From Phragmitibacter flavus (lineage in GTDB: Bacteria > Verrucomicrobiota > Verrucomicrobiia > Verrucomicrobiales > Verrucomicrobiaceae), in NCBI RefSeq assembly GCF_005780165.1, contig NZ_VAUV01000010.1, positions 62,001-126,000 of the forward strand: a stretch of 64,000 nucleotides of DNA, given 5' to 3'. The notes beneath the pieces are model-generated. The model was not told where the DNA came from, did not search any database, and worked only from the letters and a program-made list of their open reading frames with translations. Positions 1-64,000 of the stretch are shown in pieces. The position numbers and the translations under genes are program-made. Within the stretch, counting starts at the first letter, position 1; the number at the start of each line of letters is the position of its first letter.

Positions 1-28
1 TGAACGGTGTGAGCAGATGTCATTGAGA

Positions 29-868
29 CTAGTTTGAGCTTTTTCCGCTTTCCATCTCCAGGATCTTAAGTCGGATGTCAGCAAAATAGCGCTGTTTAAG
101 CCGGTTAAAAATCCAGCCTCGATAACCATCCAAAAATCCTTTTTTGGCGAGGTAAGCCATAAGGAAGTAAAAGGTCCCCAGCCACCATTTGTCGAGATGG
201 CGATATTTGAATCGCTGACGGGTATTGAGTTTTGCCCAGTCTTCCGCTGAAGCTTGCCTTTTGAACCACTGGTAGCGATTGGCCTCCCAAGTGGAATACT
301 CATTGTGTCGGGCAAAGTAATTCTCCAAACCTCGGTAGTCGTAGTGTTCGAGTCGTGTGCGGAGTTCTCCAACGGAACCCTGCAACACCGGGTGTTCATG
401 AATTTCCATGTCCAAACGGCTCCAAAACTCTTCTGGAAACCGCTCGTATTCTCCATGTCCCACCCGGAAGAGCGACAGCTTGTGAAACACATCACCATGA
501 TGGAGCGGACGTCCCATGAACCAATTGGTAAAAGAAATCCAGAATCCTGAATGAGTGGTATTCGGCAGCGTCTTCCCAAGCTCATTCACCATGGCGGTGT
601 TCATCCTTTCATCCGCATCCAGAAACAGCACCCATGGATGTTTGAAAACATGGTTTCGAAGCGCCCAGTTACGTTTTTTCGGAAACCCTCCGTCCCATTC
701 AAAGCGCAACACCGTAGCACCCGCCGCCCGCGCAATTTCGACCGTCCTGTCAGAACTTCCCGAGTCCACCACCACCACCTCATCAAACTCTCCCAAACTC
801 GCCAGGCAATCAGGCAAGTTCTTTTCCTCATTGCGCACAGGGATGCAGATGGAAACAGGCAATGACAT
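29..868 (-). CDS. Family 2 glycosyltransferase (WaaE/KdtX-like)
   Basis: Cytoplasmic GT-A type glycosyltransferase that should add one sugar to a lipid-linked or core oligosaccharide. Residues 5-100 carry the GT2 fold: SICIPVRNEEKNL at the start, VVVDSGSSDRT for nucleotide binding, and the metal-binding LFLDADERM. The C-terminal half, rich in aromatic and basic residues (HYDYRGLENYF, KRYFADIR-type tail), resembles the WaaE/KdtX group of lipopolysaccharide core glucosyltransferases, but the acceptor cannot be read from sequence. At 279 residues it has normal family length. The ATG at 868 directly precedes the GT2 motif, so the start is secure. It is the most downstream gene visible in the minus-strand cluster; the cluster may continue beyond the left edge. 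Confidence 0.88.
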   Translation of the reverse strand: MSLPVSICIPVRNEEKNLPDCLASLGEFDEVVVVDSGSSDRTVEIARAAGATVLRFEWDGGFPKKRNWALRNHVFKHPWVLFLDADERMNTAMVNELGKTLPNTTHSGFWISFTNWFMGRPLHHGDVFHKLSLFRVGHGEYERFPEEFWSRLDMEIHEHPVLQGSVGELRTRLEHYDYRGLENYFARHNEYSTWEANRYQWFKRQASAEDWAKLNTRQRFKYRHLDKWWLGTFYFLMAYLAKKGFLDGYRGWIFNRLKQRYFADIRLKILEMESGKSSN

Positions 869-932
869 GCGAGTGCGAATCCGTTAAACTAACATTTCCA
901 ACTTTGACCGTGTTCCCCGAACATCGGAAGGT

Positions 933-1478
933 CTATCTATGACCTATTTCTTTGGCCGGGTTTCCAGCGACGATGATCGAATCTGACACGTTTTTGACGA
1001 CCACTGAACGAGCGCCAACGACCGCCCGCTCTCCAATAATTACTCCAGGTCCGATGAAAGCGTCAGCACAGATCCAGACATCATTTTGCACCGTGATGGG
1101 GGCTTTGATCAAGGGCATTGATGCATCCGTGAAGTCATGCGAACCGCCACAAAGATGGGCCCGTTGGGAAATGGTCACATTTTGTCCTATTTTGAGAGGC
1201 CCCAGATTGTAAACACAAACATCAAACCCAATTGCGCTCCAATCCCCAATCTCCAAGTTCCAGGGAATGAACACCTTTGCCGTCGGATGGATATGCACCT
1301 GATCGCCAACTTTGGCCCCAAAACAACGGAGCATGAAGCGTCGCCACCCCCATAGAAGACGGGGGCTGAATCGATACAAAGGATGCACAAAGCTCCATAG
1401 AGCTCGGGCCAGCAATTCATTCCTGGTCCACTTGCGACTGGACCGATTCGATTGAATACCCGATGAAGACGTGTTCAT
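933..1478 (-). CDS. Left-handed beta-helix O-acetyltransferase, WcaF-like
   Basis: Trimeric hexapeptide-repeat acyltransferase of 181 residues, probably acetylating a sugar of the polymer made by this cluster with acetyl-CoA as donor. Residues 55-180 show imperfect [LIV]GxxxX hexapeptides (HIHPTAKVFIPWNLEIG, IGQNVTIS, IGPGVIIGERAVVGA), and the likely catalytic histidine lies in CGGSHDF. The ending AGNPAKEIG is typical of WcaF/CysE-like sugar acetyltransferases. Its ATG overlaps the stop of the upstream YdcF-like gene by four bases (1475-1478), implying translational coupling. The colanic-acid name WcaF describes the fold relative only; the true acceptor is unknown. Confidence 0.85.
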   Translation of the reverse strand: MNTSSSGIQSNRSSRKWTRNELLARALWSFVHPLYRFSPRLLWGWRRFMLRCFGAKVGDQVHIHPTAKVFIPWNLEIGDWSAIGFDVCVYNLGPLKIGQNVTISQRAHLCGGSHDFTDASMPLIKAPITVQNDVWICADAFIGPGVIIGERAVVGARSVVVKNVSDSIIVAGNPAKEIGHR

Positions 1479-2047
1479 GGTGAAAACGGATTGACGCCAT
1501 ATCTAAAAAGATAGAAAAGCGCCGCCAATCGCTCGCGCCTTTGACTTTTCACTTCCCAGGGATTCGGCACCTGTGATGCAGTCTCGAAAGCCACTGCGAA
1601 CTCGCGTTCGGGCTGCCGTTTACGAAACACCGCAAGTGATCGGGCAGCATGGAACCAGTTCGTTATCAAAAGCACCCGTCGCACCTCCGGCATCGCATCA
1701 ATGATTGGGTCGGTGAAATCAGCATTCTCATGGGTGCTTGTCGCGTTTTGTTCATGGAGAATAAGACCGTTTGGAACTCCAGCCTCAGTCAACTCGCGTA
1801 GAATGGTCCCTCCATCCCCGGTTACCACGATAGGCAAACCTGGAAAGCGCGAGTGCCAGCGCAACGCTTCCCTCGACCTGGCTTCGTCTCCGCCTCCAAG
1901 CACCAGAACAAGGTCAGGTTTCCAGGATGGGTCTATAGGGACGGCATTGGGCCAGTTTCCCCACTGAATCCAACTTAGGGCAGCAACGATGATTGAAACA
2001 GCAGTCACGCAAAGGGTCGAAGTTTTCAGCCTGAAACTCATCAACAT
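1475..2047 (-). CDS. YdcF/SanA family protein (DUF218), membrane-anchored
   Basis: A 190-residue protein with one N-terminal membrane segment (about residues 10-28) and a DUF218 domain facing the periplasm. The domain shows the nucleotide-fold hallmarks DLVLVLGGGDEARSREAL, IVVTGDGG, and the signature NATSTHENADF followed by RVLLITNWFHAARS. Family members (ElyC, SanA, YdcF) are linked to envelope integrity and lipid-carrier metabolism, but their reaction is unsettled. The position inside a polysaccharide operon, overlapping the acetyltransferase gene, suggests a role in envelope polymer metabolism. The start could also be the second ATG two codons in. Confidence 0.85.
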   Translation of the reverse strand: MLMSFRLKTSTLCVTAVSIIVAALSWIQWGNWPNAVPIDPSWKPDLVLVLGGGDEARSREALRWHSRFPGLPIVVTGDGGTILRELTEAGVPNGLILHEQNATSTHENADFTDPIIDAMPEVRRVLLITNWFHAARSLAVFRKRQPEREFAVAFETASQVPNPWEVKSQRRERLAALFYLFRYGVNPFSP

Positions 2048-2056
2048 CTTACTTAT

Positions 2057-3271
2057 TCACAGATGCACATGATCGGGCCGGGCGTGTCCGTTGATCAGCC
2101 ATTCATTGACCTGTATCAATTGTGTGGCGACGTGATCCCAAGTGAAACGTTTCTCCACCAAGTCCCGGCCTTTTTTACCCATCGCGGCTCTTTCCCCATC
2201 GGTTAATGAAGCCAACTTTTCCAACCTGTCGGCAATGCTTGCCTTGTTTGCATGGATCAAGAATGCAGCGCCGTATTCAACTCCTACCGAAAGATTGCAT
2301 GCCGGAGTCATCAGCACCGGCTTTGCGTAGGCCCACGCTTCCAGTATGACCATTGGCAGCCCCTCACTCAAAGAGGGGAGGATGAAAGCGTCCGCCGAGC
2401 GATATAACGCGTCTTTATCATCTCCGAACGTTGGACCATGAAACGTTACTGACCCGTTCGAACCGGCTTCAGAAAAGTTTTTGTCTTTCTTGGTTCGCTG
2501 CCACTTGAGTCCCAACTCGTCACACAATCGCATCAATTCGGATTCATGGTCGTTTTCATCCCAGCCTGCTATTTCAAGAGTCCAGCCACTTTCGGGATAA
2601 AGCTTCACAAAAACCTCCCAAGCTTTGATCATTTCCATCAATCCTTTTTTTGGATGGAGACGGCCCAAATAGAGCAACCGTTTCCGGCTGGCAGACCGCG
2701 TCACAGCATGATCGCTAGAAGCTTTCAAAGCCGGAAGATTGATGCCGTTGGGAATGACACAAATCGGAGATCGCACCCCCATTTTACGAATGGCCTCCAA
2801 CTCCGAATCACACAAAGACCGAATACAAGAGGCTCCATTAAGATGGGCCGCCTCGAAACAGGCCAATGCCAATTGTTTTTTCCATCCGCTGTGTTTCAGC
2901 GCCCACGGATCCAACATGCCATGCGGGTGAATCACTTCTGCTCTTCCAGTGGTCCGGCGCCAACGCCATGACGCCCATGAAGGATAATTCCAGAGCCCAT
3001 GCAAATGAACAACGTCTGGCGATGCAGAAACTAATGAACTACGCAGGTCCGGTGCGAATGCAAGACTGCGCGCCAACGCCGGTGTTGGTTTCGCCAAATG
3101 AAGAGGAACGGGAACCCAACTTTTCTCGTCTTCATTCGATTCGACATCTGAAACGCCAAATGTCTCAATTTGCACACCCTGCGTGTGAATCGATTGAGCG
3201 AGATGTTTGCACGCATCAAACAAGCCGCCTGCGCGACGTGAGACACGGTCGGTAACAAATGCCACCTTCAT
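2057..3271 (-). CDS. Family 4 glycosyltransferase
   Basis: A 404-residue GT-B glycosyltransferase. The N-terminal acceptor domain begins with the usual strand plus glycine loop (AFVTDRVSRRAGGLFDAC) and has HLHGLWNYPSW and HPHGMLDPWAL. The C-terminal nucleotide-sugar domain (about residue 195 on) has LLYLGRLHPKKGL, a long charged insert around residues 240-270, FHGPTFGDDKDALYRSADAF and the retaining-GT motif PSLSEGLPMVILEAWA with its two acidic residues. Sugar specificity is not predictable. It overlaps the start of the upstream GT4 gene by four bases (3268-3271), so the two are probably translated together. Confidence 0.9.
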   Translation of the reverse strand: MKVAFVTDRVSRRAGGLFDACKHLAQSIHTQGVQIETFGVSDVESNEDEKSWVPVPLHLAKPTPALARSLAFAPDLRSSLVSASPDVVHLHGLWNYPSWASWRWRRTTGRAEVIHPHGMLDPWALKHSGWKKQLALACFEAAHLNGASCIRSLCDSELEAIRKMGVRSPICVIPNGINLPALKASSDHAVTRSASRKRLLYLGRLHPKKGLMEMIKAWEVFVKLYPESGWTLEIAGWDENDHESELMRLCDELGLKWQRTKKDKNFSEAGSNGSVTFHGPTFGDDKDALYRSADAFILPSLSEGLPMVILEAWAYAKPVLMTPACNLSVGVEYGAAFLIHANKASIADRLEKLASLTDGERAAMGKKGRDLVEKRFTWDHVATQLIQVNEWLINGHARPDHVHL

Positions 3272-4476
3272 CGCAACGACAACAATCCAACCACCGCGCG
3301 ACTTATGAAGGATGGTCGTTTAGGTCCCACCCGGATGGCAGCTTCGACCGCGACCTTCATACCTTCGCCAAACCGTTCGGGTCCCCAAGGTTGAATAAGT
3401 TCCCGACTCCGACGTCCCATTTCCGCCAGTTTCGCTTCTGTCAGGCTGGCCATCAATGTCAAGCAATCCGCAATTGATTGGGTATCATAAGGATCAAAAA
3501 CGAAACCATTGGCACCGTCGACGACCAAATCATTGGCACAACCACACCGGTTCGAAACCATGACAGGCAGGCCGCTTGCCATGGCCTCATTGACAACCAG
3601 TCCCCATTGTTCGGTCGTGCTGGCGTGGATGAACGCAGATGCTTTCGCATAATAATCCGGGAGCTCATCGTATTGCAAAAATCCAGGCAAGGAAACAAAG
3701 CTGCCTAAAGCCAATTCGGACACTTGATGTTCCAAATTCTCTCGAAGCGGGCCATCACCGAGAATGGTAAGATTCCACAGGCTTGATGAGTTGCCATCTG
3801 CAGTTCCACGTGTGCGGTAGACCTTGTAGGCTTCCAGGAGACGCAACAGATTCTTCTTTTCAATGAATCTGGCGCTGGCGAGAAAACTCCCCGTAGAATT
3901 GCCAGGAGAAGTCTCTTGAATATTGATTGAGCGACGGTTGAAAAAGTCATTATCCACCGCGTCGTAGCCCAGCGCGATCTGAGAACCAGGCATGCCCAGG
4001 CAATGTAAATATTGTCGGTGGGACGAACCTCCAACCAACGCCGAGGATGAACAGGCCACAATCGATTTCTTTATCCACTCTTTCCATTCAACTCGAGGCT
4101 CGTCGTGTGCGTTGCTCTCAGACATCATGATCGACGGGACACCACGATTCATGCACCAATGAAGAGCGACCAGAGCCTCCTTGGAGCTCCAACCAGGAAT
4201 CGCAACCACGTCAGGATTGAGTTGGGAAAGAGTCGTGTTCAGGCGTTCCCTGAAAGGAACATTGATGCCGTTGTCACTGCCTGCGGCATTCGACGTTCGC
4301 ATCGAAATGATTTTGAGGTCGCCATGTTCACACCGGTTCCACGCATAGTCTTTGCTAAGTGTGGAGAACTCAATGCCCGTCACCCGGAAGAAGCCAGCTG
4401 CAGCCCCAAGCCTCGCCAAGTGATAGGGACCAAAGTGATCAAAAAGAACTGCCAGCTTCAATGGGAGTGTATTCAC
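3268..4476 (-). CDS. Family 4 glycosyltransferase
   Basis: A 402-residue GT-B enzyme. Hallmarks are KLAVLFDHFGPYHLARL at the N-terminus, the acceptor-domain segment VVAIPGWSSKEAL, and in the second domain FLASARFIEKKNLLRLLEAY, LTILGDGPLRENLE, SLPGFLQYDELPDYYAKA and the catalytic-region motif TEQWGLVVNEAMASGLPV. The open frame begins with GTG at 4476, the only plausible start ahead of the first beta strand. It lies 27 bases downstream of the preceding GT2 gene. The enzyme should act at the cytoplasmic face on a lipid-linked intermediate; donor and linkage are unknown. Confidence 0.9.
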   Translation of the reverse strand: MNTLPLKLAVLFDHFGPYHLARLGAAAGFFRVTGIEFSTLSKDYAWNRCEHGDLKIISMRTSNAAGSDNGINVPFRERLNTTLSQLNPDVVAIPGWSSKEALVALHWCMNRGVPSIMMSESNAHDEPRVEWKEWIKKSIVACSSSALVGGSSHRQYLHCLGMPGSQIALGYDAVDNDFFNRRSINIQETSPGNSTGSFLASARFIEKKNLLRLLEAYKVYRTRGTADGNSSSLWNLTILGDGPLRENLEHQVSELALGSFVSLPGFLQYDELPDYYAKASAFIHASTTEQWGLVVNEAMASGLPVMVSNRCGCANDLVVDGANGFVFDPYDTQSIADCLTLMASLTEAKLAEMGRRSRELIQPWGPERFGEGMKVAVEAAIRVGPKRPSFISRAVVGLLSLR

Positions 4477-4503
4477 TGAATAGAAGGGGGACCGAAGCTG
4501 TCC

Positions 4504-5481
4504 TTAGCCTCGAATTTCCCTGATGAGCTCGGGTTCGATTCGCCCTTTCACCAGGTTCGATAGAGCAATCCAATTTCCTCGCAAACGCCCCAAACGGTCG
4601 ACCGATTTGTCCCGCCGCATTACGCCAAACAGGTTCGCCGCAACGGCTTTAAGCACATGATTTTTTAGAACAGTGCTCCATTGAAAAACCCCGGTTGAGC
4701 CCAGATAGAATGGATTCATGATTTGTGCGAATCCAAACCGGATACCTGAGTCGCGTCCAGACTTCACAGCGAGGTGAGCCATGCATGCATTGGGGCTATA
4801 GGCGCATTTGCCGAATCGTTGAGCCCTGATGCCAATGTCGGCATCATCCATCCAGGAATACATGGGCAGCCTCTCATCAAACTGAATGTGATTAAACACC
4901 TCCCGGCGTATGGTCATGCAGCAACCGTAGAGACCCTTGTCGGAAGGATACCACCGAATGGCAAAGTCTGAATCGGGGGACCTAGGCGAATTTCCGTCGT
5001 ATGCGTTGACCAAGTCCAATGCTTCCTGACGATCAACTCCACCATTGGCCAAAAGGTGGCCATCCAGACCTACAAGATCTTGATGCTCGCCAAATATTTT
5101 TCTGACGATTCGAAGGTATTCTTTAGACAGTTCGACATCGTCATCCATGATCGCAACAAGGGTTATCTCAGGACGCAGCTTCCGAATTCCGGCGTTGAGT
5201 TGTGCGGTTTTCCCCGATTGGTGATAGCAAAAATCAATTTCCCCTGACTCCCTGTCTACTTGAACGATGTCTGACTCGTTGGTGACGGCGAATACCACCT
5301 GCGCGGGCAGCAAAGCCTGCCTTCTGATTGATCGATAAGTCGCTGCCAACTCGACCGCCCGCCCCCGCGAAGGAATCAGAACAGCCAGGTCGCTACAAAC
5401 TGCATGGCTCTTGCTGGTCATGTGCATCGTGGGAAAAGCGTTCCTGGCTCGACTTATGAACAAAACAACATTGTTGCACAC
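4504..5481 (-). CDS. Family 2 glycosyltransferase
   Basis: GT-A glycosyltransferase of up to 325 residues. LAVLIPSRGRAVELAATYRSI starts the fold, FAVTNESD follows, and TLVAIMDDDVELS carries the metal-binding aspartates. GLYGCCMTIRREVF and YSWMDDADIGIRA are typical of rhamnosyl/galactosyl-type GT2 enzymes with an aspartate-rich acceptor loop. The frame opens at GTG 5481, but the first 18-20 residues look unlike a GT2 start, so ATG at 5427 or 5421 is a real alternative; none has a good ribosome-binding site. The gene sits between the polymerase-like gene and a GT4 gene in the same operon. Confidence 0.85.
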   Translation of the reverse strand: MCNNVVLFISRARNAFPTMHMTSKSHAVCSDLAVLIPSRGRAVELAATYRSIRRQALLPAQVVFAVTNESDIVQVDRESGEIDFCYHQSGKTAQLNAGIRKLRPEITLVAIMDDDVELSKEYLRIVRKIFGEHQDLVGLDGHLLANGGVDRQEALDLVNAYDGNSPRSPDSDFAIRWYPSDKGLYGCCMTIRREVFNHIQFDERLPMYSWMDDADIGIRAQRFGKCAYSPNACMAHLAVKSGRDSGIRFGFAQIMNPFYLGSTGVFQWSTVLKNHVLKAVAANLFGVMRRDKSVDRLGRLRGNWIALSNLVKGRIEPELIREIRG

Positions 5482-5502
5482 CGCCTCGATTCCCCAGGCA
5501 CT

Positions 5503-6816
5503 TCACTGATTGATTTTCCCCTTTGCGGGAGAGGGAGGGCGAGCTCCAGCACGCCTGGATAACCGGGGAACGTCTGGGATTCTGGCAAACAGATATCCGG
5601 CTCCAAGGAAAATCAGTTGATAAGTGACAGCGGGAACGAAATCAACGGTTTGATGCGTGATCGCCCGCATTGCCGACGTGCAAATCATGATGTAAAATAT
5701 CTGGGCAAATGCGGCATTGGGCTGCATGGCAGCCGTCCATACCGATTTGAATAGCATGCCAACGGCGGCAAAAAACAAACAGCCAAACCAGCCGAACTGT
5801 TCGTAAGAGTCTCCCATTCCCGTGATGGTTGATCCGGGCGAGATTTCATAATTGGTCGCCAGCTCAGTAGAATAAATTTTCTCCAGGTTTGTTCCTACTA
5901 GAAGGGCTTCTTTGGTTTGTCTTCCGACAATCTGCGCTGGAACGAAACGATGCACCAACAAATTCCAATAGCCCGCGCCCCATCCGTATCGACGTTGAAT
6001 GCGCGTCGATTCGATGATCGCAGCTCCATTTCGAAGTTCAAGAACCGACTCCCGGGTCACAAAATTTTTAAAATTCTCAACCAGGTTGACTTCGCGAATT
6101 TTACTAATTCCCTCGTCATGCATGATTCTGCGATAGTCTCCTGTTGCAGGAATCGCCAGCATTGCGAAGAATAGTCCAACAAACACCACAACACGGTTGG
6201 GTGGTTTTCGAAACAAAAAATAACTGGTTACTGCCAGCGCAAGAATCACAGTCGCGGTTGGCTCCCTTCGCCCCTGAACGATTGCTATCAGCGGACTGAT
6301 TGACGAAAGTGCAAGTGCGGAAACCGTGAAGAAGTTGATCTTCTTCCGGAAAACATAATAGCAGATGGCGAATCCTGGATAGATCAAGGATCCGAAAAAC
6401 ATGTAAATCGTTGCGACGCCTGTGAGTCCACCGCGACTACCAAATGCAACCTGATCACGGGGAAGGAATACCCCCGAAGCAAGACCCACAAGAGCGAAGG
6501 CCACGCCAACGATCAAAAAACGATCAAGGTCCACAGGGCGGGAGATGTCGCGGATGATGGAAACGGAAGGTGCAAATTTGTAGCCAAACGCGCAGCACCA
6601 TAGACATAGGCTGCATATTAGCAGCATGTCTTTGATTTCCGGCATGTTGACGCCCCCAGGAAAAAGAATTAGCGAGTAAGCTTGGGGGAGAACGAAAATC
6701 GCCATGACGGCGGCCATGAAATATGGATATTCGAAAATCTTCGCAGGCGATTTGAGAACAAACAGGAAAAAGACGATCAAGGTCGCAATCAACAGATAGA
6801 GATAGTAGTAAGGCAT
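5503..6816 (-). CDS. O-antigen polymerase-like multi-pass membrane protein (Wzy-like)
   Basis: A 437-residue integral membrane protein with about ten to twelve hydrophobic segments starting immediately at the N-terminus (MPYYYLYLLIATLIVFFLFV). A large hydrophilic loop at roughly residues 235-330 includes RREPTATVILAL, TGDYRRIMHDEG and STRIQRRYGWGAGYW. Length, a charged loop between membrane segments and location beside a flippase gene and many glycosyltransferase genes fit the polymerase of a Wzx/Wzy pathway, which joins repeat units in the periplasm. Wzy proteins share little sequence, so this rests on topology and context. The C-terminus ends in a short basic cytoplasmic tail. Confidence 0.75.
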   Translation of the reverse strand: MPYYYLYLLIATLIVFFLFVLKSPAKIFEYPYFMAAVMAIFVLPQAYSLILFPGGVNMPEIKDMLLICSLCLWCCAFGYKFAPSVSIIRDISRPVDLDRFLIVGVAFALVGLASGVFLPRDQVAFGSRGGLTGVATIYMFFGSLIYPGFAICYYVFRKKINFFTVSALALSSISPLIAIVQGRREPTATVILALAVTSYFLFRKPPNRVVVFVGLFFAMLAIPATGDYRRIMHDEGISKIREVNLVENFKNFVTRESVLELRNGAAIIESTRIQRRYGWGAGYWNLLVHRFVPAQIVGRQTKEALLVGTNLEKIYSTELATNYEISPGSTITGMGDSYEQFGWFGCLFFAAVGMLFKSVWTAAMQPNAAFAQIFYIMICTSAMRAITHQTVDFVPAVTYQLIFLGAGYLFARIPDVPRLSRRAGARPPSPAKGKINQ

Positions 6817-6882
6817 ATGGTGTCAGGTCTGCAGATTCACCTAAAAATGGCAATCTGAGCTTTATTTATGTTGTAGGTTTTC

Positions 6883-8082
6883 CTATGAATGTGTGAAGGT
6901 TGACGCCACGGAACGAAACATGTCAATGTAGGACGTGCGCAATGCATCCCATGAGAAGCGCCTCACAATGCTGTTTCTTCGTCGACTCATCTCCTCAAAA
7001 GACGATACAGGGGTCTTCCCTAGTTCTTCAGACAGTTGCGCCGCAAGCTGTCCAGGCTTGGTGAGGTCAATCAAAGTTCCCACGTCACTCAATACATACT
7101 CAGTCACTTCATTCCGATGGGCGATGGTCGGAAGTCCATGCATCAGAGATTCGATGTAAACACGTCCAAAGCCTTCGGACAGGGATGCCAATACAAAGGC
7201 GTCAGAAGCCTGATAATAGTCATGGACACTTTCTTTTGGGAGGGAGAGGACGGAGTAATTGTCTGAACCCAGTCGTTCATTTGCGAGGGTGATGATCTCA
7301 TTGCTTTGACTATCGGTTGAACCCAAGAGCTGAAGGAAAGGTCTTGGCCCAGACATCCGGGCTATCTCTTCAATCACGAAGTCCATTCTTTTGTGATGTT
7401 TGGAGATCCACCCTACGCTTAGCACAATTGGGCGGTTCAAAGGCAGATTGAGAGTGGAACGGAGTCGGCGCTTCGCATCAGCGTCAGGGAAGGGGCTTGA
7501 GGGCACTTTGATTCCATAAGGAACCAGAAAATGTTTGGCTGGCGGCTCACCAAAATGGATGGCTTCCTGGTGATAGACCGGCGCCACTTGGTGGACAAAA
7601 TCGTATTGGGTGAAGGGCGGGTGACAGGGACCACCGTTGGAAAAGAGAAGGCGATAGGGAACTCCGATCTGTCTGCGAAAGCGATGCAACAAAAATCCCA
7701 AGTTAGCCTCGCTGTAGAAGACGACGGCAGGGTGAAATTTACGAATTTGTCGAACCACAGCCGGAAAACTGCTCCATTGCTCTACTGCATATGCACTACG
7801 TCCAGTGAGACGTCCAATTGCTGTGGCGATCTTCCCAGTTCGGGAGAAAAACCTTATCGCATGTTCATCGGGAGTCCGTTGTGAACCAGTGTGATCTTGT
7901 TTCGCACCTTTAATGAGCAGGGCCTCAATTTTCGGGTCAGTTTTCAGCTCGTCAAAAGCCTCGCGGAAAAACGTTTCAAATCCTCGGTTGACGGCTCCCA
8001 AACCCGTGCAACAAAAAAACACTCGTATAGGCGTGTCCGCAGCGACTGCATTGGTCTTTCCGTTCATTAAAGTAGGGCTCAT
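6883..8082 (-). CDS. Family 4 glycosyltransferase
   Basis: A 399-residue GT-B enzyme. The N-terminal domain has RVFFCCTGLGAVNRGFETF (the glycine-rich loop after strand one) and PAVVFYSEANLGFLLHRF. The donor domain has PIVLSVGWISKHHKRMDFVI, LQLLGSTDSQSNEI, and the signature FVLASLSEGFGRVYIESLMHG with the conserved glutamates. Substrate is not predictable. Its ATG overlaps the stop of the downstream FkbM-type methyltransferase gene by four bases (8079-8082). Sixty-six bases separate it from the polymerase-like gene. Confidence 0.9.
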   Translation of the reverse strand: MSPTLMNGKTNAVAADTPIRVFFCCTGLGAVNRGFETFFREAFDELKTDPKIEALLIKGAKQDHTGSQRTPDEHAIRFFSRTGKIATAIGRLTGRSAYAVEQWSSFPAVVRQIRKFHPAVVFYSEANLGFLLHRFRRQIGVPYRLLFSNGGPCHPPFTQYDFVHQVAPVYHQEAIHFGEPPAKHFLVPYGIKVPSSPFPDADAKRRLRSTLNLPLNRPIVLSVGWISKHHKRMDFVIEEIARMSGPRPFLQLLGSTDSQSNEIITLANERLGSDNYSVLSLPKESVHDYYQASDAFVLASLSEGFGRVYIESLMHGLPTIAHRNEVTEYVLSDVGTLIDLTKPGQLAAQLSEELGKTPVSSFEEMSRRRNSIVRRFSWDALRTSYIDMFRSVASTFTHS

Positions 8083-8948
8083 TCCACTGCACCGATCCGC
8101 TCACAGTAGACATGAAACGTGTGAATTTGATCGACAAACTTATCACGTTTCATGTCAATCCTATCCAGCGATTGAACCCGCCATTTTCGTATGTGCAGCC
8201 AGTCAAAAATGTCAGATTGAGAAAAATTGAGTTTGTCCAAAAATTCCGGATGAATTTCAATCAGCAGCGTATTTGCATGCTTTAAAGTATTTTCCGCACC
8301 TTGTAGAACCTCCAACTCATAACCTTCTACATCTATCTTGATGATTTCTGGAGAAAAGTTTAAATCAGTGCATATATGGTCCAAGGGGCGGAGAGGCACT
8401 GAAATTTTTTCCCGTCTTTCATCCCCTTCTCCAGAAATATCGAGATGATGCCAGTTGAAATGCATGTCCAGAGAACCGGTTGAAGCTCCGCAAGCAACCT
8501 GGAGACAGCGTAGCGACTCACTCATGTCATTCAATTGGGCGTTGGTAGTCCGATACTGATGAGCGAGAGGCGAAGGATCTATTGACAGCACCCGGCCATT
8601 CGGATTGATGTTGAGAAATACCAATGAAAAGATTCCGTGACTTGCTCCGATGTCGGCGAAGGTATTTGCACCTGCAATAAGAGATATGAAGAAATCAAGT
8701 TCCTTCACCATTTCAGGTGACCGCCAGCAAAACCAACTGAAAGGTTCCTTGCTTTCGGGATCTAGAATCAATTTGAGGTCCGGCCTGACTTGCATCGCCT
8801 CGGAAGTTTGTGCGAGCTCAAAGGCCTGACGTAGGCGGGCAATTTCAGGATCTGGACGATGTCTTAATGTCCGGATTTTCTGAATCGTCTGGAAAAGCGG
8901 TGCAGGAAGCAATCTTCTGGTGATGCGTTTTAGCTGATTGAGACTCAT
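8079..8948 (-). CDS. FkbM family SAM-dependent methyltransferase
   Basis: Predicted O-methyltransferase of 289 residues acting on a sugar of the exported glycan. It carries the FkbM-type Rossmann core: AGANTFADIGASHGIFSLV (SAM glycine loop), GRVLSIDPSPLAHQY, the domain-specific IIKIDVEGYELEVLQGAE (acidic KIDVEG motif) and LLIEIHPEFLD. The frame is open further upstream to 9056, but the ATG at 8948 makes a perfect ATGA overlap with the preceding gene and yields MSLNQLKRITRRL, a natural start; the extra 36 residues are the preceding gene read in another frame. Confidence 0.88.
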   Translation of the reverse strand: MSLNQLKRITRRLLPAPLFQTIQKIRTLRHRPDPEIARLRQAFELAQTSEAMQVRPDLKLILDPESKEPFSWFCWRSPEMVKELDFFISLIAGANTFADIGASHGIFSLVFLNINPNGRVLSIDPSPLAHQYRTTNAQLNDMSESLRCLQVACGASTGSLDMHFNWHHLDISGEGDERREKISVPLRPLDHICTDLNFSPEIIKIDVEGYELEVLQGAENTLKHANTLLIEIHPEFLDKLNFSQSDIFDWLHIRKWRVQSLDRIDMKRDKFVDQIHTFHVYCERIGAVE

Positions 8949-9700
8949 AATTTTTTGGGTTCCATCCAGAGCCATGACATCTTGACCGGGCGCCACTCGC
9001 TGACGGCCCAGTCCAGATAAGATTGAGGAAGAAGCGATGTGGCCATGGTCCGCCATGGAAAATCCTCAGTGGAGCGAGGCTCTTGCCAAATGTGAGAAAT
9101 TTTGTGGGTGGTATTGAATCGATCAATCAAAGTCTGAGTGATGTCGGGGACCAAAAAATCGTGTAATTCGACCAGAATGGTTGAATGAATCAATTGGGGA
9201 ACAACGCTTGGATCCAGCAATTGTTTTTCATATCCCTCAACGTCGCATATCACGGCGACCGAGTCCTCATCTTGTAAAAGTTTAAACAGATCGGAAGTTT
9301 CACACTTGCCGCGGATCGAAACGCGCTCAGCAACACCATTTGACTCCGACATCTCACGAAGGGTGTCATGGGCAGATAATTCCATTTCAAATGCGACCAC
9401 TTTTGCGTTGGGCAGTCGTCGAGCCATGCCTACCGCGTAATAACCTTCCGCTGCCCCGACATCGACCACCATCGAAGGTGAATTTGCGATCAAGCTCTCA
9501 ATGCAAGAGACCAGCTCTCGTTCGTAAATGCCGAGCAATTTTGGAATATAGGCGCTGCCTTGGGACTTCCTGGCGTAGCGCATCCCTGCGAAAGGCCCAT
9601 TCATTACTGAGTTGAATGATCTCTTCTGGGTAAGGTGGGTCAAATATCCAATTGGTCGAAATCGTTCAGGGATGATTTTGCGAAGATAGGAGGCAAGCAT
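8945..9700 (-). CDS. SAM-dependent methyltransferase, divergent FkbM-like
   Basis: A 251-residue protein with a class I methyltransferase core: SMVVDVGAAEGYYAVGMARR is the SAM-binding motif, KVVAFEMELSAHD the second strand, and VICDVEGYEKQLLD replaces the FkbM KIDVEG motif. The last third (FPWRTMATSLLPQSY, SEWRPVKMSWLWMEP) is not one I recognise. It is shorter and more divergent than the neighbouring FkbM proteins, so the substrate may differ. Four-base overlap with the downstream methyltransferase gene indicates coupled translation and perhaps successive methylation of one repeat unit. Confidence 0.75.
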   Translation of the reverse strand: MLASYLRKIIPERFRPIGYLTHLTQKRSFNSVMNGPFAGMRYARKSQGSAYIPKLLGIYERELVSCIESLIANSPSMVVDVGAAEGYYAVGMARRLPNAKVVAFEMELSAHDTLREMSESNGVAERVSIRGKCETSDLFKLLQDEDSVAVICDVEGYEKQLLDPSVVPQLIHSTILVELHDFLVPDITQTLIDRFNTTHKISHIWQEPRSTEDFPWRTMATSLLPQSYLDWAVSEWRPVKMSWLWMEPKKL

Positions 9701-9737
9701 TGAAAAATTTAAACTGGTTTTTTAAGCGAAACAGAAC

Positions 9738-10706
9738 TCAAGCGTCCGTCCTGTTTGTGCCAAGTTCGGTTTCCATACGTCTTGCCACTGCGGCTGGAAT
9801 CTGTTTGGGATAAGCACCGTCTGGCCAGCCGGTTCGGGTCTGATCAAGGATGGGAAGGAGAAAGGCATGGGCCAATCGCTGAAGAGAACGGATGGCGGGT
9901 TTTGCGAGATGATTGGATTGATGAACCTCCGGTAGTTCCGTTTCCGGCAGCCAGTAGTGTAAACCAGGGGCGTCGTCGGGAGTGATGAGATTCTCCCATT
10001 CGCCCATTGCCCAATGATGCAACTCGGGTGCGCTCCAGTTGGAACGATTGTCTTGATCGGCCATCATCATTGCTCGAAGAAAACAGCGCCGCTCCAGCTG
10101 AACGGGGTCGCGGTGGGCGTAGTGCCGAATTGGAAGACGTTCAGCGGCAAGATAACCGGCGTTGTATGGAAAGGACACCGACGGCGGCCAATGCATGGTG
10201 TCGCGGTAACGACACATCCTCGGTTCCGAATAAACACTGGGTTGATACCAACGTCTCCTTTCTTCAATTGGTTTAATCCGGTCGGTCATGGACTCTTTCC
10301 CCTCATTCCATGCGTCGACTTCAGATTTCAGAAGAACAAAGTTGTAATACTGGTGGTAAACTATTGTTTCGTAGGGACGCAGGCGCTCCTTAACAAAGAG
10401 GGGAGGGGGAACATGATGAAACTCGTCAGCGTCAACTCGGAGAAACCAGTCTCCAGTTCGCATTATTTGTCGTGCTTGATGAAAAATCCAACCTCTTACA
10501 ATGGTATCGTTAAAGTATACCGGGTCCCTTCGAAGAGGAACAATGCGTCGCTCAATTTGCGCCAGATCACAAACGATTTCCCAAGTTCCATCCACACTAC
10601 CGGTGTCAAACACGTAGATAAAGTCCGACCACGTCAAAAGATGTCTTATCGATTGTTCAATGATTTCGGCCTCGTCTCGAACAGGTAGCAGGCTAAAGAA
10701 TCTCAT
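9738..10706 (-). CDS. Family 2 glycosyltransferase
   Basis: GT2-type protein whose fold starts at MRFFSLLPVRDEAEIIEQS, followed by FIYVFDTGSVDGTWEI and WFLRVDADEFHHV with the metal-binding DxD. The rest is rich in aromatic residues and prolines. I place the start at ATG 10706 (322 residues) because it begins the first beta strand and leaves 31 bases to the upstream gene. The frame stays open to ATG 10847, but that would overlap the methyltransferase gene by 110 bases; ATG 10760 is an intermediate option. None has a strong Shine-Dalgarno. Confidence 0.8.
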   Translation of the reverse strand: MRFFSLLPVRDEAEIIEQSIRHLLTWSDFIYVFDTGSVDGTWEIVCDLAQIERRIVPLRRDPVYFNDTIVRGWIFHQARQIMRTGDWFLRVDADEFHHVPPPLFVKERLRPYETIVYHQYYNFVLLKSEVDAWNEGKESMTDRIKPIEERRRWYQPSVYSEPRMCRYRDTMHWPPSVSFPYNAGYLAAERLPIRHYAHRDPVQLERRCFLRAMMMADQDNRSNWSAPELHHWAMGEWENLITPDDAPGLHYWLPETELPEVHQSNHLAKPAIRSLQRLAHAFLLPILDQTRTGWPDGAYPKQIPAAVARRMETELGTNRTDA

Positions 10707-10737
10707 TCGATCACGTGCGAGATAGTTGCGGAGCAGT

Positions 10738-11529
10738 TTAATGGAAAGCGATTCGATCATTCTCTGATCGAAGCCGGCAAAAAATATCTCCATACCCCTC
10801 CGTGAGATCGACTCCCAGAGAGTTCGGAAAACTCCGCTGAAAATCATTGACTGGCATCCAATCAGTCAACGCCATTTTGGCGGAGCTTGCTTCTCTGAAA
10901 TTGCAATCGTAGGCTCCAAGAGTGGAAATTTGATCAAGAGCCAATTTTGCGGATGGAAGTTCAGAAGGTGAACTATGAAATTCAAAGGAGATCAGTGGTA
11001 TTGGATGACTTAGTCCTCGCAAGATTTGTAATTCCCAGCCTTCAGCATCGATTTTGCAATAGTGAGGTCTGCCGTGTATTGCAATTTGTCGATCTAATGT
11101 TGATACTGAGATAGTGGACGATCCAACGGTGTCTCCCTCCCAATCGCTTCTGAGTGATGAGGTTTGATCAAATGAGGAAATGAAGAGAGTTCTAGATTCC
11201 TCGGTCTCACCAAGTCCGAGGGGCAAAATCAATAGATGATTCGTAGGACGGCAGACGTGACGGATTTCTGAGTGAAGTTCAGTTTGAGGTTCAAAAGCGA
11301 TGATGTGAGCTCCCAAATTTGAGAAGACTTCGGCACTCTGTCCACGGTTGGCTCCCACATCGAAAACCAGATCACCTGGACCGATGAGTTTGCTGTAGAA
11401 TTGAAGCAGTTGATGATGGGTATCGTTTTTGCGGAGTCGGTAGAGGCAATTCCGGACAAACCGGAAAAGTCCAATCTTGACCAGAAAATAGCGAACCTGA
11501 TTTCGTAGTATCAGTCGGGTTGCCTTCAT
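10738..11529 (-). CDS. FkbM family methyltransferase
   Basis: A 263-residue SAM-dependent methyltransferase. The core motifs are LVFDVGANRGQSAEVFSNLG (SAM loop), AHIIAFEPQTELHSEI, HYCKIDAEGWELQILRG (FkbM acidic motif) and PLISFEFHSSPSELP. The N-terminal 45 residues are basic and aromatic, as in membrane-associated members of the family. The ATG at 11529 abuts the stop of the upstream GT4 gene without a gap. Likely role: O-methylation of a sugar on the lipid-linked repeat unit, blocking or marking a hydroxyl. This is the second of three clear FkbM paralogues in the cluster. Confidence 0.88.
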   Translation of the reverse strand: MKATRLILRNQVRYFLVKIGLFRFVRNCLYRLRKNDTHHQLLQFYSKLIGPGDLVFDVGANRGQSAEVFSNLGAHIIAFEPQTELHSEIRHVCRPTNHLLILPLGLGETEESRTLFISSFDQTSSLRSDWEGDTVGSSTISVSTLDRQIAIHGRPHYCKIDAEGWELQILRGLSHPIPLISFEFHSSPSELPSAKLALDQISTLGAYDCNFREASSAKMALTDWMPVNDFQRSFPNSLGVDLTEGYGDIFCRLRSENDRIAFH

Positions 11530-12798
11530 TTAATAAGTTGATCCTTGAGTTTGCTTCTCTGGCATGGACAATAAAGCCCTCACAAGCCTCTCACCATACT
11601 GCTCCCATGTAAACTCGGAGGCGCGCTTGCGGGCGGCAACCGACAGTAGATCCCGGCGTTCGCGATTCTCGACCAGTGATTTGATCGCCTCGACAAGCGC
11701 ATTCACATCCCGCTTTGGAACAATGATTCCTTCGATCCCGTCGCGGGCGACCGATCCCGAATCCATTGTCGTAACGACAGGAAGTGCCGAAGCCAAAGCT
11801 TCGTAAGTCACTTCCGCAGATCCTTCTGCCAATGATGGAAGCACAAAAATGTCCGCCTGCTGATACTCTTCCTTGATTTGTGAGCGGGGAATTCTACCCA
11901 AGAACGTAAGGTGGTCGCAGATGGATTGATTTCGTATTGAGTCCTCGACGTGTCCGGCAACACGAAATTCGTAGTGATAGCCTTGCCTAGTCAACTCAGC
12001 CGCAGCCATAGCCAAATAATGAATACCCTTTCTTAGTTCGGCAGTTCCTACAAACAAAATCCTCCCTGGAATGGGATTGGGTTGCAGGGTCAACCATTCG
12101 GCCTTCACTCCATAAGGAACGATGGCCGTCAAGTTGCGCGAAATGTTCCAGTTTTCAACCAAGTCATCGGCGACACACTCTGAAGGGCAGATGTAAAAAT
12201 CCGCATGGGTAAGAGGTGAGCGTTCAAAGCCATACTTGTAGACAATCTTCTCGTGGTCCGCAGATTTCGGTTCCCACTCCGGAAATTTTCTGCGTTCTTC
12301 CGAGATAAGCTTGCTGGTGCTGACAAGGATGTAGACTTCAGAAACGACTTTTAGCCCTCGTTGCCGGGCGTCCTGCAACATTGGAGTAAACTCGCTCAAC
12401 ATGATGTATAAATGAGTTGCTTTTCCGTAACCGTAAGTCGAAGCCGCCAGGCCAAGATCGACATTTCTTTCCAAGTCTAACTTGGATCGAGTGTCTGGAT
12501 CTTTGCGGCTCCACACACTTTTCCACACCCAACGAAGATTGGGGCGTGCAAACGTGAAAGTAACTGGGAGCAATTCTTCCGGAATTCTTCGATTAATCAA
12601 TCGACGGAATTTCTCTCCGGCCACAGGAAGAAATCTTCCCCAAGCCAGCCATTTCCCCCAACCGGAATTACCTGAGACATCGGTATACAGGCGTTCCAGC
12701 AATCCTGCTTGATGCAGAATGTAGGGGACAGCGTAGCCTCGTCGTGCCCCAGTTTGAGCCACGATGTAGCGCGGGGCGGGTAAATTTATCCGTGACAT
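11530..12798 (-). CDS. Family 4 glycosyltransferase
   Basis: A 422-residue GT-B enzyme. The N-terminus has an unusual shared pattern, AQTGARRGYAVPYILHQAG with YTDVSGNSGWGKW, that is also found in the GT encoded at 16775-18013, so the two are paralogues of one subfamily. The donor domain has GRILFVGTAELRKGIHYLAM, FRVAGHVEDSIRNQ, LGRIPRSQIKEEYQQADIF and PSLAEGSAEVTYEALASALPV. The catalytic E-x7-E-like spacing is retained. Linkage and sugar are unknown. It is followed directly by the FkbM gene at 11529. Confidence 0.88.
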   Translation of the reverse strand: MSRINLPAPRYIVAQTGARRGYAVPYILHQAGLLERLYTDVSGNSGWGKWLAWGRFLPVAGEKFRRLINRRIPEELLPVTFTFARPNLRWVWKSVWSRKDPDTRSKLDLERNVDLGLAASTYGYGKATHLYIMLSEFTPMLQDARQRGLKVVSEVYILVSTSKLISEERRKFPEWEPKSADHEKIVYKYGFERSPLTHADFYICPSECVADDLVENWNISRNLTAIVPYGVKAEWLTLQPNPIPGRILFVGTAELRKGIHYLAMAAAELTRQGYHYEFRVAGHVEDSIRNQSICDHLTFLGRIPRSQIKEEYQQADIFVLPSLAEGSAEVTYEALASALPVVTTMDSGSVARDGIEGIIVPKRDVNALVEAIKSLVENRERRDLLSVAARKRASEFTWEQYGERLVRALLSMPEKQTQGSTY

Positions 12799-12870
12799 GG
12801 TGCCGGGGATTGGGGGCGGATTTTGGTTGCTGATATGGTCAAGACCGCAGTCAAAACATCAGTGCAAAAA

Positions 12871-15756
12871 CTAATCGGGAGAAGAAGTTTTCTTAACGGT
12901 GATTTTGACGAACCCGATGTCGCCGGACGGTGACCAAGCGTAAGTCTTGATGAATTGACTCGAAAAAGTTTGACTCAAGATCTGTTGTTCATCGATGTCG
13001 GCGTCCGACCAATCGACGAGATCAATACTGGTTTCAACAGTCAGTGAGATGTCAGAATTCCATCGGGAGCGCTCGTAAGTAATTTCGAACACTGGGGGGA
13101 ACTCATCGAGTCCTGGAACAAGTGCATACTCGAATGGTTGTGGTAGCACGGTGATAGCAGAGTGCCCGAATGCATATTTGAGAAGGTTTGAATTCCCATC
13201 GTTCAAATACGAGGATCCAGGCCCGCTAATGGCAGGATTCTGCAATTCATCTTCTGTGAAGTTTTCTGTTTGCCAATCTTCGAAAGTCACTGGGGGAGAT
13301 TCAAATGCACCTATATCGTTCCTTTTTTTGAACGTGCCTCCTGTGTAGTCTTTAAGTGGGCCGATATTAGCCCCCGCATTGATAAGAGGGCTTCCAAGAG
13401 TAGGGCGGAGTAAATCCAATTGAAGATTTGTCGCGAGGAAGCTGCCACTGTCGAAACCCAAGCTCTGCCATTGGGCATGGCTGCGATTTGCTGATGTGCT
13501 TCCGTTGAAATACTGGTAAACGAGGTTGCTTGTTCCTAGCTGGTAGGCATTGGTGCTTAAAGTCAATTGGTCCGTTTGCCGAAGATTGGCAAACACATTG
13601 GCACCAGAAACATTGAAGGGCATCAAAACCAAATTGTTGACAAAAGTTAACTCCAATTGGTTCTGCCTTGTGAAGAGTGCGGCTTGAGGGACCCCTCCGT
13701 GAAGATCGACTACTCCCCTTGCATCGATAGTGCAACCTTGAAGGTCCACATTTCCGGCAACAGGGTTCACTCTAAGGCTGCCTTCAATAAGGTGGATACA
13801 GTTTCGCTCGGTGAGCGAGCGACCAAATATCACCCTGTTCATTCCATGGAAATAGCTCTCATGAGCAATGACAGCCGCATGCATGTCCAGAGATCCGCAT
13901 CGCGTCCTCTCGAGATAAACGGTCTTAACGCCATCTCCTTGGATGTTTCCGATACCAAAATCACAGTCGATAAATTCGAACAGCTCGAACTGATCAGGTT
14001 CGTTGGGAGTTCCAAGATTGTGCGAGTAAAACACTGGATAAAATTGGGTCATTACTCCTTCTGTAGATCCTATCACCCCTGCATTGGCAACAGATCGACA
14101 GCGATGAAATCGGTGGGTAATTCCCAAATCGAGTGGCTGGTGATTAAACGACACGAAGACAGTCTGCCCTCCGGCTCCAGCATATGGCGATCCTTGTTCG
14201 CATTGAACATCTTCAATCAAGACATCATCTCCAGGCCCTCCCTGAACAATGCTCAGATTGTGTTTGGATCCATAGTAGAGATATGAGTGTTTATAGACGG
14301 TCCTGCCGGGGGGGGCTCCAAATCCCACGCAGTAGCCTCCAATTGGGTCATTATCCGTGGATCGAGCCAGGCAAGTTTTCCCGAGATGGATGTCTTCAAT
14401 GTGCAAATTAGGGGCACTCAGGATCATCGCCCCTCCATCAGCATAGTAGTAACTTCGTTCATATTTTTTTCCATCGATTCGGGGATCTGTGCTCCCAAAC
14501 GGATGAACATAAAGCGTAGAACCATCAGTCCAGAAGGAACCTGGGGTGGACGCCAATTGATCTTTTACCGATTCGAAGGTTGCTCCTGTCGGATGATGCA
14601 TAAATTTATCGTCTTCCCACAGAACGACATGGTCTTGGGTGTCAGCGGTGGAAAAAACTTTCGATGTTGCAGTCGGACTCCACGAATTGTTTGGCAAAGT
14701 TCTCTGTGCCTTGATGCGAATCCATTCCTGACCTTCAGCGGCTTTGACATTCAGGCCCGGTGTGGAGATACGGAAAGAGGTTCCTTGGAGATCCAACTCC
14801 TCTCCTCCGGTGTCTATGATAAGAACATTGCCTTGTTCATAGGAGTCTGCTGCAAACATTCCTGTGAATTGTCCCTCAATGTTAAGCTTCTCGGCAGTTT
14901 TCCAAGCTTTGGCGGGCGTGGTGCCGTCCGCAGAATCATTTCCGTTAAGGGGATCGCAATACCAAGTAAAGTTTGTGGTGGGCTCGATCAGCTCTTGAGG
15001 GTAGGCGATATCACTAAAATCTGGATTGCTGAACGTGTAAACGGAAGGGGCGCCCAAACGTCCTTTGAGACCAGTCCCGAAAGTTCGGGTTCCGGCAAAC
15101 ATTTGTCCTAGGTTCGAGATGCCGATGTTTGCGTCGTTCAAGTTTGCAAAATTCTGCATTGGCTGACCTGGGTATTTGTAGTAATATTTCAGGTCCGCGA
15201 CTGAGCCGTTTTTGAGGTGTGTGGCCACGCCAAGATAGATCCAACGATTTTTCCACTCGACGTCAACAGGTATGAACACGTTGGTGAAGTGGATGGCTGC
15301 GGTTAGTTTGTCATTACGAATGCAAATTAGAGGAGACAAGACTCCTTCAGCGCTCAGCTGGCATAAGATATCGGCTTGTGATCCACTGACTTCTTTCAAA
15401 TAGAACCATGCGCCAACAAAAATTTTTGTTTCTAGTTGAGAATCAAAAATGAAGCGTCCGAAGGCGGAGGATGCTTGTTCTCGAAGATCTGCGCTAGCGG
15501 GCGAGCCTGACACAAGACGCGGTCCACCAGCGCGCATGTGCAAAGTTCCTGTCACTTCATGAAAGTTTGTCCCAGGCTGAGCAGAGGTTAGTGATCCCGT
15601 GGTGGAAAAGAGCTCGCGATGCAGAAGATTCATTTCTGCATTGGTTTGAGCCAGCGCGAAAGCGAAAACGAGGGCAATCGAAATTGATACGATGAACGAG
15701 CGTGCCCCAGACCGCGAATGACCTTGCTTCGATGGTGAGAATGGAAATGCGGGCAT
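12871..15756 (-). CDS. Secreted right-handed beta-helix protein (961 aa)
   Basis: Large exported protein. A basic N-terminus and hydrophobic stretch (SFIVSISIALVFAFALAQ, about residues 20-38) form a signal peptide. Residues 60-240 look like a concanavalin/LamG-like sandwich (FIFDSQLETKIFVGAWF). WYCDPLNGNDSADGTTPAKA (about 265-285) is the typical opening of DUF1565/parallel beta-helix proteins, and repeated short strands follow to about residue 800. The C-terminus has the phrase NLLKYAFGHS, common in Verrucomicrobia secreted proteins, then a small beta domain. No catalytic motif is obvious. Inside a polysaccharide operon it could be a lyase, a glycan-binding surface protein or a depolymerase; I do not assign one. 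Confidence 0.7.
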   Translation of the reverse strand: MPAFPFSPSKQGHSRSGARSFIVSISIALVFAFALAQTNAEMNLLHRELFSTTGSLTSAQPGTNFHEVTGTLHMRAGGPRLVSGSPASADLREQASSAFGRFIFDSQLETKIFVGAWFYLKEVSGSQADILCQLSAEGVLSPLICIRNDKLTAAIHFTNVFIPVDVEWKNRWIYLGVATHLKNGSVADLKYYYKYPGQPMQNFANLNDANIGISNLGQMFAGTRTFGTGLKGRLGAPSVYTFSNPDFSDIAYPQELIEPTTNFTWYCDPLNGNDSADGTTPAKAWKTAEKLNIEGQFTGMFAADSYEQGNVLIIDTGGEELDLQGTSFRISTPGLNVKAAEGQEWIRIKAQRTLPNNSWSPTATSKVFSTADTQDHVVLWEDDKFMHHPTGATFESVKDQLASTPGSFWTDGSTLYVHPFGSTDPRIDGKKYERSYYYADGGAMILSAPNLHIEDIHLGKTCLARSTDNDPIGGYCVGFGAPPGRTVYKHSYLYYGSKHNLSIVQGGPGDDVLIEDVQCEQGSPYAGAGGQTVFVSFNHQPLDLGITHRFHRCRSVANAGVIGSTEGVMTQFYPVFYSHNLGTPNEPDQFELFEFIDCDFGIGNIQGDGVKTVYLERTRCGSLDMHAAVIAHESYFHGMNRVIFGRSLTERNCIHLIEGSLRVNPVAGNVDLQGCTIDARGVVDLHGGVPQAALFTRQNQLELTFVNNLVLMPFNVSGANVFANLRQTDQLTLSTNAYQLGTSNLVYQYFNGSTSANRSHAQWQSLGFDSGSFLATNLQLDLLRPTLGSPLINAGANIGPLKDYTGGTFKKRNDIGAFESPPVTFEDWQTENFTEDELQNPAISGPGSSYLNDGNSNLLKYAFGHSAITVLPQPFEYALVPGLDEFPPVFEITYERSRWNSDISLTVETSIDLVDWSDADIDEQQILSQTFSSQFIKTYAWSPSGDIGFVKITVKKTSSPD

Positions 15757-15803
15757 GACAATATATTTTGCTAAGCAGAAATTTTTTGTTCGATCACCGA
15801 GGT

Positions 15804-16724
15804 TTATGCAATCTCCGTGGCGAGGCCAAATTTCTCTCTAAAATCGCTGACATGATGGATGGGATTTCTCGCAAGACGCATCCATCTGAAGTAGGTGGGC
15901 CAAGCAATGGGAGAACGAAGCTGCAAACATCTTCCGAGTCCTTTGAGGGCTGACCACCACCATACTGGCTCTTTGGCAATCCAAAGGGGCCCTTGGGTGG
16001 CCGAGTGCAAAAGCTGCCGCACGATTCGATAAAAGGAAACCGGAAACACCCATGGCAGAGGGCACCGAATCCAGACACTCCAAAGCTCGTTGCGCGCATT
16101 GTAGTGGTGATTCTTGAGTTCACTTCGGTTGACGCTTGTGTAGTGGTGGCGGATCACCATGGAGGGTTCGAACCAAACGCCTCTCTTTTGGCCATAAGAT
16201 TGCAAGGCATAGTCTGGCTCTTCGTAACAATGGAAGAACATACCCGGAAAGCCGGGAGATTTTAGATAGAAACTTCGCCGCATGGCCGCAACCGCGTTGG
16301 CGTATGCAGACACATAATGACCCTCGCTGTCTGGAGACTGGGATGAATTCGCGAAACCCCCCCCATCACGCAGTTCTGGAAACGTGATGACGGACGCTTC
16401 AGGATGAGCCTCAAAGAGAATGGGCAGGCGAGCGAAAAAATCATCGTCAAGAGGGTAGCTGTCGTCATCGAGACTTAACACCAGTTCGCCCGTGGCCCGT
16501 CGCAGCATGTGATCGCGCGAAGCGATTGAGCCAAGACCGGAAGAGTTGATGGTGAGCTGACAGTGACTGAAGTTTTGTTGAACCATGACTGCCGTTTCAT
16601 CAGTGCATCCATCCGCCGTGATAAGAATCTCTTTTGGCGGGGGATTCATCTGGGAAAGGCGCAGCAGTGTCCGCCGAAGCACTTCGCAACGGTTTCGGCT
16701 GGTGATCATGACCGTGACATCCAT
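15804..16724 (-). CDS. Family 2 glycosyltransferase
   Basis: GT-A glycosyltransferase of 306 residues. MDVTVMITSRNRCEVLRRTL begins the fold; ILITADGCTDETAVMVQ binds the nucleotide; ELVLSLDDDSYPLDDDFF carries the DxD region; MFFHCYEEPDYALQSYGQ matches the conserved ED-x-D acceptor/base loop of rhamnosyltransferase-like GT2 enzymes. The C-terminus has amphipathic basic helices (FYRIVRQLLH, YFRWMRLARNP), suggesting peripheral membrane contact. It lies 50 bases downstream of the GT4 gene and 47 bases upstream of the beta-helix gene. Confidence 0.9.
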   Translation of the reverse strand: MDVTVMITSRNRCEVLRRTLLRLSQMNPPPKEILITADGCTDETAVMVQQNFSHCQLTINSSGLGSIASRDHMLRRATGELVLSLDDDSYPLDDDFFARLPILFEAHPEASVITFPELRDGGGFANSSQSPDSEGHYVSAYANAVAAMRRSFYLKSPGFPGMFFHCYEEPDYALQSYGQKRGVWFEPSMVIRHHYTSVNRSELKNHHYNARNELWSVWIRCPLPWVFPVSFYRIVRQLLHSATQGPLWIAKEPVWWWSALKGLGRCLQLRSPIAWPTYFRWMRLARNPIHHVSDFREKFGLATEIA

Positions 16725-16774
16725 ACAAGGGTCCAGGTTTTAGGTTCGATTTGGCGGGCTGATCAGATTCAACA

Positions 16775-18013
16775 TTACTTGTCTGAACGACCAGCATCGT
16801 GCAGGGACAACAAGGTTTTAGTCAGTGTTTTCTGATGGTTTTCCCACGTATACTGGCGGGCGCGAATGCGGGCTGCCTCTGACATGCTTCGTCTGAGATT
16901 GCGGTCAGTTGTCAATTTGATCATGGCAGCCGACAACGCCTCAATATCCCGGGGTTCCACCACGAAACCGGAGACGCCGTGCTCAACGATGTCCGCACAA
17001 TACGGGGAACAGATGACCGGGACACCGGCTGCCATGGCTTCGAGAACAACGCTTCCAAACGAGTCGGAGAGGGTGGGGAAGACCAGGATGTCCGCATCAG
17101 CATAGAGCTGATCAATTTCAAACCTTGGAACCCGTCCTAAAAATTTGATTTGGTTGCAAGCTGGTTGCTGCTTCACCAGTTGAGTCGCATTGCCCGCCGC
17201 AGTATACTGATGTGGGCTGGGTTGAGAAACCTTGGAAACGATCTGCGTGGCCTCCGCAAAATAATGAAACCCTTTTGAGATGGTGCAGCTTCCGACGAAT
17301 AAGATCTTTCCAGCAACTGGTTGATTCTCAATGCTGAAAAATTCGTCGCCTATTCCATAAGGAACCACATGAATTCGATCCTCAGGAAACAGGCGCTCTT
17401 TGATGATATCCTCTTTGACTGAAATCGACGGTGTTATCAAGTCATCGGAAAATTTACACAAACCATCACGGAATTTCTCCAAGGCGATCGTTGATGCCGG
17501 AGGTTTGATGTTTTCCCAATCTGGAAAAAGGACCTGCTCCTGTTCATGAATGCGGGACAAGGTTGGCTTGACGTAGATTTCTGAGACAACGTGTTTTCTT
17601 TTCGTCTGAACACGCCTTAAAAATTGTGGGGACCATCCCTGGGAAGAATAGATCATGTTACAATCGCGATCCCCCTCCCATGCCATTAACAGTCCCAATG
17701 CGTGGGCGTCGGTGTAATTTGCAATCTTGGCTGTGATGAGGTTTTCCACCATCGCCCCTACAGGAAATGAGCGCGTGTAGGGGAGGACTTCATGGGGCAC
17801 CGTTCGATTTTTCAGGAGTTTAAACGAAGTGCCAAATTTTGGAAGGTGTGACAATAGCGAGACTCTTTTTCCCAGTCCCTCATTTCCGCAGGCGTCGGTA
17901 TAAAAGCCTCCGAGCATGCCACTCCTGGCAAGAGCCAATGGGACGGCATAGTTATGGCGGGCACCGTTCTGAAGAACGAGAACACGGCAGTCACCAGGTT
18001 TTTCATGACGCAT
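16775..18013 (-). CDS. Family 4 glycosyltransferase
   Basis: GT-B enzyme of 412 residues and a paralogue of the protein at 11530-12798 (shared N-terminal pattern VLQNGARHNYAVPLALARSG and YTDACGNEGLGKR). Donor domain: GKILFVGSCTISKGFHYFAE, LGRVPRFEIDQLYADADIL, FPTLSDSFGSVVLEAMAAG, ending in REYTW-like QYTWENHQKTL. The open frame reaches TTG 18040, but ATG 18013 begins a better N-terminus, so I use it; neither has a clear ribosome-binding site. Presence of two related members implies two similar but distinct linkages or a duplicated step. Confidence 0.87.
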   Translation of the reverse strand: MRHEKPGDCRVLVLQNGARHNYAVPLALARSGMLGGFYTDACGNEGLGKRVSLLSHLPKFGTSFKLLKNRTVPHEVLPYTRSFPVGAMVENLITAKIANYTDAHALGLLMAWEGDRDCNMIYSSQGWSPQFLRRVQTKRKHVVSEIYVKPTLSRIHEQEQVLFPDWENIKPPASTIALEKFRDGLCKFSDDLITPSISVKEDIIKERLFPEDRIHVVPYGIGDEFFSIENQPVAGKILFVGSCTISKGFHYFAEATQIVSKVSQPSPHQYTAAGNATQLVKQQPACNQIKFLGRVPRFEIDQLYADADILVFPTLSDSFGSVVLEAMAAGVPVICSPYCADIVEHGVSGFVVEPRDIEALSAAMIKLTTDRNLRRSMSEAARIRARQYTWENHQKTLTKTLLSLHDAGRSDK

Positions 18014-18075
18014 GAGAAATATACGGCTGCCGGTCTTCAACGGCGTTTAATCAAAATATCGAAGAAGCCAAAAAG

Positions 18076-19206
18076 TCAGTGTTGATCATCGGAAAGGCCG
18101 GCTGTTGTTGAGGCCATATAATTTAACCATTGATCGGCGAGCTTCTGAAAAGAAAAGTTTTCCAGGTAATGAAGCTGGAGGCGTGACTGATTGATTTCTC
18201 TGGAAGCGAAACGGTCAGAAATACAGAACACCGCATCCAGAAAGGACTCTGGCGAGGTTGAGTCGGCGATCAGGCAGTCGGGATTGGCGTAGTCTGGAAT
18301 TCCGCCGACTCCATAAGCAACAAATGGAACCCCGCATGCCATGGATTCCAACAAAACCAGAGGTGCGCCTTCATTGCCAGTCGTCGGCAGCAGAGTGAGG
18401 TCGTAAGATGAGAGCAGATTGGCGTAGGCTTGTCCTGAGGGATACTGACCTTTGCATTCAACGCTCCGGCTCCAACCATTCGAATCGATGAGTTCTTTGA
18501 TCGGCTGCTGGTCGGGGCCAGTTCCGTAGATGTGCAGTTCAGAGAGATACCTGCTCAATCGGGGCCACTGTTGCGCGAGCCAAAGAGCGCCTTTGTGAGG
18601 AACCAGACGACCAAAGAATGCCGCTCGAATGTTGCCCGCCGGGATCGATTGTTGACTGACAGCAGGGAGGGAGGCCGTGATTTCCAAAGGTTCAGGAAAA
18701 GCTGGCAAGACAGGAACAGGTGCTGACCAGCCAAATTGTTGTTTGAATACGCGGGCAACTGCTGATGCCTGGGCAACGACATGGTGAAAGCCGAAGCGAA
18801 CCGCTTGTCGTGAATCCAACGAGCCCACAGAATGGCCAGACATGACTTCGTGAAAGACTCTGACAGGGCAGGACAGGCTCAAAATAGCGGGCAAAAACAA
18901 ATTCCAACCGGTGCCGCAGGCGAGATAGATGTCTGGTTTAAGTTGCCGAAGATCTTTGATGATGGTGATGAAAGTTGCCAATCCATTCCGACGTTGATTG
19001 GAGTTCGTTCGACGTGGGGTAAGCAGCGAGAAGTCGCCGAACTTTTGAAGCTGGTCGGCACGTTCGATGTCGTAGTCAGTGAGAGCACCTGAAAGTGAGA
19101 TGATGCTCACTTTGTTGCCTGCTTCCAGCAATGCTCTGGCGAGCCAAAAGAGGTGGGTCTGGATGCCTCCATGTCCATTAAGTGTGCCTGCGAGAACGAT
19201 CCGCAT
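18076..19206 (-). CDS. Family 4 glycosyltransferase
   Basis: A 376-residue GT-B enzyme. N-terminal RIVLAGTLNGHGGIQTHLFW holds the glycine loop and ALLEAGNKVSIISL the second strand; VRVFHEVMSGHSVG lies in the acceptor domain. The donor domain has AAFFGRLVPHKGALWLAQQW, LHIYGTGPDQQPIKELID, KGQYPSGQAYANLLSSYD and the motif PTTGNEGAPLVLLESMACG. It lies six bases downstream of the FkbM gene (19213) in the same operon. Substrate not predictable. Confidence 0.9.
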   Translation of the reverse strand: MRIVLAGTLNGHGGIQTHLFWLARALLEAGNKVSIISLSGALTDYDIERADQLQKFGDFSLLTPRRTNSNQRRNGLATFITIIKDLRQLKPDIYLACGTGWNLFLPAILSLSCPVRVFHEVMSGHSVGSLDSRQAVRFGFHHVVAQASAVARVFKQQFGWSAPVPVLPAFPEPLEITASLPAVSQQSIPAGNIRAAFFGRLVPHKGALWLAQQWPRLSRYLSELHIYGTGPDQQPIKELIDSNGWSRSVECKGQYPSGQAYANLLSSYDLTLLPTTGNEGAPLVLLESMACGVPFVAYGVGGIPDYANPDCLIADSTSPESFLDAVFCISDRFASREINQSRLQLHYLENFSFQKLADQWLNYMASTTAGLSDDQH

Positions 19207-19212
19207 TTCAAT

Positions 19213-20076
19213 CTAGGAACAAATTAAGCGACAATTGAAACCCAGGTGATGAAGATCTTTTTCGGTGATCTCCGAATCGTTCAGCAAGAAATGATTGTAG
19301 CCGGCATTTTGCAGCATTTGCAGGACGTCGCCGGGATTTTTTCCGCGAGCGTGCAATGCATCGCCATGCAATTCAAGGAAGATAATGGGATGATGTTGCT
19401 GAAGCGTTTGAATGGCCGCTTCAATGACTTCGTATTCAAAACCTTCAATGTCGAATTTGATATGGGTGGGGGAGAATCCTGTTTCTTGAATGATCGAAGC
19501 GAGGCTTCGCTGGGGGACCATGGTGACATCGGCGCGAGTTTCCGCTGGGACGACAAAGTAATCTCCGGCGAGGGGGCCGGTGGTTAGCATGGGCAAAAGA
19601 CCATCCTCAGGTCCCATGGCGACATTGATGGATTGGACGCAATGCTCAAGTTGGTTGAGAGCGATGGTGGTTTGGAGGATTTTCGCGGCTTTCGGGGACG
19701 CTTCAATGCAGAGAACCCTTGCTGCTGGTCCGCCGAATCTGATTGCCGCTGCGGCGAAGAATCCGTAGTGGGCACCGATATCCAGAAGTTGAATTCCGGG
19801 GGGACAGTTCTGGAGAAATGCGTCCAACTCGGCAGACTGAACGGGATCGTCTTGAAACACTTCGAAGTGTTTTTTCGCGGTTGGGTGACATCTGACAGTC
19901 CATTGATCCCGGATGGTGACGGTGTTGGTCAGCCCCGTCGAGAATTGAATGCGATGCCACAAATATTCGGTTGATCGCGATGGCATTCGAAGCCAGTTGC
20001 GGAGGTTTCGAGGCGTCCACTTGCGGATAAATTGGGTCGGCAACACGTGTTGATCAGGGGGGCGAAAAGGTAACAA
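19213..20076 (-). CDS. FkbM family methyltransferase
   Basis: A 287-residue SAM-dependent methyltransferase with IQLLDIGAHYGFFAAAAIRF (SAM loop), ARVLCIEASPKAAKILQ, HIKFDIEGFEYEVIEAAI (FkbM motif with F-D-I-E-G) and PIIFLELHGDALHARG. A basic, tryptophan-containing N-terminal segment precedes the core. The frame begins at TTG 20076, nine bases after the flippase gene; GTG 20046 is an equally possible start, and the core lies well downstream of both. It is the third clear FkbM member here, so several hydroxyls of the repeat unit may be methylated. Confidence 0.85.
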   Translation of the reverse strand: MLPFRPPDQHVLPTQFIRKWTPRNLRNWLRMPSRSTEYLWHRIQFSTGLTNTVTIRDQWTVRCHPTAKKHFEVFQDDPVQSAELDAFLQNCPPGIQLLDIGAHYGFFAAAAIRFGGPAARVLCIEASPKAAKILQTTIALNQLEHCVQSINVAMGPEDGLLPMLTTGPLAGDYFVVPAETRADVTMVPQRSLASIIQETGFSPTHIKFDIEGFEYEVIEAAIQTLQQHHPIIFLELHGDALHARGKNPGDVLQMLQNAGYNHFLLNDSEITEKDLHHLGFNCRLICS

Positions 20077-20085
20077 ACAAAGAGA

Positions 20086-21654
20086 TCATGGCCGGTAGTG
20101 AACACCGTCGATGAATCGTGCTAGACCGAGCATGGTGAGGAATCTTCTGCGTTGATGACCATCAAGAATGAAAATCCAGGACGATAACATCAAGGCCAGA
20201 GCCGAAGCGATGCAGACAGATAGGAAATAGGCGAGGTCGGAACTGGACTGCCACGTGTATTTCGCCAGCAAGCAGAAGCCACAGGTGAGAGCAACGACTC
20301 CAAGGGCAGTTGGCGTCACCGATCTAAGGTAAGAAGAGAATGGAATTCCGATTCTGCGCAGACCATGTTTGGCGACGAACCAATGAGCGGTGGCCAGTTG
20401 GGCGATGATGGTTGACAGGGCAAGGCCCAGCAATCCGAACTTATGGATCAACGGCAAGGCAAGACATAGTTTCAAAATTCCCCCGAGCATCATCCAGATG
20501 GCAAAAGGCTCGTGATCGGTAGCCCGGCAGCTGGTTGAAATGATGAAAGATTGTTGTTCAAGAACGATCACCATCACAAGAACTCCTAAAACCAGCGGAC
20601 CGACGTAGTTGGAAGGCCCGAGCCAGAGGTTGAACAAAGACTCTCCCGCAAACAGGATGGCTGCGCCGCCGCAAAGCGTGAAGCAAGTGCCAATTCGCAA
20701 GTTCCTTTGGATAATGCGCCGCGCTTCCTGAACTTCGCCGGCCTGCCACAACTGACTGATGAACACGGACGACGACTGGGCAAATGCGGAGGTGAGGATG
20801 TGAAGATTGAGGACAACAAGGGCTGCGGCGCGGTAGGCCGGGATGTTGTCTGCGCCGGATGCTGATGCAATGAAAAACCCATCCGTGTTGAATACCAGAA
20901 CCGTCCCCAAGGTGGACAACCAGGCCCTCAGTGCGAGATTGGGAATTCCGACGAATGCGGCGGGGTTCCACTTCCCTTTCAGATTGAAGACGCGCGGGTT
21001 AAGTTTGACGCAGAAACCACGGATGATGAGACGCTGGATGAGGGATCCAGCCGTGGCGAGCGAAGCCAAGGCGATCAATCCACCACCAAACAACACCGCT
21101 GCAATCTGGGCCAGCAAAGTCAACGTGTTGATGGACGTGGCGAGCAACGCATCCCATCCAACGTATCCTATGCCCACCAGCAGGCAGGTCCAGGTGGAAG
21201 ACCATACATTGAGTGCCTGGCACAGGCAAAGAACGATCCAGGCGATCCAGACGGTGCTGTGGCTGACCGTGGCAAGTTCAAGATTGTTTAAGTAGAAGAA
21301 ACCGAGTGAACACGAAACAACCAGAACTCCCCCTGCCATAATCCGGTAGACTCTTCGACCGATCGCGATGAGGTCGGCAATTTCTTCAAGGGATTGATCA
21401 GTTAAGGGGGTGTCCGGGTCGCCGCCGCTTTTGCCTTTGGCGAGGGCGATTCGACGGGTTAAAACCACTCCGAATCCCAAGTCAAGAATTCCCATGACGG
21501 CCCAGCTTTGGCCCAAAAGTAGCCAGAGTCCGACTTCTTCTTTCGGCAGATGTCCCAGGAGTATGGGCATCATCACCAAACCCAGCACAATGGAAACGCC
21601 ACGGCTGCCCCATTGCGCGGCGGCTCCGAATGCGATGCGACGGGATGACGACAT
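20086..21654 (-). CDS. Lipopolysaccharide/EPS flippase, Wzx-like (MOP superfamily)
   Basis: A 522-residue membrane protein with about fourteen hydrophobic helices. The N-terminal helix (AFGAAAQWGSRGVSIVLGLV) and LPKEEVGLWLLLGQSWAVMG followed by DLGFGVVLTRRIA are typical of polysaccharide flippases of the MOP superfamily; the second half repeats the six-helix pattern. It should move lipid-linked repeat units from the inner to the outer leaflet of the cytoplasmic membrane for polymerisation by the Wzy-like protein at 5503-6816. It is the first visible gene of the minus-strand cluster, so the operon promoter probably lies in 21655-22015. Confidence 0.88.
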   Translation of the reverse strand: MSSSRRIAFGAAAQWGSRGVSIVLGLVMMPILLGHLPKEEVGLWLLLGQSWAVMGILDLGFGVVLTRRIALAKGKSGGDPDTPLTDQSLEEIADLIAIGRRVYRIMAGGVLVVSCSLGFFYLNNLELATVSHSTVWIAWIVLCLCQALNVWSSTWTCLLVGIGYVGWDALLATSINTLTLLAQIAAVLFGGGLIALASLATAGSLIQRLIIRGFCVKLNPRVFNLKGKWNPAAFVGIPNLALRAWLSTLGTVLVFNTDGFFIASASGADNIPAYRAAALVVLNLHILTSAFAQSSSVFISQLWQAGEVQEARRIIQRNLRIGTCFTLCGGAAILFAGESLFNLWLGPSNYVGPLVLGVLVMVIVLEQQSFIISTSCRATDHEPFAIWMMLGGILKLCLALPLIHKFGLLGLALSTIIAQLATAHWFVAKHGLRRIGIPFSSYLRSVTPTALGVVALTCGFCLLAKYTWQSSSDLAYFLSVCIASALALMLSSWIFILDGHQRRRFLTMLGLARFIDGVHYRP

Positions 21655-22120
21655 TCTACTTTACTCTAGGAGGGTGGGCGAGTGCCGCGAATCCGGAGAG
21701 ATTTCTCAGTGCCGAGTGGGTGACATCCCGGAGCGGGGAGTTTGCTGCATCGGACGGCGCGGAACAAGAGCAAGCTACCGCCAATGGTCGTTCGACCCGG
21801 TGAATTGAGATGGAAAACTGGCAAGTTGCACGGGGGCAAGTGCGAGGGGGGAAGCGTATCAAACGGCGTTTGGCACCAAAAGCCATACTAGCGGTTTTGA
21901 ATGAAAAAAGTGAACAACTTTACCTGATATTGCGAGTTTTTTAATTTTCTCCTGTGAAAGAAAAGTATTGACTTTGTGGGTGCAGGATTGGGGAAGTGGG
22001 AGGGGTGCGGTGCTGGGATGGGGCGTGTGGCTGGATGGGGCGTGTGGCTGGATGGGGCGTGTGGCTGGATGGGGCGTGTGGCTGGATGGGGCGTGTGGGA
22101 CACCCGCTACCACTTTGGGC
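21655..22120. other. Intergenic region between trpE and the polysaccharide operon
   Basis: A 466-base stretch without a convincing gene; frames that stay open here are low-complexity. It should hold the 3' end of the trpE transcript (right side) and the promoter of the minus-strand polysaccharide operon (left side, near 21655-21960). The AT-rich part around 21900-21970 stands out against the G-rich 17-bp tandem repeat at 22016-22099. No terminator with a U-tract was seen. Confidence 0.5.
22016..22099. repeat. 17-bp tandem repeat, 4.9 copies
   Basis: Four identical copies of GGATGGGGCGTGTGGCT run head to tail from 22016 to 22083, and a fifth copy matches for its first 15 of 17 bases and ends at 22099. 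The strand is G/T-rich with GGGG runs in each unit. The unit length is not a multiple of three and the array lies 22 bases past the trpE stop codon, so it is non-coding. Exact identity between copies suggests recent expansion by slippage. Confidence 0.97.
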
Positions 22121-23629
22121 TTACGCGAGTTCTTTGGCGCGTTGGAGGGCGCGGAGCATGCCGCGGGCTTTGTTGACGGTCTCGTTGTATTCGTAGGTGG
22201 GATCGGAGTCGGCGACGACACCGGCACCGGCCTGGACGTAGGCTTTGCCATTTTTGAGAACGCAGGTGCGCAGGGCGATGCAGCTGTCGAGGCCGCCATC
22301 AAAGCCGAAATAGCCAACGGCTCCGGCGTAGGCACCGCGTTTGTTCTTTTCGAGTTCGTTGATGATTTCCATGGCGCGGACTTTGGGGGAGCCGCTGACG
22401 GTTCCGGCGGGGAAGGTGGCACGCATCACGTCGTAGGCACTGCGCCCGGGGGCGAGGGTGCCGGTGACGTTGGAGACGATGTGCATGACATGACTGTAGC
22501 GCTCGATGATCATGAGTTCGTTGACCTTGACGGTGCCGTATTCAGAGACACGTCCAACATCGTTGCGGGCGAGGTCGACGAGCATGATGTGTTCGGCACG
22601 TTCTTTGGGGTCGGCGAGAAGTTCTTCAGCGAGGGCATCGTCTTCGCCTGGGGTGGCACCTCTCCAGCGGGTTCCGGCGATGGGGCGAATTTCGATCTGG
22701 CCGTCGAGGCATTTGACGTGGACCTCGGGGGAGCTGCCGACGAGGGAGAAACCGTCGGGGAAGCAGAGGCAGAACATGTAGGGGGACGGATTGACGTGAC
22801 GGAGGGCGCGATAGAGGTCGAGCGGGCTGCCGGTGTAGTCGGTTTCGAAGCGTTGGGAGGGGACAAACTGGAAGACGTCACCGGCGCGGATGTATTCCTT
22901 GCCGGCCGTGACCATGGCTTCGTATTCGGATTGAGTGGTGTTTGCCTTAAGGTCGAGGTCGATCTTGCCGGAGTCGGGCGCAAAGGCTTGGAGGGCCTTC
23001 ATTTGAAGCGGGGCTTCGAGCTTGGCGACGATTTGCAGGATGCGCTGGCCAGCCCAGTGGTAGGCGGCTTCGAGGGTTTCGTGGTCGGGGATGAAGACGT
23101 TGGCGACGACGGTGAGTTTGCGATGTTTGTGATCGAAGATGACCACGGTGTCGGCAAGCATGAAGACCATCTCGGGGACATCCAGGCTGTCAGGAGGGGG
23201 CGGGGGAAGGGTGGGCTCGAAAAAGCGCACCATGTCATACCCGAGGTAACCGACGGAACCGCCATGGAATACGGGAGAGGGCGGGGGACCGGCGGGTTGA
23301 AACGCGGCCATGATGGTTTCGAGTTCGAGCAGGGGGTCGCTGGAGGCGGTGTAGCTGCGAGTTTTGCCCGATTCTTCGATGGTGATCTGGGAGCCACGGG
23401 CGGTGAAGATGAGCCGGGGGTCGCTGCCGAGCAGGGAATAACGCCCCGAATGCTGGGTAAGTTCGGCGGATTCGAGGAGAAAACCATGGCGTCCGTCGTA
23501 GAGTCGCTGAAAGGCGGAGAGGGGGGTTTCGTAATCGGCCGCGAGGTCGACCCAGACCGGCACCAGGTTGCCCTGGGTTGCGCGGCTTTTGAAGGTGTCG
23601 AAGTCTGGCTGAAGATGACGAAGGATCAT
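22121..23629 (-). CDS. trpE: Anthranilate synthase component I
   Basis: Converts chorismate to anthranilate with ammonia from the TrpG subunit, the first committed step of tryptophan synthesis. The 502-residue protein starts at MILRHLQPDFDTF (ATG 23629), matching the family's usual N-terminus; the frame runs 45 codons further but that part is not TrpE-like. The feedback-site motif LLES occurs early (HGFLLESAELT), and the catalytic half shows RPIAGTRWRGATPGEDD, DPKERAEHIMLVDLARND, PAGTVSGSPKVRAMEII and YVQAGAGVVADSDP. trpG is not adjacent. A long open frame on the opposite strand is a codon-bias shadow. Confidence 0.96.
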   Translation of the reverse strand: MILRHLQPDFDTFKSRATQGNLVPVWVDLAADYETPLSAFQRLYDGRHGFLLESAELTQHSGRYSLLGSDPRLIFTARGSQITIEESGKTRSYTASSDPLLELETIMAAFQPAGPPPSPVFHGGSVGYLGYDMVRFFEPTLPPPPPDSLDVPEMVFMLADTVVIFDHKHRKLTVVANVFIPDHETLEAAYHWAGQRILQIVAKLEAPLQMKALQAFAPDSGKIDLDLKANTTQSEYEAMVTAGKEYIRAGDVFQFVPSQRFETDYTGSPLDLYRALRHVNPSPYMFCLCFPDGFSLVGSSPEVHVKCLDGQIEIRPIAGTRWRGATPGEDDALAEELLADPKERAEHIMLVDLARNDVGRVSEYGTVKVNELMIIERYSHVMHIVSNVTGTLAPGRSAYDVMRATFPAGTVSGSPKVRAMEIINELEKNKRGAYAGAVGYFGFDGGLDSCIALRTCVLKNGKAYVQAGAGVVADSDPTYEYNETVNKARGMLRALQRAKELA

Positions 23630-23820
23630 GGGAGCATGGATGATACGGTGAACAGGTGGACACTCAACCGTGGTGATGAAAAAAATGAGAAGGAAGTGAC
23701 TGATGAACTGGCGGTGTGGTGCTTGATCGTGGAGGATGGAATCGATTTTGTGACAGCGCTGCAATACTGCGCTGGTAGCCGGTGTATTTTTAAGCCAGAT
23801 TTTTTCCTATTTTGTATTGT
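23630..23820. promoter_or_regulatory. Divergent promoter region trpE / cytochrome fusion gene
   Basis: The 191 bases between two divergent genes must contain both promoters. The part next to 23820 is AT-rich (TTTTTAAGCC, TTTTTTCCTATTTTGTATTG), compatible with a plus-strand promoter. On the trpE side I found no run of Trp codons in a short leader frame and no obvious attenuator, so attenuation control is not supported. Confidence 0.4.
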
Positions 23821-26800
23821 ATGCGTGTGTTTCTCACTTCTTTGTTTTTTTCCGGCGTGGCTTTGGCGGCGTCTGCGGCACCGGTTTCGTTGTTTGATGG
23901 CAAGTCGCTGGATGGATGGGAAGGGGAAAAGACGAAGGTGTGGCGGGTTGAGGACGGCAGTATTGTGGGGGGATCCATGGAGGGGAATCCGCAGAATGAG
24001 TTTCTGACGACAAAGAAAGAGTATAAAAATTTCCGCCTGAAGCTGGAGTATATGCTGGTGGGCACGGAGGGGTTTGTGAACGGCGGGGTGCAGATTCGGA
24101 GTCGCAGAACGGACACGCCGCCGAATGAAATGATCGGGTATCAGGCGGACATCGGTGCGGGTTACACGGGATGCCTTTATGATGAGTCGCGCCGCAAAAA
24201 GATGCTGGCGGTGGCGGACAAGGAGTTGATTGAGCGACTGGAGAAGAAGGGCGAGTGGAACACTTATGAAGTGGTGGCCGAGAGCCAGCGGGTGCGGATT
24301 TTTTTGAATGGTCAGAGGACGATTGATTTCACGGAGCGTGAGCCGGGGATTGAGCAGAATGGGTTGATTGGCTTGCAGATCCACGGGGATTGCAAGGCGG
24401 TGATCGCGTTCCGGAACATCTCGATTGAAGAACTGGCGGCGGACATGGTGCCGGAGCAGACGGAGATTTTGCAGCGGTTTGGTGATTCGGTGGTGGGGGC
24501 TCCGGTGGCCGGATTCAAGGACGGGAAGTTTGAGCTGGGCGATGACGAGGTGGTGGTGATGGTGGGTCAGGAGAATTTGGTGCGCGAGCAAAAGAGCGGG
24601 GAACTGGAGGCCCGGTTGCTGACGGGATTGGGGGCGCAGGGGGTGAAGGTGCGTTCAATGGCTTGGGAAGGGGACACGGTTTATGAGCAGTGGCGCGATT
24701 TGAATTTTGGATCGTGGGCCAATCAGCTGCAGACGGTGGGGGCGGATGTGGTGGTGGTGCAATTTGGCCAGACCGAGTCGTTTGACGGGGTAGGGCGCAT
24801 TGCCGAGTTCAAGTCGGCGTATCACAAATTTCTGGACGAGGTGGGAACGGTCACAAAGAAGGTGGTGTTGATCTCGCCGATGCCGTTTGAGAAGGTGTCG
24901 GACGGGAATTTGCCGGACTTGGTGAAGCGCAATGCGGACGTGGCGGCTTATGCAAAAGCGGTGGGCGAGGTTGCGGCACAGCGGGGGGCGGTGTTGGTGG
25001 ATTTGATGTCGGCGATGCCGAAAGATGGTGGTGATGGTGGATTGACCGACAATGGCTGGCATCTGAATGCACGGGGGCTGACGGTGGTGGCGGAGAAGAT
25101 TGCGGAGGAACTGGGGGCGACTTCGAGTTCGGGGGACTTGGCGAAGTTGAAGGCGGCGATCGTTGAGAAAAACCGGTTGTGGTTTGATTGCTGGAGACCG
25201 GCCAACTGGTCGTTTGTTTATGGGGACCGGGTGACGCAGCGGTTTGGGAAGTCGGGGGGCAATGAGCCGTCGTTGCGTGAGGCGTTTGAGGAACACAAGC
25301 CGATGATTGCCAAATGGGATGCGCGGATTGCGGGATTGATCAAGGGTGAGGACATTCCGGTCGATCTTGAGCCGCGTGAGTATGTGGAGACGGAAAACAT
25401 GATGACGGCGGAGCGCGAGATGGCAGGTTTTAATGTGGCGGAGGGGTATGAGGTGAACTTGTTTGCGTCGGAAGAGCTGGGCGTGGCGAAGCCGGTGCAG
25501 TTTGCTTGGGATGAGAAAGGCAGATTGTGGGTGGCGTGTTCGCCCTCGTATCCGCATGCATTGCCGGGTCGCAAACCGAGCGATTTTATTTTGGTGCTTG
25601 TAGATGTCGATGGAGACGGCAAGGCGGACAAGTCATGGCGCTTTGCCGAGGGTTTGACGATGGTGCAGGGATTGGAGTTTGGGAAAGGTGGGTTGTATGT
25701 GTGCGATTTTGACCGCTTGTTGCATTTGAAGGACACCGATGGGGATGGGAAGGCCGATGTGACGACGGTGGTATTTGCGGGGTTTGGGATTGGCGACACG
25801 CATCAGCTGGTGAATTCGATTTCGTATGGTCCGGATGGCAGTCTTTGGATGACGCAAGGTTTGCATGCCTATTCACGGGTGGAGACACCGCATGGGCTGG
25901 CGGTGTTGGAGAAATCGGGCGTGTGGCGGATGGATCGCCGTTCGCAGCGGCTTGAGTCATTCTTTAATGGCGGCAAGGCGGGGCACAATTGCTGGGGTGT
26001 GGCGTTTGATGATTTTGGGCAGGTGTTTCACAAATCGGGGGATCGTCCGCATGGCTACTGGACGGTGCCGGGATTGGCGAAGAATGCGGCACCCGAGGAG
26101 TATCACCCGGTGGGTCCGTTGTTTGACACGAGTCCGAAGACGACGGGGTTGGAGATCATTGGAACGAAGGCTTTGCCAGAGGAGATTCAGGGCACGGCGT
26201 TGATCGGTGGCTATTTTGGGAGTGTGGTGGAGTTGCATCGATTTGTAGACAATGGATCGGGGTTCAAGACGGAGCAGTTGCCAAAATTGCTGCGTTCGGA
26301 AAGTGATGCGTTTCGTCCGGTGGATGTGAATGTGGGGCCGGATGGGGCGATGTATCTGGCGGACTGGTTCAATCCGGTGATTGGCCATTATCAGGCAAGT
26401 TACGCGGATCCACGACGGGATCGTCGGCATGGCAGGATCTGGCGGATCAGTGCGAAGGGGTATGCAAAAGTGAAGCAGCCGGATCTGGCATCAATGGATG
26501 CGGCGGCGTTGTTGCAGCAGATGCATTCGCCGGAGAGATGGACGCGTTATCAGGCCAAGCGTTTGCTTTTTGACATGGACAAAGAGGCGGTCATCAAAGC
26601 GGCGGATGAGTTCGCCAAAGAGGTGAAGGATGAGCGGGTGTTGTTGGAAACGGTGGGGGTGTTTGAAGCTCATGGCGCGGTTCGTTCTGCCTTGGTGGAG
26701 CGCTTGATGAAAGCGAAGGATGCGCGGGTGAGGGCTTATGGAGCGCGCGTCGCAGGGGCTTGGAACGCGGAGTTGCCGAATGCGCTGGAGCTGTTGAAGA

Positions 26801-27447
26801 CGGCTGCCAGGGACGAGCATCCACGGGTGCGACTGGAAGCGGTGATTGCGTGTAGTTATGTGGAGAAACCCGAGGCGGTGGAGGTGGCGACGATGGTGCT
26901 GGAGTCGCCGTCGGACCGGTTCTTGGACTATGCGCTGGCGCAGTCGGTGAGAGGCTCTGAGAAAATTTGGCGCAAGGCGTTGGCGGACGGGAAGTTGACG
27001 TTCGGCGGAAGCGCGAAGCAGAAGACTTATGTGAGCGCCATTGCGGGCAGTGGTCCGGTTCAGGAGCATCCGGGCAAGGTGGTTTATGATGCGTTGTGTT
27101 TGAACTGTCATCAACCTGGTGGGGTGGGGTTGCCGGGGGTTTATCCTCCTGTGGCGGGCAGCGAATGGATGGTGGGGGACAAGGAGTTGTTGATCAAGAT
27201 CACGCTGCACGGGTTGACCGGGCCGATTGAGGTGAAGGGCACGACTTATGGCGCGGCGGTGCCGATTCCGATGCCGCCGATGGGGCTGGATGATCAGCAG
27301 ATGGCGGATGTGCTGAGCTATTTGCGGACAGCCGAGTTTGGCAATGAGGCGTCGGCGGTGACGGTCGATGATGTGGCCAAGGTGCGGGCGGCGACCGCGG
27401 GCAGGACGGCGATGTGGACGGTGGAGGAGCTGAACAAAGGGAAGTGA
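23821..27447 (+). CDS. DUF1080-SGNH-PVC haem-binding dehydrogenase fusion with C-terminal cytochrome c
   Basis: Exported 1208-residue protein (start ATG 23821; MRVFLTSLFFSGVALAASA is the signal peptide). Residues 20-205 form a DUF1080/3-keto-disaccharide hydrolase-like lectin fold (SLFDGKSLDGWEG, GGVQIRSRR). Residues 220-430 are an SGNH-hydrolase-like domain, but block I reads VGQENLVREQ, not GDSL, and the last block reads DNGWHLN, so it may be inactive. Residues 530-890 are the PVC-type membrane-bound dehydrogenase propeller (GYEVNLFASEELG, VDVDGDGKADKSW). HEAT-like helices follow, then cytochrome c with haem motif CLNCH and the axial MPPMG methionine. Such proteins are thought to oxidise sugars or sugar acids in the periplasm; the substrate is unknown. 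Confidence 0.9.
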   Translation: MRVFLTSLFFSGVALAASAAPVSLFDGKSLDGWEGEKTKVWRVEDGSIVGGSMEGNPQNEFLTTKKEYKNFRLKLEYMLVGTEGFVNGGVQIRSRRTDTPPNEMIGYQADIGAGYTGCLYDESRRKKMLAVADKELIERLEKKGEWNTYEVVAESQRVRIFLNGQRTIDFTEREPGIEQNGLIGLQIHGDCKAVIAFRNISIEELAADMVPEQTEILQRFGDSVVGAPVAGFKDGKFELGDDEVVVMVGQENLVREQKSGELEARLLTGLGAQGVKVRSMAWEGDTVYEQWRDLNFGSWANQLQTVGADVVVVQFGQTESFDGVGRIAEFKSAYHKFLDEVGTVTKKVVLISPMPFEKVSDGNLPDLVKRNADVAAYAKAVGEVAAQRGAVLVDLMSAMPKDGGDGGLTDNGWHLNARGLTVVAEKIAEELGATSSSGDLAKLKAAIVEKNRLWFDCWRPANWSFVYGDRVTQRFGKSGGNEPSLREAFEEHKPMIAKWDARIAGLIKGEDIPVDLEPREYVETENMMTAEREMAGFNVAEGYEVNLFASEELGVAKPVQFAWDEKGRLWVACSPSYPHALPGRKPSDFILVLVDVDGDGKADKSWRFAEGLTMVQGLEFGKGGLYVCDFDRLLHLKDTDGDGKADVTTVVFAGFGIGDTHQLVNSISYGPDGSLWMTQGLHAYSRVETPHGLAVLEKSGVWRMDRRSQRLESFFNGGKAGHNCWGVAFDDFGQVFHKSGDRPHGYWTVPGLAKNAAPEEYHPVGPLFDTSPKTTGLEIIGTKALPEEIQGTALIGGYFGSVVELHRFVDNGSGFKTEQLPKLLRSESDAFRPVDVNVGPDGAMYLADWFNPVIGHYQASYADPRRDRRHGRIWRISAKGYAKVKQPDLASMDAAALLQQMHSPERWTRYQAKRLLFDMDKEAVIKAADEFAKEVKDERVLLETVGVFEAHGAVRSALVERLMKAKDARVRAYGARVAGAWNAELPNALELLKTAARDEHPRVRLEAVIACSYVEKPEAVEVATMVLESPSDRFLDYALAQSVRGSEKIWRKALADGKLTFGGSAKQKTYVSAIAGSGPVQEHPGKVVYDALCLNCHQPGGVGLPGVYPPVAGSEWMVGDKELLIKITLHGLTGPIEVKGTTYGAAVPIPMPPMGLDDQQMADVLSYLRTAEFGNEASAVTVDDVAKVRAATAGRTAMWTVEELNKGK

Positions 27448-27456
27448 GGGAGTGGT

Positions 27457-27476
27457 GAGGGACAGGAATGTCCCTC
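27457..27476. terminator. Hairpin between convergent genes
   Basis: GAGGGACA and TGTCCCTC form an 8-bp perfect stem with a GGAA tetraloop in the 32-base gap between the converging fusion gene and amidase gene. There is no clear U-tract, so it may act as an mRNA 3' end stabiliser or weak bidirectional terminator. Confidence 0.45.
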
Positions 27477-27479
27477 CTC

Positions 27480-28214
27480 CTAAAAACTACCTCGTCGGTC
27501 GCTGGCTTTGCTGGGCGGCATGTAGATGGGTTTGGGGATGGGGCCCATTCCGGCATCGCCTGCGGCGGATTGTTCGCGAATGGCTTTGCCGATGGCCTTG
27601 GCGAGAGTTGCCCGGTAGCGTTCGGTTTTTAGCAGTTGGGCTTCCCTTGAGTTGGTGAGGTAACCACCTTCAAGGAGCACGCAGGGGATTAGGGGGTTGC
27701 GGGTGAGGCGCAGTCGGCGTCGCACAAGTCCGCGATTGCCGTTTTTGTAGGGGGTGACGGCGCTGAGTTCGCGTTGAATGCGTTTGGCGAGGGAGTAGCT
27801 ATCGCTGCGCCAGTAGTAGGTTTCGGGTCCGGCGATGCGGCGCGGGCCGTGATTGAAGTGGATGCTGATGAGGACGGCGTCGCCATAGCGGTTGGCTTTG
27901 CGGACGCGGTCATCGAGGTCGACAAAATGGTCGCTGTCGCGGATGAGCACGACCTTGAATTGATTTTGCAGGTCGGCTTTGAGTTTGCGGACGACGTCGG
28001 TGACAACGGCTTTTTCTTGTAGTCCATTGGCCACCGCACCGGTGTCGCGTCCGCCGTGACCTGCATCCAGAATGACGGTGGAGAAGTTTTGGGGACCTGG
28101 ACGGTCGCCGTATTGACTTCGGTTGCCGCCCATTTGCATGGAGCCGCAGGAGGAAAGCAGGCAGGTGAGGAACAGCAGGGGGAAGAATTGGGAAATTGGC
28201 ACGATGGAAAGCAA
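27480..28214 (-). CDS. N-acetylmuramoyl-L-alanine amidase, lipoprotein
   Basis: Zinc amidase of the Amidase_3 family, cleaving the lactyl amide between MurNAc and the stem peptide. Motifs: FSTVILDAGHGGRDTGAVANG (first zinc histidine), glutamate in LQEKAVV, DAVLISIHFNHGP (zinc histidine) and CVLLEGGYLTN (catalytic glutamate). A hydrophobic stretch ending in lipobox LLSSC shows it is a membrane-anchored lipoprotein. The frame stays open to ATG 28448, but that would overlap the divergent gene and put the lipobox about 100 residues in; TTG 28214 or GTG 28202 fits a signal peptide better. Exact start uncertain. Confidence 0.85.
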   Translation of the reverse strand: MLSIVPISQFFPLLFLTCLLSSCGSMQMGGNRSQYGDRPGPQNFSTVILDAGHGGRDTGAVANGLQEKAVVTDVVRKLKADLQNQFKVVLIRDSDHFVDLDDRVRKANRYGDAVLISIHFNHGPRRIAGPETYYWRSDSYSLAKRIQRELSAVTPYKNGNRGLVRRRLRLTRNPLIPCVLLEGGYLTNSREAQLLKTERYRATLAKAIGKAIREQSAAGDAGMGPIPKPIYMPPSKASDRRGSF

Positions 28215-28425
28215 ATAGGGACGCGGGGATTGAATGAGCAGTGGTTCGCATTTTCCGTGCTCAAGTGACTTTGGAAAGTGCGTTGTTTTGAACAAGGGGT
28301 TGAAAGTTGCTGTGGAGACGGGAGGTATTTGAGAGGCGACTTGATCTCGCGTCTCGATTTTGCATGGACGCGGGAAGGGTTGTTTGATTAGGTTCAGTGG
28401 TGTAGGTCCAATTTGATTTTGTGTT

Positions 28426-29484
28426 ATGAAACGTCGATTATTTGTCAAACAAGCGGGTGCGGCTTTTGCCGTAGGTTCGGGTTCGGTTTTGGGGTTTCCT
28501 GCGATTTTGAAGGGGGCGGAGTCGGAGAGGCCGGTGATTGGCGAGGGGGATCTGCGATTTTCCTGTGAGCATGATTGGGGGACCTTGCCGGATGGGCATA
28601 CCTACGGGGGCGCGTCCCACGGGGTGGCTTTCGACAGTCAGGGGAACGTTTACATTTCGCACACCGGTGGGCCGGGGAGTGTTTTTGTTTTTGATCCGGC
28701 TGGGAAGTTCATGAAATCGCTGGCACCGCAGCATCAGGGCAACGGTCATGGCCTCGACATTCGCAACGAGGGTGGGGTGGACTTTATTTATCTTTCGCCC
28801 AATACGCCGAAAAATGCGCCAGCACCGATGAAGGCGACCAAGATGACGCTGTCGGGTGAAGTGGTTTGGGAGGGCGGTCCGCCGCCGGAATCGCATCGGT
28901 ATGACAACAAGGAGCCGTTCAACCTGACCAGCACCAGTTTTTGTCCCGATGGTGGCTGGCATGTGGGCGACGGTTATGGAAGCCACTTTCTGCACCGCTA
29001 CGACAAGGATGGAAAGTATCTGGCAAGTTTCGGCGGGAAAGGCAAGGAACCGGGGCAGTTTGCGACACCGCATGGGCATTGGTTTGATGATCGTGAAGGG
29101 GTGGATCAACTGGTGGTTTGTGACCGGGCGAATGCGCGGCTGCAATTGATGACGGTTGACGGCGAGGTGCTGGGGCAGGGACCAGCGATTGAGTCGCCGG
29201 CGTCACTGGACATCCGAGGGGATGTGATGGTGTGCACGGAGATCTTTATTGGTCGCGTGGCATTCCTGGACAAAAAACATCAAGTGATTGCGCGTCTGAG
29301 TGAAGATGCGGAGTGGAACAAGATGATCAAAGAAACGAAAGGATTCCGTGCGCTGGCCAATCGCCCGAAGTGGAAAGCGGGCATGTTTGTGCATCCTCAT
29401 GACGCGACTTTTGACCGCGACGGAAATTTGTTTATCGCCGAGTGGGTGGAGGGCGGACGGGTGTCGAAGTTGACGAAGGTGTGA
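28426..29484 (+). CDS. Exported NHL-repeat/six-bladed propeller protein with twin-arginine-like signal
   Basis: A 352-residue protein. The N-terminus MKRRLFVKQAGAAFAVGSGS has RRLFV followed by a hydrophobic stretch, as in Tat substrates. The body contains repeated propeller strands: SHGVAFDSQGNVYISHTGG, GSVFVFDPAGKFMKSL, FATPHGHWFDDREGVDQLVV and HPHDATFDRDGNLFIAEW, typical of NHL/peptidyl-alpha-hydroxyglycine lyase-like folds. No catalytic assignment can be made. The stop is two bases from the stop of the convergent phosphatase gene, leaving no room for a separate terminator. Confidence 0.82.
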   Translation: MKRRLFVKQAGAAFAVGSGSVLGFPAILKGAESERPVIGEGDLRFSCEHDWGTLPDGHTYGGASHGVAFDSQGNVYISHTGGPGSVFVFDPAGKFMKSLAPQHQGNGHGLDIRNEGGVDFIYLSPNTPKNAPAPMKATKMTLSGEVVWEGGPPPESHRYDNKEPFNLTSTSFCPDGGWHVGDGYGSHFLHRYDKDGKYLASFGGKGKEPGQFATPHGHWFDDREGVDQLVVCDRANARLQLMTVDGEVLGQGPAIESPASLDIRGDVMVCTEIFIGRVAFLDKKHQVIARLSEDAEWNKMIKETKGFRALANRPKWKAGMFVHPHDATFDRDGNLFIAEWVEGGRVSKLTKV

Positions 29485-29486
29485 GG

Positions 29487-30149
29487 TCAGCCTGAGAGGA
29501 GAGAAGGATTCAGCAGGTCTCTCGGGTGATCGATGAGGATTTTGGCACCGTTGGCGAGCAATTCCGCTTCGTCGCGAAATCCCCATCGGACGCCGATGGG
29601 AATCATGGCCGCGCGGGTGGCCATCTCCATGTCGATCCCCGAATCACCGATATAGGCGGCGTCTTCTGGCGCGACGCCGAGAGAAGCCAGCATGTCTAGC
29701 GCGGCGGCGGGATCGGGTTTGCGCGGAACGTCGTCGCGGGCACCACGGACTTCAAAGAAGGGAATACCCGGGAAGAAGTGATCGCAGCAGAGGGTGGTGA
29801 AGGCTTGGGGTTTGTTGGAAAGGACGCCGATGGCATGTCCTTGGGCGTGCATTTGATGGAGGGCGTCAAGCATGCCTTCGTAGGGTTTGGATTGCAGGTT
29901 CCAGGTGTCGGCGTAGTGACGCTGGTAGTCGGCGACGCGGGCATCGAGTTCACCACGCGCCAAGGCCTCGGGCGGCAGGGCACGTTCAACCAGGGCGCGA
30001 ACCCCGTCTCCGATGTAGAGGGGGAAAACCTCCATTGGTTGGGTGGGATAGTGGTGCTCGGCGAGCATGCGATTGATGGCATCGGCGAGGTCGGCAATGG
30101 AGTCGAGCAGGGTGCCGTCGAGATCGAAAATGAAAGTGGAAAGAGGCAT
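29487..30149 (-). CDS. gph: HAD-family phosphoglycolate phosphatase-like hydrolase
   Basis: A 220-residue HAD phosphatase. Motif I is FIFDLDGTLLDS with both aspartates, motif II GVLSNKPQ, motif III lysine in VPRKPDPAAALDML, and motif IV YIGDSGIDMEMA with the metal-binding acidic pair. The helical cap lies between residues 15 and 85. This set matches Gph, which dephosphorylates 2-phosphoglycolate formed by DNA repair or Rubisco oxygenation, but related HADs act on other phosphates, so the name is by family likeness. Confidence 0.82.
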   Translation of the reverse strand: MPLSTFIFDLDGTLLDSIADLADAINRMLAEHHYPTQPMEVFPLYIGDGVRALVERALPPEALARGELDARVADYQRHYADTWNLQSKPYEGMLDALHQMHAQGHAIGVLSNKPQAFTTLCCDHFFPGIPFFEVRGARDDVPRKPDPAAALDMLASLGVAPEDAAYIGDSGIDMEMATRAAMIPIGVRWGFRDEAELLANGAKILIDHPRDLLNPSLLSG

Positions 30150-30312
30150 GGTCAGTCTTGGACGTTAGCGAGGGTGTGATCGTAGGCAATTTTGATTCAG
30201 ACTCGGCATGATGATTGCACTGCGAGAGCGGCGATATCATTTGTTCAGCTTTGCGAATTATTTCGTTGCTAAAAGGAGTGATTGAGGAACTCTGTATTTT
30301 GCCTTTCCGTCT

Positions 30313-30873
30313 ATGCCTGTAACCCCTTCAGATTTGCTTGATGATGCATCTGCTTTGGCAGCTGAATCAACGTTGGCGCCTGCTTCTGAAGAAGTGACCA
30401 CACCCCTCTTGGGGGCGGCCCCGGTGTTGTTTCGTCCCAATGTGGCGGCCATCATCTTGAACATGGACAATGCCATGCTGGTCGCGCAGCGTTCAGGGAT
30501 GAAGACTTCCTGGCAATTCCCGCAAGGTGGAGTGGATACCGGCGAGACTTTGGAAGAAGCGCTCTATCGCGAAGTGGAAGAGGAAGTGGGTTTGAAACCC
30601 GAGTTGCTGCAGCTGCTGGACCGCAAAGGCGGCTATCGCTATGAATTTCCCAAGGGCCGATTGAAATATGGTGTCTACGGCGGGCAGGAGCAGGTGTATT
30701 ATTTGTGCCGGTTTCTCGGCAAGGATCGCGATGTGAATCTGGATCACAAGTGTCGCGAATTTGATCGCTGGCGCTGGTTGAAACCCGAAAAATTCGACAT
30801 GGAATGGGTGCCCAAGTTCAAGCGCCACGTGTATCAAAGGGTGTTCAAGGATTTTTTTGGGATTGAGAAGTGA
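30313..30873 (+). CDS. rppH: Nudix RNA pyrophosphohydrolase-like protein
   Basis: A 186-residue Nudix hydrolase. The Nudix box is complete: GGVDTGETLEEALYREV followed by EEEVGL. It opens with FRPNVAAIILNMDNAMLVAQR and has WQFPQGGV, as in RppH/NudH proteins that remove pyrophosphate from 5'-triphosphate RNA and so start mRNA decay. The ending RWRWLKPEKFDMEWVPKFK matches too. About 40 N-terminal residues rich in Ala, Ser and Asp precede the domain and are not part of the family. If the ATG at 30313 is right, this tail is disordered; a later start was not evident. Confidence 0.88.
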   Translation: MPVTPSDLLDDASALAAESTLAPASEEVTTPLLGAAPVLFRPNVAAIILNMDNAMLVAQRSGMKTSWQFPQGGVDTGETLEEALYREVEEEVGLKPELLQLLDRKGGYRYEFPKGRLKYGVYGGQEQVYYLCRFLGKDRDVNLDHKCREFDRWRWLKPEKFDMEWVPKFKRHVYQRVFKDFFGIEK

Positions 30874-30938
30874 TGACGGGGTGGGACCTGCGATAAGGTG
30901 GAGAGTGGTGCCCCAGGATTGAAGAGCTGGGTGGAGCG

Positions 30939-31175
30939 TTCGGGAAGTCGCTTTCGGTGTCCGGGAGGAGGCGTTTAGTGTCCGGCTTGGCGCGTCGTGC
31001 AACCGGGAAGGCGCTTTCAGCGTCTAGGATGTCGCGTGCAGTGTCCGGAAAGGCGCGTGCAATTTCCGGCAAGGCAATTGAAGTGTTTTGGAAGGCACTT
31101 CAGGTGTCCAGAAAGGTCTGTGCAGCGTCCGGGAAGGCAAATACAGTGTTAGGGAAGGCGTGTGCGGTTTCCGGG
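30939..31175. repeat. Degenerate 21-bp tandem repeat, 11 copies plus partial
   Basis: Eleven consecutive 21-base units plus six further bases run from 30939 to 31175 with no insertion or deletion in the period. The approximate consensus is TCCGGGAAGGCGCGTGCAGTG over one unit (21 bases, given here in parts: TCCGGGAAGG then CGCGTGCAGTG). Copies differ from each other at several positions. The plus-strand frame from 30957 to 31292 reads the array as a 7-residue pattern like S-G-K-A-x-x-V, but frames on the minus strand are open as well, so I do not call a gene. The array lies just left of the integron cassettes. Confidence 0.9.
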
Positions 31176-31285
31176 ACCGGGGAGGCTGATCCGGATTCGC
31201 CAACTCAAGACGATCTCCCCTTGCTCGTGATCGATCCATTGCTGCCGTCCGATGGGGACCCCTATTGGAAAATTCTGTTATTTAT

Positions 31286-31404
31286 GGTGTAAAATAACAC
31301 CTCTATTCTCGCCTAAATCTCCAAATTTGAAGAATAACACCCGGAAATCGGTGTTATTTAACATGCCAAAACAGATCACCTCTCGAAAAACCTTCAAATT
31401 TGAA
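31286..31404. repeat. AT-rich block with inverted and direct short repeats
   Basis: The 9-mer AATAACACC occurs at 31293-31301 and 31333-31341, and its reverse complement GGTGTTATT at 31350-31358; the last two form a perfect 9-bp stem with an 8-base loop. The first copy follows GGTGT (31286-31290), giving a second weak hairpin. In addition CAAATTTGAAG occurs twice, at 31322-31332 and 31394-31404. The block is AT-rich unlike its neighbours and ends about 45 bases before the first cassette boundary. Role unknown; a terminator, regulatory or recombination site are possible. Confidence 0.75.
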
Positions 31405-31462
31405 GCATATAGGGTGATTCTATCCTTCAAAACGTTATATTAATCCTCTGTTCTGCCAAGAA

Positions 31463-31867
31463 ATGAAGACCGTTGCTTCCGCATGTGCGCTCAGCATAGT
31501 GATGCTTCTCCTCGGAGCATGCGGGCGCGAACACACTGATCGAGCGGAGATTAAGAGCGAGATCGAACTTCAGAGGAATCAAGGATGGGATTTCGTCGAG
31601 ATGGTAGGTGAAGCCCATTCAACTCCTGTGATGAGGGAGATTCGACATTCCGACGCCAGTGGATCTTTGACCGTTCACGCTGGGAACACTGGAGTGGACG
31701 GCTACGGAGATCGTTCGCAATCTTTTGATAAAACATTTAAGAAGGATGGATTCGATTATCTTGAGGTGAAGATCATGACGTCGCCTGCTGATGGCTACTG
31801 TCTCGTCTTCCAGAAGCCACGGGGGACGATCAACAATAGTGCTTCCACGCCACAGAAGAATAATTAA
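31463..31867 (+). CDS. Cassette 1: small lipoprotein of unknown function
   Basis: A 134-residue protein. MKTVASACALSIVMLLLGAC is a lipoprotein signal with lipobox LLGAC, so the mature protein should be anchored to a membrane. The rest is hydrophilic, with a predicted mixed alpha/beta pattern (RNQGWDFVEMVGE, GFDYLEVKIMTSPADGYCLVF) and no family that I recognise. The ATG lies seven bases after the R' box at 31450-31456, and the stop lies three bases before the attC R'' box, the tight fit usual for integron cassettes. Confidence 0.75.
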   Translation: MKTVASACALSIVMLLLGACGREHTDRAEIKSEIELQRNQGWDFVEMVGEAHSTPVMREIRHSDASGSLTVHAGNTGVDGYGDRSQSFDKTFKKDGFDYLEVKIMTSPADGYCLVFQKPRGTINNSASTPQKNN

Positions 31868-31870
31868 GAT

Positions 31871-31999
31871 GCAGAACAAGCCGAGACACAGCAACCCCTA
31901 TCAGCCGCCCTGTTTACATGCTCTCCCTTATTTTCAACCTCAACCCCGTGATCGATGTGCGCCCTCGCTGATAGGGGTGCGTGCTCTTTGACGTTCGGC
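31871..31999 (+). other. attC-like recombination site 1
   Basis: R'' GCAGAAC (31871-31877) and R' GTTCGGC (31993-31999) bound a 129-base site. The left arm 31883-31905 pairs with the right arm 31967-31986 along 20 base pairs once three A residues of the left arm are left unpaired. These bulges match the extrahelical bases that let IntI choose the strand. The right end CTCTTTGACGTT is shared with site 2. Confidence 0.85.
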
Positions 32000-32036
32000 A
32001 TCGTCACGTTTTTCTTCAATCCACACCAATACAACC

Positions 32037-32537
32037 ATGAAAAAACTCTGCGTTATCATCACGCTCCTATGTGGTGCAAACCTGCTGCTTGCGGATTCGC
32101 CTTTCCAACGCGAGTTAAAGCAGTTGCATGAGCAGCACGAAAAGGCAGTGGCAGCAGCCGTAGATCCAGTCAATCGTCGTCATCAGGCTGCACTCGAGCA
32201 GTTGCTACGGCGTGCAACTCAAAGCAACGATCTTCAAACTGCCGTCCAGATTCAAGAAGCGCTGGCTGCCCTCGGCGTCGTTCAAGGTATGGACGCCGGG
32301 AGCGTCATCGGCAAATGGACATTCCGCCCCGCATCACGGCCCCCTGTCGACCGCGAGTTGAAACCAGATGGGACCGTAACCAAGGAGGGAGGAGGAACAG
32401 GAACATGGAAAATCGAGGGCAACACTCTGAAAATCCGATACCCTGACGGCTCGACCGATTTCAAGCTTCCAGTTCGCAATGGAAAACTGATAGGGCGCGG
32501 ACACAGTGGTGACAAAATCATTGCTGAGCGCAAATAG
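32037..32537 (+). CDS. Cassette 2: secreted protein of unknown function
   Basis: A 166-residue protein with a signal peptide (MKKLCVIITLLCGANLLLAD). A helical segment rich in Glu, Gln and Ala (residues 22-85, FQRELKQLHEQHEKAV) is followed by a small beta-rich domain: VIGKWTFRPASR, GTVTKEGGGTGTWKIEG, LKIRYPDGSTDFKLP. The second half resembles lipocalin-like or DUF-type domains appended to secreted Verrucomicrobia proteins; no function is assigned. The gene fills its cassette between attC sites 1 and 2. Confidence 0.72.
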   Translation: MKKLCVIITLLCGANLLLADSPFQRELKQLHEQHEKAVAAAVDPVNRRHQAALEQLLRRATQSNDLQTAVQIQEALAALGVVQGMDAGSVIGKWTFRPASRPPVDRELKPDGTVTKEGGGTGTWKIEGNTLKIRYPDGSTDFKLPVRNGKLIGRGHSGDKIIAERK

Positions 32538-32548
32538 CTCCACCACAA

Positions 32549-32683
32549 CGCCAACAAGGCGCGACATGACAACCCCTACCAGCCGTTCTGCTAAGATGCT
32601 TTTCAGCCACTACAACCTCAACCCCGCGTTCGACGCGCGCCGCCGCTGGTAGGGGTGCGTGCTCTTTGACCTTGACGTTCGCC
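32549..32683 (+). other. attC-like recombination site 2
   Basis: R'' CGCCAAC (32549-32555) and R' GTTCGCC (32677-32683) bound 135 bases. ACCCCTACCAGC (32572-32583) pairs perfectly with GCTGGTAGGGGT (32645-32656), and the stem continues outward with bulged A residues. The stretch AGGGGTGCGTGCTCTTTGAC is identical to site 1, so both sites belong to one attC subfamily. The cassette-2 R'' lacks one base relative to its GTTCGGC start. Confidence 0.82.
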
Positions 32684-32703
32684 TAGCTAACAGCGCCACT
32701 CGT

Positions 32704-33198
32704 ATGTTTGTCTTATACTCAGTTGCTGGAGTTGTTGCTGCCTTGATTGGCTACGTTGTCTGGATTGAGATCAGGGCTCAGCGCATGTGGGTCATATCGA
32801 TCCACACCTATGAAGGATTCCCGTTGCTGCTTCGTCATATTGATCGATTGCCATTTCCTTCTCGCCGCAAGGAGCTTCCAACGTTGTCCATCATAACTCA
32901 CACGTTCTCAGAGCGATCACCCGACGAACTTCCTGAACCCGCATACAATGACGATCTGGCGGAGTTGGACTTGGCCATGATCACAGTCATGCGAGACCGC
33001 CGAATCGGTTCGCCCGTGCTGATTGAGACGTTCGGAGGAAAGTGCATTTACTATCACTACGTTGTTGATCGCCACAGCGCAAAGCGACAATTCCAGAAAG
33101 CTAGACTTCTCTTTCCAGATGAGATGATTGATTTTGACACCCGGGAGGATCCCGAATGGGGTTTCATTGATCGCTATGCGAAGAACTACTTTCCATAG
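32704..33198 (+). CDS. Cassette 3: membrane-anchored protein, possibly DUF695-like
   Basis: A 164-residue protein with one N-terminal membrane segment (MFVLYSVAGVVAALIGYVVW) and a soluble domain. GSPVLIETFGGKCIYYHYVV and DPEWGFIDRYAKNYF recall the end of DUF695 domains, but the match is by eye only. The frame could start with GTG 32659, which lies inside attC site 2 upstream of the R' box; ATG 32704 lies inside the cassette and opens directly with the membrane segment, so I prefer it. Confidence 0.7.
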   Translation: MFVLYSVAGVVAALIGYVVWIEIRAQRMWVISIHTYEGFPLLLRHIDRLPFPSRRKELPTLSIITHTFSERSPDELPEPAYNDDLAELDLAMITVMRDRRIGSPVLIETFGGKCIYYHYVVDRHSAKRQFQKARLLFPDEMIDFDTREDPEWGFIDRYAKNYFP

Positions 33199-33245
33199 CA
33201 GATTGTCTAGAGCATGACTATTGAGCAGACCATTGGCCAGACAAA

Positions 33246-33371
33246 GGCGAATAAGGCGCGGCTGGACAACCGCTGGGGCTGCTATGTTGGCCATGCTTTC
33301 CATAACTTTAGCCCTCCTGCCGTCTCCACGCTCACCCCCGCTCCAGCGGTGCCATCGCTTAGAGGTTCGAC
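33246..33371 (+). other. attC-like recombination site 3
   Basis: R'' GGCGAAT (33246-33252) and R' GTTCGAC (33365-33371) bound 126 bases. TGGACAACCGCTGGGGC (33263-33279) pairs with the segment from 33340 to 33354 (GCTCCAGCGGTGCCA) with one G-A mismatch and two unpaired A residues on the left arm. The internal sequence differs from sites 1 and 2, as expected for attC sites of different origin. Confidence 0.82.
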
Positions 33372-33377
33372 AAGACA

Positions 33378-34559
33378 ATGAAGAGTTCGCGCTACATGCT
33401 ACCAATCGTTGCGTTGGCGCTTTTTCCATCTGCCGCATCGGCCAATGCGGGAACACCCCTAATGTGGGCATCCATGCTTCACTTGGCGATCGGGAATGCC
33501 ATTATTGGAATCCTTGAGGGATTGTTACTCGCATGGATGTTTAAGTGCTCAAAGCGGAAGGCGATTTTGACCCTGATTGTGGCAAATTACGCATCTGCCT
33601 GGGCTGGAGGTTTATTCGTTGTCGGTTACTTGGCCGCCCTGCCGGACATTACGATTCATACACTCCAGTATTGGTTTCTGGTTTTCGTTATTGTTGCTTT
33701 TATCGTCACGCTCCTGATTGAACTCCCCTTCTTCTGGTTCGCTCTGCGTCCACAAAATTATTCTTGGCGAAGAGCCTTAGTTGCAACCCCAGTGATCCAT
33801 GGGATCAGTTACGTGTTGCTTTTTGGCTGGTATTGGATGGCGAGTGGAACTTCGATGATCACTAGACTCGAAGTAGTGCCAATGGATGAGATGGCGATTT
33901 CGGAGCCTCATTTACTCTACTTCATATCCCGAGAAGGCAATCAGGTTTTACGCATGGATATCGGTGATTCTAGTGCCCCTCAGCCTATTTCAGAATTAAC
34001 AGCGCATCACCGGAATGATCGTCTCTTCGTTCGTCCACGTGATGAATCAGGTTTTGACCTTTTCGTTTACCTCGATTCGGAGGATGGGGGCGCTGAGACA
34101 GAATCACGGATTTTGGAGGACTTTTCAGAGCAAGCCCCTGTTGAGTGGCGCATTGCTGAAGGACATTCTGAAAAGGCCGAGGGTTCGTGGTTCAACTTTG
34201 GCCCGGTTCCCGCCATCGGCCCACAATCCAACTGGGCGTTCCGAACCGGTTTTTGGCCGACCGAGGGAATAAGCGGAAAGAACGAGAAGACAGGGGAAGA
34301 GGTGCACTACGCCCTTGAGCTTCCGTTTGCAGCTTGGCCAGTGCGCAACGCTACCCAAATTGCAGGCGATTACGTTGTTACACAGCTAGGCGACGATCAG
34401 ATTTGCTTGATGCATTTGGAATCTGGAAGAATTGCCCTCTTAGCCCGAGGCAAGGGGCCAATCGTTGCAAAACCACAAACGTCGAACAAGGCAGTCGACT
34501 CAACGGCTACCCGCGTCGCGCCTCCTGCAGAGCAGGAGACGCACCACGGGCAGCCGTGA
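33378..34559 (+). CDS. Cassette 4: multi-pass membrane protein with C-terminal soluble domain
   Basis: A 393-residue protein with an N-terminal signal-like segment and four or five hydrophobic helices up to about residue 165 (AIGNAIIGILEGLLLAWMF, FLVFVIVAFIVTLLIELPF, ISYVLLFGWYWMASG). A soluble domain of about 220 residues follows and may be propeller-like (HLLYFISREGNQVLRMD, FDLFVYLDSEDGGAE). No family is recognised. The last 25 residues or so are encoded inside attC site 4, so the tail depends on the recombination site and may not be native to the protein. Large for a cassette gene. Confidence 0.72.
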   Translation: MKSSRYMLPIVALALFPSAASANAGTPLMWASMLHLAIGNAIIGILEGLLLAWMFKCSKRKAILTLIVANYASAWAGGLFVVGYLAALPDITIHTLQYWFLVFVIVAFIVTLLIELPFFWFALRPQNYSWRRALVATPVIHGISYVLLFGWYWMASGTSMITRLEVVPMDEMAISEPHLLYFISREGNQVLRMDIGDSSAPQPISELTAHHRNDRLFVRPRDESGFDLFVYLDSEDGGAETESRILEDFSEQAPVEWRIAEGHSEKAEGSWFNFGPVPAIGPQSNWAFRTGFWPTEGISGKNEKTGEEVHYALELPFAAWPVRNATQIAGDYVVTQLGDDQICLMHLESGRIALLARGKGPIVAKPQTSNKAVDSTATRVAPPAEQETHHGQP

Positions 34560-34579
34560 GTCACCTTTGGACGTTGACA
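34481..34579 (+). other. attC-like recombination site 4
   Basis: R'' GTCGAAC (34481-34487) is the exact complement of this cassette's start GTTCGAC at 33365. The R' box is GTTGACA (34573-34579), preceded by CTTTGGAC. GACTCAACGGCT pairs with AGCCGTGAGTC with one unpaired A, and TCCTGC/GCAGGA-type inner pairing continues the stem. At 99 bases it is shorter than sites 1-3. The stop codon of the cassette gene lies inside it at 34557-34559. Confidence 0.83.
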
Positions 34580-34593
34580 TCGCACTTCACATC

Positions 34594-34953
34594 GTGGTTG
34601 GCCTCGGGTGTTTCATATTCTTTTGGCTCGCCAGCCATAGCGCTTCCGAGAGGGATGTTTGGCCGCAGCTGATTGCAGTAGGTCTTGGATGTGCGATCAC
34701 CGCCTTTGTGATTTCGTTTCCAGGCCGAAGGCTGATCTGCTCGAGCTGCCCCAAGTCAATGGCGGCCTCGGCATTTTCCCTTGGCTTCATCTTCAGCACA
34801 TTGATCTCCATACTCAGTTGGTTTGACGATGACGGATTGTGGAAGGTCCCAGCGTTTTGGTTTCCGATCACAATGGCTGTTTTTGCTCTATCATATTGGG
34901 GGAGCACGGTCGGTTCCATAGAACTTTCACGACGCGAACGAAACAAGTCTTGA
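34594..34953 (+). CDS. Cassette 5: small membrane protein
   Basis: About 119 residues, mostly hydrophobic, with three or four membrane helices (VVGLGCFIFFWLASHS, LIAVGLGCAITAFVISF, AASAFSLGFIFSTLISIL, FWFPITMAVFALSYW). The frame is open back into attC site 4; GTG 34594 is the first start codon inside the cassette after the R' box. It ends in a basic tail (ELSRRERNKS). No family recognised. The following DNA lacks an intact attC, so this cassette seems fixed or its distal site decayed. Confidence 0.6.
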   Translation: MVGLGCFIFFWLASHSASERDVWPQLIAVGLGCAITAFVISFPGRRLICSSCPKSMAASAFSLGFIFSTLISILSWFDDDGLWKVPAFWFPITMAVFALSYWGSTVGSIELSRRERNKS

Positions 34954-35302
34954 GGTGATCCGCTTGACTACCGGCTAGACGTTCAAGCACGTCTATCCAT
35001 CCGCTCTTTCCCGCCAGATTCTCAAACACACTAAAGTCATCTCCTTCGATCCAGACTCCAATGCTCGACTTCCGCTCGGATGGCAAATCGGCATCGCCTC
35101 CGCCCGCTTGAATTTGGGACGCGCGCAGCGCATCCCTACCGTTTGTTTTCGAAAGAGCGGCAGAGGTGGGCAGAGACTGTGTTTTTGGTTCAAGGTGCGC
35201 CCTCATCGCCGTGATGGTTTGCAAATGATGAAGAGGACCCGAGCAGGTGCCCCCCTTTAAGCGATGGGGTAGAGCTTGCGAGTTTAGGATGATTTCGCTT
35301 GC
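34954..35302. other. Region right of the cassette array; REP-like palindrome
   Basis: No convincing gene in about 350 bases. GACGTTCAAGC at 34978-34988 looks like an isolated R' half of a decayed attC. GGGACGCGCGCAGCGCATCCC at 35116-35136 is an imperfect palindrome of REP type. A minus-strand frame (about 34930-35180) reads DADLPSERKSSIGVWIEGDD and FENLAGKSGWIDVLERLAG, unusually protein-like for a shadow, and may be a gene fragment. Confidence 0.5.
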
Positions 35303-37183
35303 ATGGGGTGGGGGTTGGATGTTCCGCTTGGGATTAAGAAGATGAACTTGCGGCGGCAACTCCAGGACATTGGTTCGATGGGAACAAGTTTATGGGGTCA
35401 TGCTCGCGATTTTCTGGCGACCAATCAGATTGAGCCGCTGATGCTGCCGCGCCATTTGCGGGGCTACCGGAAGGCGGATTTGAAAGCGGATTCGCGGGCG
35501 GGATTGACGACGGCGCTGCTGGCGTTTCCACAGGCGATGGCCTTTGCAGTGGTGGCGGGGTTGCCGCTGGTTTATGGGATCACCTGTTCGGCGGTGGCGG
35601 CGCTGGTGGCACCTTTGTTCAGCAGTTCGCGGCACACGATCCTGGGGCCAACGAATGCGACGGCGTTCATGATTTTCTCGTTCTTTGCGGCCAATCCGAG
35701 GATGGAGCCGGTGGAGCAGATGCCGATGCTGGTGTTTTTGGTGGGGGTGTTGCTGATGCTGGGATCGGTGTTGAGGGTCGCGGATCTGGCGCAATACATC
35801 AGTCGGACGGTGATGGTGGCTTACATCACCGGGGCGGCGGTGCAGATGATGGTGAATCAGTTGGTGCCGGCTTTGGGGGTGCAGATGGGGGATGGGCTGG
35901 CGCCTCGCACTTTCCTTGGGACGCTTTATCGGGTGGTGACAGAGATTCCGGCACTGAATTGGGCGAGTTTGTTGCTGACAGTGTTTTCGGTGGCGGGGTA
36001 TTTTGGATTGAAGCGGTTGCGTCCGAACTGGCCACGTTTTGCGATGGTGCTGGTGGCGTCGTCTTTGCTGGGGCTGTTGTTGAGCCGGCTGCATGCGCCG
36101 GTGGCGACTTTTTCAGAAGGGGTTTTTGATTGGGGCGACATGATTCCGCCGTTTCCGGATTTTACTTCGTGGAATGCGGCGGCGCAGTTCAGTCAGTTGT
36201 TTGGGGTGGCGGTGGCGGTGGCGTTTGTGTCGATGCTGGAAAGCAATGCGATGGCCAAGTCCCTGGCGTCGAGGGCAAACTACCGCGTGGATGGCAATCA
36301 GGACATGTTCAGTCTGGGGGCGTCGAATCTCGCGTGTGCTTATTTGAGTGGAATGCCGGCCAGCAATTCGCTGACACGGTCGGCTTTGAATTATGAGAGC
36401 GGAGCGAGGACGCCGATGTCGAGCATGATCAGTGGCGCGCTTTGTCTGGTTGGGGCGTTGGTGTTGGGACCGTTTATTCAATATGTGCCCAAGTCGGTGC
36501 TGGCGGCGTTGGTGATTTGTGTGGCGCTGTCGTTGATCAGCAAGCGCCAAATCCGGATTTGCATGCGGTCGACGAAGTCGGATGCGGTGGTGTTTGTGGT
36601 GACGTTTGCAGCGACGTTGATGGTGCCGTTGCATGTGGCGATTTTTACGGGCATTGGGTTGTCGGTGATGTTGTATATCCGCAAGGCGAGTCAGCCTTCG
36701 CTGGTGGAGTATACTTTCAATCAGGAAGGCAATCTGGCGGAGCTGGAGAATGCGGACCGGCAGCATCCATCGATCTCGATTGTGCATGTGGAGGGCGATT
36801 TGTTTTTTGGGGCGGCGGAGTTGTTCCGGACGCAGATTCAAAGGACGTGTTCCGATCCCAATCTGCGGATCATCATTTTGAGGCTGAAAAACGCGAGGCA
36901 TCTCGACGCCACCAGCGTCATGGCGTTGGAGGAGTTGATCAAAGTGATGCGGTCGAATGGACGGGACCTGATCGTGAGTGGCGCGATGAAGGATGTCTAC
37001 CGGGTGTTGCGGGATTCGGGGTTGATCGAGGTTCTAGGACGCGACAACATCTTCATGGGCAGCGCGGCCAATCCAAACATCTCAACCCGCAATGCGTTGA
37101 AGCGGGCGCAGGAAATTCTTGGGGTTAAAGAGGCAAACGTGCAGATCTACTACGATCCGCGGCATCAGGCGACGAAGGGCTAA
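35303..37183 (+). CDS. SulP family anion transporter with STAS domain
   Basis: Inner-membrane anion permease of 626 residues (SLC26/SulP). About a dozen hydrophobic helices span residues 60-460; the family signature region reads FPQAMAFAVVAGLPLVYGI, and SLASRANYRVDGNQDMFSLG with ACAYLSGMPASNSLTRSALN is the conserved core. Residues 500-610 are a cytoplasmic STAS domain (ISIVHVEGDLFFGAAELF, LRLKNARHLDATSVMALEEL). Substrates in this family include sulfate and bicarbonate; a bicarbonate role would suit the downstream carboxylase but that is only inference. ATG 35342 (MNLRRQLQD) is an alternative start. Confidence 0.9.
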   Translation: MGWGLDVPLGIKKMNLRRQLQDIGSMGTSLWGHARDFLATNQIEPLMLPRHLRGYRKADLKADSRAGLTTALLAFPQAMAFAVVAGLPLVYGITCSAVAALVAPLFSSSRHTILGPTNATAFMIFSFFAANPRMEPVEQMPMLVFLVGVLLMLGSVLRVADLAQYISRTVMVAYITGAAVQMMVNQLVPALGVQMGDGLAPRTFLGTLYRVVTEIPALNWASLLLTVFSVAGYFGLKRLRPNWPRFAMVLVASSLLGLLLSRLHAPVATFSEGVFDWGDMIPPFPDFTSWNAAAQFSQLFGVAVAVAFVSMLESNAMAKSLASRANYRVDGNQDMFSLGASNLACAYLSGMPASNSLTRSALNYESGARTPMSSMISGALCLVGALVLGPFIQYVPKSVLAALVICVALSLISKRQIRICMRSTKSDAVVFVVTFAATLMVPLHVAIFTGIGLSVMLYIRKASQPSLVEYTFNQEGNLAELENADRQHPSISIVHVEGDLFFGAAELFRTQIQRTCSDPNLRIIILRLKNARHLDATSVMALEELIKVMRSNGRDLIVSGAMKDVYRVLRDSGLIEVLGRDNIFMGSAANPNISTRNALKRAQEILGVKEANVQIYYDPRHQATKG

Positions 37184-37257
37184 CATTGTTGGGCAAGAGG
37201 GAGTCCGTCTTATCGGTGAACCCTGAGTTTCATACGATGAAACGTTGCGGCGAATCC

Positions 37258-37274
37258 TTGGCATGGGCAGTGCT
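37258..37274 (+). promoter_or_regulatory. Candidate sigma-54 promoter (-24/-12)
   Basis: TTGGCATGGGCAGTGCT has GG and GC dinucleotides exactly ten bases apart, as in the RpoN consensus TGGCACG-N4-TTGC, with mismatches at TGGCATG and GTGC. It would start transcription about 60 bases before the substrate-binding protein gene. RpoN control is common for nitrogen-scavenging operons. No activator site was identified. Confidence 0.35.
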
Positions 37275-37333
37275 CTGATGAATGGAAGTCATCTATATTT
37301 GCACCCAAACCTCAATCGAAAGGATTTGTCATC

Positions 37334-38323
37334 ATGCTGAAAAGATATCTGCTTAAAGTCGGTCTCACCATGTCCCTCGCGCTTGCCTGCTCAGCATTTC
37401 ACGCGATGGGTGCCCCTTTGAAAATCGGATATTCAGACTGGCCGGGTTGGGTGGCCTGGGAGATTGGCATCAAAAAAGGCTGGTTCAAGGAAGCGGGGGT
37501 TGAGGTGGAGTTTGTGTGGATGGATTACGTGAAATCGATGGAGGCTTATGCGGCCGGTCAGTTGGACGGCGTGACGATGACCAACGGCGACGCCTTGGTC
37601 ACGGGAGCTACTGGGAAACCTTCGGTGGCAATTGTGATCAATGACTTTTCGAACGGAAACGACATGATTGTGGCGAAGCCGGGGATCGAGTCGTTGAAGG
37701 ACATGAAGGGCAAGACCATTGCGCTGGAAGAGGGATTTGTGGAGCACCTGTTGTTGCTGAAGGGCCTTGAGTTGAATGGAATGGCGGAAGGCGACATCAC
37801 GATCAAAAACACGCCGACCAACAGCACCCCCCAGGTGTTTGCTTCCGGTGAGGTGGATGCGATCGGGGCATGGCAACCGAATTCGGGGCAGGCGCTCAAG
37901 CTGGTAGCGGGATCGAAGGCGATCTTCACTTCCAAGGATGTTCCCGGATTGATTTATGATGCGCTGTATGTGGATCGCGACAGCCTGAAAAGTCGTCGTG
38001 AAGAGTGGCTGAAGGTGGCCAAGGTGTGGAACAAAATTGTCGAATACATGGCGGATGACGACAATCTTGATGATGCACTGGAAATTCTGGCGGGTCGTGT
38101 GGGAGTCACTCCTGCGGAATATGAGCCGTTGCTTGCCGGAACCAAGCTGTTAAGTGCTGAAGAGGCGCTAAAAGTGTGGGAGAAAGCGGACGGTTTGGGG
38201 TCGATCTATGGATCTTCAAAAGTGGTGGATGACTTCAATGTGAAGTTTGGGGTGTATGCCAAACCCGCAGATATCGCCGCTTACATCGACCCTTCCATCG
38301 CGAAGGAAGCGTTGGGCAAATAG
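37334..38323 (+). CDS. ABC transporter substrate-binding protein, NitT/TauT type (guanidine/urea-linked)
   Basis: Periplasmic solute-binding protein of 329 residues. Signal peptide [20 protein letters not shown]. The mature part has the NMT1/NitT fold: [58 protein letters not shown] and [15 protein letters not shown]. The opening [11 protein letters not shown] is typical of members found next to urea-carboxylase genes. It should deliver guanidinium or a related compound to the permease encoded five bases downstream. AAAGGA eleven bases before the ATG is a fair ribosome-binding site. Confidence 0.88.
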
Positions 38324-38328
38324 GCAGC

Positions 38329-39864
38329 TTGGATGGCAAACCCCACCCACCCTCTCCTGTTGTGGCGACTTCTTCTGGCAGACATTGGTTTGGGGTCCGC
38401 AAGGATTTGGATCAGCAGCGCAGTTCGCTGTTGATGGCGCTGTCCTTTTTGCTGCCGCTGCTGATTTGGTGTATCGCCTCCTACGGCCCCTGGTGGGAGG
38501 TGGCTCACCAAGTGCAGATCTCTGCGGAAAGTCCGCGTTTGCAGAGCATCTACATTGTGGGCAACCGGCTCGAACCGGGAACCTGGGAGGAGTTTCAAAA
38601 CGCCATCAAGCTGGACAATGAAGAGATCTTGAAGGCGAAAGAAAGCCGGACGCCATTGGAAAGCAGCACGCGGCAGAACAAGAAGGTGCTGCGGCAAATT
38701 TATCAACCTGCCATGATCAATGGCTGGCTGGCACGCGGTCAGGAAACGGATGATGAGGCCATTCGACAAGTATGGTTGAAACTGGCGGCGGGGGAGCTGA
38801 CGGCAGGCAGACAGGAGATCTCCAGTGAGAACCTCGAGATCGTCAAGGAGAACGCGAAACTTTTGCAGGCATCAGGTGCAGAGTGGCCGACGCAATCATT
38901 GTTGAAATTGTTGCCTGAGGCATCGGAGGAAGTGGCGAGGCCGGTGTATCTGGTGCCGCCGGATGTGGTGGCGACGTCGTTCTGGAAAGGCATTACGGCA
39001 ACCAAGCCGGAGGCGACCGAATCTGGGGATGAGGGGGCGATGAAGAAGACCTTGCTGGAGAGATATGCAGAGTCGTGGCGAACGATTGTGCTGGGGTTTT
39101 TGCTGGCGATCGTGATCGCGGTGCCGCTAGGCTTGCTGGCGGGGACTTATGATTTTTTCTCCAAGCTGTTTGAGCCGTTCGTGAATTTTTTCAGTTACAT
39201 GCCGGCTCCGGCTTTCGGGGTGGTGTTGATGGCGATCTTCGGGTTGGATTCTGGTCCGAAGATCATGCTGGTGTGTTTGGGCACTTTGCCAGGAGCGGTG
39301 TTGATGCTGGCAAAAACGACGCGGCGGCTTGATGGGGCATTGCTGGAGGCGGCGCAAACCTTGGGGGCGAATCAGCGTCAGATGCTGGCGAATGTGGTGG
39401 TGCCGGGAGTGTTGCCGAATTTATACAATGACTTGAGGCTCCTATTCGGCACGGCCTGGACCTGGTTGGTGATTGCGGAGTTGCTTGGGTTTAAAAGCGG
39501 ACTGGCTGAGGTGATCGATACCCATGGACGACGGTTTCAATTTGAGATCGTTTATCCTGCGATTTTGATGATTGGGCTCTCGGGTTTCATTATGGATCAA
39601 TTGCTCGGATTTTTAGGACGGTTTTTCTTTCCATGGGTCGACCAGCCTGCGCAGGGTTTCTTGGCTTCGATCTCCAGCAAGATTGCCGGTGGTTTGCGTC
39701 GTTTGACGGCAACCAAAGAAGCAGCACCAACCGCCACCGCGGCCATCGAAGCAGAAGAGGCCGCCAAGGCAGCCCTGACTTTGCAAAGCACCGAGCCTCC
39801 TGAAGAACCTGAAGAAGAATCCGAGGCCACGCTTGGTGCCGTCGCGAAAAAATCTGAGCCATGA
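38329..39864 (+). CDS. ABC transporter permease with large periplasmic insert
   Basis: Permease of the BPD_transp_1 family, up to 511 residues versus about 260 for ordinary NitT/TauT permeases. After the first helix ([19 protein letters not shown]) comes a hydrophilic insert of roughly 170 residues, then five helices with the EAA-type loop [20 protein letters not shown] and [15 protein letters not shown], and an Ala/Glu-rich cytoplasmic tail of about 60 residues. The open frame begins with TTG 38329; GTG 38362 and ATG 38434 are alternatives. The stop overlaps the ATPase start (ATGA at 39861-39864). Confidence 0.85.
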
Positions 39865-40760
39865 TTGCCACCGTTTCCTATCACGAACAGTCTCCCGCCG
39901 TCAAAGCTCGGTTCGACCGCTTGAAAGCGCGTCCGCATTTGCTGGAAATATCGGGGCTGTATAAACGCTTTCAGTCAAAGGCGGGGGAGGTGACGGCGTT
40001 GCAAAACATCAATTTGAATGTGCATCGGCGTGAGTTCATGTGCGTGCTGGGTCAGTCGGGCTGCGGCAAGTCGACGTTGATCCGAATCCTGGCAGGTCTG
40101 GAGACGCCCAGCGAAGGTCAGGTGCTGGTGGATGGCAAGCCGGTCACGGGGCCTGGACGCGATCGGGGCATGGTGTTTCAAAGTTACTCGTTGTTCCCCT
40201 GGTTGTCGGTGAAGGAGAACGTGATGTTTGGTCCGCGCATGGCGGGCAAGGATCGCAGCACCAATGAGGCCGAGGCACGGCAGTGGCTGGCGCTGGTGGG
40301 CCTCGATAAGTTTGAGGATTCGTATCCGCATCAGTTGAGCGGCGGGATGAAACAACGGGCGGCGATTGCTCGCGCGCTGGCGAATGGTCCGCGCATCCTG
40401 TTGATGGACGAACCGTTTGGGGCGCTTGATCCACAGACGCGTCAGCAAATGCAGGCTTATCTTCTGCAGATTTGGAAAAACATCGACATCACCATTTTCT
40501 TCATCACGCATGATCTGGACGAGGCGATTTTTTTGTCGGATCGCATTCTGGTGCTGGACCCGAGACCGGGAAGGGTGAGGGAGATTGTCGAAGTGCCAGT
40601 GCCGCGTCCGAGAGACCATGAACAATTGCGTTCCCCTGAGTTCCTGGCGACGAAACGTCATCTGGAAACGATCATTCACCCAGAGGACACGCATGAAAAA
40701 CCGCAGTTGGACAAGCTGCCGATGCTGCGCATGACAGAAGCGGGGGATGATGTGGAGTGA
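39861..40760 (+). CDS. ABC transporter ATP-binding protein, NitT/TauT type
   Basis: A 299-residue ATPase energising the upstream permease. Walker [11 protein letters not shown]-loop [12 protein letters not shown], signature LSGGMKQR, Walker [13 protein letters not shown] and H-loop [12 protein letters not shown] are all present. The first 30 residues are an extra basic leader before the domain start [11 protein letters not shown]. Family members import nitrate, taurine, aliphatic sulfonates, urea or guanidine; context favours guanidine. It ends the transporter operon; 93 bases with an operator-like palindrome separate it from the regulator gene. Confidence 0.93.
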
Positions 40761-40795
40761 GTCGATGGTATGAGCATATGACCGTTAAACCGCAA

Positions 40796-40827
40796 TCGTC
40801 ATACTATTCTTGTAAAGAGTATGACGA
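40796..40827 (+). promoter_or_regulatory. Palindromic operator candidate for the NikR-like regulator
   Basis: TCGTCATACT and AGTATGACGA form a perfect 10-bp inverted repeat with a 12-base spacer, 26 bases before the regulator ATG. The half-site contains TCATAC/GTATGA, the sequence bound by E. coli NikR (GTATGA-N16-TCATAC), though here the arms point the other way with a 14-base gap. This supports autoregulation and control of the genes downstream. Confidence 0.65.
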
Positions 40828-40853
40828 GAGGAGTTTCGGTGTTACTTTAGGTC

Positions 40854-41372
40854 ATGCCAGTCACATCGCCTACACCACCACCGACGGAAGTCAGCGTCAG
40901 CTCCCGGCAAAGCGAAAATGTTCAGCGGATCACCATCTCGTTGCCCGACGAGTTGTTTCGTCAGTTCGAAAACATGCTGGAGGAACGTGGTTTTGCCAAT
41001 CGTTCCCAGGCAATCTCGGAGATCTTGAATCAGCACATTTCAGACTACTACAGCTTCAAGGGCAATCGTGTGATGGCGGGGACCCTGACCTTGCTTTACG
41101 AACATCGCAAACCTGGCTTGATGCAGCAGCTGGCGGACATTCAGCATCATCATGTGAACGAGGTGATCAGTTCTTTCCGGGTGTTGCTGGAAAATCATCA
41201 CACCATGGATGTGATCCTGATGCAGGGACCGGCGAATGTGTTGCGTGCGATCACCAATCGTTTTCTTGCCTGCAAAGGCGTGCAGGCGGGGCGGCTCAAT
41301 CTGACGCGCACGGTGATGCCTCCAATTCACGCGAAGCATGGCGGTGTCGAAGCGTCCACGGCGGAAGCTTGA
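40854..41372 (+). CDS. NikR-like ribbon-helix-helix regulator lacking nickel ligands
   Basis: A 172-residue repressor-like protein. An extra N-terminal tail of about 22 residues is followed by an RHH DNA-binding domain (VQRITISLPDELFRQFENML, RGFANRSQAISEILNQ) and a NikR-type ACT-like domain (AGTLTLLYEHRKPGLMQQLA, QHHHVNEVISSFRVLLEN). Aligned without gaps to E. coli NikR, ligand H76 is kept (H98) but H87, H89 and C95 become R109, L111 and T117. High-affinity nickel binding is therefore unlikely. Lying between the transporter and the UAAP/carboxylase genes, it probably senses the pathway substrate or product. Confidence 0.85.
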   Translation: MPVTSPTPPPTEVSVSSRQSENVQRITISLPDELFRQFENMLEERGFANRSQAISEILNQHISDYYSFKGNRVMAGTLTLLYEHRKPGLMQQLADIQHHHVNEVISSFRVLLENHHTMDVILMQGPANVLRAITNRFLACKGVQAGRLNLTRTVMPPIHAKHGGVEASTAEA

Positions 41373-41407
41373 TTTAGTTTAATTCAATTTACGGATCGAT
41401 TTGTCAC

Positions 41408-42129
<722 letters not shown>

Positions 42130-42133
<4 letters not shown>

Positions 42134-42762
42134 TCGAGTCGACTTATCAATCAACCCATGCGGTGCATGACGAGGTGGTGCTCGCGGGCGATCACTGGGT
42201 GCATGAGATCAAGGCGGGACAAACGTTTCGCATTGAAGACCTGGAGGGGAATCAGGCGGCGGACACGCTGTTCTACAACGCGCATGATCCGGAAGAACGT
42301 TACAGCGCGAGCGACACGATTCGGGTGCAGCGGGCGTTGTATTTAAGCACGGGAACGAAGCTGATTTCCAATCGCGGGCGGACCATGTTGACCATCACGG
42401 CGGATACTTGTGGCAGACATGATACCCTGGGCGGGGCGTGTTCCAGGGAGAGCAATGTGATGCGGTATGCGTTTGATCGGGAACCGATGCATGCATGCCG
42501 GGACATTTTTATTCGCGGCATCCAGTGCTGGTGCCATGACATGAACAAGCGTGATCTTGCGTGCAACATCAATTTCTTCATGAACGTGCCGGTAACGCCG
42601 GAAGGTGGACTTAGTTTTGCGGATGGGGTTTCCGGTCCAGGGAGATATGTGGAGATGAAGGCGGAGATGGACGTGATGTGTTTGATCTCCAACTGCCCGC
42701 AGTTAAACAATCCGTGTAACGCCTACAACCCTACACCAGTGAGGGTTCTTCTATGGGAATGA
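42130..42762 (+). CDS. DUF1989 protein UAAP2, carboxyguanidine deiminase subunit
   Basis: A 210-residue partner of UAAP1. The family core is almost fully conserved: [84 protein letters not shown] and [20 protein letters not shown]. The histidines and cysteines in these motifs are candidates for metal or catalytic roles. Overlaps on both sides (UAAP1 by four bases, SMR gene by ten) show tight operon organisation. Older annotations linked it to urea degradation; the guanidine role comes from later work on the family. Confidence 0.93.
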
Positions 42763-43082
42763 TCAGCTGGATCTATTTGCTGTCGGCGGCGGTGTTCGAG
42801 GCGATGTATGGCATTGGCCTGTATTACTCGAAAGGGTTTACCGTGTTATGGGCTTCGGTGTTTGCCGTCATCTCGGGCATCGCCACGACCATTCTGCTTG
42901 GCCTTGCGATGAAGGGTTTGCCGGTGGGTGTTTCTTTTGTGGTGTGGAGTGGACTGGCGGCGGTGGGAACGGCGATTTATGGGATGACCGTGCTGGGGGA
43001 ATCGCATGGAGCGATACGCATCTCGATGATGTTGTTGATCCTGGCAGGGGTGGTGGGGCTGAAGTTCAGCAGCGCTTCATAG
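42753..43082 (+). CDS. SMR family transporter, Gdx (guanidinium exporter) type
   Basis: A 109-residue four-helix small multidrug resistance protein. The first helix has the proton-coupling glutamate ([19 protein letters not shown]), and [20 protein letters not shown] matches the Gdx subgroup pattern PIGTAYAIWTGIGALGA of guanidinium exporters more than the EmrE subgroup. Gdx proteins exchange guanidinium for protons and keep internal levels tolerable. The gene overlaps UAAP2 by ten bases and is followed after 39 bases by the carboxylase, so import, breakdown and export genes are co-located. Confidence 0.87.
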
Positions 43083-43121
43083 GTGGTTAAGTTTTTGAGT
43101 TCAATTTTTTAGATATCCATT

Positions 43122-46100
43122 ATGTCATTTTCAAAAGTGCTGGTTGCCAATCGTGGTGAGATTGCCTGTCGTGTGATCCGGACCCTCAAGAAGCTGGGGA
43201 TTCAGTCGGTGGCGGTGTATTCGGAGGCGGATCGTGAAGCGCCGCATGTGACGCTCGCGGATGAAGCTTATTTAATTGGTCCGGCGGCGGTTTCGGAAAG
43301 TTATCTGAGGTTTGAGAAGATCATTGCGGTGGCGAAACAGACCGGGGCCCAGGGGATTCACCCGGGCTATGGATTGTTGAGTGAGAATGCGGGCTTTGCG
43401 GAGGCTTGTGAGGCAGCGGGGATTGAGTTCATTGGGCCGACGCCGAGGCAGTTGCGGGTGTTTGGATTAAAACATTCGGCGCGTGAACAGGCGGTGACCT
43501 GTGGGGTGCCTTTGGTGCCGGGAACGGATTTGTTGAAGTCGGAAGAGGAGGCTTTGTCGGAGGCGGCGAGGATCGGTTACCCGGTGATGCTGAAGAGCAC
43601 GGCGGGCGGTGGCGGGATTGGCATGCGGCGTTGTGATGATGCGGATGCGTTGTCGGCGGCGTTCGCTTCGGTGGTGAGGCAGGGGACGGCGAGCTTTGGA
43701 GACGGAGGCGTGTTCTTGGAGAAGTTTGTGGTGAATGCCCGGCACATTGAAGTGCAGATGTTTGGAGATGGAAAAGGAAGGGTGCTGGCGTTGGGTGAAC
43801 GTGATTGTTCGACGCAACGGCGCAACCAGAAGGTGATTGAAGAGACGCCGGCTCCGAACATCACGGAAGAGATGCGGCAACGGCTTTGGTCGGCGGCAGT
43901 GAAGCTTTGTGAGTCGGTGAGTTATCGCTCTGCAGGAACGGTGGAGTTTGTTTACGATGCGGATGTCGACGACTTTTATTTTCTCGAAGTGAACACTCGT
44001 TTGCAGGTGGAACACACCGTGACAGAAGAGGTGACGGGGTTGGATCTGGTGGGTTGGATGGTGAGACTGGCGGGCGGCGAGGACCTGGCATTGGAATCGG
44101 TGGAGGTGAAGCGCAATGGTTGGGCCATGCAGGCGAGGGTGTATGCGGAAGATCCGAACAAGGATTTCCAACCTTCGAGCGGAGTGCTCACGCATGTGGC
44201 GTTTCCGGATGGGGTGCGCTGTGATGGTTGGATTGCTTCGGGCACGGAGGTGACGCCTTATTATGATCCCTTGCTGGCAAAGGTCATTGTGCATGCGGCT
44301 TCACGCGAAGAAGCGTTGGCGGCGATGTCAGCGGCGTTGCAGGGAACGACGCTGGCGGGGATCGAGACGAACTTGGAGTATCTCCGGCAGATCTTGAAGG
44401 ATGAACTTTTTGTCAGCGGCAAGATGACCACGCGGGCGTTGGGCGGCTTTGTTTATCGTCCGCGCACATTTGATGTGCTGGCTTCGGGAACGATGACGAC
44501 GGTGCAGGATTACCCTGGGCGCGTTGGTTACTGGGAGGTGGGGGTTCCGCCGTCAGGGGCGATGGATCCATTGGCGTTGCGGGTGGGGAACCGGCTGTTG
44601 GGAAATTCGGAGCGCTCCGCAGGTTTGGAGATGACGATGAGCGGTCCGACCTTGCGGTTCAATGTGGATACCTGGGTGTGTCTGACGGGCGCTTTGATGG
44701 CAAGCACGGTGGATGGCGCAGCGCTGGAGTTCTGGCGTCCAGTGAAGGTGAAGACAGGTCAGATTTTAAAGATCGGTCAGGCGAAAGGGACGGGCTGCCG
44801 TGCTTATTTGGCGATGGCGGGTGGCATTGACGTGCCGGACTATTTGGGCAGCAAGTCGACGTTTACATTGGGCGGGTTTGGCGGACATGCAGGGCGGGCT
44901 TTACGGGTGGGTGATGTGGTGCCGTTTGGTGAATCGGGTGAGGTCATGGTGGATGCGTCGGTGACAGCGCCGAGTTACTCGCATGAGTGGGAGATCGGGG
45001 TGTTGTATGGTCCACATGGGGCACCGGAATTTTTCAAGGAGGAGGACATGGAGATGTTTTTCTCGCAAGCCTGGGAGGTGCATTTTAATTCGGCGAGAAC
45101 CGGTGTTCGATTGGTGGGTCCGAAGCCGAAGTGGGCACGCAGTGATGGTGGGGAGGCGGGGTTGCATCCGTCGAACATTCATGACAACGCGTATGCGATT
45201 GGGGCGGTCGATTTCACGGGGGACATGCCGATCATTCTTGGGCCGGATGGACCGAGTTTGGGGGGATTTGTTTGTCCAGTGGTGGTGGTGCAGGCGGAGC
45301 TGTGGAAACTGGGGCAGTTGCGTCCGGGCGACACGGTGAAATTCGTGCCGGTGGCAGTGGAAACGGCGCGTGAGATGGAACTGGCGCAGGAGTCGGCGAT
45401 TGAAAAATTGACCTCTCTTGATTTGGAGTTGTTGCCGTTGGCGGAGATTCCGAAGAAGAGCGCGGTGTTGTTTATGTTGCCCGCGAAAGATGATCAGCCG
45501 GATGTGGTGTTTCGTCCTGCGGGAGATCATTATCTGTTGGTTGAGTTCGGACCGCTGGAGTTGGATATCTTTTTGCGGTTTTGGGTGCATGCGGTGTATC
45601 TGAAATTGAAGGAACTGGGGTTGGAAGGGGTGGTTGATTTGACGCCGGGGATCCGGTCGTTGCAGATTCATTTTGATGCCAGGCTGCAATCGCATGAGTC
45701 GATGATGAAGGCGGTGGTGGAGATTTGCGAGACGCTGCCCGCGGTGGCTGACATGGAGGTGCCGGCTCGGGTGGTGCATTTGCCGTTGTCTTGGGATGAT
45801 CCTTCGACGCGTGAGGCGATTCAGAAGTATATGGATTCGGTGCGGGCAGATGCGCCCTGGTGTCCGAGCAACATTGAATTCATTCGACGGATCAATGGAC
45901 TTGAGTCGGTGGACGAGGTGATGCGGATGGTTTTTGAGGCGAGTTATCTGGTGCTGGGATTGGGGGATGTTTATTTGGGGGCTCCGGTGGCGACGCCGAT
46001 GGATCCGAGGCATCGACTGGTCACAACGAAATACAATCCGGCCCGGACATGGACTCCACAGAATGCAGTGGGGATCGGCGGGGCGTATATGTGTGTCTAT

Positions 46101-46712
46101 GGCATGGAGGGGCCGGGTGGGTATCAATTTGTTGGACGCACGGTGCAGATGTGGAATCGTTATCAAGTCACCGAGAGTTTTATCGAAGGGCAGCCTTGGT
46201 TGTTGAGATTCTTTGATCAGGTGCGGTTCTATCCGGTGACGGCGGAAGAATTGGTGCAGTTGCGGATCGATTTTCCTCAGGGACGTTTTGTGCCGAAGAT
46301 TGAGGAGACCAGGTTCAAACTGGGTGATTACGAGGCGTTTCTTGAGAAGGAATCGGAGAGCATTGAGGCATTCAGGAACAAGCAGCAAAAGGCTTTTGGT
46401 GAAGAACGTCAGCGATGGGAGGAGGCAGGCATCAATGTCGCGGCGACGATTGAAGAAGTCGTGATTGCGAATGATGAGGTGGCGCTGGCGGACAACGAGC
46501 TGGCGGTGCAGAGCGAGGTGGCAGGGAATCTGTGGAAACTCAATGTTGGAGTGGGGGATCAGGTGGAGGCGGGTCAGACCGTTGCCATTGTTGAGGCCAT
46601 GAAGATGGAGATTCATGTGAACAGCCCTGTTACGGGCAAAGTGACGCGGGTCACTGGCAGGGAGGGGCAGTCAGTTTCGCCGGGACAGACGATGGTGGTG
46701 ATTGCGTCTTGA
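43122..46712 (+). CDS. Urea/guanidine carboxylase, biotin-dependent
   Basis: A 1196-residue enzyme carboxylating urea or guanidine with ATP and bicarbonate. Residues 1-450 are biotin carboxylase ([21 protein letters not shown]-grasp loop [33 protein letters not shown]). Residues about 455-760 match KipA/AHS2 ([20 protein letters not shown]) and about 800-1010 KipI/AHS1 ([15 protein letters not shown]). The C-terminal biotinyl domain has VEAMKMEI with the biotinylated lysine at about residue 1161. Next to UAAP1/UAAP2 and Gdx, guanidine is the likelier substrate. No allophanate hydrolase is fused or adjacent. Confidence 0.94.
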
Positions 46713-46778
46713 TCGAAGCAAGGATGTCTTGTCGGTTCTTGACGCTTGCGCGCCGGAGGTCCTGAGCAATGGTGCGAA

Positions 46779-47411
46779 ATGAGTAAGTTTTCATTTGTCG
46801 CGCTTTTGCTGGGGTTGGTGGTCGCTTTGTCTGCCTGTGGAGAGGGCGGTCCGAAGGGGCCGAAGCTTGTCCATGGCCCAAGCTTGGAGGAGCGTGCGGA
46901 TGGATTGTTTTATGAAAAAGGGGCAGAAAAACCGTTCACGGGAACTCAGAACAAGGTGGACAAGGAGAGTGGCAAATTGAGGGCGGAGACCCAGTTTGAG
47001 AACGGTCAGAAACATGGATGGGACCGCCGTTGGTATCGAGACAATCTGGATCAGATGCATCGTCAGTGGCTCTGGGTGCGTGGCGAACCGGCGTTCTTTT
47101 GGTCGTGGTGGCCCAACGGAGTGATGAGGGAGCTTGCATCGCAACGGTCAGGCAAGGAATTTGGCCGGGCGGACATTGCTTATGGGAGCTATGTAAAGTG
47201 GTTTGACAGTGGAAAGATTCAGTTCAAAGCGCGTTATGATGAGAAGTTTTTCTGGCAGGGGCATGTGCTCGATTACAATGATGCGGGTCAGTTGATGTGG
47301 GATGGAGAATTCAAGGATGGAGTTTTCGTGAAGGGGATCAGACCGCCTGAAGGGAGCGGAGAGGTGAAGAAGGTGACGCCCCCGCCTGCCGATGCACCGG
47401 AAGAGGAGTGA
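46779..47411 (+). CDS. Lipoprotein with MORN-variant repeats
   Basis: A 210-residue lipoprotein: MSKFSFVALLLGLVVALSAC ends in lipobox LSAC. The mature part has MORN-variant segments as found in YwqK-like proteins (GKLRAETQFENGQKHGWDRR, YVKWFDSGKIQFKARYDEKF, AGQLMWDGEFKDGVFVKG), separated by a Trp-rich stretch (HRQWLWVRGEPAFFWSWWPN). It ends in a Pro/Glu-rich tail. The frame opens 11 codons earlier at ATG 46746, but ATG 46779 starts the signal peptide directly. Function unknown; it follows the carboxylase gene by 66 bases and may only be a neighbour. Confidence 0.78.
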   Translation: MSKFSFVALLLGLVVALSACGEGGPKGPKLVHGPSLEERADGLFYEKGAEKPFTGTQNKVDKESGKLRAETQFENGQKHGWDRRWYRDNLDQMHRQWLWVRGEPAFFWSWWPNGVMRELASQRSGKEFGRADIAYGSYVKWFDSGKIQFKARYDEKFFWQGHVLDYNDAGQLMWDGEFKDGVFVKGIRPPEGSGEVKKVTPPPADAPEEE

Positions 47412-47572
47412 GTGCAGCTGGTCAATTGAGCGGCACCAGGCATCTGTAAATGTCACATTGGCGATGTTGCACAGGGGGGATGGCGTGTGTTACGAATTTG
47501 TCACACACCAACCAACCAAGTGATTCATCGGGGTGACCCCGTCTGATGATCCTACAACACGCAGAATTGATC

Positions 47573-47920
47573 ATGAGTAACAAGAAAAAGTCGCCAGCGG
47601 ATAAAAAAGTGGCGAAAACTGAACCCGTAGCGGTCGCCAATGTGGCGGATGCCGAACTTCTGCTGGCCGAAAAAATTGAACTGGCTGAGCAAGCCAAAGA
47701 GGGGCTAAAGAAGGCAAAGAAAACGCTTAAGGACGCCAAGAAATCGGCGAAAGAGGCGGAAAAAAACCTGAAGGAAGCGAGCCGCTCTCAGAAAAAGAAA
47801 GTGGCGACTTCCAAAAAGAAAGCCGCCAAAACGGCGAAGCCAAAAACGAAGCCCAAAACTCAATCCAAACCAAAACCAAACGCAAAAGCGCCGAAGTCCG
47901 CCGAAGCGGACAAAGAGTAG
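47573..47920 (+). CDS. Lys/Ala-rich histone H1-like protein
   Basis: A 115-residue low-complexity basic protein. Residues 1-20 are Lys-rich, residues 25-70 form an amphipathic Ala/Glu/Lys helix (LLAEKIELAEQAKEGLKKAK, likely coiled coil), and the last 45 residues are a Lys/Pro/Ala tail with KTKPKTQSKPKPNAKAPK, like eukaryotic H1 tails and bacterial HC1/AlgP. Such proteins bind DNA or polyanions. The gene faces the convergent polyphosphate kinase gene. Start at ATG 47573; an upstream ATG at 47546 is less likely. Confidence 0.7.
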   Translation: MSNKKKSPADKKVAKTEPVAVANVADAELLLAEKIELAEQAKEGLKKAKKTLKDAKKSAKEAEKNLKEASRSQKKKVATSKKKAAKTAKPKTKPKTQSKPKPNAKAPKSAEADKE

Positions 47921-47972
47921 TGTTTCACCGGTTGCTCAGAGATGAAGATGCTTTGCGCAACTGATCTGAATT

Positions 47973-48884
47973 TCAGTAAACCTGTGGGACAATGAGTTCC
48001 TCAGGCACTGGTTTGCGGTGGTAGTCGTCGTGCCGCTCACGCGAAGGAAGTTGAATGAGCGGGCGGGTGACTTCGGTGTAAGGCACCTTGCTGAGAAGAT
48101 GGGCGATGCAGTTGAGTCGGGCGCGTTTTTTGTCCACGGCGGGCACCACGACCCAGGGGTTTTCGGGCAGGCTGGTGCGTTCGAGCATGATCTCCTTGGC
48201 CTTGGTGTAGTCCTCCCAGCGCCGGCGGCTTTCGAGGTCCATGGGGCTGAGTTTCCAATGTTTTAGTGGGTCAAGAATGCGGCTCTGGAAACGGAATTCC
48301 TGTTCATCATCGGTGATGGAGAACCAGTATTTCACCAACTGGATGCCGGAACGGGTGAGCATGTTTTCGAACTCGGGAACCGAACGGTAAAACTCTTCGG
48401 ACTCCTCTTCCGTGCAGAATCCCATCACGCGTTCGACGCCGGAGCGGTTATACCAACTGCGGTCGAAGAGGACGATCTCGCCAGCGGCGGGGAGGTGGGC
48501 GACGTAGCGTTGGAAATACCACTGGGTGCGTTCGCGTTCGGTGGGCGCGGGGAGGGCGGCCACGCGGCAGACACGGGGATTGAGGCGTTGGGTGATGCGT
48601 TTGATGACGCCGCCTTTTCCTGCGGCATCGCGACCTTCGAAGAGAACGACCAGCTTGTGTTTGGAGTGCATCACCCAGTCCTGCAGTTTGACCAGTTCGC
48701 ATTGCAGGCGAAGGAGTTCGCGGAAGTAGAAGCGACGGAAGTTGGAATCGGCCTCGCTGGCGGCGGGATCGCCGGGTGGAAATCCGGCGAGGTCGTCGAA
48801 TTCCATTTCCAGTTCTTCATCAAAGCTGTCGATGGCCTCAGCGTGGAGGCGGGCAAACATTTCCTGGTCGATGGGTGTCGTCAT
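47973..48884 (-). CDS. ppk2: Polyphosphate kinase 2
   Basis: A 303-residue single-domain PPK2 that transfers phosphate between polyphosphate and nucleotides. Walker A is VVLFEGRDAAGKGGVIKRIT, Walker B IVLFDRSWYNRSGVERVMGF, and the lid module reads DPLKHWKLSPMDLESRRRW. YTKAKEIMLERTSLPENPW is the conserved C-terminal core. About 60 acidic N-terminal residues precede the catalytic region, typical for the class. Direction (polyP-driven NDP/NMP phosphorylation versus polyP synthesis) cannot be read from the sequence. Confidence 0.94.
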   Translation of the reverse strand: MTTPIDQEMFARLHAEAIDSFDEELEMEFDDLAGFPPGDPAASEADSNFRRFYFRELLRLQCELVKLQDWVMHSKHKLVVLFEGRDAAGKGGVIKRITQRLNPRVCRVAALPAPTERERTQWYFQRYVAHLPAAGEIVLFDRSWYNRSGVERVMGFCTEEESEEFYRSVPEFENMLTRSGIQLVKYWFSITDDEQEFRFQSRILDPLKHWKLSPMDLESRRRWEDYTKAKEIMLERTSLPENPWVVVPAVDKKRARLNCIAHLLSKVPYTEVTRPLIQLPSRERHDDYHRKPVPEELIVPQVY

Positions 48885-49030
48885 GGGTGCAACATGAGCG
48901 AATCAGCGGAGGATTGCTTGTGACGTTTTTGTTGCAGGAGATGCGGATTGCAGAGGCTTGGGTGGAGGAATCTGCTTGCGAAGACGGGGTTTTGCTCAAG
49001 GATGGAGGTTCATCCCATTTTTGATCTGCT

Positions 49031-49477
49031 TTGACGACCACCTACGAAATCACCAATATTTTCGAAACCGAAGCTGACGCGCAATCGCTTCTTTATGCAC
49101 CTCCGGCGAAACCGCTGCATTTTCGCAAGTCGATGCGCTATGTCTTTGATTATGAGGGGGGTGAATCGGCTCTGGATGCTTTTGTTCACGAGGTGCTTGT
49201 GGACCGAATCAGTCAGAAGTCGCACAAGGACAGCGATCCCTTGTGGAGCGGATCGGCATTCATTTTGGATTATGGCATGAAGGGCGGGGCCCTGGATTTG
49301 GAGAAGGAGGCGATATTGAGCTATTATCGAAAGTTGGAGAATCCGGGGTTTGAGTTGAAGAAACTGGCGTTGCGGACGCGGATCTATGTTTTTGGTGAAG
49401 GGGCTGATCCAGCGGTGTTTGAGCGGGACATCGTGAATCCGGCGGTGCAGAATTCGGAAGTGTTGCGGGCTGCGTGA
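49031..49477 (+). CDS. PurS-like protein (tandem half-domains), likely FGAM synthase small subunit
   Basis: A 148-residue protein starting at TTG 49031, the only start upstream of ATG 49133 because a stop lies just before it. The C-terminal 75 residues follow the PurS pattern: MKGGALDLEKEAILSYYRKL (compare beta1-alpha1 of PurS), LALRTRIYVFGEG (compare VRVGKYIELEL) and FERDIVNPAVQNSEVL (compare the PurS end EKLLANPVIEDY). The N-terminal half, RKSMRYVFDYEGGESALDAF, repeats the second half of that pattern. With short-type purL and purQ nearby and no other purS in view, a PurS role is reasonable but based on eye alignment. Confidence 0.5.
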   Translation: MTTTYEITNIFETEADAQSLLYAPPAKPLHFRKSMRYVFDYEGGESALDAFVHEVLVDRISQKSHKDSDPLWSGSAFILDYGMKGGALDLEKEAILSYYRKLENPGFELKKLALRTRIYVFGEGADPAVFERDIVNPAVQNSEVLRAA

Positions 49478-49537
49478 GTAAACATCGATTAATGGCTTGG
49501 GTTGAATAAAGACAACACATCGACCATCATAGCCGTC

Positions 49538-49981
49538 ATGATAAGCCAAACACGTTGGTTGAGAGTCGGGATTTTTTGTGTGACGTTTTGGAGTGTGGTC
49601 AGCGCGATTTCAGCCGAGCCAGTATTGCTGAAAGTAGGGGACCCGGATCGGGCGGCGATCCTGAAGGTGGTGAAATCGCTGCCTCTGGTGACGGGCATGG
49701 CGAAAGATCTGGGCAAAGACATTTTGATGAACGAGGTGTTTGTGCAAAAGGGCGGGGAGTGGGCGTGGTTTTCTGCCCAACCAGAGACGAGGGACAAGAG
49801 CTGGATGGGGGAAGGATTGCTGTATTTGTTGCGCAAGAAAGAGGGAAAGTGGTCGATCATGACGGGGATTCCTGAGGAGGTGATGACGGCGGATGATGCG
49901 GATGCGGCTTACACCACGTGGCGGCAGGGATTGTTGAAGAAGTATCCGACGCTGCCTGCGGGGGTGGTGCCGGTGCAATGA
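49538..49981 (+). CDS. Secreted protein of unknown function
   Basis: A 147-residue protein. MISQTRWLRVGIFCVTFWSV plus VSAISA is a signal peptide with likely cleavage before EPVLLKV. The mature domain starts VGDPDRAAILKVVKSLPLV and contains NEVFVQKGGEWAWFSAQPET and YLLRKKEGKWSIMTGIPEEV, a pattern of small beta-sheet proteins similar to NTF2-like secreted domains. No family is assigned. The frame extends to TTG 49502 but ATG 49538 gives a clean signal peptide. It lies 74 bases before purL. Confidence 0.68.
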   Translation: MISQTRWLRVGIFCVTFWSVVSAISAEPVLLKVGDPDRAAILKVVKSLPLVTGMAKDLGKDILMNEVFVQKGGEWAWFSAQPETRDKSWMGEGLLYLLRKKEGKWSIMTGIPEEVMTADDADAAYTTWRQGLLKKYPTLPAGVVPVQ

Positions 49982-50055
49982 GGTGCGCGGAGGGTGATTC
50001 TGATGGCTTTTCGTTGACCGGAGGGCGTGGCGTGGCATAGGGGATAGGCTCGCGT

Positions 50056-52494
50056 ATGTTCACTTCCAAAGCCGTTTTTCGACACGTTCCGATCCTCAAC
50101 CTGAATGCCGAGGAATTGCTGGCGCTGAGCCAGAAGTTGAAGCTGAGCCTTTCGAAGGAGGACATGCTGGCGGTGCAGGCAATTTTCGCTGAGGAGAAGC
50201 GGGAGCCGACGGATGTGGAACTTGAGGTGATTGCTCAGACCTGGAGTGAGCATTGCAAACACCGGATTTTTGGGGCGAAGATCACCCACACGATTGATGG
50301 CAAAACGGAGGTGGTGGACAGTTTGTATAAAACTTATGTCCGAGATGTGACGGGTCGGATTCGTGAGAAGAAACCGGATTTTGTGTTGTCAGCTTTTGTA
50401 GACAACGCGGGTTTTGTGAAGCTGGACGATGAACTGGCGGTGTGTTTGAAGGCGGAGACGCACAACCACCCGAGTGCGATTGAACCTTATGCCGGAGCCA
50501 ACACTGGGTTGGGCGGGGTGATCCGGGATATTCTCGGGGCGGGCAAAGGGGCGAAACCGGTGGCGTCATTGGATGTATTTTGTTTTGGTCCGCCGGACAC
50601 GAAGCAGGAAGACATCAAAGCCAAGGACGTGATCCATCCGCTGGGCGTCATGCGCGGGGTGGTTCGTGGAGTGCGGGATTATGGCAATCGCATGGGCATT
50701 CCGACGACGAGCGGAGCCATTCAGTTTGACGATACCTACATTTACAATCCGCTGGTGTTTTGCGGAACGATGGGGGTGATTCCGATCAAGGACATTGAGA
50801 AGGAGGTAAAGCCGGGGCATTTGCTGATCGCCGCAGGCGGACGGACTGGCAAGGATGGACTGAAGGGGGCAACTTTCTCGAGTGTCTCGCTGACGACTTC
50901 GAGTCATGAAGAAGACCAGACGGCAGTGCAGATTGGCAACCCGATTGAAGAAAAGAAGGTGGCCGACTTTATTCTTGCTGCGCGTGAAAAAGGCTTGATT
51001 CAGTTTGTGACCGATTGCGGTGCAGGTGGTTTTAGCAGTGCTGCCGGGGAAATGTTGAGCGAGGTGGGTGGGGAAGTCTGGTTGGAAAATGCGCCATTAA
51101 AGGTGGGAGAGATGGAAAGCTGGCAGGTGTTCATCAGCGAGAGTCAGGAGCGGATGGTGATGGCGATTGAGGAAAAGGATCTGCCAGAGATGCAAAAGCT
51201 GGCGGACATTTTTGAAACCGAAATCTGCATACTTGCCAAGGCAGATGGCACGGGAATTCTGACGGTGAAGCATCACGGCGAGGTGGTTTGCCGGTTGGAC
51301 AACAAGCATTTGCATGAGGCTCCGCGCCGTCACATGACGTCGGAATGGAGCACTGAGGTGGGCAGTGGGGTGGAGTTTGAATTGGACTATGGTTTTGAGA
51401 ATGGGCCGGAGTCGGGTAACCAAATTTTGAAAGCTCTGCTGGCAGATTTTGCGATTGTTTCACGTGAACCGATCATTCGTGAATATGACCACGAGGTGCA
51501 GGGCAACACGTTGCTGAAACCACTGGCAGGCGCGAGTGGTGATGCGCCCCAGGATGGATCGGTGATCCGCATTCATGGCAGCGAACAACTGGTGGCTCTG
51601 TCCGTGGCGCTCCTGCCCGAGTGGGGCAAGACGATGCCTCATCTGATGGGTCGGGCAACGGTGGACGAATGCGTGCGGCAGCTGGTGGCGATGGGGGCCA
51701 ATCCGGAGCGGATTGCCATTTTGGACAATTTCTGTGTGGGCAATCCGGATGCACCAGAAGAGCTTGGGGCTCTGGTGGAAACGACCAAGGGCATGGCGCA
51801 AACGGCAGAGATTTATGGCGCGCCGTTTGTTTCGGGCAAGGATTCGTTCTACAACTACTTCAAGACGGATGAGGGGCCGGTATCGATTCCGGTGACCTTG
51901 CTGGTGAGTGGGTTTGGTATCATGGAGGACTCGAAACACATCGTGGGATCGAGCATTCGCAAGGTGGGGAGCAAGTTGTTCCTGTTGGGTCAGGCTTCGA
52001 GTGGTCTGGCGGGCAGTGTGTTGGCACGGGTGCTGGTCAAAGGGTCGGCCGAGGGCGATGAAGAGGCTCTGGAGTTCACGCAAGGGCCGGTGTTTGAGGA
52101 AGCAACGTCGCTGGAAGACTATCGCCGTTATTATGAGTTGGTGCGCAAGGGAGTGATTCTATCGGCTCACGACGTGAGTGAAGGTGGTCTTGCTGTGGCG
52201 CTGGCAGAAATGGCGTTCTCGGGCAAGTCAGGCATCGCGGTGGATCTCGCGGACATTCCTACCTTGGACGATACGCCACCTGCAGAGCATTTGTTTGGTG
52301 AAACACCTGGACGGATTATTTTTGAAGTCGATCCGGAGAAGGCGGCTTTTGCATCCGAGTTGGGCTTTACTCTGATCGGTGAGACCACCGACGAAAAACG
52401 TCTATTGATCACCAACGGCGACATGGACTTCATTGATGCGCCGATGGAGGAATTGAAACCTTTGTGGAAGGACGGTCTGAAAGCTTTTTATTGA
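50056..52494 (+). CDS. purL: Phosphoribosylformylglycinamidine synthase subunit PurL
   Basis: Large subunit of the fourth step of purine synthesis, turning FGAR, glutamine-derived ammonia and ATP into FGAM. At 812 residues it is the short type that needs separate PurS and PurQ. Motifs: IAQTWSEHCKHRIFGAKI near the start, KAETHNHPSAIEPYAGANTG (ATP/Mg site), GGVIRDILGAGKGAKPVAS, TDCGAGGFSSAAGEMLSEVG and the second-half FVSGKDSFYN and SAHDVSEGGLAVALAEMAFS. It carries a slightly longer N-terminus than the Bacillus form. purQ follows after 54 bases. Confidence 0.96.
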   Translation: MFTSKAVFRHVPILNLNAEELLALSQKLKLSLSKEDMLAVQAIFAEEKREPTDVELEVIAQTWSEHCKHRIFGAKITHTIDGKTEVVDSLYKTYVRDVTGRIREKKPDFVLSAFVDNAGFVKLDDELAVCLKAETHNHPSAIEPYAGANTGLGGVIRDILGAGKGAKPVASLDVFCFGPPDTKQEDIKAKDVIHPLGVMRGVVRGVRDYGNRMGIPTTSGAIQFDDTYIYNPLVFCGTMGVIPIKDIEKEVKPGHLLIAAGGRTGKDGLKGATFSSVSLTTSSHEEDQTAVQIGNPIEEKKVADFILAAREKGLIQFVTDCGAGGFSSAAGEMLSEVGGEVWLENAPLKVGEMESWQVFISESQERMVMAIEEKDLPEMQKLADIFETEICILAKADGTGILTVKHHGEVVCRLDNKHLHEAPRRHMTSEWSTEVGSGVEFELDYGFENGPESGNQILKALLADFAIVSREPIIREYDHEVQGNTLLKPLAGASGDAPQDGSVIRIHGSEQLVALSVALLPEWGKTMPHLMGRATVDECVRQLVAMGANPERIAILDNFCVGNPDAPEELGALVETTKGMAQTAEIYGAPFVSGKDSFYNYFKTDEGPVSIPVTLLVSGFGIMEDSKHIVGSSIRKVGSKLFLLGQASSGLAGSVLARVLVKGSAEGDEEALEFTQGPVFEEATSLEDYRRYYELVRKGVILSAHDVSEGGLAVALAEMAFSGKSGIAVDLADIPTLDDTPPAEHLFGETPGRIIFEVDPEKAAFASELGFTLIGETTDEKRLLITNGDMDFIDAPMEELKPLWKDGLKAFY

Positions 52495-52548
52495 TGTTGA
52501 TCGATTTTCCCAAGCTCACCATTTCAAAAATTTCTCAAACGAAACGAC

Positions 52549-53259
52549 ATGTCCATCGCTCCCAAAGCTCTTCTGCTAAAATTTCCCGGCACGAACTGTG
52601 ATGCCGAAACCGCTCTTGCGTTGCAGGAGGTGGGATTTGAGACGCAGGTCCTGCCAAGCGCACTGTTGGAACCCGAATCGCTGGAGGGCATCCAACTGGT
52701 GGTGTTCTCGGGCGGATTCAGCTATGGCGATTATGTGATGTCCGGTCGTTTTGCGAAACTCACGGCAAAAGAAAAGCTCGGCGATGGTCTGAAAAAGTAT
52801 GTTGAAAAGGGTGGCTATGCGCTTGGCATTTGCAATGGCTTTCAAATTTTGACCCAGATGGGATTGTTGCCCGAGGGAAGTTTGATTCACAACACCAGTG
52901 GCCGGTTTATCTGCCGCTGGGCGGGGTTGAAAAAGAATGCGCAGAGCCCTTATCTCAGTGAACTGCCTGATGAATTCGAACTTCCGGTGGCGCATGCGGA
53001 GGGCCGCTTTGTCGGGATGGATGATGTGGCGGGTGACTATGTAAAAAACGGGCAGGCTGCGCTTCTTTATGATGCCGATGTCAATGGGAGCAGTCATCAG
53101 ATTGCCGGTTTGCAGGATGAGACGGGAAGAGTGTTTGGATTAATGCCGCATCCGGAGCGTTTCATGATAAAACAACATCACTACGATGCCGACTGGACAG
53201 GAGCCGAGCACGGCTGGGGGCACTACCTTTTCAAGAGCGTGCGGGCAGCGATTGGCTGA
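52549..53259 (+). CDS. purQ: Phosphoribosylformylglycinamidine synthase subunit PurQ
   Basis: Glutaminase subunit of 236 residues that supplies ammonia to PurL. Class I amidotransferase motifs: LLLKFPGTNCDAETALAL, FSGGFSYGDYVMSGRFAK, nucleophile cysteine in ALGICNGFQILTQMGLLP, and the histidine and glutamate in FGLMPHPERFMIKQH. All catalytic residues are present. It is probably co-transcribed with purL. Confidence 0.96.
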   Translation: MSIAPKALLLKFPGTNCDAETALALQEVGFETQVLPSALLEPESLEGIQLVVFSGGFSYGDYVMSGRFAKLTAKEKLGDGLKKYVEKGGYALGICNGFQILTQMGLLPEGSLIHNTSGRFICRWAGLKKNAQSPYLSELPDEFELPVAHAEGRFVGMDDVAGDYVKNGQAALLYDADVNGSSHQIAGLQDETGRVFGLMPHPERFMIKQHHYDADWTGAEHGWGHYLFKSVRAAIG

Positions 53260-53293
53260 TTCTTGATTCACCACCGGGTGGGACGTTCAATGC

Positions 53294-53313
53294 GCCCTGA
53301 ATCAGAATCAGGG
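53294..53313. terminator. Weak hairpin between convergent purQ and lipoprotein gene
   Basis: CCCTGA (53295-53300) and TCAGGG (53308-53313) form a 6-bp stem with a 7-base loop where the two genes converge. There is no U-tract and the stem touches the end of the minus-strand gene, so its role is uncertain. Confidence 0.3.
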
Positions 53314-53760
53314 GACCATGATGGTGGTGCGGACATCGTTGACTCGGATCTGACAGGGGCCTGAGCGGACGGCACTTAGATCCAGGGTGACGATCCTTTC
53401 AAAAGGAACGAGGGCGAGCGTGGCGACCGCTGACTTCAATCGGGCGGTGGTGATGGTGATGACGAAGCCGTCGGGCGTTTTGGTTTGCTCGACTTGATGA
53501 ATGGTGGTCGCGCCGTCATTTAACAGTCCGCGGATTGTCAATTGAGCTCGGGTGGGACCTGCGGTCAGAGGCTCAGCATTGACGCTTTCGACGATGGCGG
53601 TGCCGTAGGTGTAATCGCCAGCCGGCAATGGAACGGCGTCGGAGTAGTTTGGGGGAGGTGGAGAAGCGATGGGCGGTGCTGTCTGGCAGGAGCAGAGCTG
53701 GAGGACGACGATTGATGCGAGGCAGGTCGGCCATGGTGAGGCTGGATGGATGGAAGGCAT
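53308..53760 (-). CDS. Small lipoprotein of unknown function
   Basis: A 150-residue protein with N-terminus MPSIHPASPWPTCLASIVVL ending in a lipobox-like LQLCSC. The mature part is Pro-rich for about 20 residues, then a beta-rich domain: GDYTYGTAIVESVNAEPLTA, RAQLTIRGLLNDGATTIHQV, GFVITITTARL and RIVTLDLSAVRSGPCQIRVN. No family recognised. The frame runs upstream to 53889 across the terminator hairpin, so ATG 53760, which starts the signal peptide, is the sensible start. Confidence 0.68.
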   Translation of the reverse strand: MPSIHPASPWPTCLASIVVLQLCSCQTAPPIASPPPPNYSDAVPLPAGDYTYGTAIVESVNAEPLTAGPTRAQLTIRGLLNDGATTIHQVEQTKTPDGFVITITTARLKSAVATLALVPFERIVTLDLSAVRSGPCQIRVNDVRTTIMVP

Positions 53761-53854
53761 AGGCGAATCGGGTGCTCTGAGATAAACGCAGTTAATGGCC
53801 AAAGACTTGGACAAATTACCGGCGTATTTTTCAAGTTTAGATTCACCGACAAAA

Positions 53855-53882
53855 AAACGCCCGGACTTTCGACCGGGCGTTT
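53855..53882 (-). terminator. Rho-independent terminator for the DUF1549/DUF1501 operon
   Basis: AAACGCCCGG and CCGGGCGTTT form a perfect 10-bp stem with an 8-base loop. Read on the minus strand, it is followed by a run of seven U residues (complement of 53851-53857). It lies 28 bases after the DUF1501 stop codon, so it ends that transcript. Confidence 0.9.
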
Positions 53883-53910
53883 CATTCAAATGAGAATTGG
53901 GCAGAAGGGA

Positions 53911-55188
53911 TCAAGCAAAAATCTCGGCGGCCACTTTGCCACGATCACCGACGGTGAACGGACGACCGGATGGCGACATGACCACTTCAGCAACGGGAAG
54001 TCCCATGGCGGCACCGATGGTGGCGATGAAATCCTGAACGGTCACTTGTTTGTCGGCGACTTCCTTTCCGTCCTTGTCAGAGGAGCCGTAGACGAAGCCA
54101 CGTTTGACACCGCCACCAGCAAATACGGTGGAGAACACTTTTGGATAGTGGTCACGACCGCTGTTTTCGTTGATGTTCGGCGTGCGGCCGAATTCGGAGC
54201 CGAGCACCACCATGGTGGAATCGAGCATGCCAAGGCGGTCAAGATCGGAGAGCAGGGCCGCGAAGGCGTTGTCCATGCCGGTGCCGGTGCGTTCCATGCC
54301 TTCGTCGATGTAGTTGTGCATGTCCCAGCCGCCGGAGCGAACTTCGATGAAACGGACGCCTGCCTGGACGAGACGGCGGGCAAGGAGACAGCCTTGACCA
54401 AATCCGTTGCCGTAGAGCTGACGGGTTGCGGAATCTTCTTTGGTGAGGTCAAACGCATCCAGATCAGAACTGGTAAGCAGGTTCATGGTCTCATCGTAGA
54501 ACTCGGTATACGCGCGGACTTCAGGACTTTTGAATTTGTCGCGGAATGCGGTATCGAACTCATTCATGAGTGCGATCCGTTTATTGAACGCCGCCTGACC
54601 GAGGCTGGATTTGGAGTTTTGCAAACCGGACTCAGCATTGGTGATGGGCACGGGAGCGAGGGCGGGGGGGAAGAATCCTGCGTTGGCGGTGCCGGCACCG
54701 ATGACGACGCTGGAGGGCAGCGTTTTGTGGGAGCGGCCTTTGAAATGCTGTGCCCATGAACCCATGGTGGGGTGCATCACGGTGCCACGAGGATCGTAGC
54801 CGGTGTGCATCACATAAGTGCCATCTTCGTGAACACCGGTTTTTGAGGTGGTGGAACGAACGATGGTGATTTTGTCAGCCTGTTTGGCCATTTTTGGCAT
54901 GTAACCACCGAGCTGAATGCCTGCGGCGTTGGTGCTGATCGGGTCCTTGTAACCTTTCGTTTCGCCAGTCTTTGGATCGAAGGTATCAATGTGGCTCATG
55001 CCGCCAGCCATGTAGAGGTAGATGACCGCTTTGGCTTTGCCGCCGACTCCCGCAGGAGGTGCGACGGAGGCACCGAAAGCTTCGTTGTCGAGTCCGGAAA
55101 GGACACTGACACCGAGGGCAGCTTTGGCCGTGCGCAGCATGAATTCGCGGCGTGAAGCGGGATCGAGTTTAAGGTAGGTATTTTTCAT
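53911..55188 (-). CDS. DUF1501 domain protein with twin-arginine signal
   Basis: A 425-residue exported protein of the DUF1501 family, a relative of the alkaline phosphatase/sulfatase fold. The N-terminus has RREFMLRTAKAALGVSVLSG, a Tat motif. Family stretches: KAKAVIYLYMAGGMSHIDTF, DPKTGETKGY, MPKMAKQADKITIVRSTTSK, SVVIGAGTANAGFFPP, VRFIEVRSGGWDMHNYIDEG, MVVLGSEFGRTPNINENSGR and DHYPKVFSTVFAGGGVKRGF. It is the usual partner of DUF1549/DUF1553 proteins, encoded 63 bases upstream. The pair is very common in Planctomycetes and Verrucomicrobia and is linked by genomics to periplasmic polysaccharide use; the reaction is unproven. Confidence 0.93.
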   Translation of the reverse strand: MKNTYLKLDPASRREFMLRTAKAALGVSVLSGLDNEAFGASVAPPAGVGGKAKAVIYLYMAGGMSHIDTFDPKTGETKGYKDPISTNAAGIQLGGYMPKMAKQADKITIVRSTTSKTGVHEDGTYVMHTGYDPRGTVMHPTMGSWAQHFKGRSHKTLPSSVVIGAGTANAGFFPPALAPVPITNAESGLQNSKSSLGQAAFNKRIALMNEFDTAFRDKFKSPEVRAYTEFYDETMNLLTSSDLDAFDLTKEDSATRQLYGNGFGQGCLLARRLVQAGVRFIEVRSGGWDMHNYIDEGMERTGTGMDNAFAALLSDLDRLGMLDSTMVVLGSEFGRTPNINENSGRDHYPKVFSTVFAGGGVKRGFVYGSSDKDGKEVADKQVTVQDFIATIGAAMGLPVAEVVMSPSGRPFTVGDRGKVAAEIFA

Positions 55189-55251
55189 GGGTGCTGGGAA
55201 GGGGTGGGTGAGTGGGATGATGGCTGGTGGTTAAGGAAAGGAGGGCAAGTT

Positions 55252-57492
55252 CTATTGGACGAAACTGAATTCGCGGGTGTTGACCAGAGCCCAGATCATG
55301 CTGGCGTAACCTTCATCACCTTCGGCAAGGGCGCGTTTGGCGATGTCTTTTTCACGCAAGGTGGGGCGGCGGTTGAGGATGCTGAGGAACATGGCTTCCA
55401 CACGCTCGGGCGGTGAAGTGACTTTGTTCATATTGCGGAAAATGAGTGAGTCAGTGCTGGTCAACATCTCCTGGGCTTTGCCGTTCATCATCATGAGAAC
55501 CTGCGGGACGCTGCCTTCTTTCGAATCGCCGTCGATCAGCATGCGGTCCGACTGGCCGAATTCGCGGAGGAAATGGCCGCCGGGAGCAGGTTGGGGGAGT
55601 TCAGAAGCGCGCATCAGCACCATTCCGCCATAGCTGAGTGGACTGCTGCTGGCCATCATCTCGTCTCCACCAGCCATGGCAAGGGAGCCGGCATTGCGCA
55701 TTTGTTCGCGCTGGCGTTCACCGAGTTTCTGAACTGCACTGACTTTTTGCAGCAGGGTCTGGGCGTCGACGCTGTTGATGTCCATGTCGATGGCACGACC
55801 ATACTGTTCTGAGTCGGTGTTTTTGAGCTTATCAAGCTCGCTGCCCAGAACCAGGGTCATGTAGGAATCCCAAGCTTGTTCTGCGCTCATGCGACGCAGA
55901 ACTGGTCCTTGGAAGTAGTAGGGTTCACCCATGGCGAGTTCAGCGGTGGTGGCTTCGCGTTGGTAGGCCTTGGTGTTGTAAACGATGCGGAGGAACTCCT
56001 TTATGTTGAATTTCACGCGCACCATCTCGCTGGCGAGGTGTCTGATGAGCTCTGGGTTGTAGGCCTCATCAGGATTGTCGATGTTGCGGACAGTTGGAGT
56101 GAGACCGACGCCGAAAGCACGCTCCCACAGACGGTTGGCGATGGTCATTGCAAAGCGAGGGTTGGCTTCATGGGTTGCCCATTTGGCGAAAGCTTCACGA
56201 AGGTTCTCGGCATTTTTTACACCGCCCTCTTCACGGCTGCTTTTGCGAACGGTGTCGCCAATGACGGAGTAGGCTGGATTTTTCTTGTCAGCCTCGCTCC
56301 ACATGATGAGTTTTGGGGAGACGGCTTCACCAGGGGTGCCGTCTTTGTATTGGTAATCGTGGGGCAATTTCAGACGGTTCACGCCGACGTCATTAACGAC
56401 ATAGCGGTTCGCTCCGAGGACGTTCTGAACCAAGTTGCGGTAACGTTGGGGATCGATCTCATTTTTCTCCATGATAGCGACGGCTTCACCGAGCAGCTTT
56501 TGGCTGGGATTGGGGCCGTTTTTGCCGCCTTCGTAGTCACTGCGTCCCATCTGGGTGCTGGTGGCACCGAAAAATGCTGCCATTTCATAAAATTGACGCT
56601 GGGTCCAGTCGGCAAAGGGATGGTCATGGCACTGGGCGCATGAGACATCGGTGCCGAGAAACACGGTGAGGGTGTTGGCCAGGTTGTCCAGAGGCATGCC
56701 AGAGTCGCGAAGCAGGTAACCGGCAGCACCATTGTGCCAGAGTTTGCCCTTGGCAGTGAGCATTTCATAGACGATTTTGTCCCAGGACTCGTTGGTGGCG
56801 ACTTTCTCTTTCATCCATTTGATGTAAGGAAGACCACGCACGAAATCGGCCTGGAAGTTGTCGGTCAAACGCAGCATGCCGGCAAAATAGTTATACATGT
56901 GGCTGGTGTAGCCATCAGAAGCCAGCAGGGTGTCGATCAGCTTGGCGCGTGCGGTGTTGTCGCGGCTGGCGTTCTTAAGAAACTCGTTGGTTTCTTCGTA
57001 GCTGGGAATGCGGCCCACCACGTCGAGATAAACGCGTCGGACGAATTGCTCGTCGGACATCGGAGCGTTGGGCTTCAGTGGAACAAAAGCGGTGGGCTGT
57101 TTGCCTGCCTTGACCATGGTCTCGGCATTTTTGCGATGATTTTCGGCCAGTTTGGGATTGGCTTTCTGGATGCCCATTTCGACCAACTGGTCAATTTTCG
57201 CGGCGGCTTGTGCAGCTGAGGCATTGGTGGGAACGGACAACAATGCATTGGCATTGGCCGCAGGCTTCATGGTTTTGGCAGCGGCCTGATCGTCGGCGGA
57301 AAAGCGGCTAATCGGCAGAGTGTAGATGGCTCCGTTGGCCACCTGGATGGTCAAATTCTCACCCTCAAGCTTGATGAAGGTGGCTTCCACCTTGCGGCCC
57401 GAACTGTCGGTCCACACGCGGGTTTCGGCGGATGCCGTGGAAGTGCCCAAAAGGGCGACAGCCATCAATAAAGGCAGATGCTTGGTTTTCAT
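55252..57492 (-). CDS. SHD1-DUF1549-DUF1553 exported protein
   Basis: A 746-residue protein. Signal peptide MKTKHLPLLMAVALLGTSTA. Residues 23-75 are an SHD1-like domain (ETRVWTDSSGRKVEATFIKL, LPISRFSADDQAA). DUF1549 covers about 140-335 (SDEQFVRRVYLDVVGRIPSY, LIDTLLASDGYTSHMYNYF) and carries a CAQCHDHPFADW motif, a potential haem c site. DUF1553 covers about 440-700 (RFAMTIANRLWERAFGVGLT, EFLRIVYNTKAYQREATT, FLREFGQSDRMLIDGDSKEG, RRPTLREKDIAKRAL). Function is unproven but it likely works with the DUF1501 protein. A 246-base divergent region separates it from hisC. Confidence 0.93.
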   Translation of the reverse strand: MKTKHLPLLMAVALLGTSTASAETRVWTDSSGRKVEATFIKLEGENLTIQVANGAIYTLPISRFSADDQAAAKTMKPAANANALLSVPTNASAAQAAAKIDQLVEMGIQKANPKLAENHRKNAETMVKAGKQPTAFVPLKPNAPMSDEQFVRRVYLDVVGRIPSYEETNEFLKNASRDNTARAKLIDTLLASDGYTSHMYNYFAGMLRLTDNFQADFVRGLPYIKWMKEKVATNESWDKIVYEMLTAKGKLWHNGAAGYLLRDSGMPLDNLANTLTVFLGTDVSCAQCHDHPFADWTQRQFYEMAAFFGATSTQMGRSDYEGGKNGPNPSQKLLGEAVAIMEKNEIDPQRYRNLVQNVLGANRYVVNDVGVNRLKLPHDYQYKDGTPGEAVSPKLIMWSEADKKNPAYSVIGDTVRKSSREEGGVKNAENLREAFAKWATHEANPRFAMTIANRLWERAFGVGLTPTVRNIDNPDEAYNPELIRHLASEMVRVKFNIKEFLRIVYNTKAYQREATTAELAMGEPYYFQGPVLRRMSAEQAWDSYMTLVLGSELDKLKNTDSEQYGRAIDMDINSVDAQTLLQKVSAVQKLGERQREQMRNAGSLAMAGGDEMMASSSPLSYGGMVLMRASELPQPAPGGHFLREFGQSDRMLIDGDSKEGSVPQVLMMMNGKAQEMLTSTDSLIFRNMNKVTSPPERVEAMFLSILNRRPTLREKDIAKRALAEGDEGYASMIWALVNTREFSFVQ

Positions 57493-57738
57493 GAAGTGTC
57501 TTAGGGGAGCAAGTTTGGGTGAGTGAATTTCCGATGCGAAGCTCGTTGTATGTAGGTAAAACGGCTGGCGGGAGGTTTTGTTAGATTTGATTTAATTTTA
57601 CCAAAAAATTTCTATTCGCCAAGTTTATATCGGTGCCACGAAGGGAAATTTTGAAGGGAGTTGTCGTCCGTCTCCGCGAATTCGCGATTGCAAAGCCGGG
57701 AAAGTCGTAGGATGAAACGAGTTCACGCTTTTCTCCTC

Positions 57739-58827
57739 ATGAATGTCTGGAATCACGCCAATCCACAGTTGAAGGACCTTGTCACGTATAAACCGGGAAA
57801 ACCCATTGAGGAACTTGCCCGCGAACGGGGCATGCAACCGGGGGACATCATCAAGATGGCTTCCAATGAAAATCCTTTGGGGCCGTCCCCCAAAGCGGTG
57901 GCGGCGATGACTGAGGCATTGAGCCAGGCGCATATTTACCCGGACGGATTCGGATTCAAACTGCGAGATGCGATCGCGAAGAAATTTGATGTTGGCATCG
58001 GGCAGGTGGTTTTGGGCAATGGTTCCAACGAGATCATCGAATTTATCGGGCATGCCTTTTTGAAGCCCGGGGACAACATTGTGACGGCGGAGCATGCCTT
58101 TGTGGTCTACAAACTGATGGCGACGCTTTTTGGAGCGGAAACCATTGAGGTGCCTGACCCGGGGTTTGTTCATGATCTTGATGCAATGCTGGCGGCCATC
58201 ACGCCCGAGACGAAAGAGTTGTTCATTGCTAATCCAAACAATCCGACGGGAACGATGGTGAGCATGGAGGCCCTTGAGCGATTCATGGATCAGGTGCCTG
58301 ATCATGTCGTGGTGGTGATTGATGAGGCCTATTATGAGTTTGTGCCGGAACCGCCGGACACGATGAAATTTGTTCGCGAGGGGCGCAATGTGATCTTGCT
58401 GCGCACCTTTTCGAAAATTCAAGGGCTTGCCGGATTGCGCATCGGCTACGGGATCGGGCCGGAAGAGTTGATTGGGGTTCTCCACAAGACCCGCCAGCCA
58501 TTCAACGCCAACTCGATCGCCCAAGCCGGAGCAGTGGCCGGATTGCTCGACAACGATCATCAGGAAACGACGCGTCGAATCACTGATGAAGGCCGCACCT
58601 ATTTTCAGACCGAGTTCGAGCGTCTGGGACTGAAGTATGTGCCGAGTTTCGCAAATTTTGTGCTGGTCCACGTTGGTGACGGCGACGCCATTTTCCAAAA
58701 GATGCTGGACAAAGGCGTCATTGTTCGCGCGATGGCTGAATACAAACTACCGGAATGGGTGCGAATTTCGGTCGGAACAATGGAGCAGAACCGGCGTTGT
58801 ATCGCGACGCTGGAGCAGGTGCTTTGA
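57739..58827 (+). CDS. hisC: Histidinol-phosphate aminotransferase
   Basis: PLP enzyme converting imidazole acetol phosphate and glutamate to histidinol phosphate. The 362-residue protein starts MNVWNHANPQLKDLVTYKPG, typical of the HisC2 group. Motifs: KMASNENPLGPSPKAVAAM, YPDGFGFKLRDAIAKKF, LGNGSNEIIEFIGHAFLKPG, FIANPNNPTGTMVSM, VVIDEAYYEFV, and the PLP lysine in LLRTFSKIQGLAGLRIGYG. The frame is open to 57661; ATG 57739 and ATG 57712 are the candidate starts. It is separate from other his genes in the window. Related enzymes use aromatic amino acids, so a broader role cannot be excluded. Confidence 0.9.
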   Translation: MNVWNHANPQLKDLVTYKPGKPIEELARERGMQPGDIIKMASNENPLGPSPKAVAAMTEALSQAHIYPDGFGFKLRDAIAKKFDVGIGQVVLGNGSNEIIEFIGHAFLKPGDNIVTAEHAFVVYKLMATLFGAETIEVPDPGFVHDLDAMLAAITPETKELFIANPNNPTGTMVSMEALERFMDQVPDHVVVVIDEAYYEFVPEPPDTMKFVREGRNVILLRTFSKIQGLAGLRIGYGIGPEELIGVLHKTRQPFNANSIAQAGAVAGLLDNDHQETTRRITDEGRTYFQTEFERLGLKYVPSFANFVLVHVGDGDAIFQKMLDKGVIVRAMAEYKLPEWVRISVGTMEQNRRCIATLEQVL

Positions 58828-58904
58828 CGCGCGGTTTTGCAATTATGGACAGCCGGTGAGTTTCGACTAGTCTCGGACCAGTTCACCAAACTTTGCTTGA
58901 ATTT

Positions 58905-60239
58905 GTGATTCACCGCCATTTTGCCACCTCCGTTCTCTTCACGAGCATTATTTTGTCGTCGTGCAAGCGTGAGCCTGAACCGCTGGCGGATGGAGGGGCG
59001 GTCTTGCGGGCGGTGAGGGTAGCGACTTCGGAGATCAGAAGCGCGGAGGATATCGCTCCTTATGATGAGGCGATGGTCTGGCAGGAGTATCGCGTGGAAA
59101 AAGTGCTGGAAGGGCAGCTTGAGGCTTCTTTGATCCGGGTGGGACAATGGTCGGTGATCAGAGGCGATGACATACCACTCGATCGGGAGATCGGAGCAGT
59201 GACGGAATTGAAGGTGCGCCCTTTCGACGAAGATGATCAAGCCAATTTGACGGATGTGGTGAGCAGTGACGATCTCGAAATTGTGGAGAATGAGCCACCG
59301 CGCTTCATGGACATGCGGGCGATTACAGAATTGGGACTCACGCCCAGAGCGGTGCGATACGACTACGACACCGGTTTCTCCAGCCAGATGACGCTTTACT
59401 GGCACCTGAGGCAACAAATGGAGTTGGTGGTGCTAGGAAATTCTCATGCCGAGAAAGCCATTCGTCCCGACCTGTTGCTGGACGAAGAGAACAAGCGTAT
59501 CCCCAAAGCTTTCAACATGGGGATCGGAGGAGGGAACATGGATTTGCAGTGTTTTATTGCGAATGAATATGTGTTGCCTCTGCCCAAGGTAAAAACCATC
59601 ATCTGGGTCGTGAACGCGCGTTTGTTCAATCGCGCGCTCAAGGGGCAGGAGCGACGTCACAAGATCTTTTTGGAAAGCCCTGGCTACGATTTTGATAGAG
59701 AACACCATGCGGAGCATTGGCCGGTGAAGGAAGGGCTCGCACCGCTGACGGTGGAGGAGGTGAAGAATATTGACGTAAAAGGTGCCCGGTTGGACCCCTG
59801 GGGCTGGTCGGCTCGGGAGCGGACGTTGAAGGCGGAAGATCAGGCGTCGTTGGAGAAGGACTTTAGCAAGGTGAACTTCGAGTTCGATGAGAAGGCATGG
59901 GAGTTGTTCAAAAGCACGATTAAAGTAGCAACGGGCAAAGGCGTCAGCGTATTCGTTTTGACCTCGCCGATCCATCCCTACAGCATGGACGCACCGGCAG
60001 CCGATCCCGATGGCAGCTCACACGAGGGAATGAGGGAGGTGGTGCAGCGGCTGGAGGGGTTCGATCAGGAGCAACCGCTGGTGTGGTTTCGGGACATGAA
60101 CAAAAACGGCAGGCACGGCATCAAGCCGGAGCAGTTCTTTGATGCGGATCATCTTAATATGTCAGGCGGAACATGGCTGACCGAACGGGTGATCGAGTGG
60201 ATGAAGTCAGCGGATGCGGTGGCGGCCAAGCCCAATTAG
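58905..60239 (+). CDS. SGNH-type lipoprotein, copy 1
   Basis: A 444-residue lipoprotein. Starting at GTG 58905 (MIHRHFATSVLFTSIILSSC) it has a signal ending in lipobox ILSSC. A beta-rich N-terminal domain to residue 130 (DEAMVWQEYRVEKVLEGQLE, VRPFDEDDQANLTDVV) is followed by an SGNH-like domain: MELVVLGNSHAEKAIRPDLL holds block I with the serine, FNMGIGGGNMDLQ the glycine/asparagine block, and FFDADHLNMSGGTWL the D-x-x-H end block. Such proteins act as esterases or acyltransferases on surface glycans, like DltD or AlgX-type domains. A near copy follows directly. Confidence 0.75.
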   Translation: MIHRHFATSVLFTSIILSSCKREPEPLADGGAVLRAVRVATSEIRSAEDIAPYDEAMVWQEYRVEKVLEGQLEASLIRVGQWSVIRGDDIPLDREIGAVTELKVRPFDEDDQANLTDVVSSDDLEIVENEPPRFMDMRAITELGLTPRAVRYDYDTGFSSQMTLYWHLRQQMELVVLGNSHAEKAIRPDLLLDEENKRIPKAFNMGIGGGNMDLQCFIANEYVLPLPKVKTIIWVVNARLFNRALKGQERRHKIFLESPGYDFDREHHAEHWPVKEGLAPLTVEEVKNIDVKGARLDPWGWSARERTLKAEDQASLEKDFSKVNFEFDEKAWELFKSTIKVATGKGVSVFVLTSPIHPYSMDAPAADPDGSSHEGMREVVQRLEGFDQEQPLVWFRDMNKNGRHGIKPEQFFDADHLNMSGGTWLTERVIEWMKSADAVAAKPN

Positions 60240-60315
60240 TTCCCAGCAGCAGCAGAGTGGACAAAACGTCCATTATGATTACTTTCACCGGCGATCATCA
60301 ACACCTGCTGTCTCT

Positions 60316-61632
60316 GTGATTCGGTCTCTCTCCCACGTCGTCGTCGCAATTGCCGCCGGTCTTCTGCAACCCTCTTGCAAGCAGAAGATGGAAGCGCTTC
60401 CCGATGGCGGTGCCGTGGTTCGATTGGTGCGGGTGGCGGCTTCGGAGAACAAGGATTCCGGCGACATTTCGCCGTATGACGAGGCTTTGATCTGGCAGGA
60501 ATATGACGTGAAGAAGGTGTTGGAGGGCAAGCTGGAGGTTCAGCGAATCCGCGTCGGGCATTGGGCGGTGATTCGCGGCAAGAATGTCGTGGTTGACGGT
60601 GAGATAGGCAAAGAGGTGGAGCTGCGTGTGCGTCCGTTTGACGAGGATGATCAGGTGAACCTGACGGACGTGGTGATCAGCGATGATCTGGACATTGTGG
60701 CTGACGAGCCGCCGCGCTTCATGGACATGCAGGCGATCATGGCTGAGGGGCTGACCCCCGAGGCGGTCCGTTATGATTATGACACCATCTTCTCGGCGCA
60801 GATGAAACTCTATTGGAAGTTGCGGCCGCAGCTTGAGCTGGTGGTGCTGGGCAACTCTCATGCCGCCAAAGGGATTCGGCCGGACAGGCTACTTGATGAG
60901 GAGAACAAACTAACTCCCAAAGCACTTAACTTGGGGGCCGGAGCCGCAAATACTGATCTGCAATGCCTGCTGGCGCGGGAGTATGTGTTGCCGTTGCCCA
61001 AGATCAAGACCGTTCTGTGGGTGGTGAATTCCAGGCTTTTCAACCGGTCACTCAGAGGCGCTGAAAGGCGCTGCGAAGCATTCATTGGCAGCCCAGGATA
61101 TGATTTTGACCGCGAGCATCACGCTGAACTTTGGCCGGTCAAGACAGGGGAACCATTGGTGACGGTGGCGGAGCTTAAGAATGCTGAACTCAATGTGCAA
61201 AAGATGGATGTCTGGGGGTGGTCGGCCCGGGAGCGCGGCATGAAAGCGGAGAACAAGGAGCGCCTGAGAGAGGACCTCAGTCAGCTCAACTACCAATTCG
61301 ATCAGGAGGCTTGGGAGCTGTTTCAGCGGTCGGTGAAGGATCTCACGGCAAAGGGGATTCGCGTTTATGTGATCATTTCGCCCATTCATCCGCAGAGCAA
61401 GGACACGCCGGCCTCCGATCCCGATGGCAGTGCCCACGCTGACCTGCACAAAACCGTGGCCGACCTGGAAGCTTTTGATGCCGGACTTCCTCTCATGTGG
61501 TTCAAGGACATGAATCTCAACGGAGGCCATGACATTCCGGCAGAGATGTTTTTTGATGTGGACCATCTGAATGCAGCGGGCGGGACCATGCTGACTTCCA
61601 AAGTGGTTGAATGGATGAAATCCACGCAATAG
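60316..61632 (+). CDS. SGNH-type lipoprotein, copy 2
   Basis: A 438-residue paralogue of the preceding protein, with the same order and motifs: lipobox region LLQPSC, DEALIWQEYDVKKVLEGKLE, LELVVLGNSHAAKGIRPDRL, LNLGAGAANTDLQCL, HHAELWPVKTGEPL and MFFDVDHLNAAGGTML. The frame is open from 60214 into the end of copy 1, but GTG 60316 starts the signal (MIRSLSHVVVAIAAGLLQPS) in register with GTG of copy 1; both begin GTG ATT. The pair arose by tandem duplication. Both keep the catalytic Ser, Asp and His positions. Confidence 0.75.
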   Translation: MIRSLSHVVVAIAAGLLQPSCKQKMEALPDGGAVVRLVRVAASENKDSGDISPYDEALIWQEYDVKKVLEGKLEVQRIRVGHWAVIRGKNVVVDGEIGKEVELRVRPFDEDDQVNLTDVVISDDLDIVADEPPRFMDMQAIMAEGLTPEAVRYDYDTIFSAQMKLYWKLRPQLELVVLGNSHAAKGIRPDRLLDEENKLTPKALNLGAGAANTDLQCLLAREYVLPLPKIKTVLWVVNSRLFNRSLRGAERRCEAFIGSPGYDFDREHHAELWPVKTGEPLVTVAELKNAELNVQKMDVWGWSARERGMKAENKERLREDLSQLNYQFDQEAWELFQRSVKDLTAKGIRVYVIISPIHPQSKDTPASDPDGSAHADLHKTVADLEAFDAGLPLMWFKDMNLNGGHDIPAEMFFDVDHLNAAGGTMLTSKVVEWMKSTQ

Positions 61633-61682
61633 CTCGCGAAGAGAGGCGGGCATTTTCCGTCAAGTTCACTAACTACCATAGA

Positions 61683-62075
61683 TCATTCATCGGGAGTTTT
61701 GGCCAGATGCTTCGCAAGCTGGGGATTGAGTCTGGCGGCGGCGATGCCGTGGTATTTGGGAGAGCGGATTTGCAGGGTGATGAACAGGATGGTGAAAGGG
61801 ATTTGAATGGCGCAAATCGTAAGCCAATGGGTTTTGCCAAGAAGGAAATGGATGGCGATGTTGATGACAAACACGACTGCCCAAATCAGTTCGTATCTTT
61901 GCCAGACGAGGAACACATTGCAGAACAGGAAGAAGTGGCCGACGACCATCGGCAGGATCCACCAGAGTTCGATTTCGAGGTTGAATAGCCATGTGGCAAG
62001 GATGGTGGTAATGATGAGGATGATGGCATCGAGTTTGGAGAAGCGGAAGCCGTGGGGCCGGATGGTGGCGTTCAT
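61683..62075 (-). CDS. Small four-helix membrane protein of unknown function
   Basis: A 130-residue protein starting MNATIRPHGFRFSKLDAIIL. Hydrophobic segments are IILIITTILATWLFNL, WWILPMVVGHFFLFCNVFLV, LIWAVVFVINIAIHFLLG and LTICAIQIPFTILFITLQI, so about four helices with a basic N-terminus inside. No family recognised. The ribosome-binding site GAGGAGG, nine bases before the ATG, is one of the few strong ones in the window and coincides with the Gly-Glu-Glu codons at the broken end of the CheB-CheR remnant, meaning this gene now borrows its translation signal from that remnant. Confidence 0.78.
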   Translation of the reverse strand: MNATIRPHGFRFSKLDAIILIITTILATWLFNLEIELWWILPMVVGHFFLFCNVFLVWQRYELIWAVVFVINIAIHFLLGKTHWLTICAIQIPFTILFITLQIRSPKYHGIAAARLNPQLAKHLAKTPDE

Positions 62076-62085
62076 GGGATTTTTC

Positions 62086-62580
62086 CTCCTCGCCGCTGGA
62101 GCAGGCAAGCGTCCAGATGCGCAGTGGCTCATTGACCGAGCGCTTGGACAGTAGGCTGGGGAAGACGTTGGCCGAGAGTGCCGCGAAGGGCTTCGGGTCG
62201 CAGAAAAAGCTGGTCACGCTGATGAGGATGTCCTGGTAAAGTGCCTGCGCCTCCGCCGGGTCGTCGCGCAGCCTGGCCTCGTCGTCCTGCAGCACGCTGG
62301 TCTTGTGAAGCAGCATGCGCCGCTTGATGCGGCGATGCAGCGTGCTGGGTTTGTAGTAGTTGACGTCCAGCCCCGTGGCCTTGTGCACCAGCAGGATTTC
62401 CGCCAGGCTGCTCGGATGAGTGGGTGAGAGGTGCTGCACGATGATGAAGCCCATTCCGGTATCCGTCGGCATGGCCCGCTGCAGTTGCGACAGCGCCTCC
62501 AGCCCGCCCGCTGAAGCACCCAGCCCCACTATGGGAAAGGCTGATCCAGGAACTGCAGAGCCGGCATCTGCTTGGGACAT
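62086..62580 (-). pseudogene. CheB-CheR fusion remnant with internal deletion
   Basis: Minus-strand reading from ATG 62580 gives the start of a CheB methylesterase (FPIVGLGASAGGLEALSQLQ, MGFIIVQHLSPTHPSSLAEI). It then jumps within two residues into the N-terminal part of a CheR methyltransferase (KATGLDVNYYKPSTLHRRIK, RRMLLHKTSVLQDDEARL, YQDILISVTSFFCDPKPFAA, EPLRIWTLACSSGEE), where it breaks off at the SAM motif. The CheB catalytic Asp/His region and most of CheR are absent. The frame remains open to 61687 over the membrane gene, but that part has no CheR similarity. An in-frame deletion product, probably inactive. Confidence 0.8.
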
Positions 62581-62942
62581 GGAATTGGAGTCATTCACAG
62601 GGGCTTTGGGATGAGCGGTGTGATTTTTTAGCTGCAAGACACATCCCAGCGCAAGAGGAGTTTTCCTTCTTAGCGTGTTTGCCTGCTGCTGAGTCCCGCA
62701 AGCTCGCGCATCCGCCCTTTGGCTGCCGCGTGAAGGACCGCAAGGAGCATCAGGGAATGTCCTGGGCTGCGGGCCGCTGCAGATAAACCTAGATGGAAGT
62801 GGTGAACGAGCAGTTGTCAATCTGCCAATGGGAGTGGCTATTTTTGCGGCAACTGACCCGATAAAATGACCTAAGGGGACGCGTGTCTGCCTTTTTGGGG
62901 GCATGACGTTTGCAAGTAGTTTTTTTGGTGCAAAAGGTCGTA
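62581..62942. promoter_or_regulatory. Intergenic region between the CheB-CheR remnant and the histidine kinase
   Basis: About 360 bases without a recognisable gene, between two divergent reading directions. It must contain the kinase promoter; the AT-rich stretch near 62905-62940 (TTTGCAAGTAG, TTTTTTTGGTG) is the best candidate. Minus-strand frames upstream of 62580 are open but have no protein-like features. Confidence 0.4.
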
Positions 62943-64000
62943 ATGCTCCATTTCTTCAGCAACCTTTTTAACACGGACGGCTTCGTGCCCCGCTGGAATT
63001 GTGGAGACTGGTCCGAGGGGCATGGGTGGTTGCACGTGGTGTCAGACTTGATGGTGTTTGCCGCTTATTTTGCCATTCCGCTGACGCTCTGGTATTTCAT
63101 CGCCCTCAAGAAACACCAGGTGCCTTTTACACTTCTCTTTTTCCTTTTTGGAGCCTTTATTTTTTTCTGCGGCGTGACTCATCTCATCGATGCCACTTTG
63201 TTCTGGCAGCCCTGGTATCGGCTCTCAGGACTCGTAAAACTGATCACGGCGCTGGTCTCCTGGACCACTGTGATCGCGTTGTTCCGGGTGATGCCCAGGG
63301 CTCTGGCCCTTCCTGGGATGGAGGAAATGAACAAGCGCCTGCAGGCCGAAATTTCGCAACGCCGGGAAGCTGAGGAAGAGCGTGAGAACTTGCTGACCTT
63401 GGAGCGCACTGCCAGAGAAAAAGCTGAGCATGCAAGCCGCATGAAAGAAGAGTTTGTGGCAGTGTTGTCTCATGAGCTACGGACACCGCTCAGCGCAATT
63501 CTGGGCTACACCACCTTGCTGCGCGAACAGACGTCAGCGGACCATGCGTTGTCGCAACATTTGGAAGTCATCGAACGTAACGCGCTGTCTCAAAAGCGGC
63601 TTATTGAAGACCTGCTGGATACAAACCGCATCATCGCGGGGAAGATGCGCCTGGATGTCCAATCGATGGACCTGGGAATGGTAGTGGAAAGTGCTTTGGA
63701 CACTCTTCGACCCCAGGCAATGGCGAAAGGCGTGCGTCTTGGCAAAGTCACTGACGGCTGCACAGTGTCACTGCGTGGGGATCCTGTTCGAATGCAGCAG
63801 GTGGTCTGGAACCTGGTTAGCAACGCGATCAAGTTCACCCCTTCTGGCGGGCGGATTGATGTCCGCCTTGAACGGGTGAATTCCCATGTGGAGATCACCA
63901 TTGAGGACACAGGAATCGGCATTCCTGAAGACGACCTGACAAGTATTTTTGATCGATTCACCCAGGTCGACTCATCATCTACCCGCCGCCATGGTGGCTT
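62943..64000 (+). CDS. Ethylene-receptor-like sensor histidine kinase (3' end outside the window)
   Basis: Open from ATG 62943 to the right edge, 352 complete codons. Residues 31-120 form three membrane helices matching the plant ETR1 sensor: SDLMVFAAYFAIPLTLWYFI (with the aspartate equivalent to ETR1 D25, here D35), GAFIFFCGVTHLIDATLFW (C76 and H80, equivalent to the copper ligands C65 and H69) and LITALVSWTTVIALFRVMPR. A coiled coil (126-165) leads to HisKA with FVAVLSHELRTPLSAILGY (H177) and HATPase_c motifs VWNLVSNAIKFTPSGGRI and EDTGIGIPEDDL. It may sense ethylene or act as a membrane redox/copper sensor. The adjoining CheB-CheR remnant may once have belonged to the same signalling locus. 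Confidence 0.88.
   Translation, partial: MLHFFSNLFNTDGFVPRWNCGDWSEGHGWLHVVSDLMVFAAYFAIPLTLWYFIALKKHQVPFTLLFFLFGAFIFFCGVTHLIDATLFWQPWYRLSGLVKLITALVSWTTVIALFRVMPRALALPGMEEMNKRLQAEISQRREAEEERENLLTLERTAREKAEHASRMKEEFVAVLSHELRTPLSAILGYTTLLREQTSADHALSQHLEVIERNALSQKRLIEDLLDTNRIIAGKMRLDVQSMDLGMVVESALDTLRPQAMAKGVRLGKVTDGCTVSLRGDPVRMQQVVWNLVSNAIKFTPSGGRIDVRLERVNSHVEITIEDTGIGIPEDDLTSIFDRFTQVDSSSTRRHGG

Follow-up and report, generated by a model that had tools for sequence, protein, structure and literature searches.

How a bacterial genome comes to carry integron cassettes with no integrase beside them is debated, and clusters of attC sites lacking an integrase (CALINs) are ascribed either to the decay of an integron or to off-target insertion of cassettes. 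The locus described here raises this question in a window of 64,000 nucleotides (G000:C10:62001-126000) from the 5.9 Mb draft genome of Phragmitibacter flavus, which consists of 44 contigs (here C1, C3 and so on) with 99.89% completeness. An earlier reading, made from the sequence alone (the sequence-only reading), had placed the DNA in a probable Verrucomicrobiota genome and described the locus as a CALIN, a captured or relic array. The host indeed belongs to this phylum, in the family Verrucomicrobiaceae, whose genomes include those of Verrucomicrobium sp. BvORR034 and BvORR106. CALINs are defined by retained attC sites without intI, and they hold on average almost 6 attC sites (PMC9024848). 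We asked whether the hairpins of the window are attC sites, where the array begins, whether an integrase can be found, and which history best accounts for the result.

The hairpins of the window are attC sites

We found all four of the imperfect inverted repeats that the sequence-only reading had claimed, on the + strand and each bounded by R'' and R' boxes (Table 1). Nearly all extrahelical bases lie on the R''/L'' arm, in agreement with the claim of bulges on the left arm, and the start given for the cluster, 31450, coincides with the G of the first R' box.

That reading had also proposed a check with covariance models, and all four sites were found with high scores by models built without them. 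Model R1, which was seeded with three attC sites from a single genome (G006), scored sites 3, 1 and 2 at 67, 37 and 26 bits. Model R2, which was built from 14 attC sites of relatives that lie beside real intI genes, with the window sequence left out, found 4 of 4 sites, the weakest at 36.1 bits, compared to 12.1 bits for the next best match in the 64 kb. The R2 alignment has 93.6% of its cells paired, with changes on both sides in 20 of 26 pairs (10.3 in shuffles), counts that lean towards structure because the alignment was fitted to structure. Rfam offered no fitting family for attC. A home-made palindrome scanner yielded too many false matches, and its role was limited to the collection of candidates; similarly, MAFFT alignments of attC sites of mixed lengths were out of register, so that RNAalifold returned no structure, and three in-register sites were used as the seed.

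Sites 1-4 match, position for position, the architecture of attC sites beside the real intI genes of family relatives. Sites 1 and 2 share 84% mean column identity with an attC beside the intI of G019 (three-way alignment), and site 3 closely resembles an attC from the array next to the intI of G006. Site 2 is somewhat degraded, with a degenerate R'' box, a 6-nt insertion ahead of R' and a few gaps on the opposite arm as well. The predicted fold is better on the bottom strand for sites 2 and 4 (for site 4, -33.7 compared to -25.3 kcal/mol on the top strand) and about equal on the two strands for sites 1 and 3. The window hairpins are confirmed as true attC sites.

Table 1. Features of the array and its flanks, in positions of the window
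Feature	Position	Strand	Description
Nudix hydrolase	30313..30873	+	left-flank host gene; PF00293
attI-like leader, type A	31262..31452	+	recombination point between G31450 and T31451; ~190 bp
Cassette 1	31451..31993	+	ORF 31463-31867, 134 aa, lipoprotein-like signal sequence
attC site 1	31871-31999	+	R'' GCAGAAC, R' GTTCGGC; R2 82.0 bits
Cassette 2	31994..32677	+	ORF 32037-32537, 166 aa, signal peptide, weak lipocalin-like domain
attC site 2	32549-32683	+	R'' CGCCAAC, R' GTTCGCC; R2 60.2 bits
Cassette 3	32678..33365	+	ORF 32704-33198, 164 aa
attC site 3	33246-33371	+	R'' GGCGAAT, R' GTTCGAC; R2 87.4 bits, R1 67.4 bits
Cassette 4	33366..34573	+	ORF 33378-34559, 393 aa, membrane protein
attC site 4, short type	34481-34579	+	R'' GTCGAAC, R' GTTGACA; R2 36.1 bits, E=6.9e-8
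Presumed last (fifth) cassette	34574..34953	+	directly after site 4; ORF end 34953
SulP permease	35303..37183	+	right-flank host gene; PF00916 and STAS; true start probably ~35345

The cassettes keep the imprint of circularisation

The start (R') and the end (R'') of a cassette are complementary because cassettes circularise. This self-complementarity, which the sequence-only reading had regarded as decisive, holds at 7 of 7 positions in cassette 1 (GTTCTGC/GCAGAAC), 6 of 7 in cassette 3 and 7 of 7 in cassette 4; in cassette 2, which had been omitted, it holds at 4 of 7. Perfect complementarity (7/7) is seen in 28 of 53 consecutive attC pairs across the genome, compared to a mean of 2.9 perfect pairs, and at most 10, when the R' boxes were shuffled 10,000 times. 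The further claim that boxes inside one site do not match each other agrees with our count of 7 matches at the four variable positions among 75 single sites.

Five genes on the same strand (+) had been claimed between the hairpins; they are there, and all five ORFs are open. The fifth likely begins at a TTG near 34567. No attC was detected after it by the R2 search of the window, and we presume that the attC of this cassette was lost or goes unrecognised. No curated family over the cut-off and no defence model was found when the five window ORFs were compared to Pfam and PADLOC: cassette 2 matched Lipocalin_4 just short of the cut-off (E=5.5e-4), cassette 3 matched DUF695 weakly and likewise short of the cut-off (E=0.0035), and cassette 1 had no Pfam or PADLOC match. 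Among 337 other genomes of the phylum we found no homologue of cassettes 1, 3 and 5 and only weak matches to cassette 2. Relatives of cassette 4 (36-64% identity) occur in about ten other Verrucomicrobiota genomes, with no detectable attC near them.

Relatives have the flanking genes nearly adjacent

The sequence-only reading had named conservation of the same gene order in distant relatives lacking attC structure as evidence that would tell against it. Instead, the flanking genes of the array are nearly adjacent in relatives. The SulP gene is present in 63 of 67 family genomes, and its spacing from the Nudix gene is 31-556 bp in five relatives from two genera, compared to 4430 bp here. Similarly, the distance from ValS to a squalene-hopene-cyclase-like gene (SHC), which bounds another locus, is 83-530 bp in the same five relatives and 2661 bp in this genome. 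The relatives lack the gene pairs seen here at the rpoC, transaldolase and UvrA flanks. The near-adjacency argues that the window locus does not represent an ancestral gene order and was probably gained, as a leader plus cassettes, in the lineage of this genome; the compared relatives are members of other genera, in which the locus may instead have been lost.

Thirteen arrays in the genome begin at an attI-like leader

The window array is one of many. With R2 at a threshold of at least 20 bits, the genome yielded about 75 attC sites, many of them degraded; they fall into 12 loci spread over 10 contigs (C1, C3, two on C4, C6, C7, two on C8, C10, C14, C23 and C31). When 67 family genomes were searched uniformly at a stricter setting, this genome gave the most matches, 31, and the next gave 18.

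Alignment of the start points of these arrays revealed a leader. In the window it lies immediately to the left of 31450 and is missing from the sequence-only reading. This leader, type A, has 10 copies in the genome by blastn and 12-13 matches by profile, and it heads 9 arrays (one each in the window and on C3, C7, C14 and C31, two each on C8 and C23). At C3:27627, C7:214538 and C9:259007 there are three more, decayed copies with no attC sites. Among type A copies, mean pairwise identity reaches 0.78 over the last 20 nt ahead of the crossover point (G/TT), drops to 0.40 over the first 20 nt past it and is about 0.25 farther on. Identity that stops exactly at the recombination point is the behaviour of an attI when differing cassettes come after it. 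A second, related leader, type B, heads 4 arrays (three on C1, one on C4), bringing the leader-headed arrays of the genome to 13. There was no recognisable leader at C6 and at the second C4 locus.

Type B ends in TGCAGACTATCTGTATG followed, across the crossover, by TT, which is identical to the attI of G067, located ~225 bp from where a full intI starts; on this sequence identity, type B is homologous to a genuine attI. For type A the comparison is less direct. Six relatives bearing intI have a box, ATA[AG]NGCTGNTGA, 45-47 nt before G/TT, and in type A the equivalent position is occupied by ATAGGGTGAT. Type A is also rich in palindromes. We infer that type A functions as attI. No match to type A above 18.8 bits was found in the other 66 family genomes, and no homologue beside an intact intI was found in the family. 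The leader pattern gave 0 matches in the genome_contigs collection and among viral contigs, and the window array had no match among plasmid records.

No integrase was detected, and a short intI stub remains

Since Xer-type proteins matched TIGR02249 at E<=0.001 in 14 of 14 control genomes, we counted a protein as IntI only if it scored over the cut-off or extended across the IntI-specific insert. By the cut-off, IntI is found in 24 of 68 family genomes searched. In this genome, no protein scored over the TIGR02249 cut-off, and a profile of 13 family IntI proteins found other tyrosine recombinases only, none spanning the insert; the matches to the two profiles were Xer, phage-type and IS91-associated recombinases. 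The absence of IntI from the window, as had been claimed, thus extends to the rest of the draft genome as far as these searches detect it. The best TIGR02249 match (C23:38020-38880), which lies beside an attC array, is not IntI: it lacks the IntI-specific insert and also adjoins a gene read as an IS91-type transposase, and its reading as a divergent IntI was dropped.

A type A array on C8 does carry an intI stub, comprising the first ~26 codons of the gene (L056:10415-10492) in a frame of ~30 codons and matching the N-terminus of G067 IntI at 58% identity over 26 aa (E=3e-8). The stub is divergent from the array, with ~235 bp between it and the crossover, compared to 225 bp for the intI of G067. 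The C3 copy shares this stretch as DNA (~84% over 278 bp, including the leader), and by this similarity it carries a probable, weak second stub. We found no intI stub at the window array. A comparable state exists in Verrucomicrobium sp. BvORR034 (G064), with a type B attI, 4 attC sites and only ~66 N-terminal codons of intI. The stubs point to loss of the integrase.

Thus, the label of CALIN is correct, as there are at least 2 attC sites and no integrase was found nearby or genome-wide, but it is incomplete, as the window array is one of twelve loci and has an attI-like start of its own. A complete integron is marked by an intI gene, of which this genome has stubs only.

Probable multiplication of integron platforms and loss of the integrase

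The reading that we favor, and hold to be probable, is that integron platforms multiplied and the integrase was then lost. The lineage would once have held integron platforms (intI, attI and cassettes) at one or more places. Their attI-bearing 5' end would have multiplied, giving the 13 copies that head arrays and the 3 decayed solo copies, and IntI would have inserted cassettes at each copy by attC x attI recombination at G/TT. Deletion of intI would have followed, so that one array retains a short 5' stub and a second probably retains another; both this loss after cassette insertion and the order of events as a whole are inferred. Without IntI the arrays would be fixed, although an integrase supplied in trans might still move their better-preserved attC sites. 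As for the captured or relic array of the sequence-only reading, a relic without an integrase stands, while capture at a random site fits less well; an integron array minus its integrase fits better because the array is one of twelve loci and has its own attI-like start. Several observations weigh against our preferred reading. A 44-contig draft leaves room for an intI that falls between contigs or on a plasmid that was lost; homologues of type A next to an intact intI are lacking; there is one clear stub and one weak one, and none at the window; neither C6 nor the second C4 locus starts with a recognisable leader; and the relatives with empty sites belong to other genera.

We considered that the arrays might instead form one distributed integron, served in trans by an integrase that escaped us in an assembly gap or on a missing plasmid or mobile element. 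The perfect box complementarity kept by 28 of 53 cassettes and the open window ORFs are consistent with such service, a draft of 44 contigs can miss a gene, and a functional IntI can mobilise CALIN cassettes in trans, according to PMC12444791. We nevertheless regard this as unlikely, given that two profile searches of a 99.89% complete genome found no IntI, that the stubs indicate loss and many attC sites are degraded, and that neither array nor leader appears in any plasmid or viral record searched. In a broader form, the attI platforms may be non-autonomous repeats that seeded arrays under a single integrase acting in trans, since lost or outside the assembly; we offer this distributed integron tentatively, as conceivable rather than probable.

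If an integrase had placed cassettes off-target at attG sites, ordinary CALINs would result at unrelated places. Cassette insertion at attG is established (Loot et al. 2024, as cited in PMC12901181), the window locus and the ValS-SHC locus both count as insertions when set against the relatives, and two loci have no leader; however, 13 arrays begin at conserved leaders of two types, which extend up to 190 bp or more and end exactly at G/TT, and attG sites are expected to share little beyond the core. As a general account this is very improbable: it is disfavored for the 13 leader-headed arrays but may apply to C6 and the second C4 locus. It is also doubtful that the leader is an unrelated dispersed repeat, a promoter or MITE that became a chance hot spot for cassettes. 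Type A would suit such a repeat in being palindrome-rich and confined to this genome, with 12-13 copies of which 3 stand without cassettes, but type B shares homology with the attI next to intI in G067, the spacing between one type A copy and an intI stub is the one expected, and the ATA-GG-TGAT box of type A is placed as is ATA[AG]NGCTGNTGA in the attI of six relatives. Finally, imperfect intergenic hairpins may resemble ordinary terminators or repeats, but the covariance matches, the per-cassette complementarity and the near-matches beside the intI of relatives refute that reading of the hairpins and leave it practically no probability.

Comparison with known integrons and CALINs

In having at least 2 attC sites, one cassette orientation and no integrase found nearby or genome-wide, the locus resembles a CALIN as defined by IntegronFinder; it differs in that the genome has ~75 attC sites in 12 loci and 13 arrays with an attI-like start. 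With the sedentary chromosomal integron of the Verrucomicrobiaceae (G067, L021), the genome shares attC subtypes, the 3' end of the type B attI and the divergent spacing from intI start to attI, but its arrays lack intI. Treponema phagedenis lost intI and retained attC, so that attC sites and cassettes outlast the integrase there as well, and a multiplied attI or a dispersed set of arrays is unreported in the available part of that account (PMC3607928). Xanthomonas has several CALIN positions per genus and has often lost the integrase, which resembles the situation here; in contrast, its positions recur across species, whereas two loci of this genome are empty in relatives, and a shared attI-like leader is unreported in the available text (PMC12444791). 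Insertion at attG, as described in papers citing Loot et al. (2024), likewise places cassettes away from intI, but the left junctions in this genome share a long conserved leader.

In the literature on orphan, multiple or attI-like sites, partially covered, we found no many-attI, integrase-free genome, which suggests that many attI-headed arrays without an integrase had no prior report, though absence is not proved. With 13 integrase-free arrays headed by an attI-like site, at least 2 loci that are empty in relatives and an intI stub, a route to CALINs becomes testable in one organism, and the 13 attI-like heads call into question the convention that an integron has a single attI. If the distributed integron is true, it would be a route to CALINs beyond attG insertion or decay in place. 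The attC and attI models specific to the Verrucomicrobiaceae can now be used to find more such arrays.

Remnants of arrays and their leaders

Verrucomicrobium sp. BvORR034, a relative from the same family, is in the same state of decay as the P. flavus arrays, in that its intI is cut (truncated after ~66 codons) and its attI and attC are retained. At the right end of the window array, 34935-34986 is possibly the remnant of a fifth attC, ending GACGTTCAAGC, and the signal of this candidate is below what the attC covariance model can score.

On contig C23, a gene read as an IS91-type transposase, together with its tyrosine recombinase, is inserted within an array (L053:3835-5911) and separates the attI-like leader from the remainder of the cassettes. 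This recombinase is the genome's best match to the IntI profile; we rejected it as an IntI despite that top match. The array on contig C8 (L056, 241-246 kb), with 12 attC, lies immediately 3' of rpoC.

The palindromes inside the window leader could be where a regulator or IntI binds, or they could belong to a promoter. The GC-rich tandem repeat lies between the Nudix gene and this leader; a stretch resembling it is found 5' of the leader on C31 (L061). On C4 (L058), where the leader is of type B, a different GC-rich repeat lies 5' of it.

Leader-associated features and the truncated integron of the relative
Feature	Position	Description
Type A leader, decayed solo copy	L128:5604-5760 (C3:27.6 kb)	no attC nearby
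Type A leader, decayed solo copy	L160 (C7:214.5 kb)	no attC nearby
Type A leader, decayed solo copy	L161 (C9:259 kb)	no attC nearby
Truncated integron, BvORR034 (G064)	L171:5319-5744	attI and attC retained
GC-rich tandem repeat	31003-31176	unit ~21 bp, 8.3 copies, CCGGGAAGGCACGTGCAGTGT
Palindromes inside leader	31286-31405	AATAACACC..GGTGTTATT, CTTCAAATTTGAAG

Follow-up and report, generated by a model that had tools for sequence, protein, structure and literature searches.

A NikR-like regulator in a guanidine carboxylase operon

The window that we analysed is a stretch of 64,000 nucleotides from Phragmitibacter flavus (Verrucomicrobiota). It includes a gene for a NikR-like regulator, preceded by the genes of an ABC binding protein, permease and ATPase and followed by those of UAAP1, UAAP2, an SMR exporter and a carboxylase. 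The genes and the predicted control elements are the following:

37207-37235, no strand: uncertain candidate for a second, weak operator upstream of the ABC genes (2 mismatches, N15)
37259-37274, + strand: sigma-54-like -24/-12 element TGGCATGGGCAGTGCT before the binding-protein gene (9/11, weak alone)
37334-38323, + strand: ABC substrate-binding protein of NMT1/SsuA type (best NCBIfam match TIGR03427, urea-ABC, below its cut-off)
38329-39864, + strand: ABC permease (domain/family search)
39861-40760, + strand: ABC ATPase (domain/family search)
40776-40845, no strand: row of four half-sites, ATATGAC at 40776, GTCATAC at 40798, GTATGAC at 40819 and GTGTTAC at 40839
40798-40825, no strand: predicted operator dyad GTCATAC-N14-GTATGAC (fits the clade motif without mismatch)
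40854-41372, + strand: NikR-like regulator of ribbon-helix-helix type that lacks the nickel site (H76 retained; H87R, H89L, C95T; domain match, alignment and model)
41408-42133, + strand: UAAP1 (DUF1989), carboxyguanidine deiminase subunit (TIGR03425, 304 bits)
42130-42762, + strand: UAAP2 (DUF1989), carboxyguanidine deiminase subunit (TIGR03424, 326 bits)
42753-43082, + strand: SMR transporter nearest SugE, likely a Gdx-like guanidine exporter (below the SugE cut-off)
43122-46712, + strand: biotin-dependent guanidine carboxylase, annotated as urea carboxylase (Asp at the residues matching K. lactis 1330 and 1584)

A preliminary description of this DNA had placed the regulator in a guanidine cluster with an ABC importer, UAAP1, UAAP2, an SMR exporter and a urea/guanidine carboxylase, and all of these are present. 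The operon has both DUF1989 subunits of carboxyguanidine deiminase that characterise guanidine carboxylase operons. Further, an alignment shows that its carboxylase has Asp at two sites, 1330 and 1584 in K. lactis numbering, which is the published mark of guanidine as opposed to urea carboxylases (PMC11410670). Asp at 1330 was found in 105 of 105 loci with a readable motif, some of them overlapping stretches of one genome, which rules out a urea pathway in place of a guanidine one. Most relatives have allophanate hydrolase inside the guanidine operon, but in P. flavus it sits elsewhere and in two pieces (C2:231836-233454). These pieces (L121:7837-9563 in our locus set) are two overlapping frames, where a pair of successive TGA codons overlaps ATG start codons; the enzyme is a single gene in the relatives examined, and the arrangement in P. 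flavus is possibly a genuine gene split.

The 172-residue product of 40854-41372 matches NikR_C (PF08753) with 75.6 bits against a cut-off of 22 and also contains an RHH_1 domain. It thus has the ribbon-helix-helix DNA-binding domain and the NikR_C domain of NikR regulators, and the DNA-binding part is intact, as the preliminary description had held. Among solved structures it comes closest to P. horikoshii NikR (2bj1, E 1.4e-26); that of E. coli NikR (1q5v) is matched as well. A predicted model (mean pLDDT 73.8) has NikR chains as its best structural matches, while the C-terminal half alone matches NikR first and then amino-acid-binding ACT domains. The nickel ligands of E. coli NikR are H76, H87, H89 and C95 (PMC7055735). 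An ungapped alignment with that protein places His, Arg, Leu and Thr at these positions (HRLT), exactly the replacements described earlier, so that three of the four ligands are missing. The earlier label of paralogue is inexact, because the P. flavus genome contains no second NikR_C protein and this product is its only NikR. Pairs of clade members with unsaturated dS gave dN/dS values of about 0.03-0.17; these lie well below 1, indicating strong purifying selection and ruling out a decaying gene.

A guanidine-linked clade with a lost nickel site

We then compared the regulator with NikR-like proteins of 288 Verrucomicrobiota genomes, 98 of which encode NikR_C proteins and 35 a UAAP2 above the cut-off. 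Among the 35 genomes with UAAP2, 28 have, in the guanidine locus, a gene for a NikR-like protein whose nickel site is broken, and the other seven have no NikR-like regulator. By contrast, none of the 64 NikRs with the complete HHHC site lies in a guanidine locus, about 30 of them being judged on 1.5 kb either side. The contrast between the 28 and the 64 gives a Fisher p of about 7e-22, with genomes counted as independent despite their kinship. There are two exceptions, a 112-residue HHHY fragment in a locus without UAAP2 (L059, genome G132) and a protein with the residues NRTS that has no guanidine genes nearby (L112:3974-4405). The latter represents a second NikR-like kind that lacks nickel ligands and occurs away from guanidine loci; it may mark one more switch of ligand, and its genus has six weak NikR-like matches (G123, G141, G144, G194, G203 and G303).

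A scan of named genomes yielded 80 homologues, distributed over Verrucomicrobiota and the Gamma-, Beta- and Alphaproteobacteria. UAAP1/UAAP2 or carboxylase genes flank 78 of them and ABC genes the remaining two (L192 and L216). C95 is kept in none of the 80. The other three ligand positions (76, 87 and 89) are occupied variously by R, Y, H, N, Q, S, L and F. Some clade members keep all three histidines (HHHT, HHHY) and might still bind metal weakly. In a tree from which the ligand columns were left out, all guanidine-linked members form one clade, with a support of 99, beside HHHC NikRs; among the sisters that we examined, three (L023, L032 and L034) adjoin CbiM or CbiQ metal importers. The loss is therefore clade-wide and cannot be put down to accidental differences in a single aberrant sequence. 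Such a survey of NikR-like proteins next to UAAP1/UAAP2 genes had been proposed in the preliminary description, and it extends to the whole clade the tie between a lost nickel site and guanidine operons.

At the position of E. coli residue 102, all 56 clade proteins compared have Gln, where 46 of 52 canonical proteins have Arg or Lys; as the mark of a new ligand pocket this change is only suggestive. Acidic residues are frequent at positions 81 and 91 in the clade, but since they also occur there in canonical NikRs they are no proof of a guanidinium pocket.

Some other guanidine loci deserve mention. Three of them (L133, L134 and L135) have three DUF1989 genes and no NikR-like gene. Near the guanidine operon of two relatives, Rfam matches to 5_ureB_sRNA (L122:14149-14441 and L123:601-890) probably reflect a urease gene beside the operon. 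Finally, a guanidine locus on an Acinetobacter plasmid (L052:11305-13531), in which the NikR-like regulator is present, carries a 2-OG/Fe(II) oxygenase and a neighbour resembling the methylguanidine MgdH/MgdL pair.

A conserved operator of the NikR type

The operator-like palindrome noted earlier upstream of the regulator is real and has a NikR-type format that is conserved in the clade. It spans 40796-40827 (TCGTCATACT-N12-AGTATGACGA, with arms of 10 bp) and encloses the dyad at 40798-40825, which is the only match with at most one mismatch in the 64 kb window and the only match without mismatch in the 5.9 Mb genome. The half-sites of the surrounding row follow each other in steps of 22, 21 and 20 bp, the outer two being weaker. 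The clade motif, GTAWKAC-N14-GTAWKAC, is spaced like the E. coli NikR operator, with two GTATGA-like boxes 21 bp apart.

A dyad with N14 and at most two mismatches occurs in 23 of 38 non-redundant upstream regions; shuffled sequences gave about 0.4 such regions, and spacings other than N14 gave 0-5. Since the motif was derived from these same 38 regions, a wider set weighs more: there, N14 dyads were found in 47 of 80 cases, N15 dyads in 14 and each other spacing in 1-5. This set partly repeats the same genomes, and its proteobacterial sites, before the binding-protein gene, are new. Control of nickel uptake or of nickel enzyme genes, as in NikR, was not found for the regulator of the window, because the only perfect operator in the genome stands at the guanidine operon and 78 of the 80 homologues lie in guanidine operons. 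Some sister HHHC NikRs (L032, L034 and L042) have the same operator, and the DNA site therefore appears older than the change of ligand. In A. baumannii, operators precede UAAP1-UAAP2-carboxylase, a unit of regulator, allophanate hydrolase and binding protein, and a permease-ATPase unit; judging from these predicted sites, the three transcription units constitute a small guanidine regulon.

Sigma-54-like promoters and guanidine riboswitches

Elements resembling the -24/-12 promoter of sigma-54 lie within 60 bp of 73 out of 91 operators, compared with 19.7 when the flanks were shuffled. The operator is most often just downstream of the -12 element, in Gammaproteobacteria and others, or just upstream of the -24 element, in many Verrucomicrobiota, and both predicted placements would suit a repressor. 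The P. flavus genome encodes sigma-54. Beside the operator of the window at 40798 we found neither a clear sigma-54 element nor a sigma-70 promoter; the element upstream of the binding-protein gene has counterparts at the same place in four relatives. A published survey describes sigma-54 control of COG3665 genes in Proteobacteria, 59% of them labelled urea carboxylase (PMC12316311).

An Rfam search of the window detected no guanidine aptamer, and control by a known riboswitch is thereby ruled out there. Guanidine riboswitches were likewise absent from the 12 verrucomicrobial loci of the wide scan and from three close relatives, and guanidine-I was absent from the 288 genomes of the phylum. 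In Proteobacteria, on the other hand, 9 of 12 operons have a guanidine-II riboswitch that follows UAAP2 and precedes the carboxylase gene, the same placement as in Vreelandella, where it sits between cgdB and gca (PMC12508155), and in A. baumannii a guanidine-I riboswitch (901-996) lies shortly after an operator at 839. The proposal that the protein is an alternative to guanidine riboswitches thus fits the verrucomicrobial loci searched but not Proteobacteria, where the regulator works beside a riboswitch and is an addition to it.

Discussion

We consider it probable that the regulator is the repressor of the guanidine operon and is released by guanidine or by a close intermediate such as carboxyguanidine. 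This reading follows from the link between the clade and guanidine loci, the guanidine-type carboxylase, the conserved operator and the absence of riboswitches from the verrucomicrobial loci searched. The regulator would be a tetramer of the NikR fold, in which the ribbon-helix-helix half would still bind the NikR-type operator, with its two GTAWKAC boxes 21 bp apart, while the ACT-like C-terminal half would no longer use nickel. When guanidine is absent, it would occupy the operator beside or over the sigma-54 promoter and block transcription. Binding of guanidinium or carboxyguanidine to the former metal domain would then make it leave the operator, allowing expression of the carboxylase and deiminase genes, and of the importer genes where sites precede them, with the further requirement of nitrogen shortage through sigma-54. 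The fold, the loss of ligands, the link to guanidine operons, the operator, the sigma-54-like promoters and the purifying selection are all supported by comparison; we infer the identity of the effector, repression rather than activation, and the oligomeric state. Some observations weigh against this reading: seven of the 35 genomes with UAAP2 lack the regulator, the operator at 40798 has no clear sigma-54 element beside it, and the members with three histidines might still bind a metal weakly.

The same repressor might instead use its ACT-like domain to sense nitrogen status, for example glutamine. The amino-acid-binding ACT domains that come next after NikR among the matches of the C-terminal half would suit such a role, as would the nearby sigma-54-like promoters, which are typical of nitrogen control. 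In Proteobacteria, moreover, a riboswitch already senses guanidine in the operon, so a second sensor is not strictly needed and the protein could sense something else. We nevertheless regard this as unlikely, because the neighbourhood of a general nitrogen sensor should include other nitrogen genes, whereas the genomic link is limited to the guanidine carboxylase pathway, and because no other guanidine sensor was found in Verrucomicrobiota.

That metal ligands are gone and drift freely among members, with no replacement pocket evident, would also fit a ligand-free autorepressor that binds DNA constitutively and merely sets basal expression. The C-terminal domain is, however, under purifying selection and varies little from phylum to phylum, with residues such as Gln102 that are fixed specifically in the clade, and we think this explanation quite improbable. 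We give the least credence to a regulator that still senses nickel or another metal, through remaining histidines or a new site, and couples guanidine use to metal supply. The members with three histidines and the presence of urease, a nickel enzyme, in the P. flavus genome are compatible with it; yet C95 is lost in all homologues, the other ligand positions vary, guanidine carboxylase does not need nickel, no CbiM importer was found in the P. flavus genome, and the sole perfect operator of that genome stands at the guanidine operon.

The guanidine-responsive repressor that we favour would share with the NikRs of E. coli, H. pylori and P. horikoshii the ribbon-helix-helix and ACT-like fold, two operator boxes at a pitch of 21 bp (GTATGA-N16-TCATAC in E. 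coli, PMC7055735) and Tyr60. It differs from them in lacking the nickel site and in belonging to guanidine operons instead of nickel uptake, and most clade members have Gln in place of Glu30, a residue of the potassium site in E. coli. With the guanidine-I and guanidine-II riboswitches it shares operons, which these occupy at the head or, in Vreelandella, between cgdB and gca, and in Proteobacteria both are often present together; the riboswitches are RNA aptamers with measured guanidine binding, whereas the clade regulator is a predicted DNA-binding protein with a proposed ligand. MumR of A. baumannii (PMC5050338) likewise regulates an operon with a urea carboxylase-like gene, but it is a LysR-type activator of a different gene set that includes a manganese importer, and as an unrelated protein it is ruled out as kin.

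According to a 2025 review, guanidine receptors other than transporters and enzymes are so far known only among riboswitches, and guanidine-binding transcription factors are yet to be found (PMC12186494). Among open-licence papers, our search for NikR or CopG together with guanidine or urea carboxylase returned nothing relevant. A more far-reaching claim would be that this is the first guanidine-sensing transcription factor, present in at least two phyla, with a metal domain rebuilt for guanidinium and an unchanged operator, and that the verrucomicrobial pathway has no other guanidine sensor; to us this seems evenly balanced between true and false. The clade offers a concrete candidate for a guanidine-binding transcription factor in culturable bacteria. 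If the candidate proves true, evolution would here plainly have converted a metal sensor into one for a small molecule while the DNA site stayed the same, and the protein would be a guanidine biosensor ready for use.
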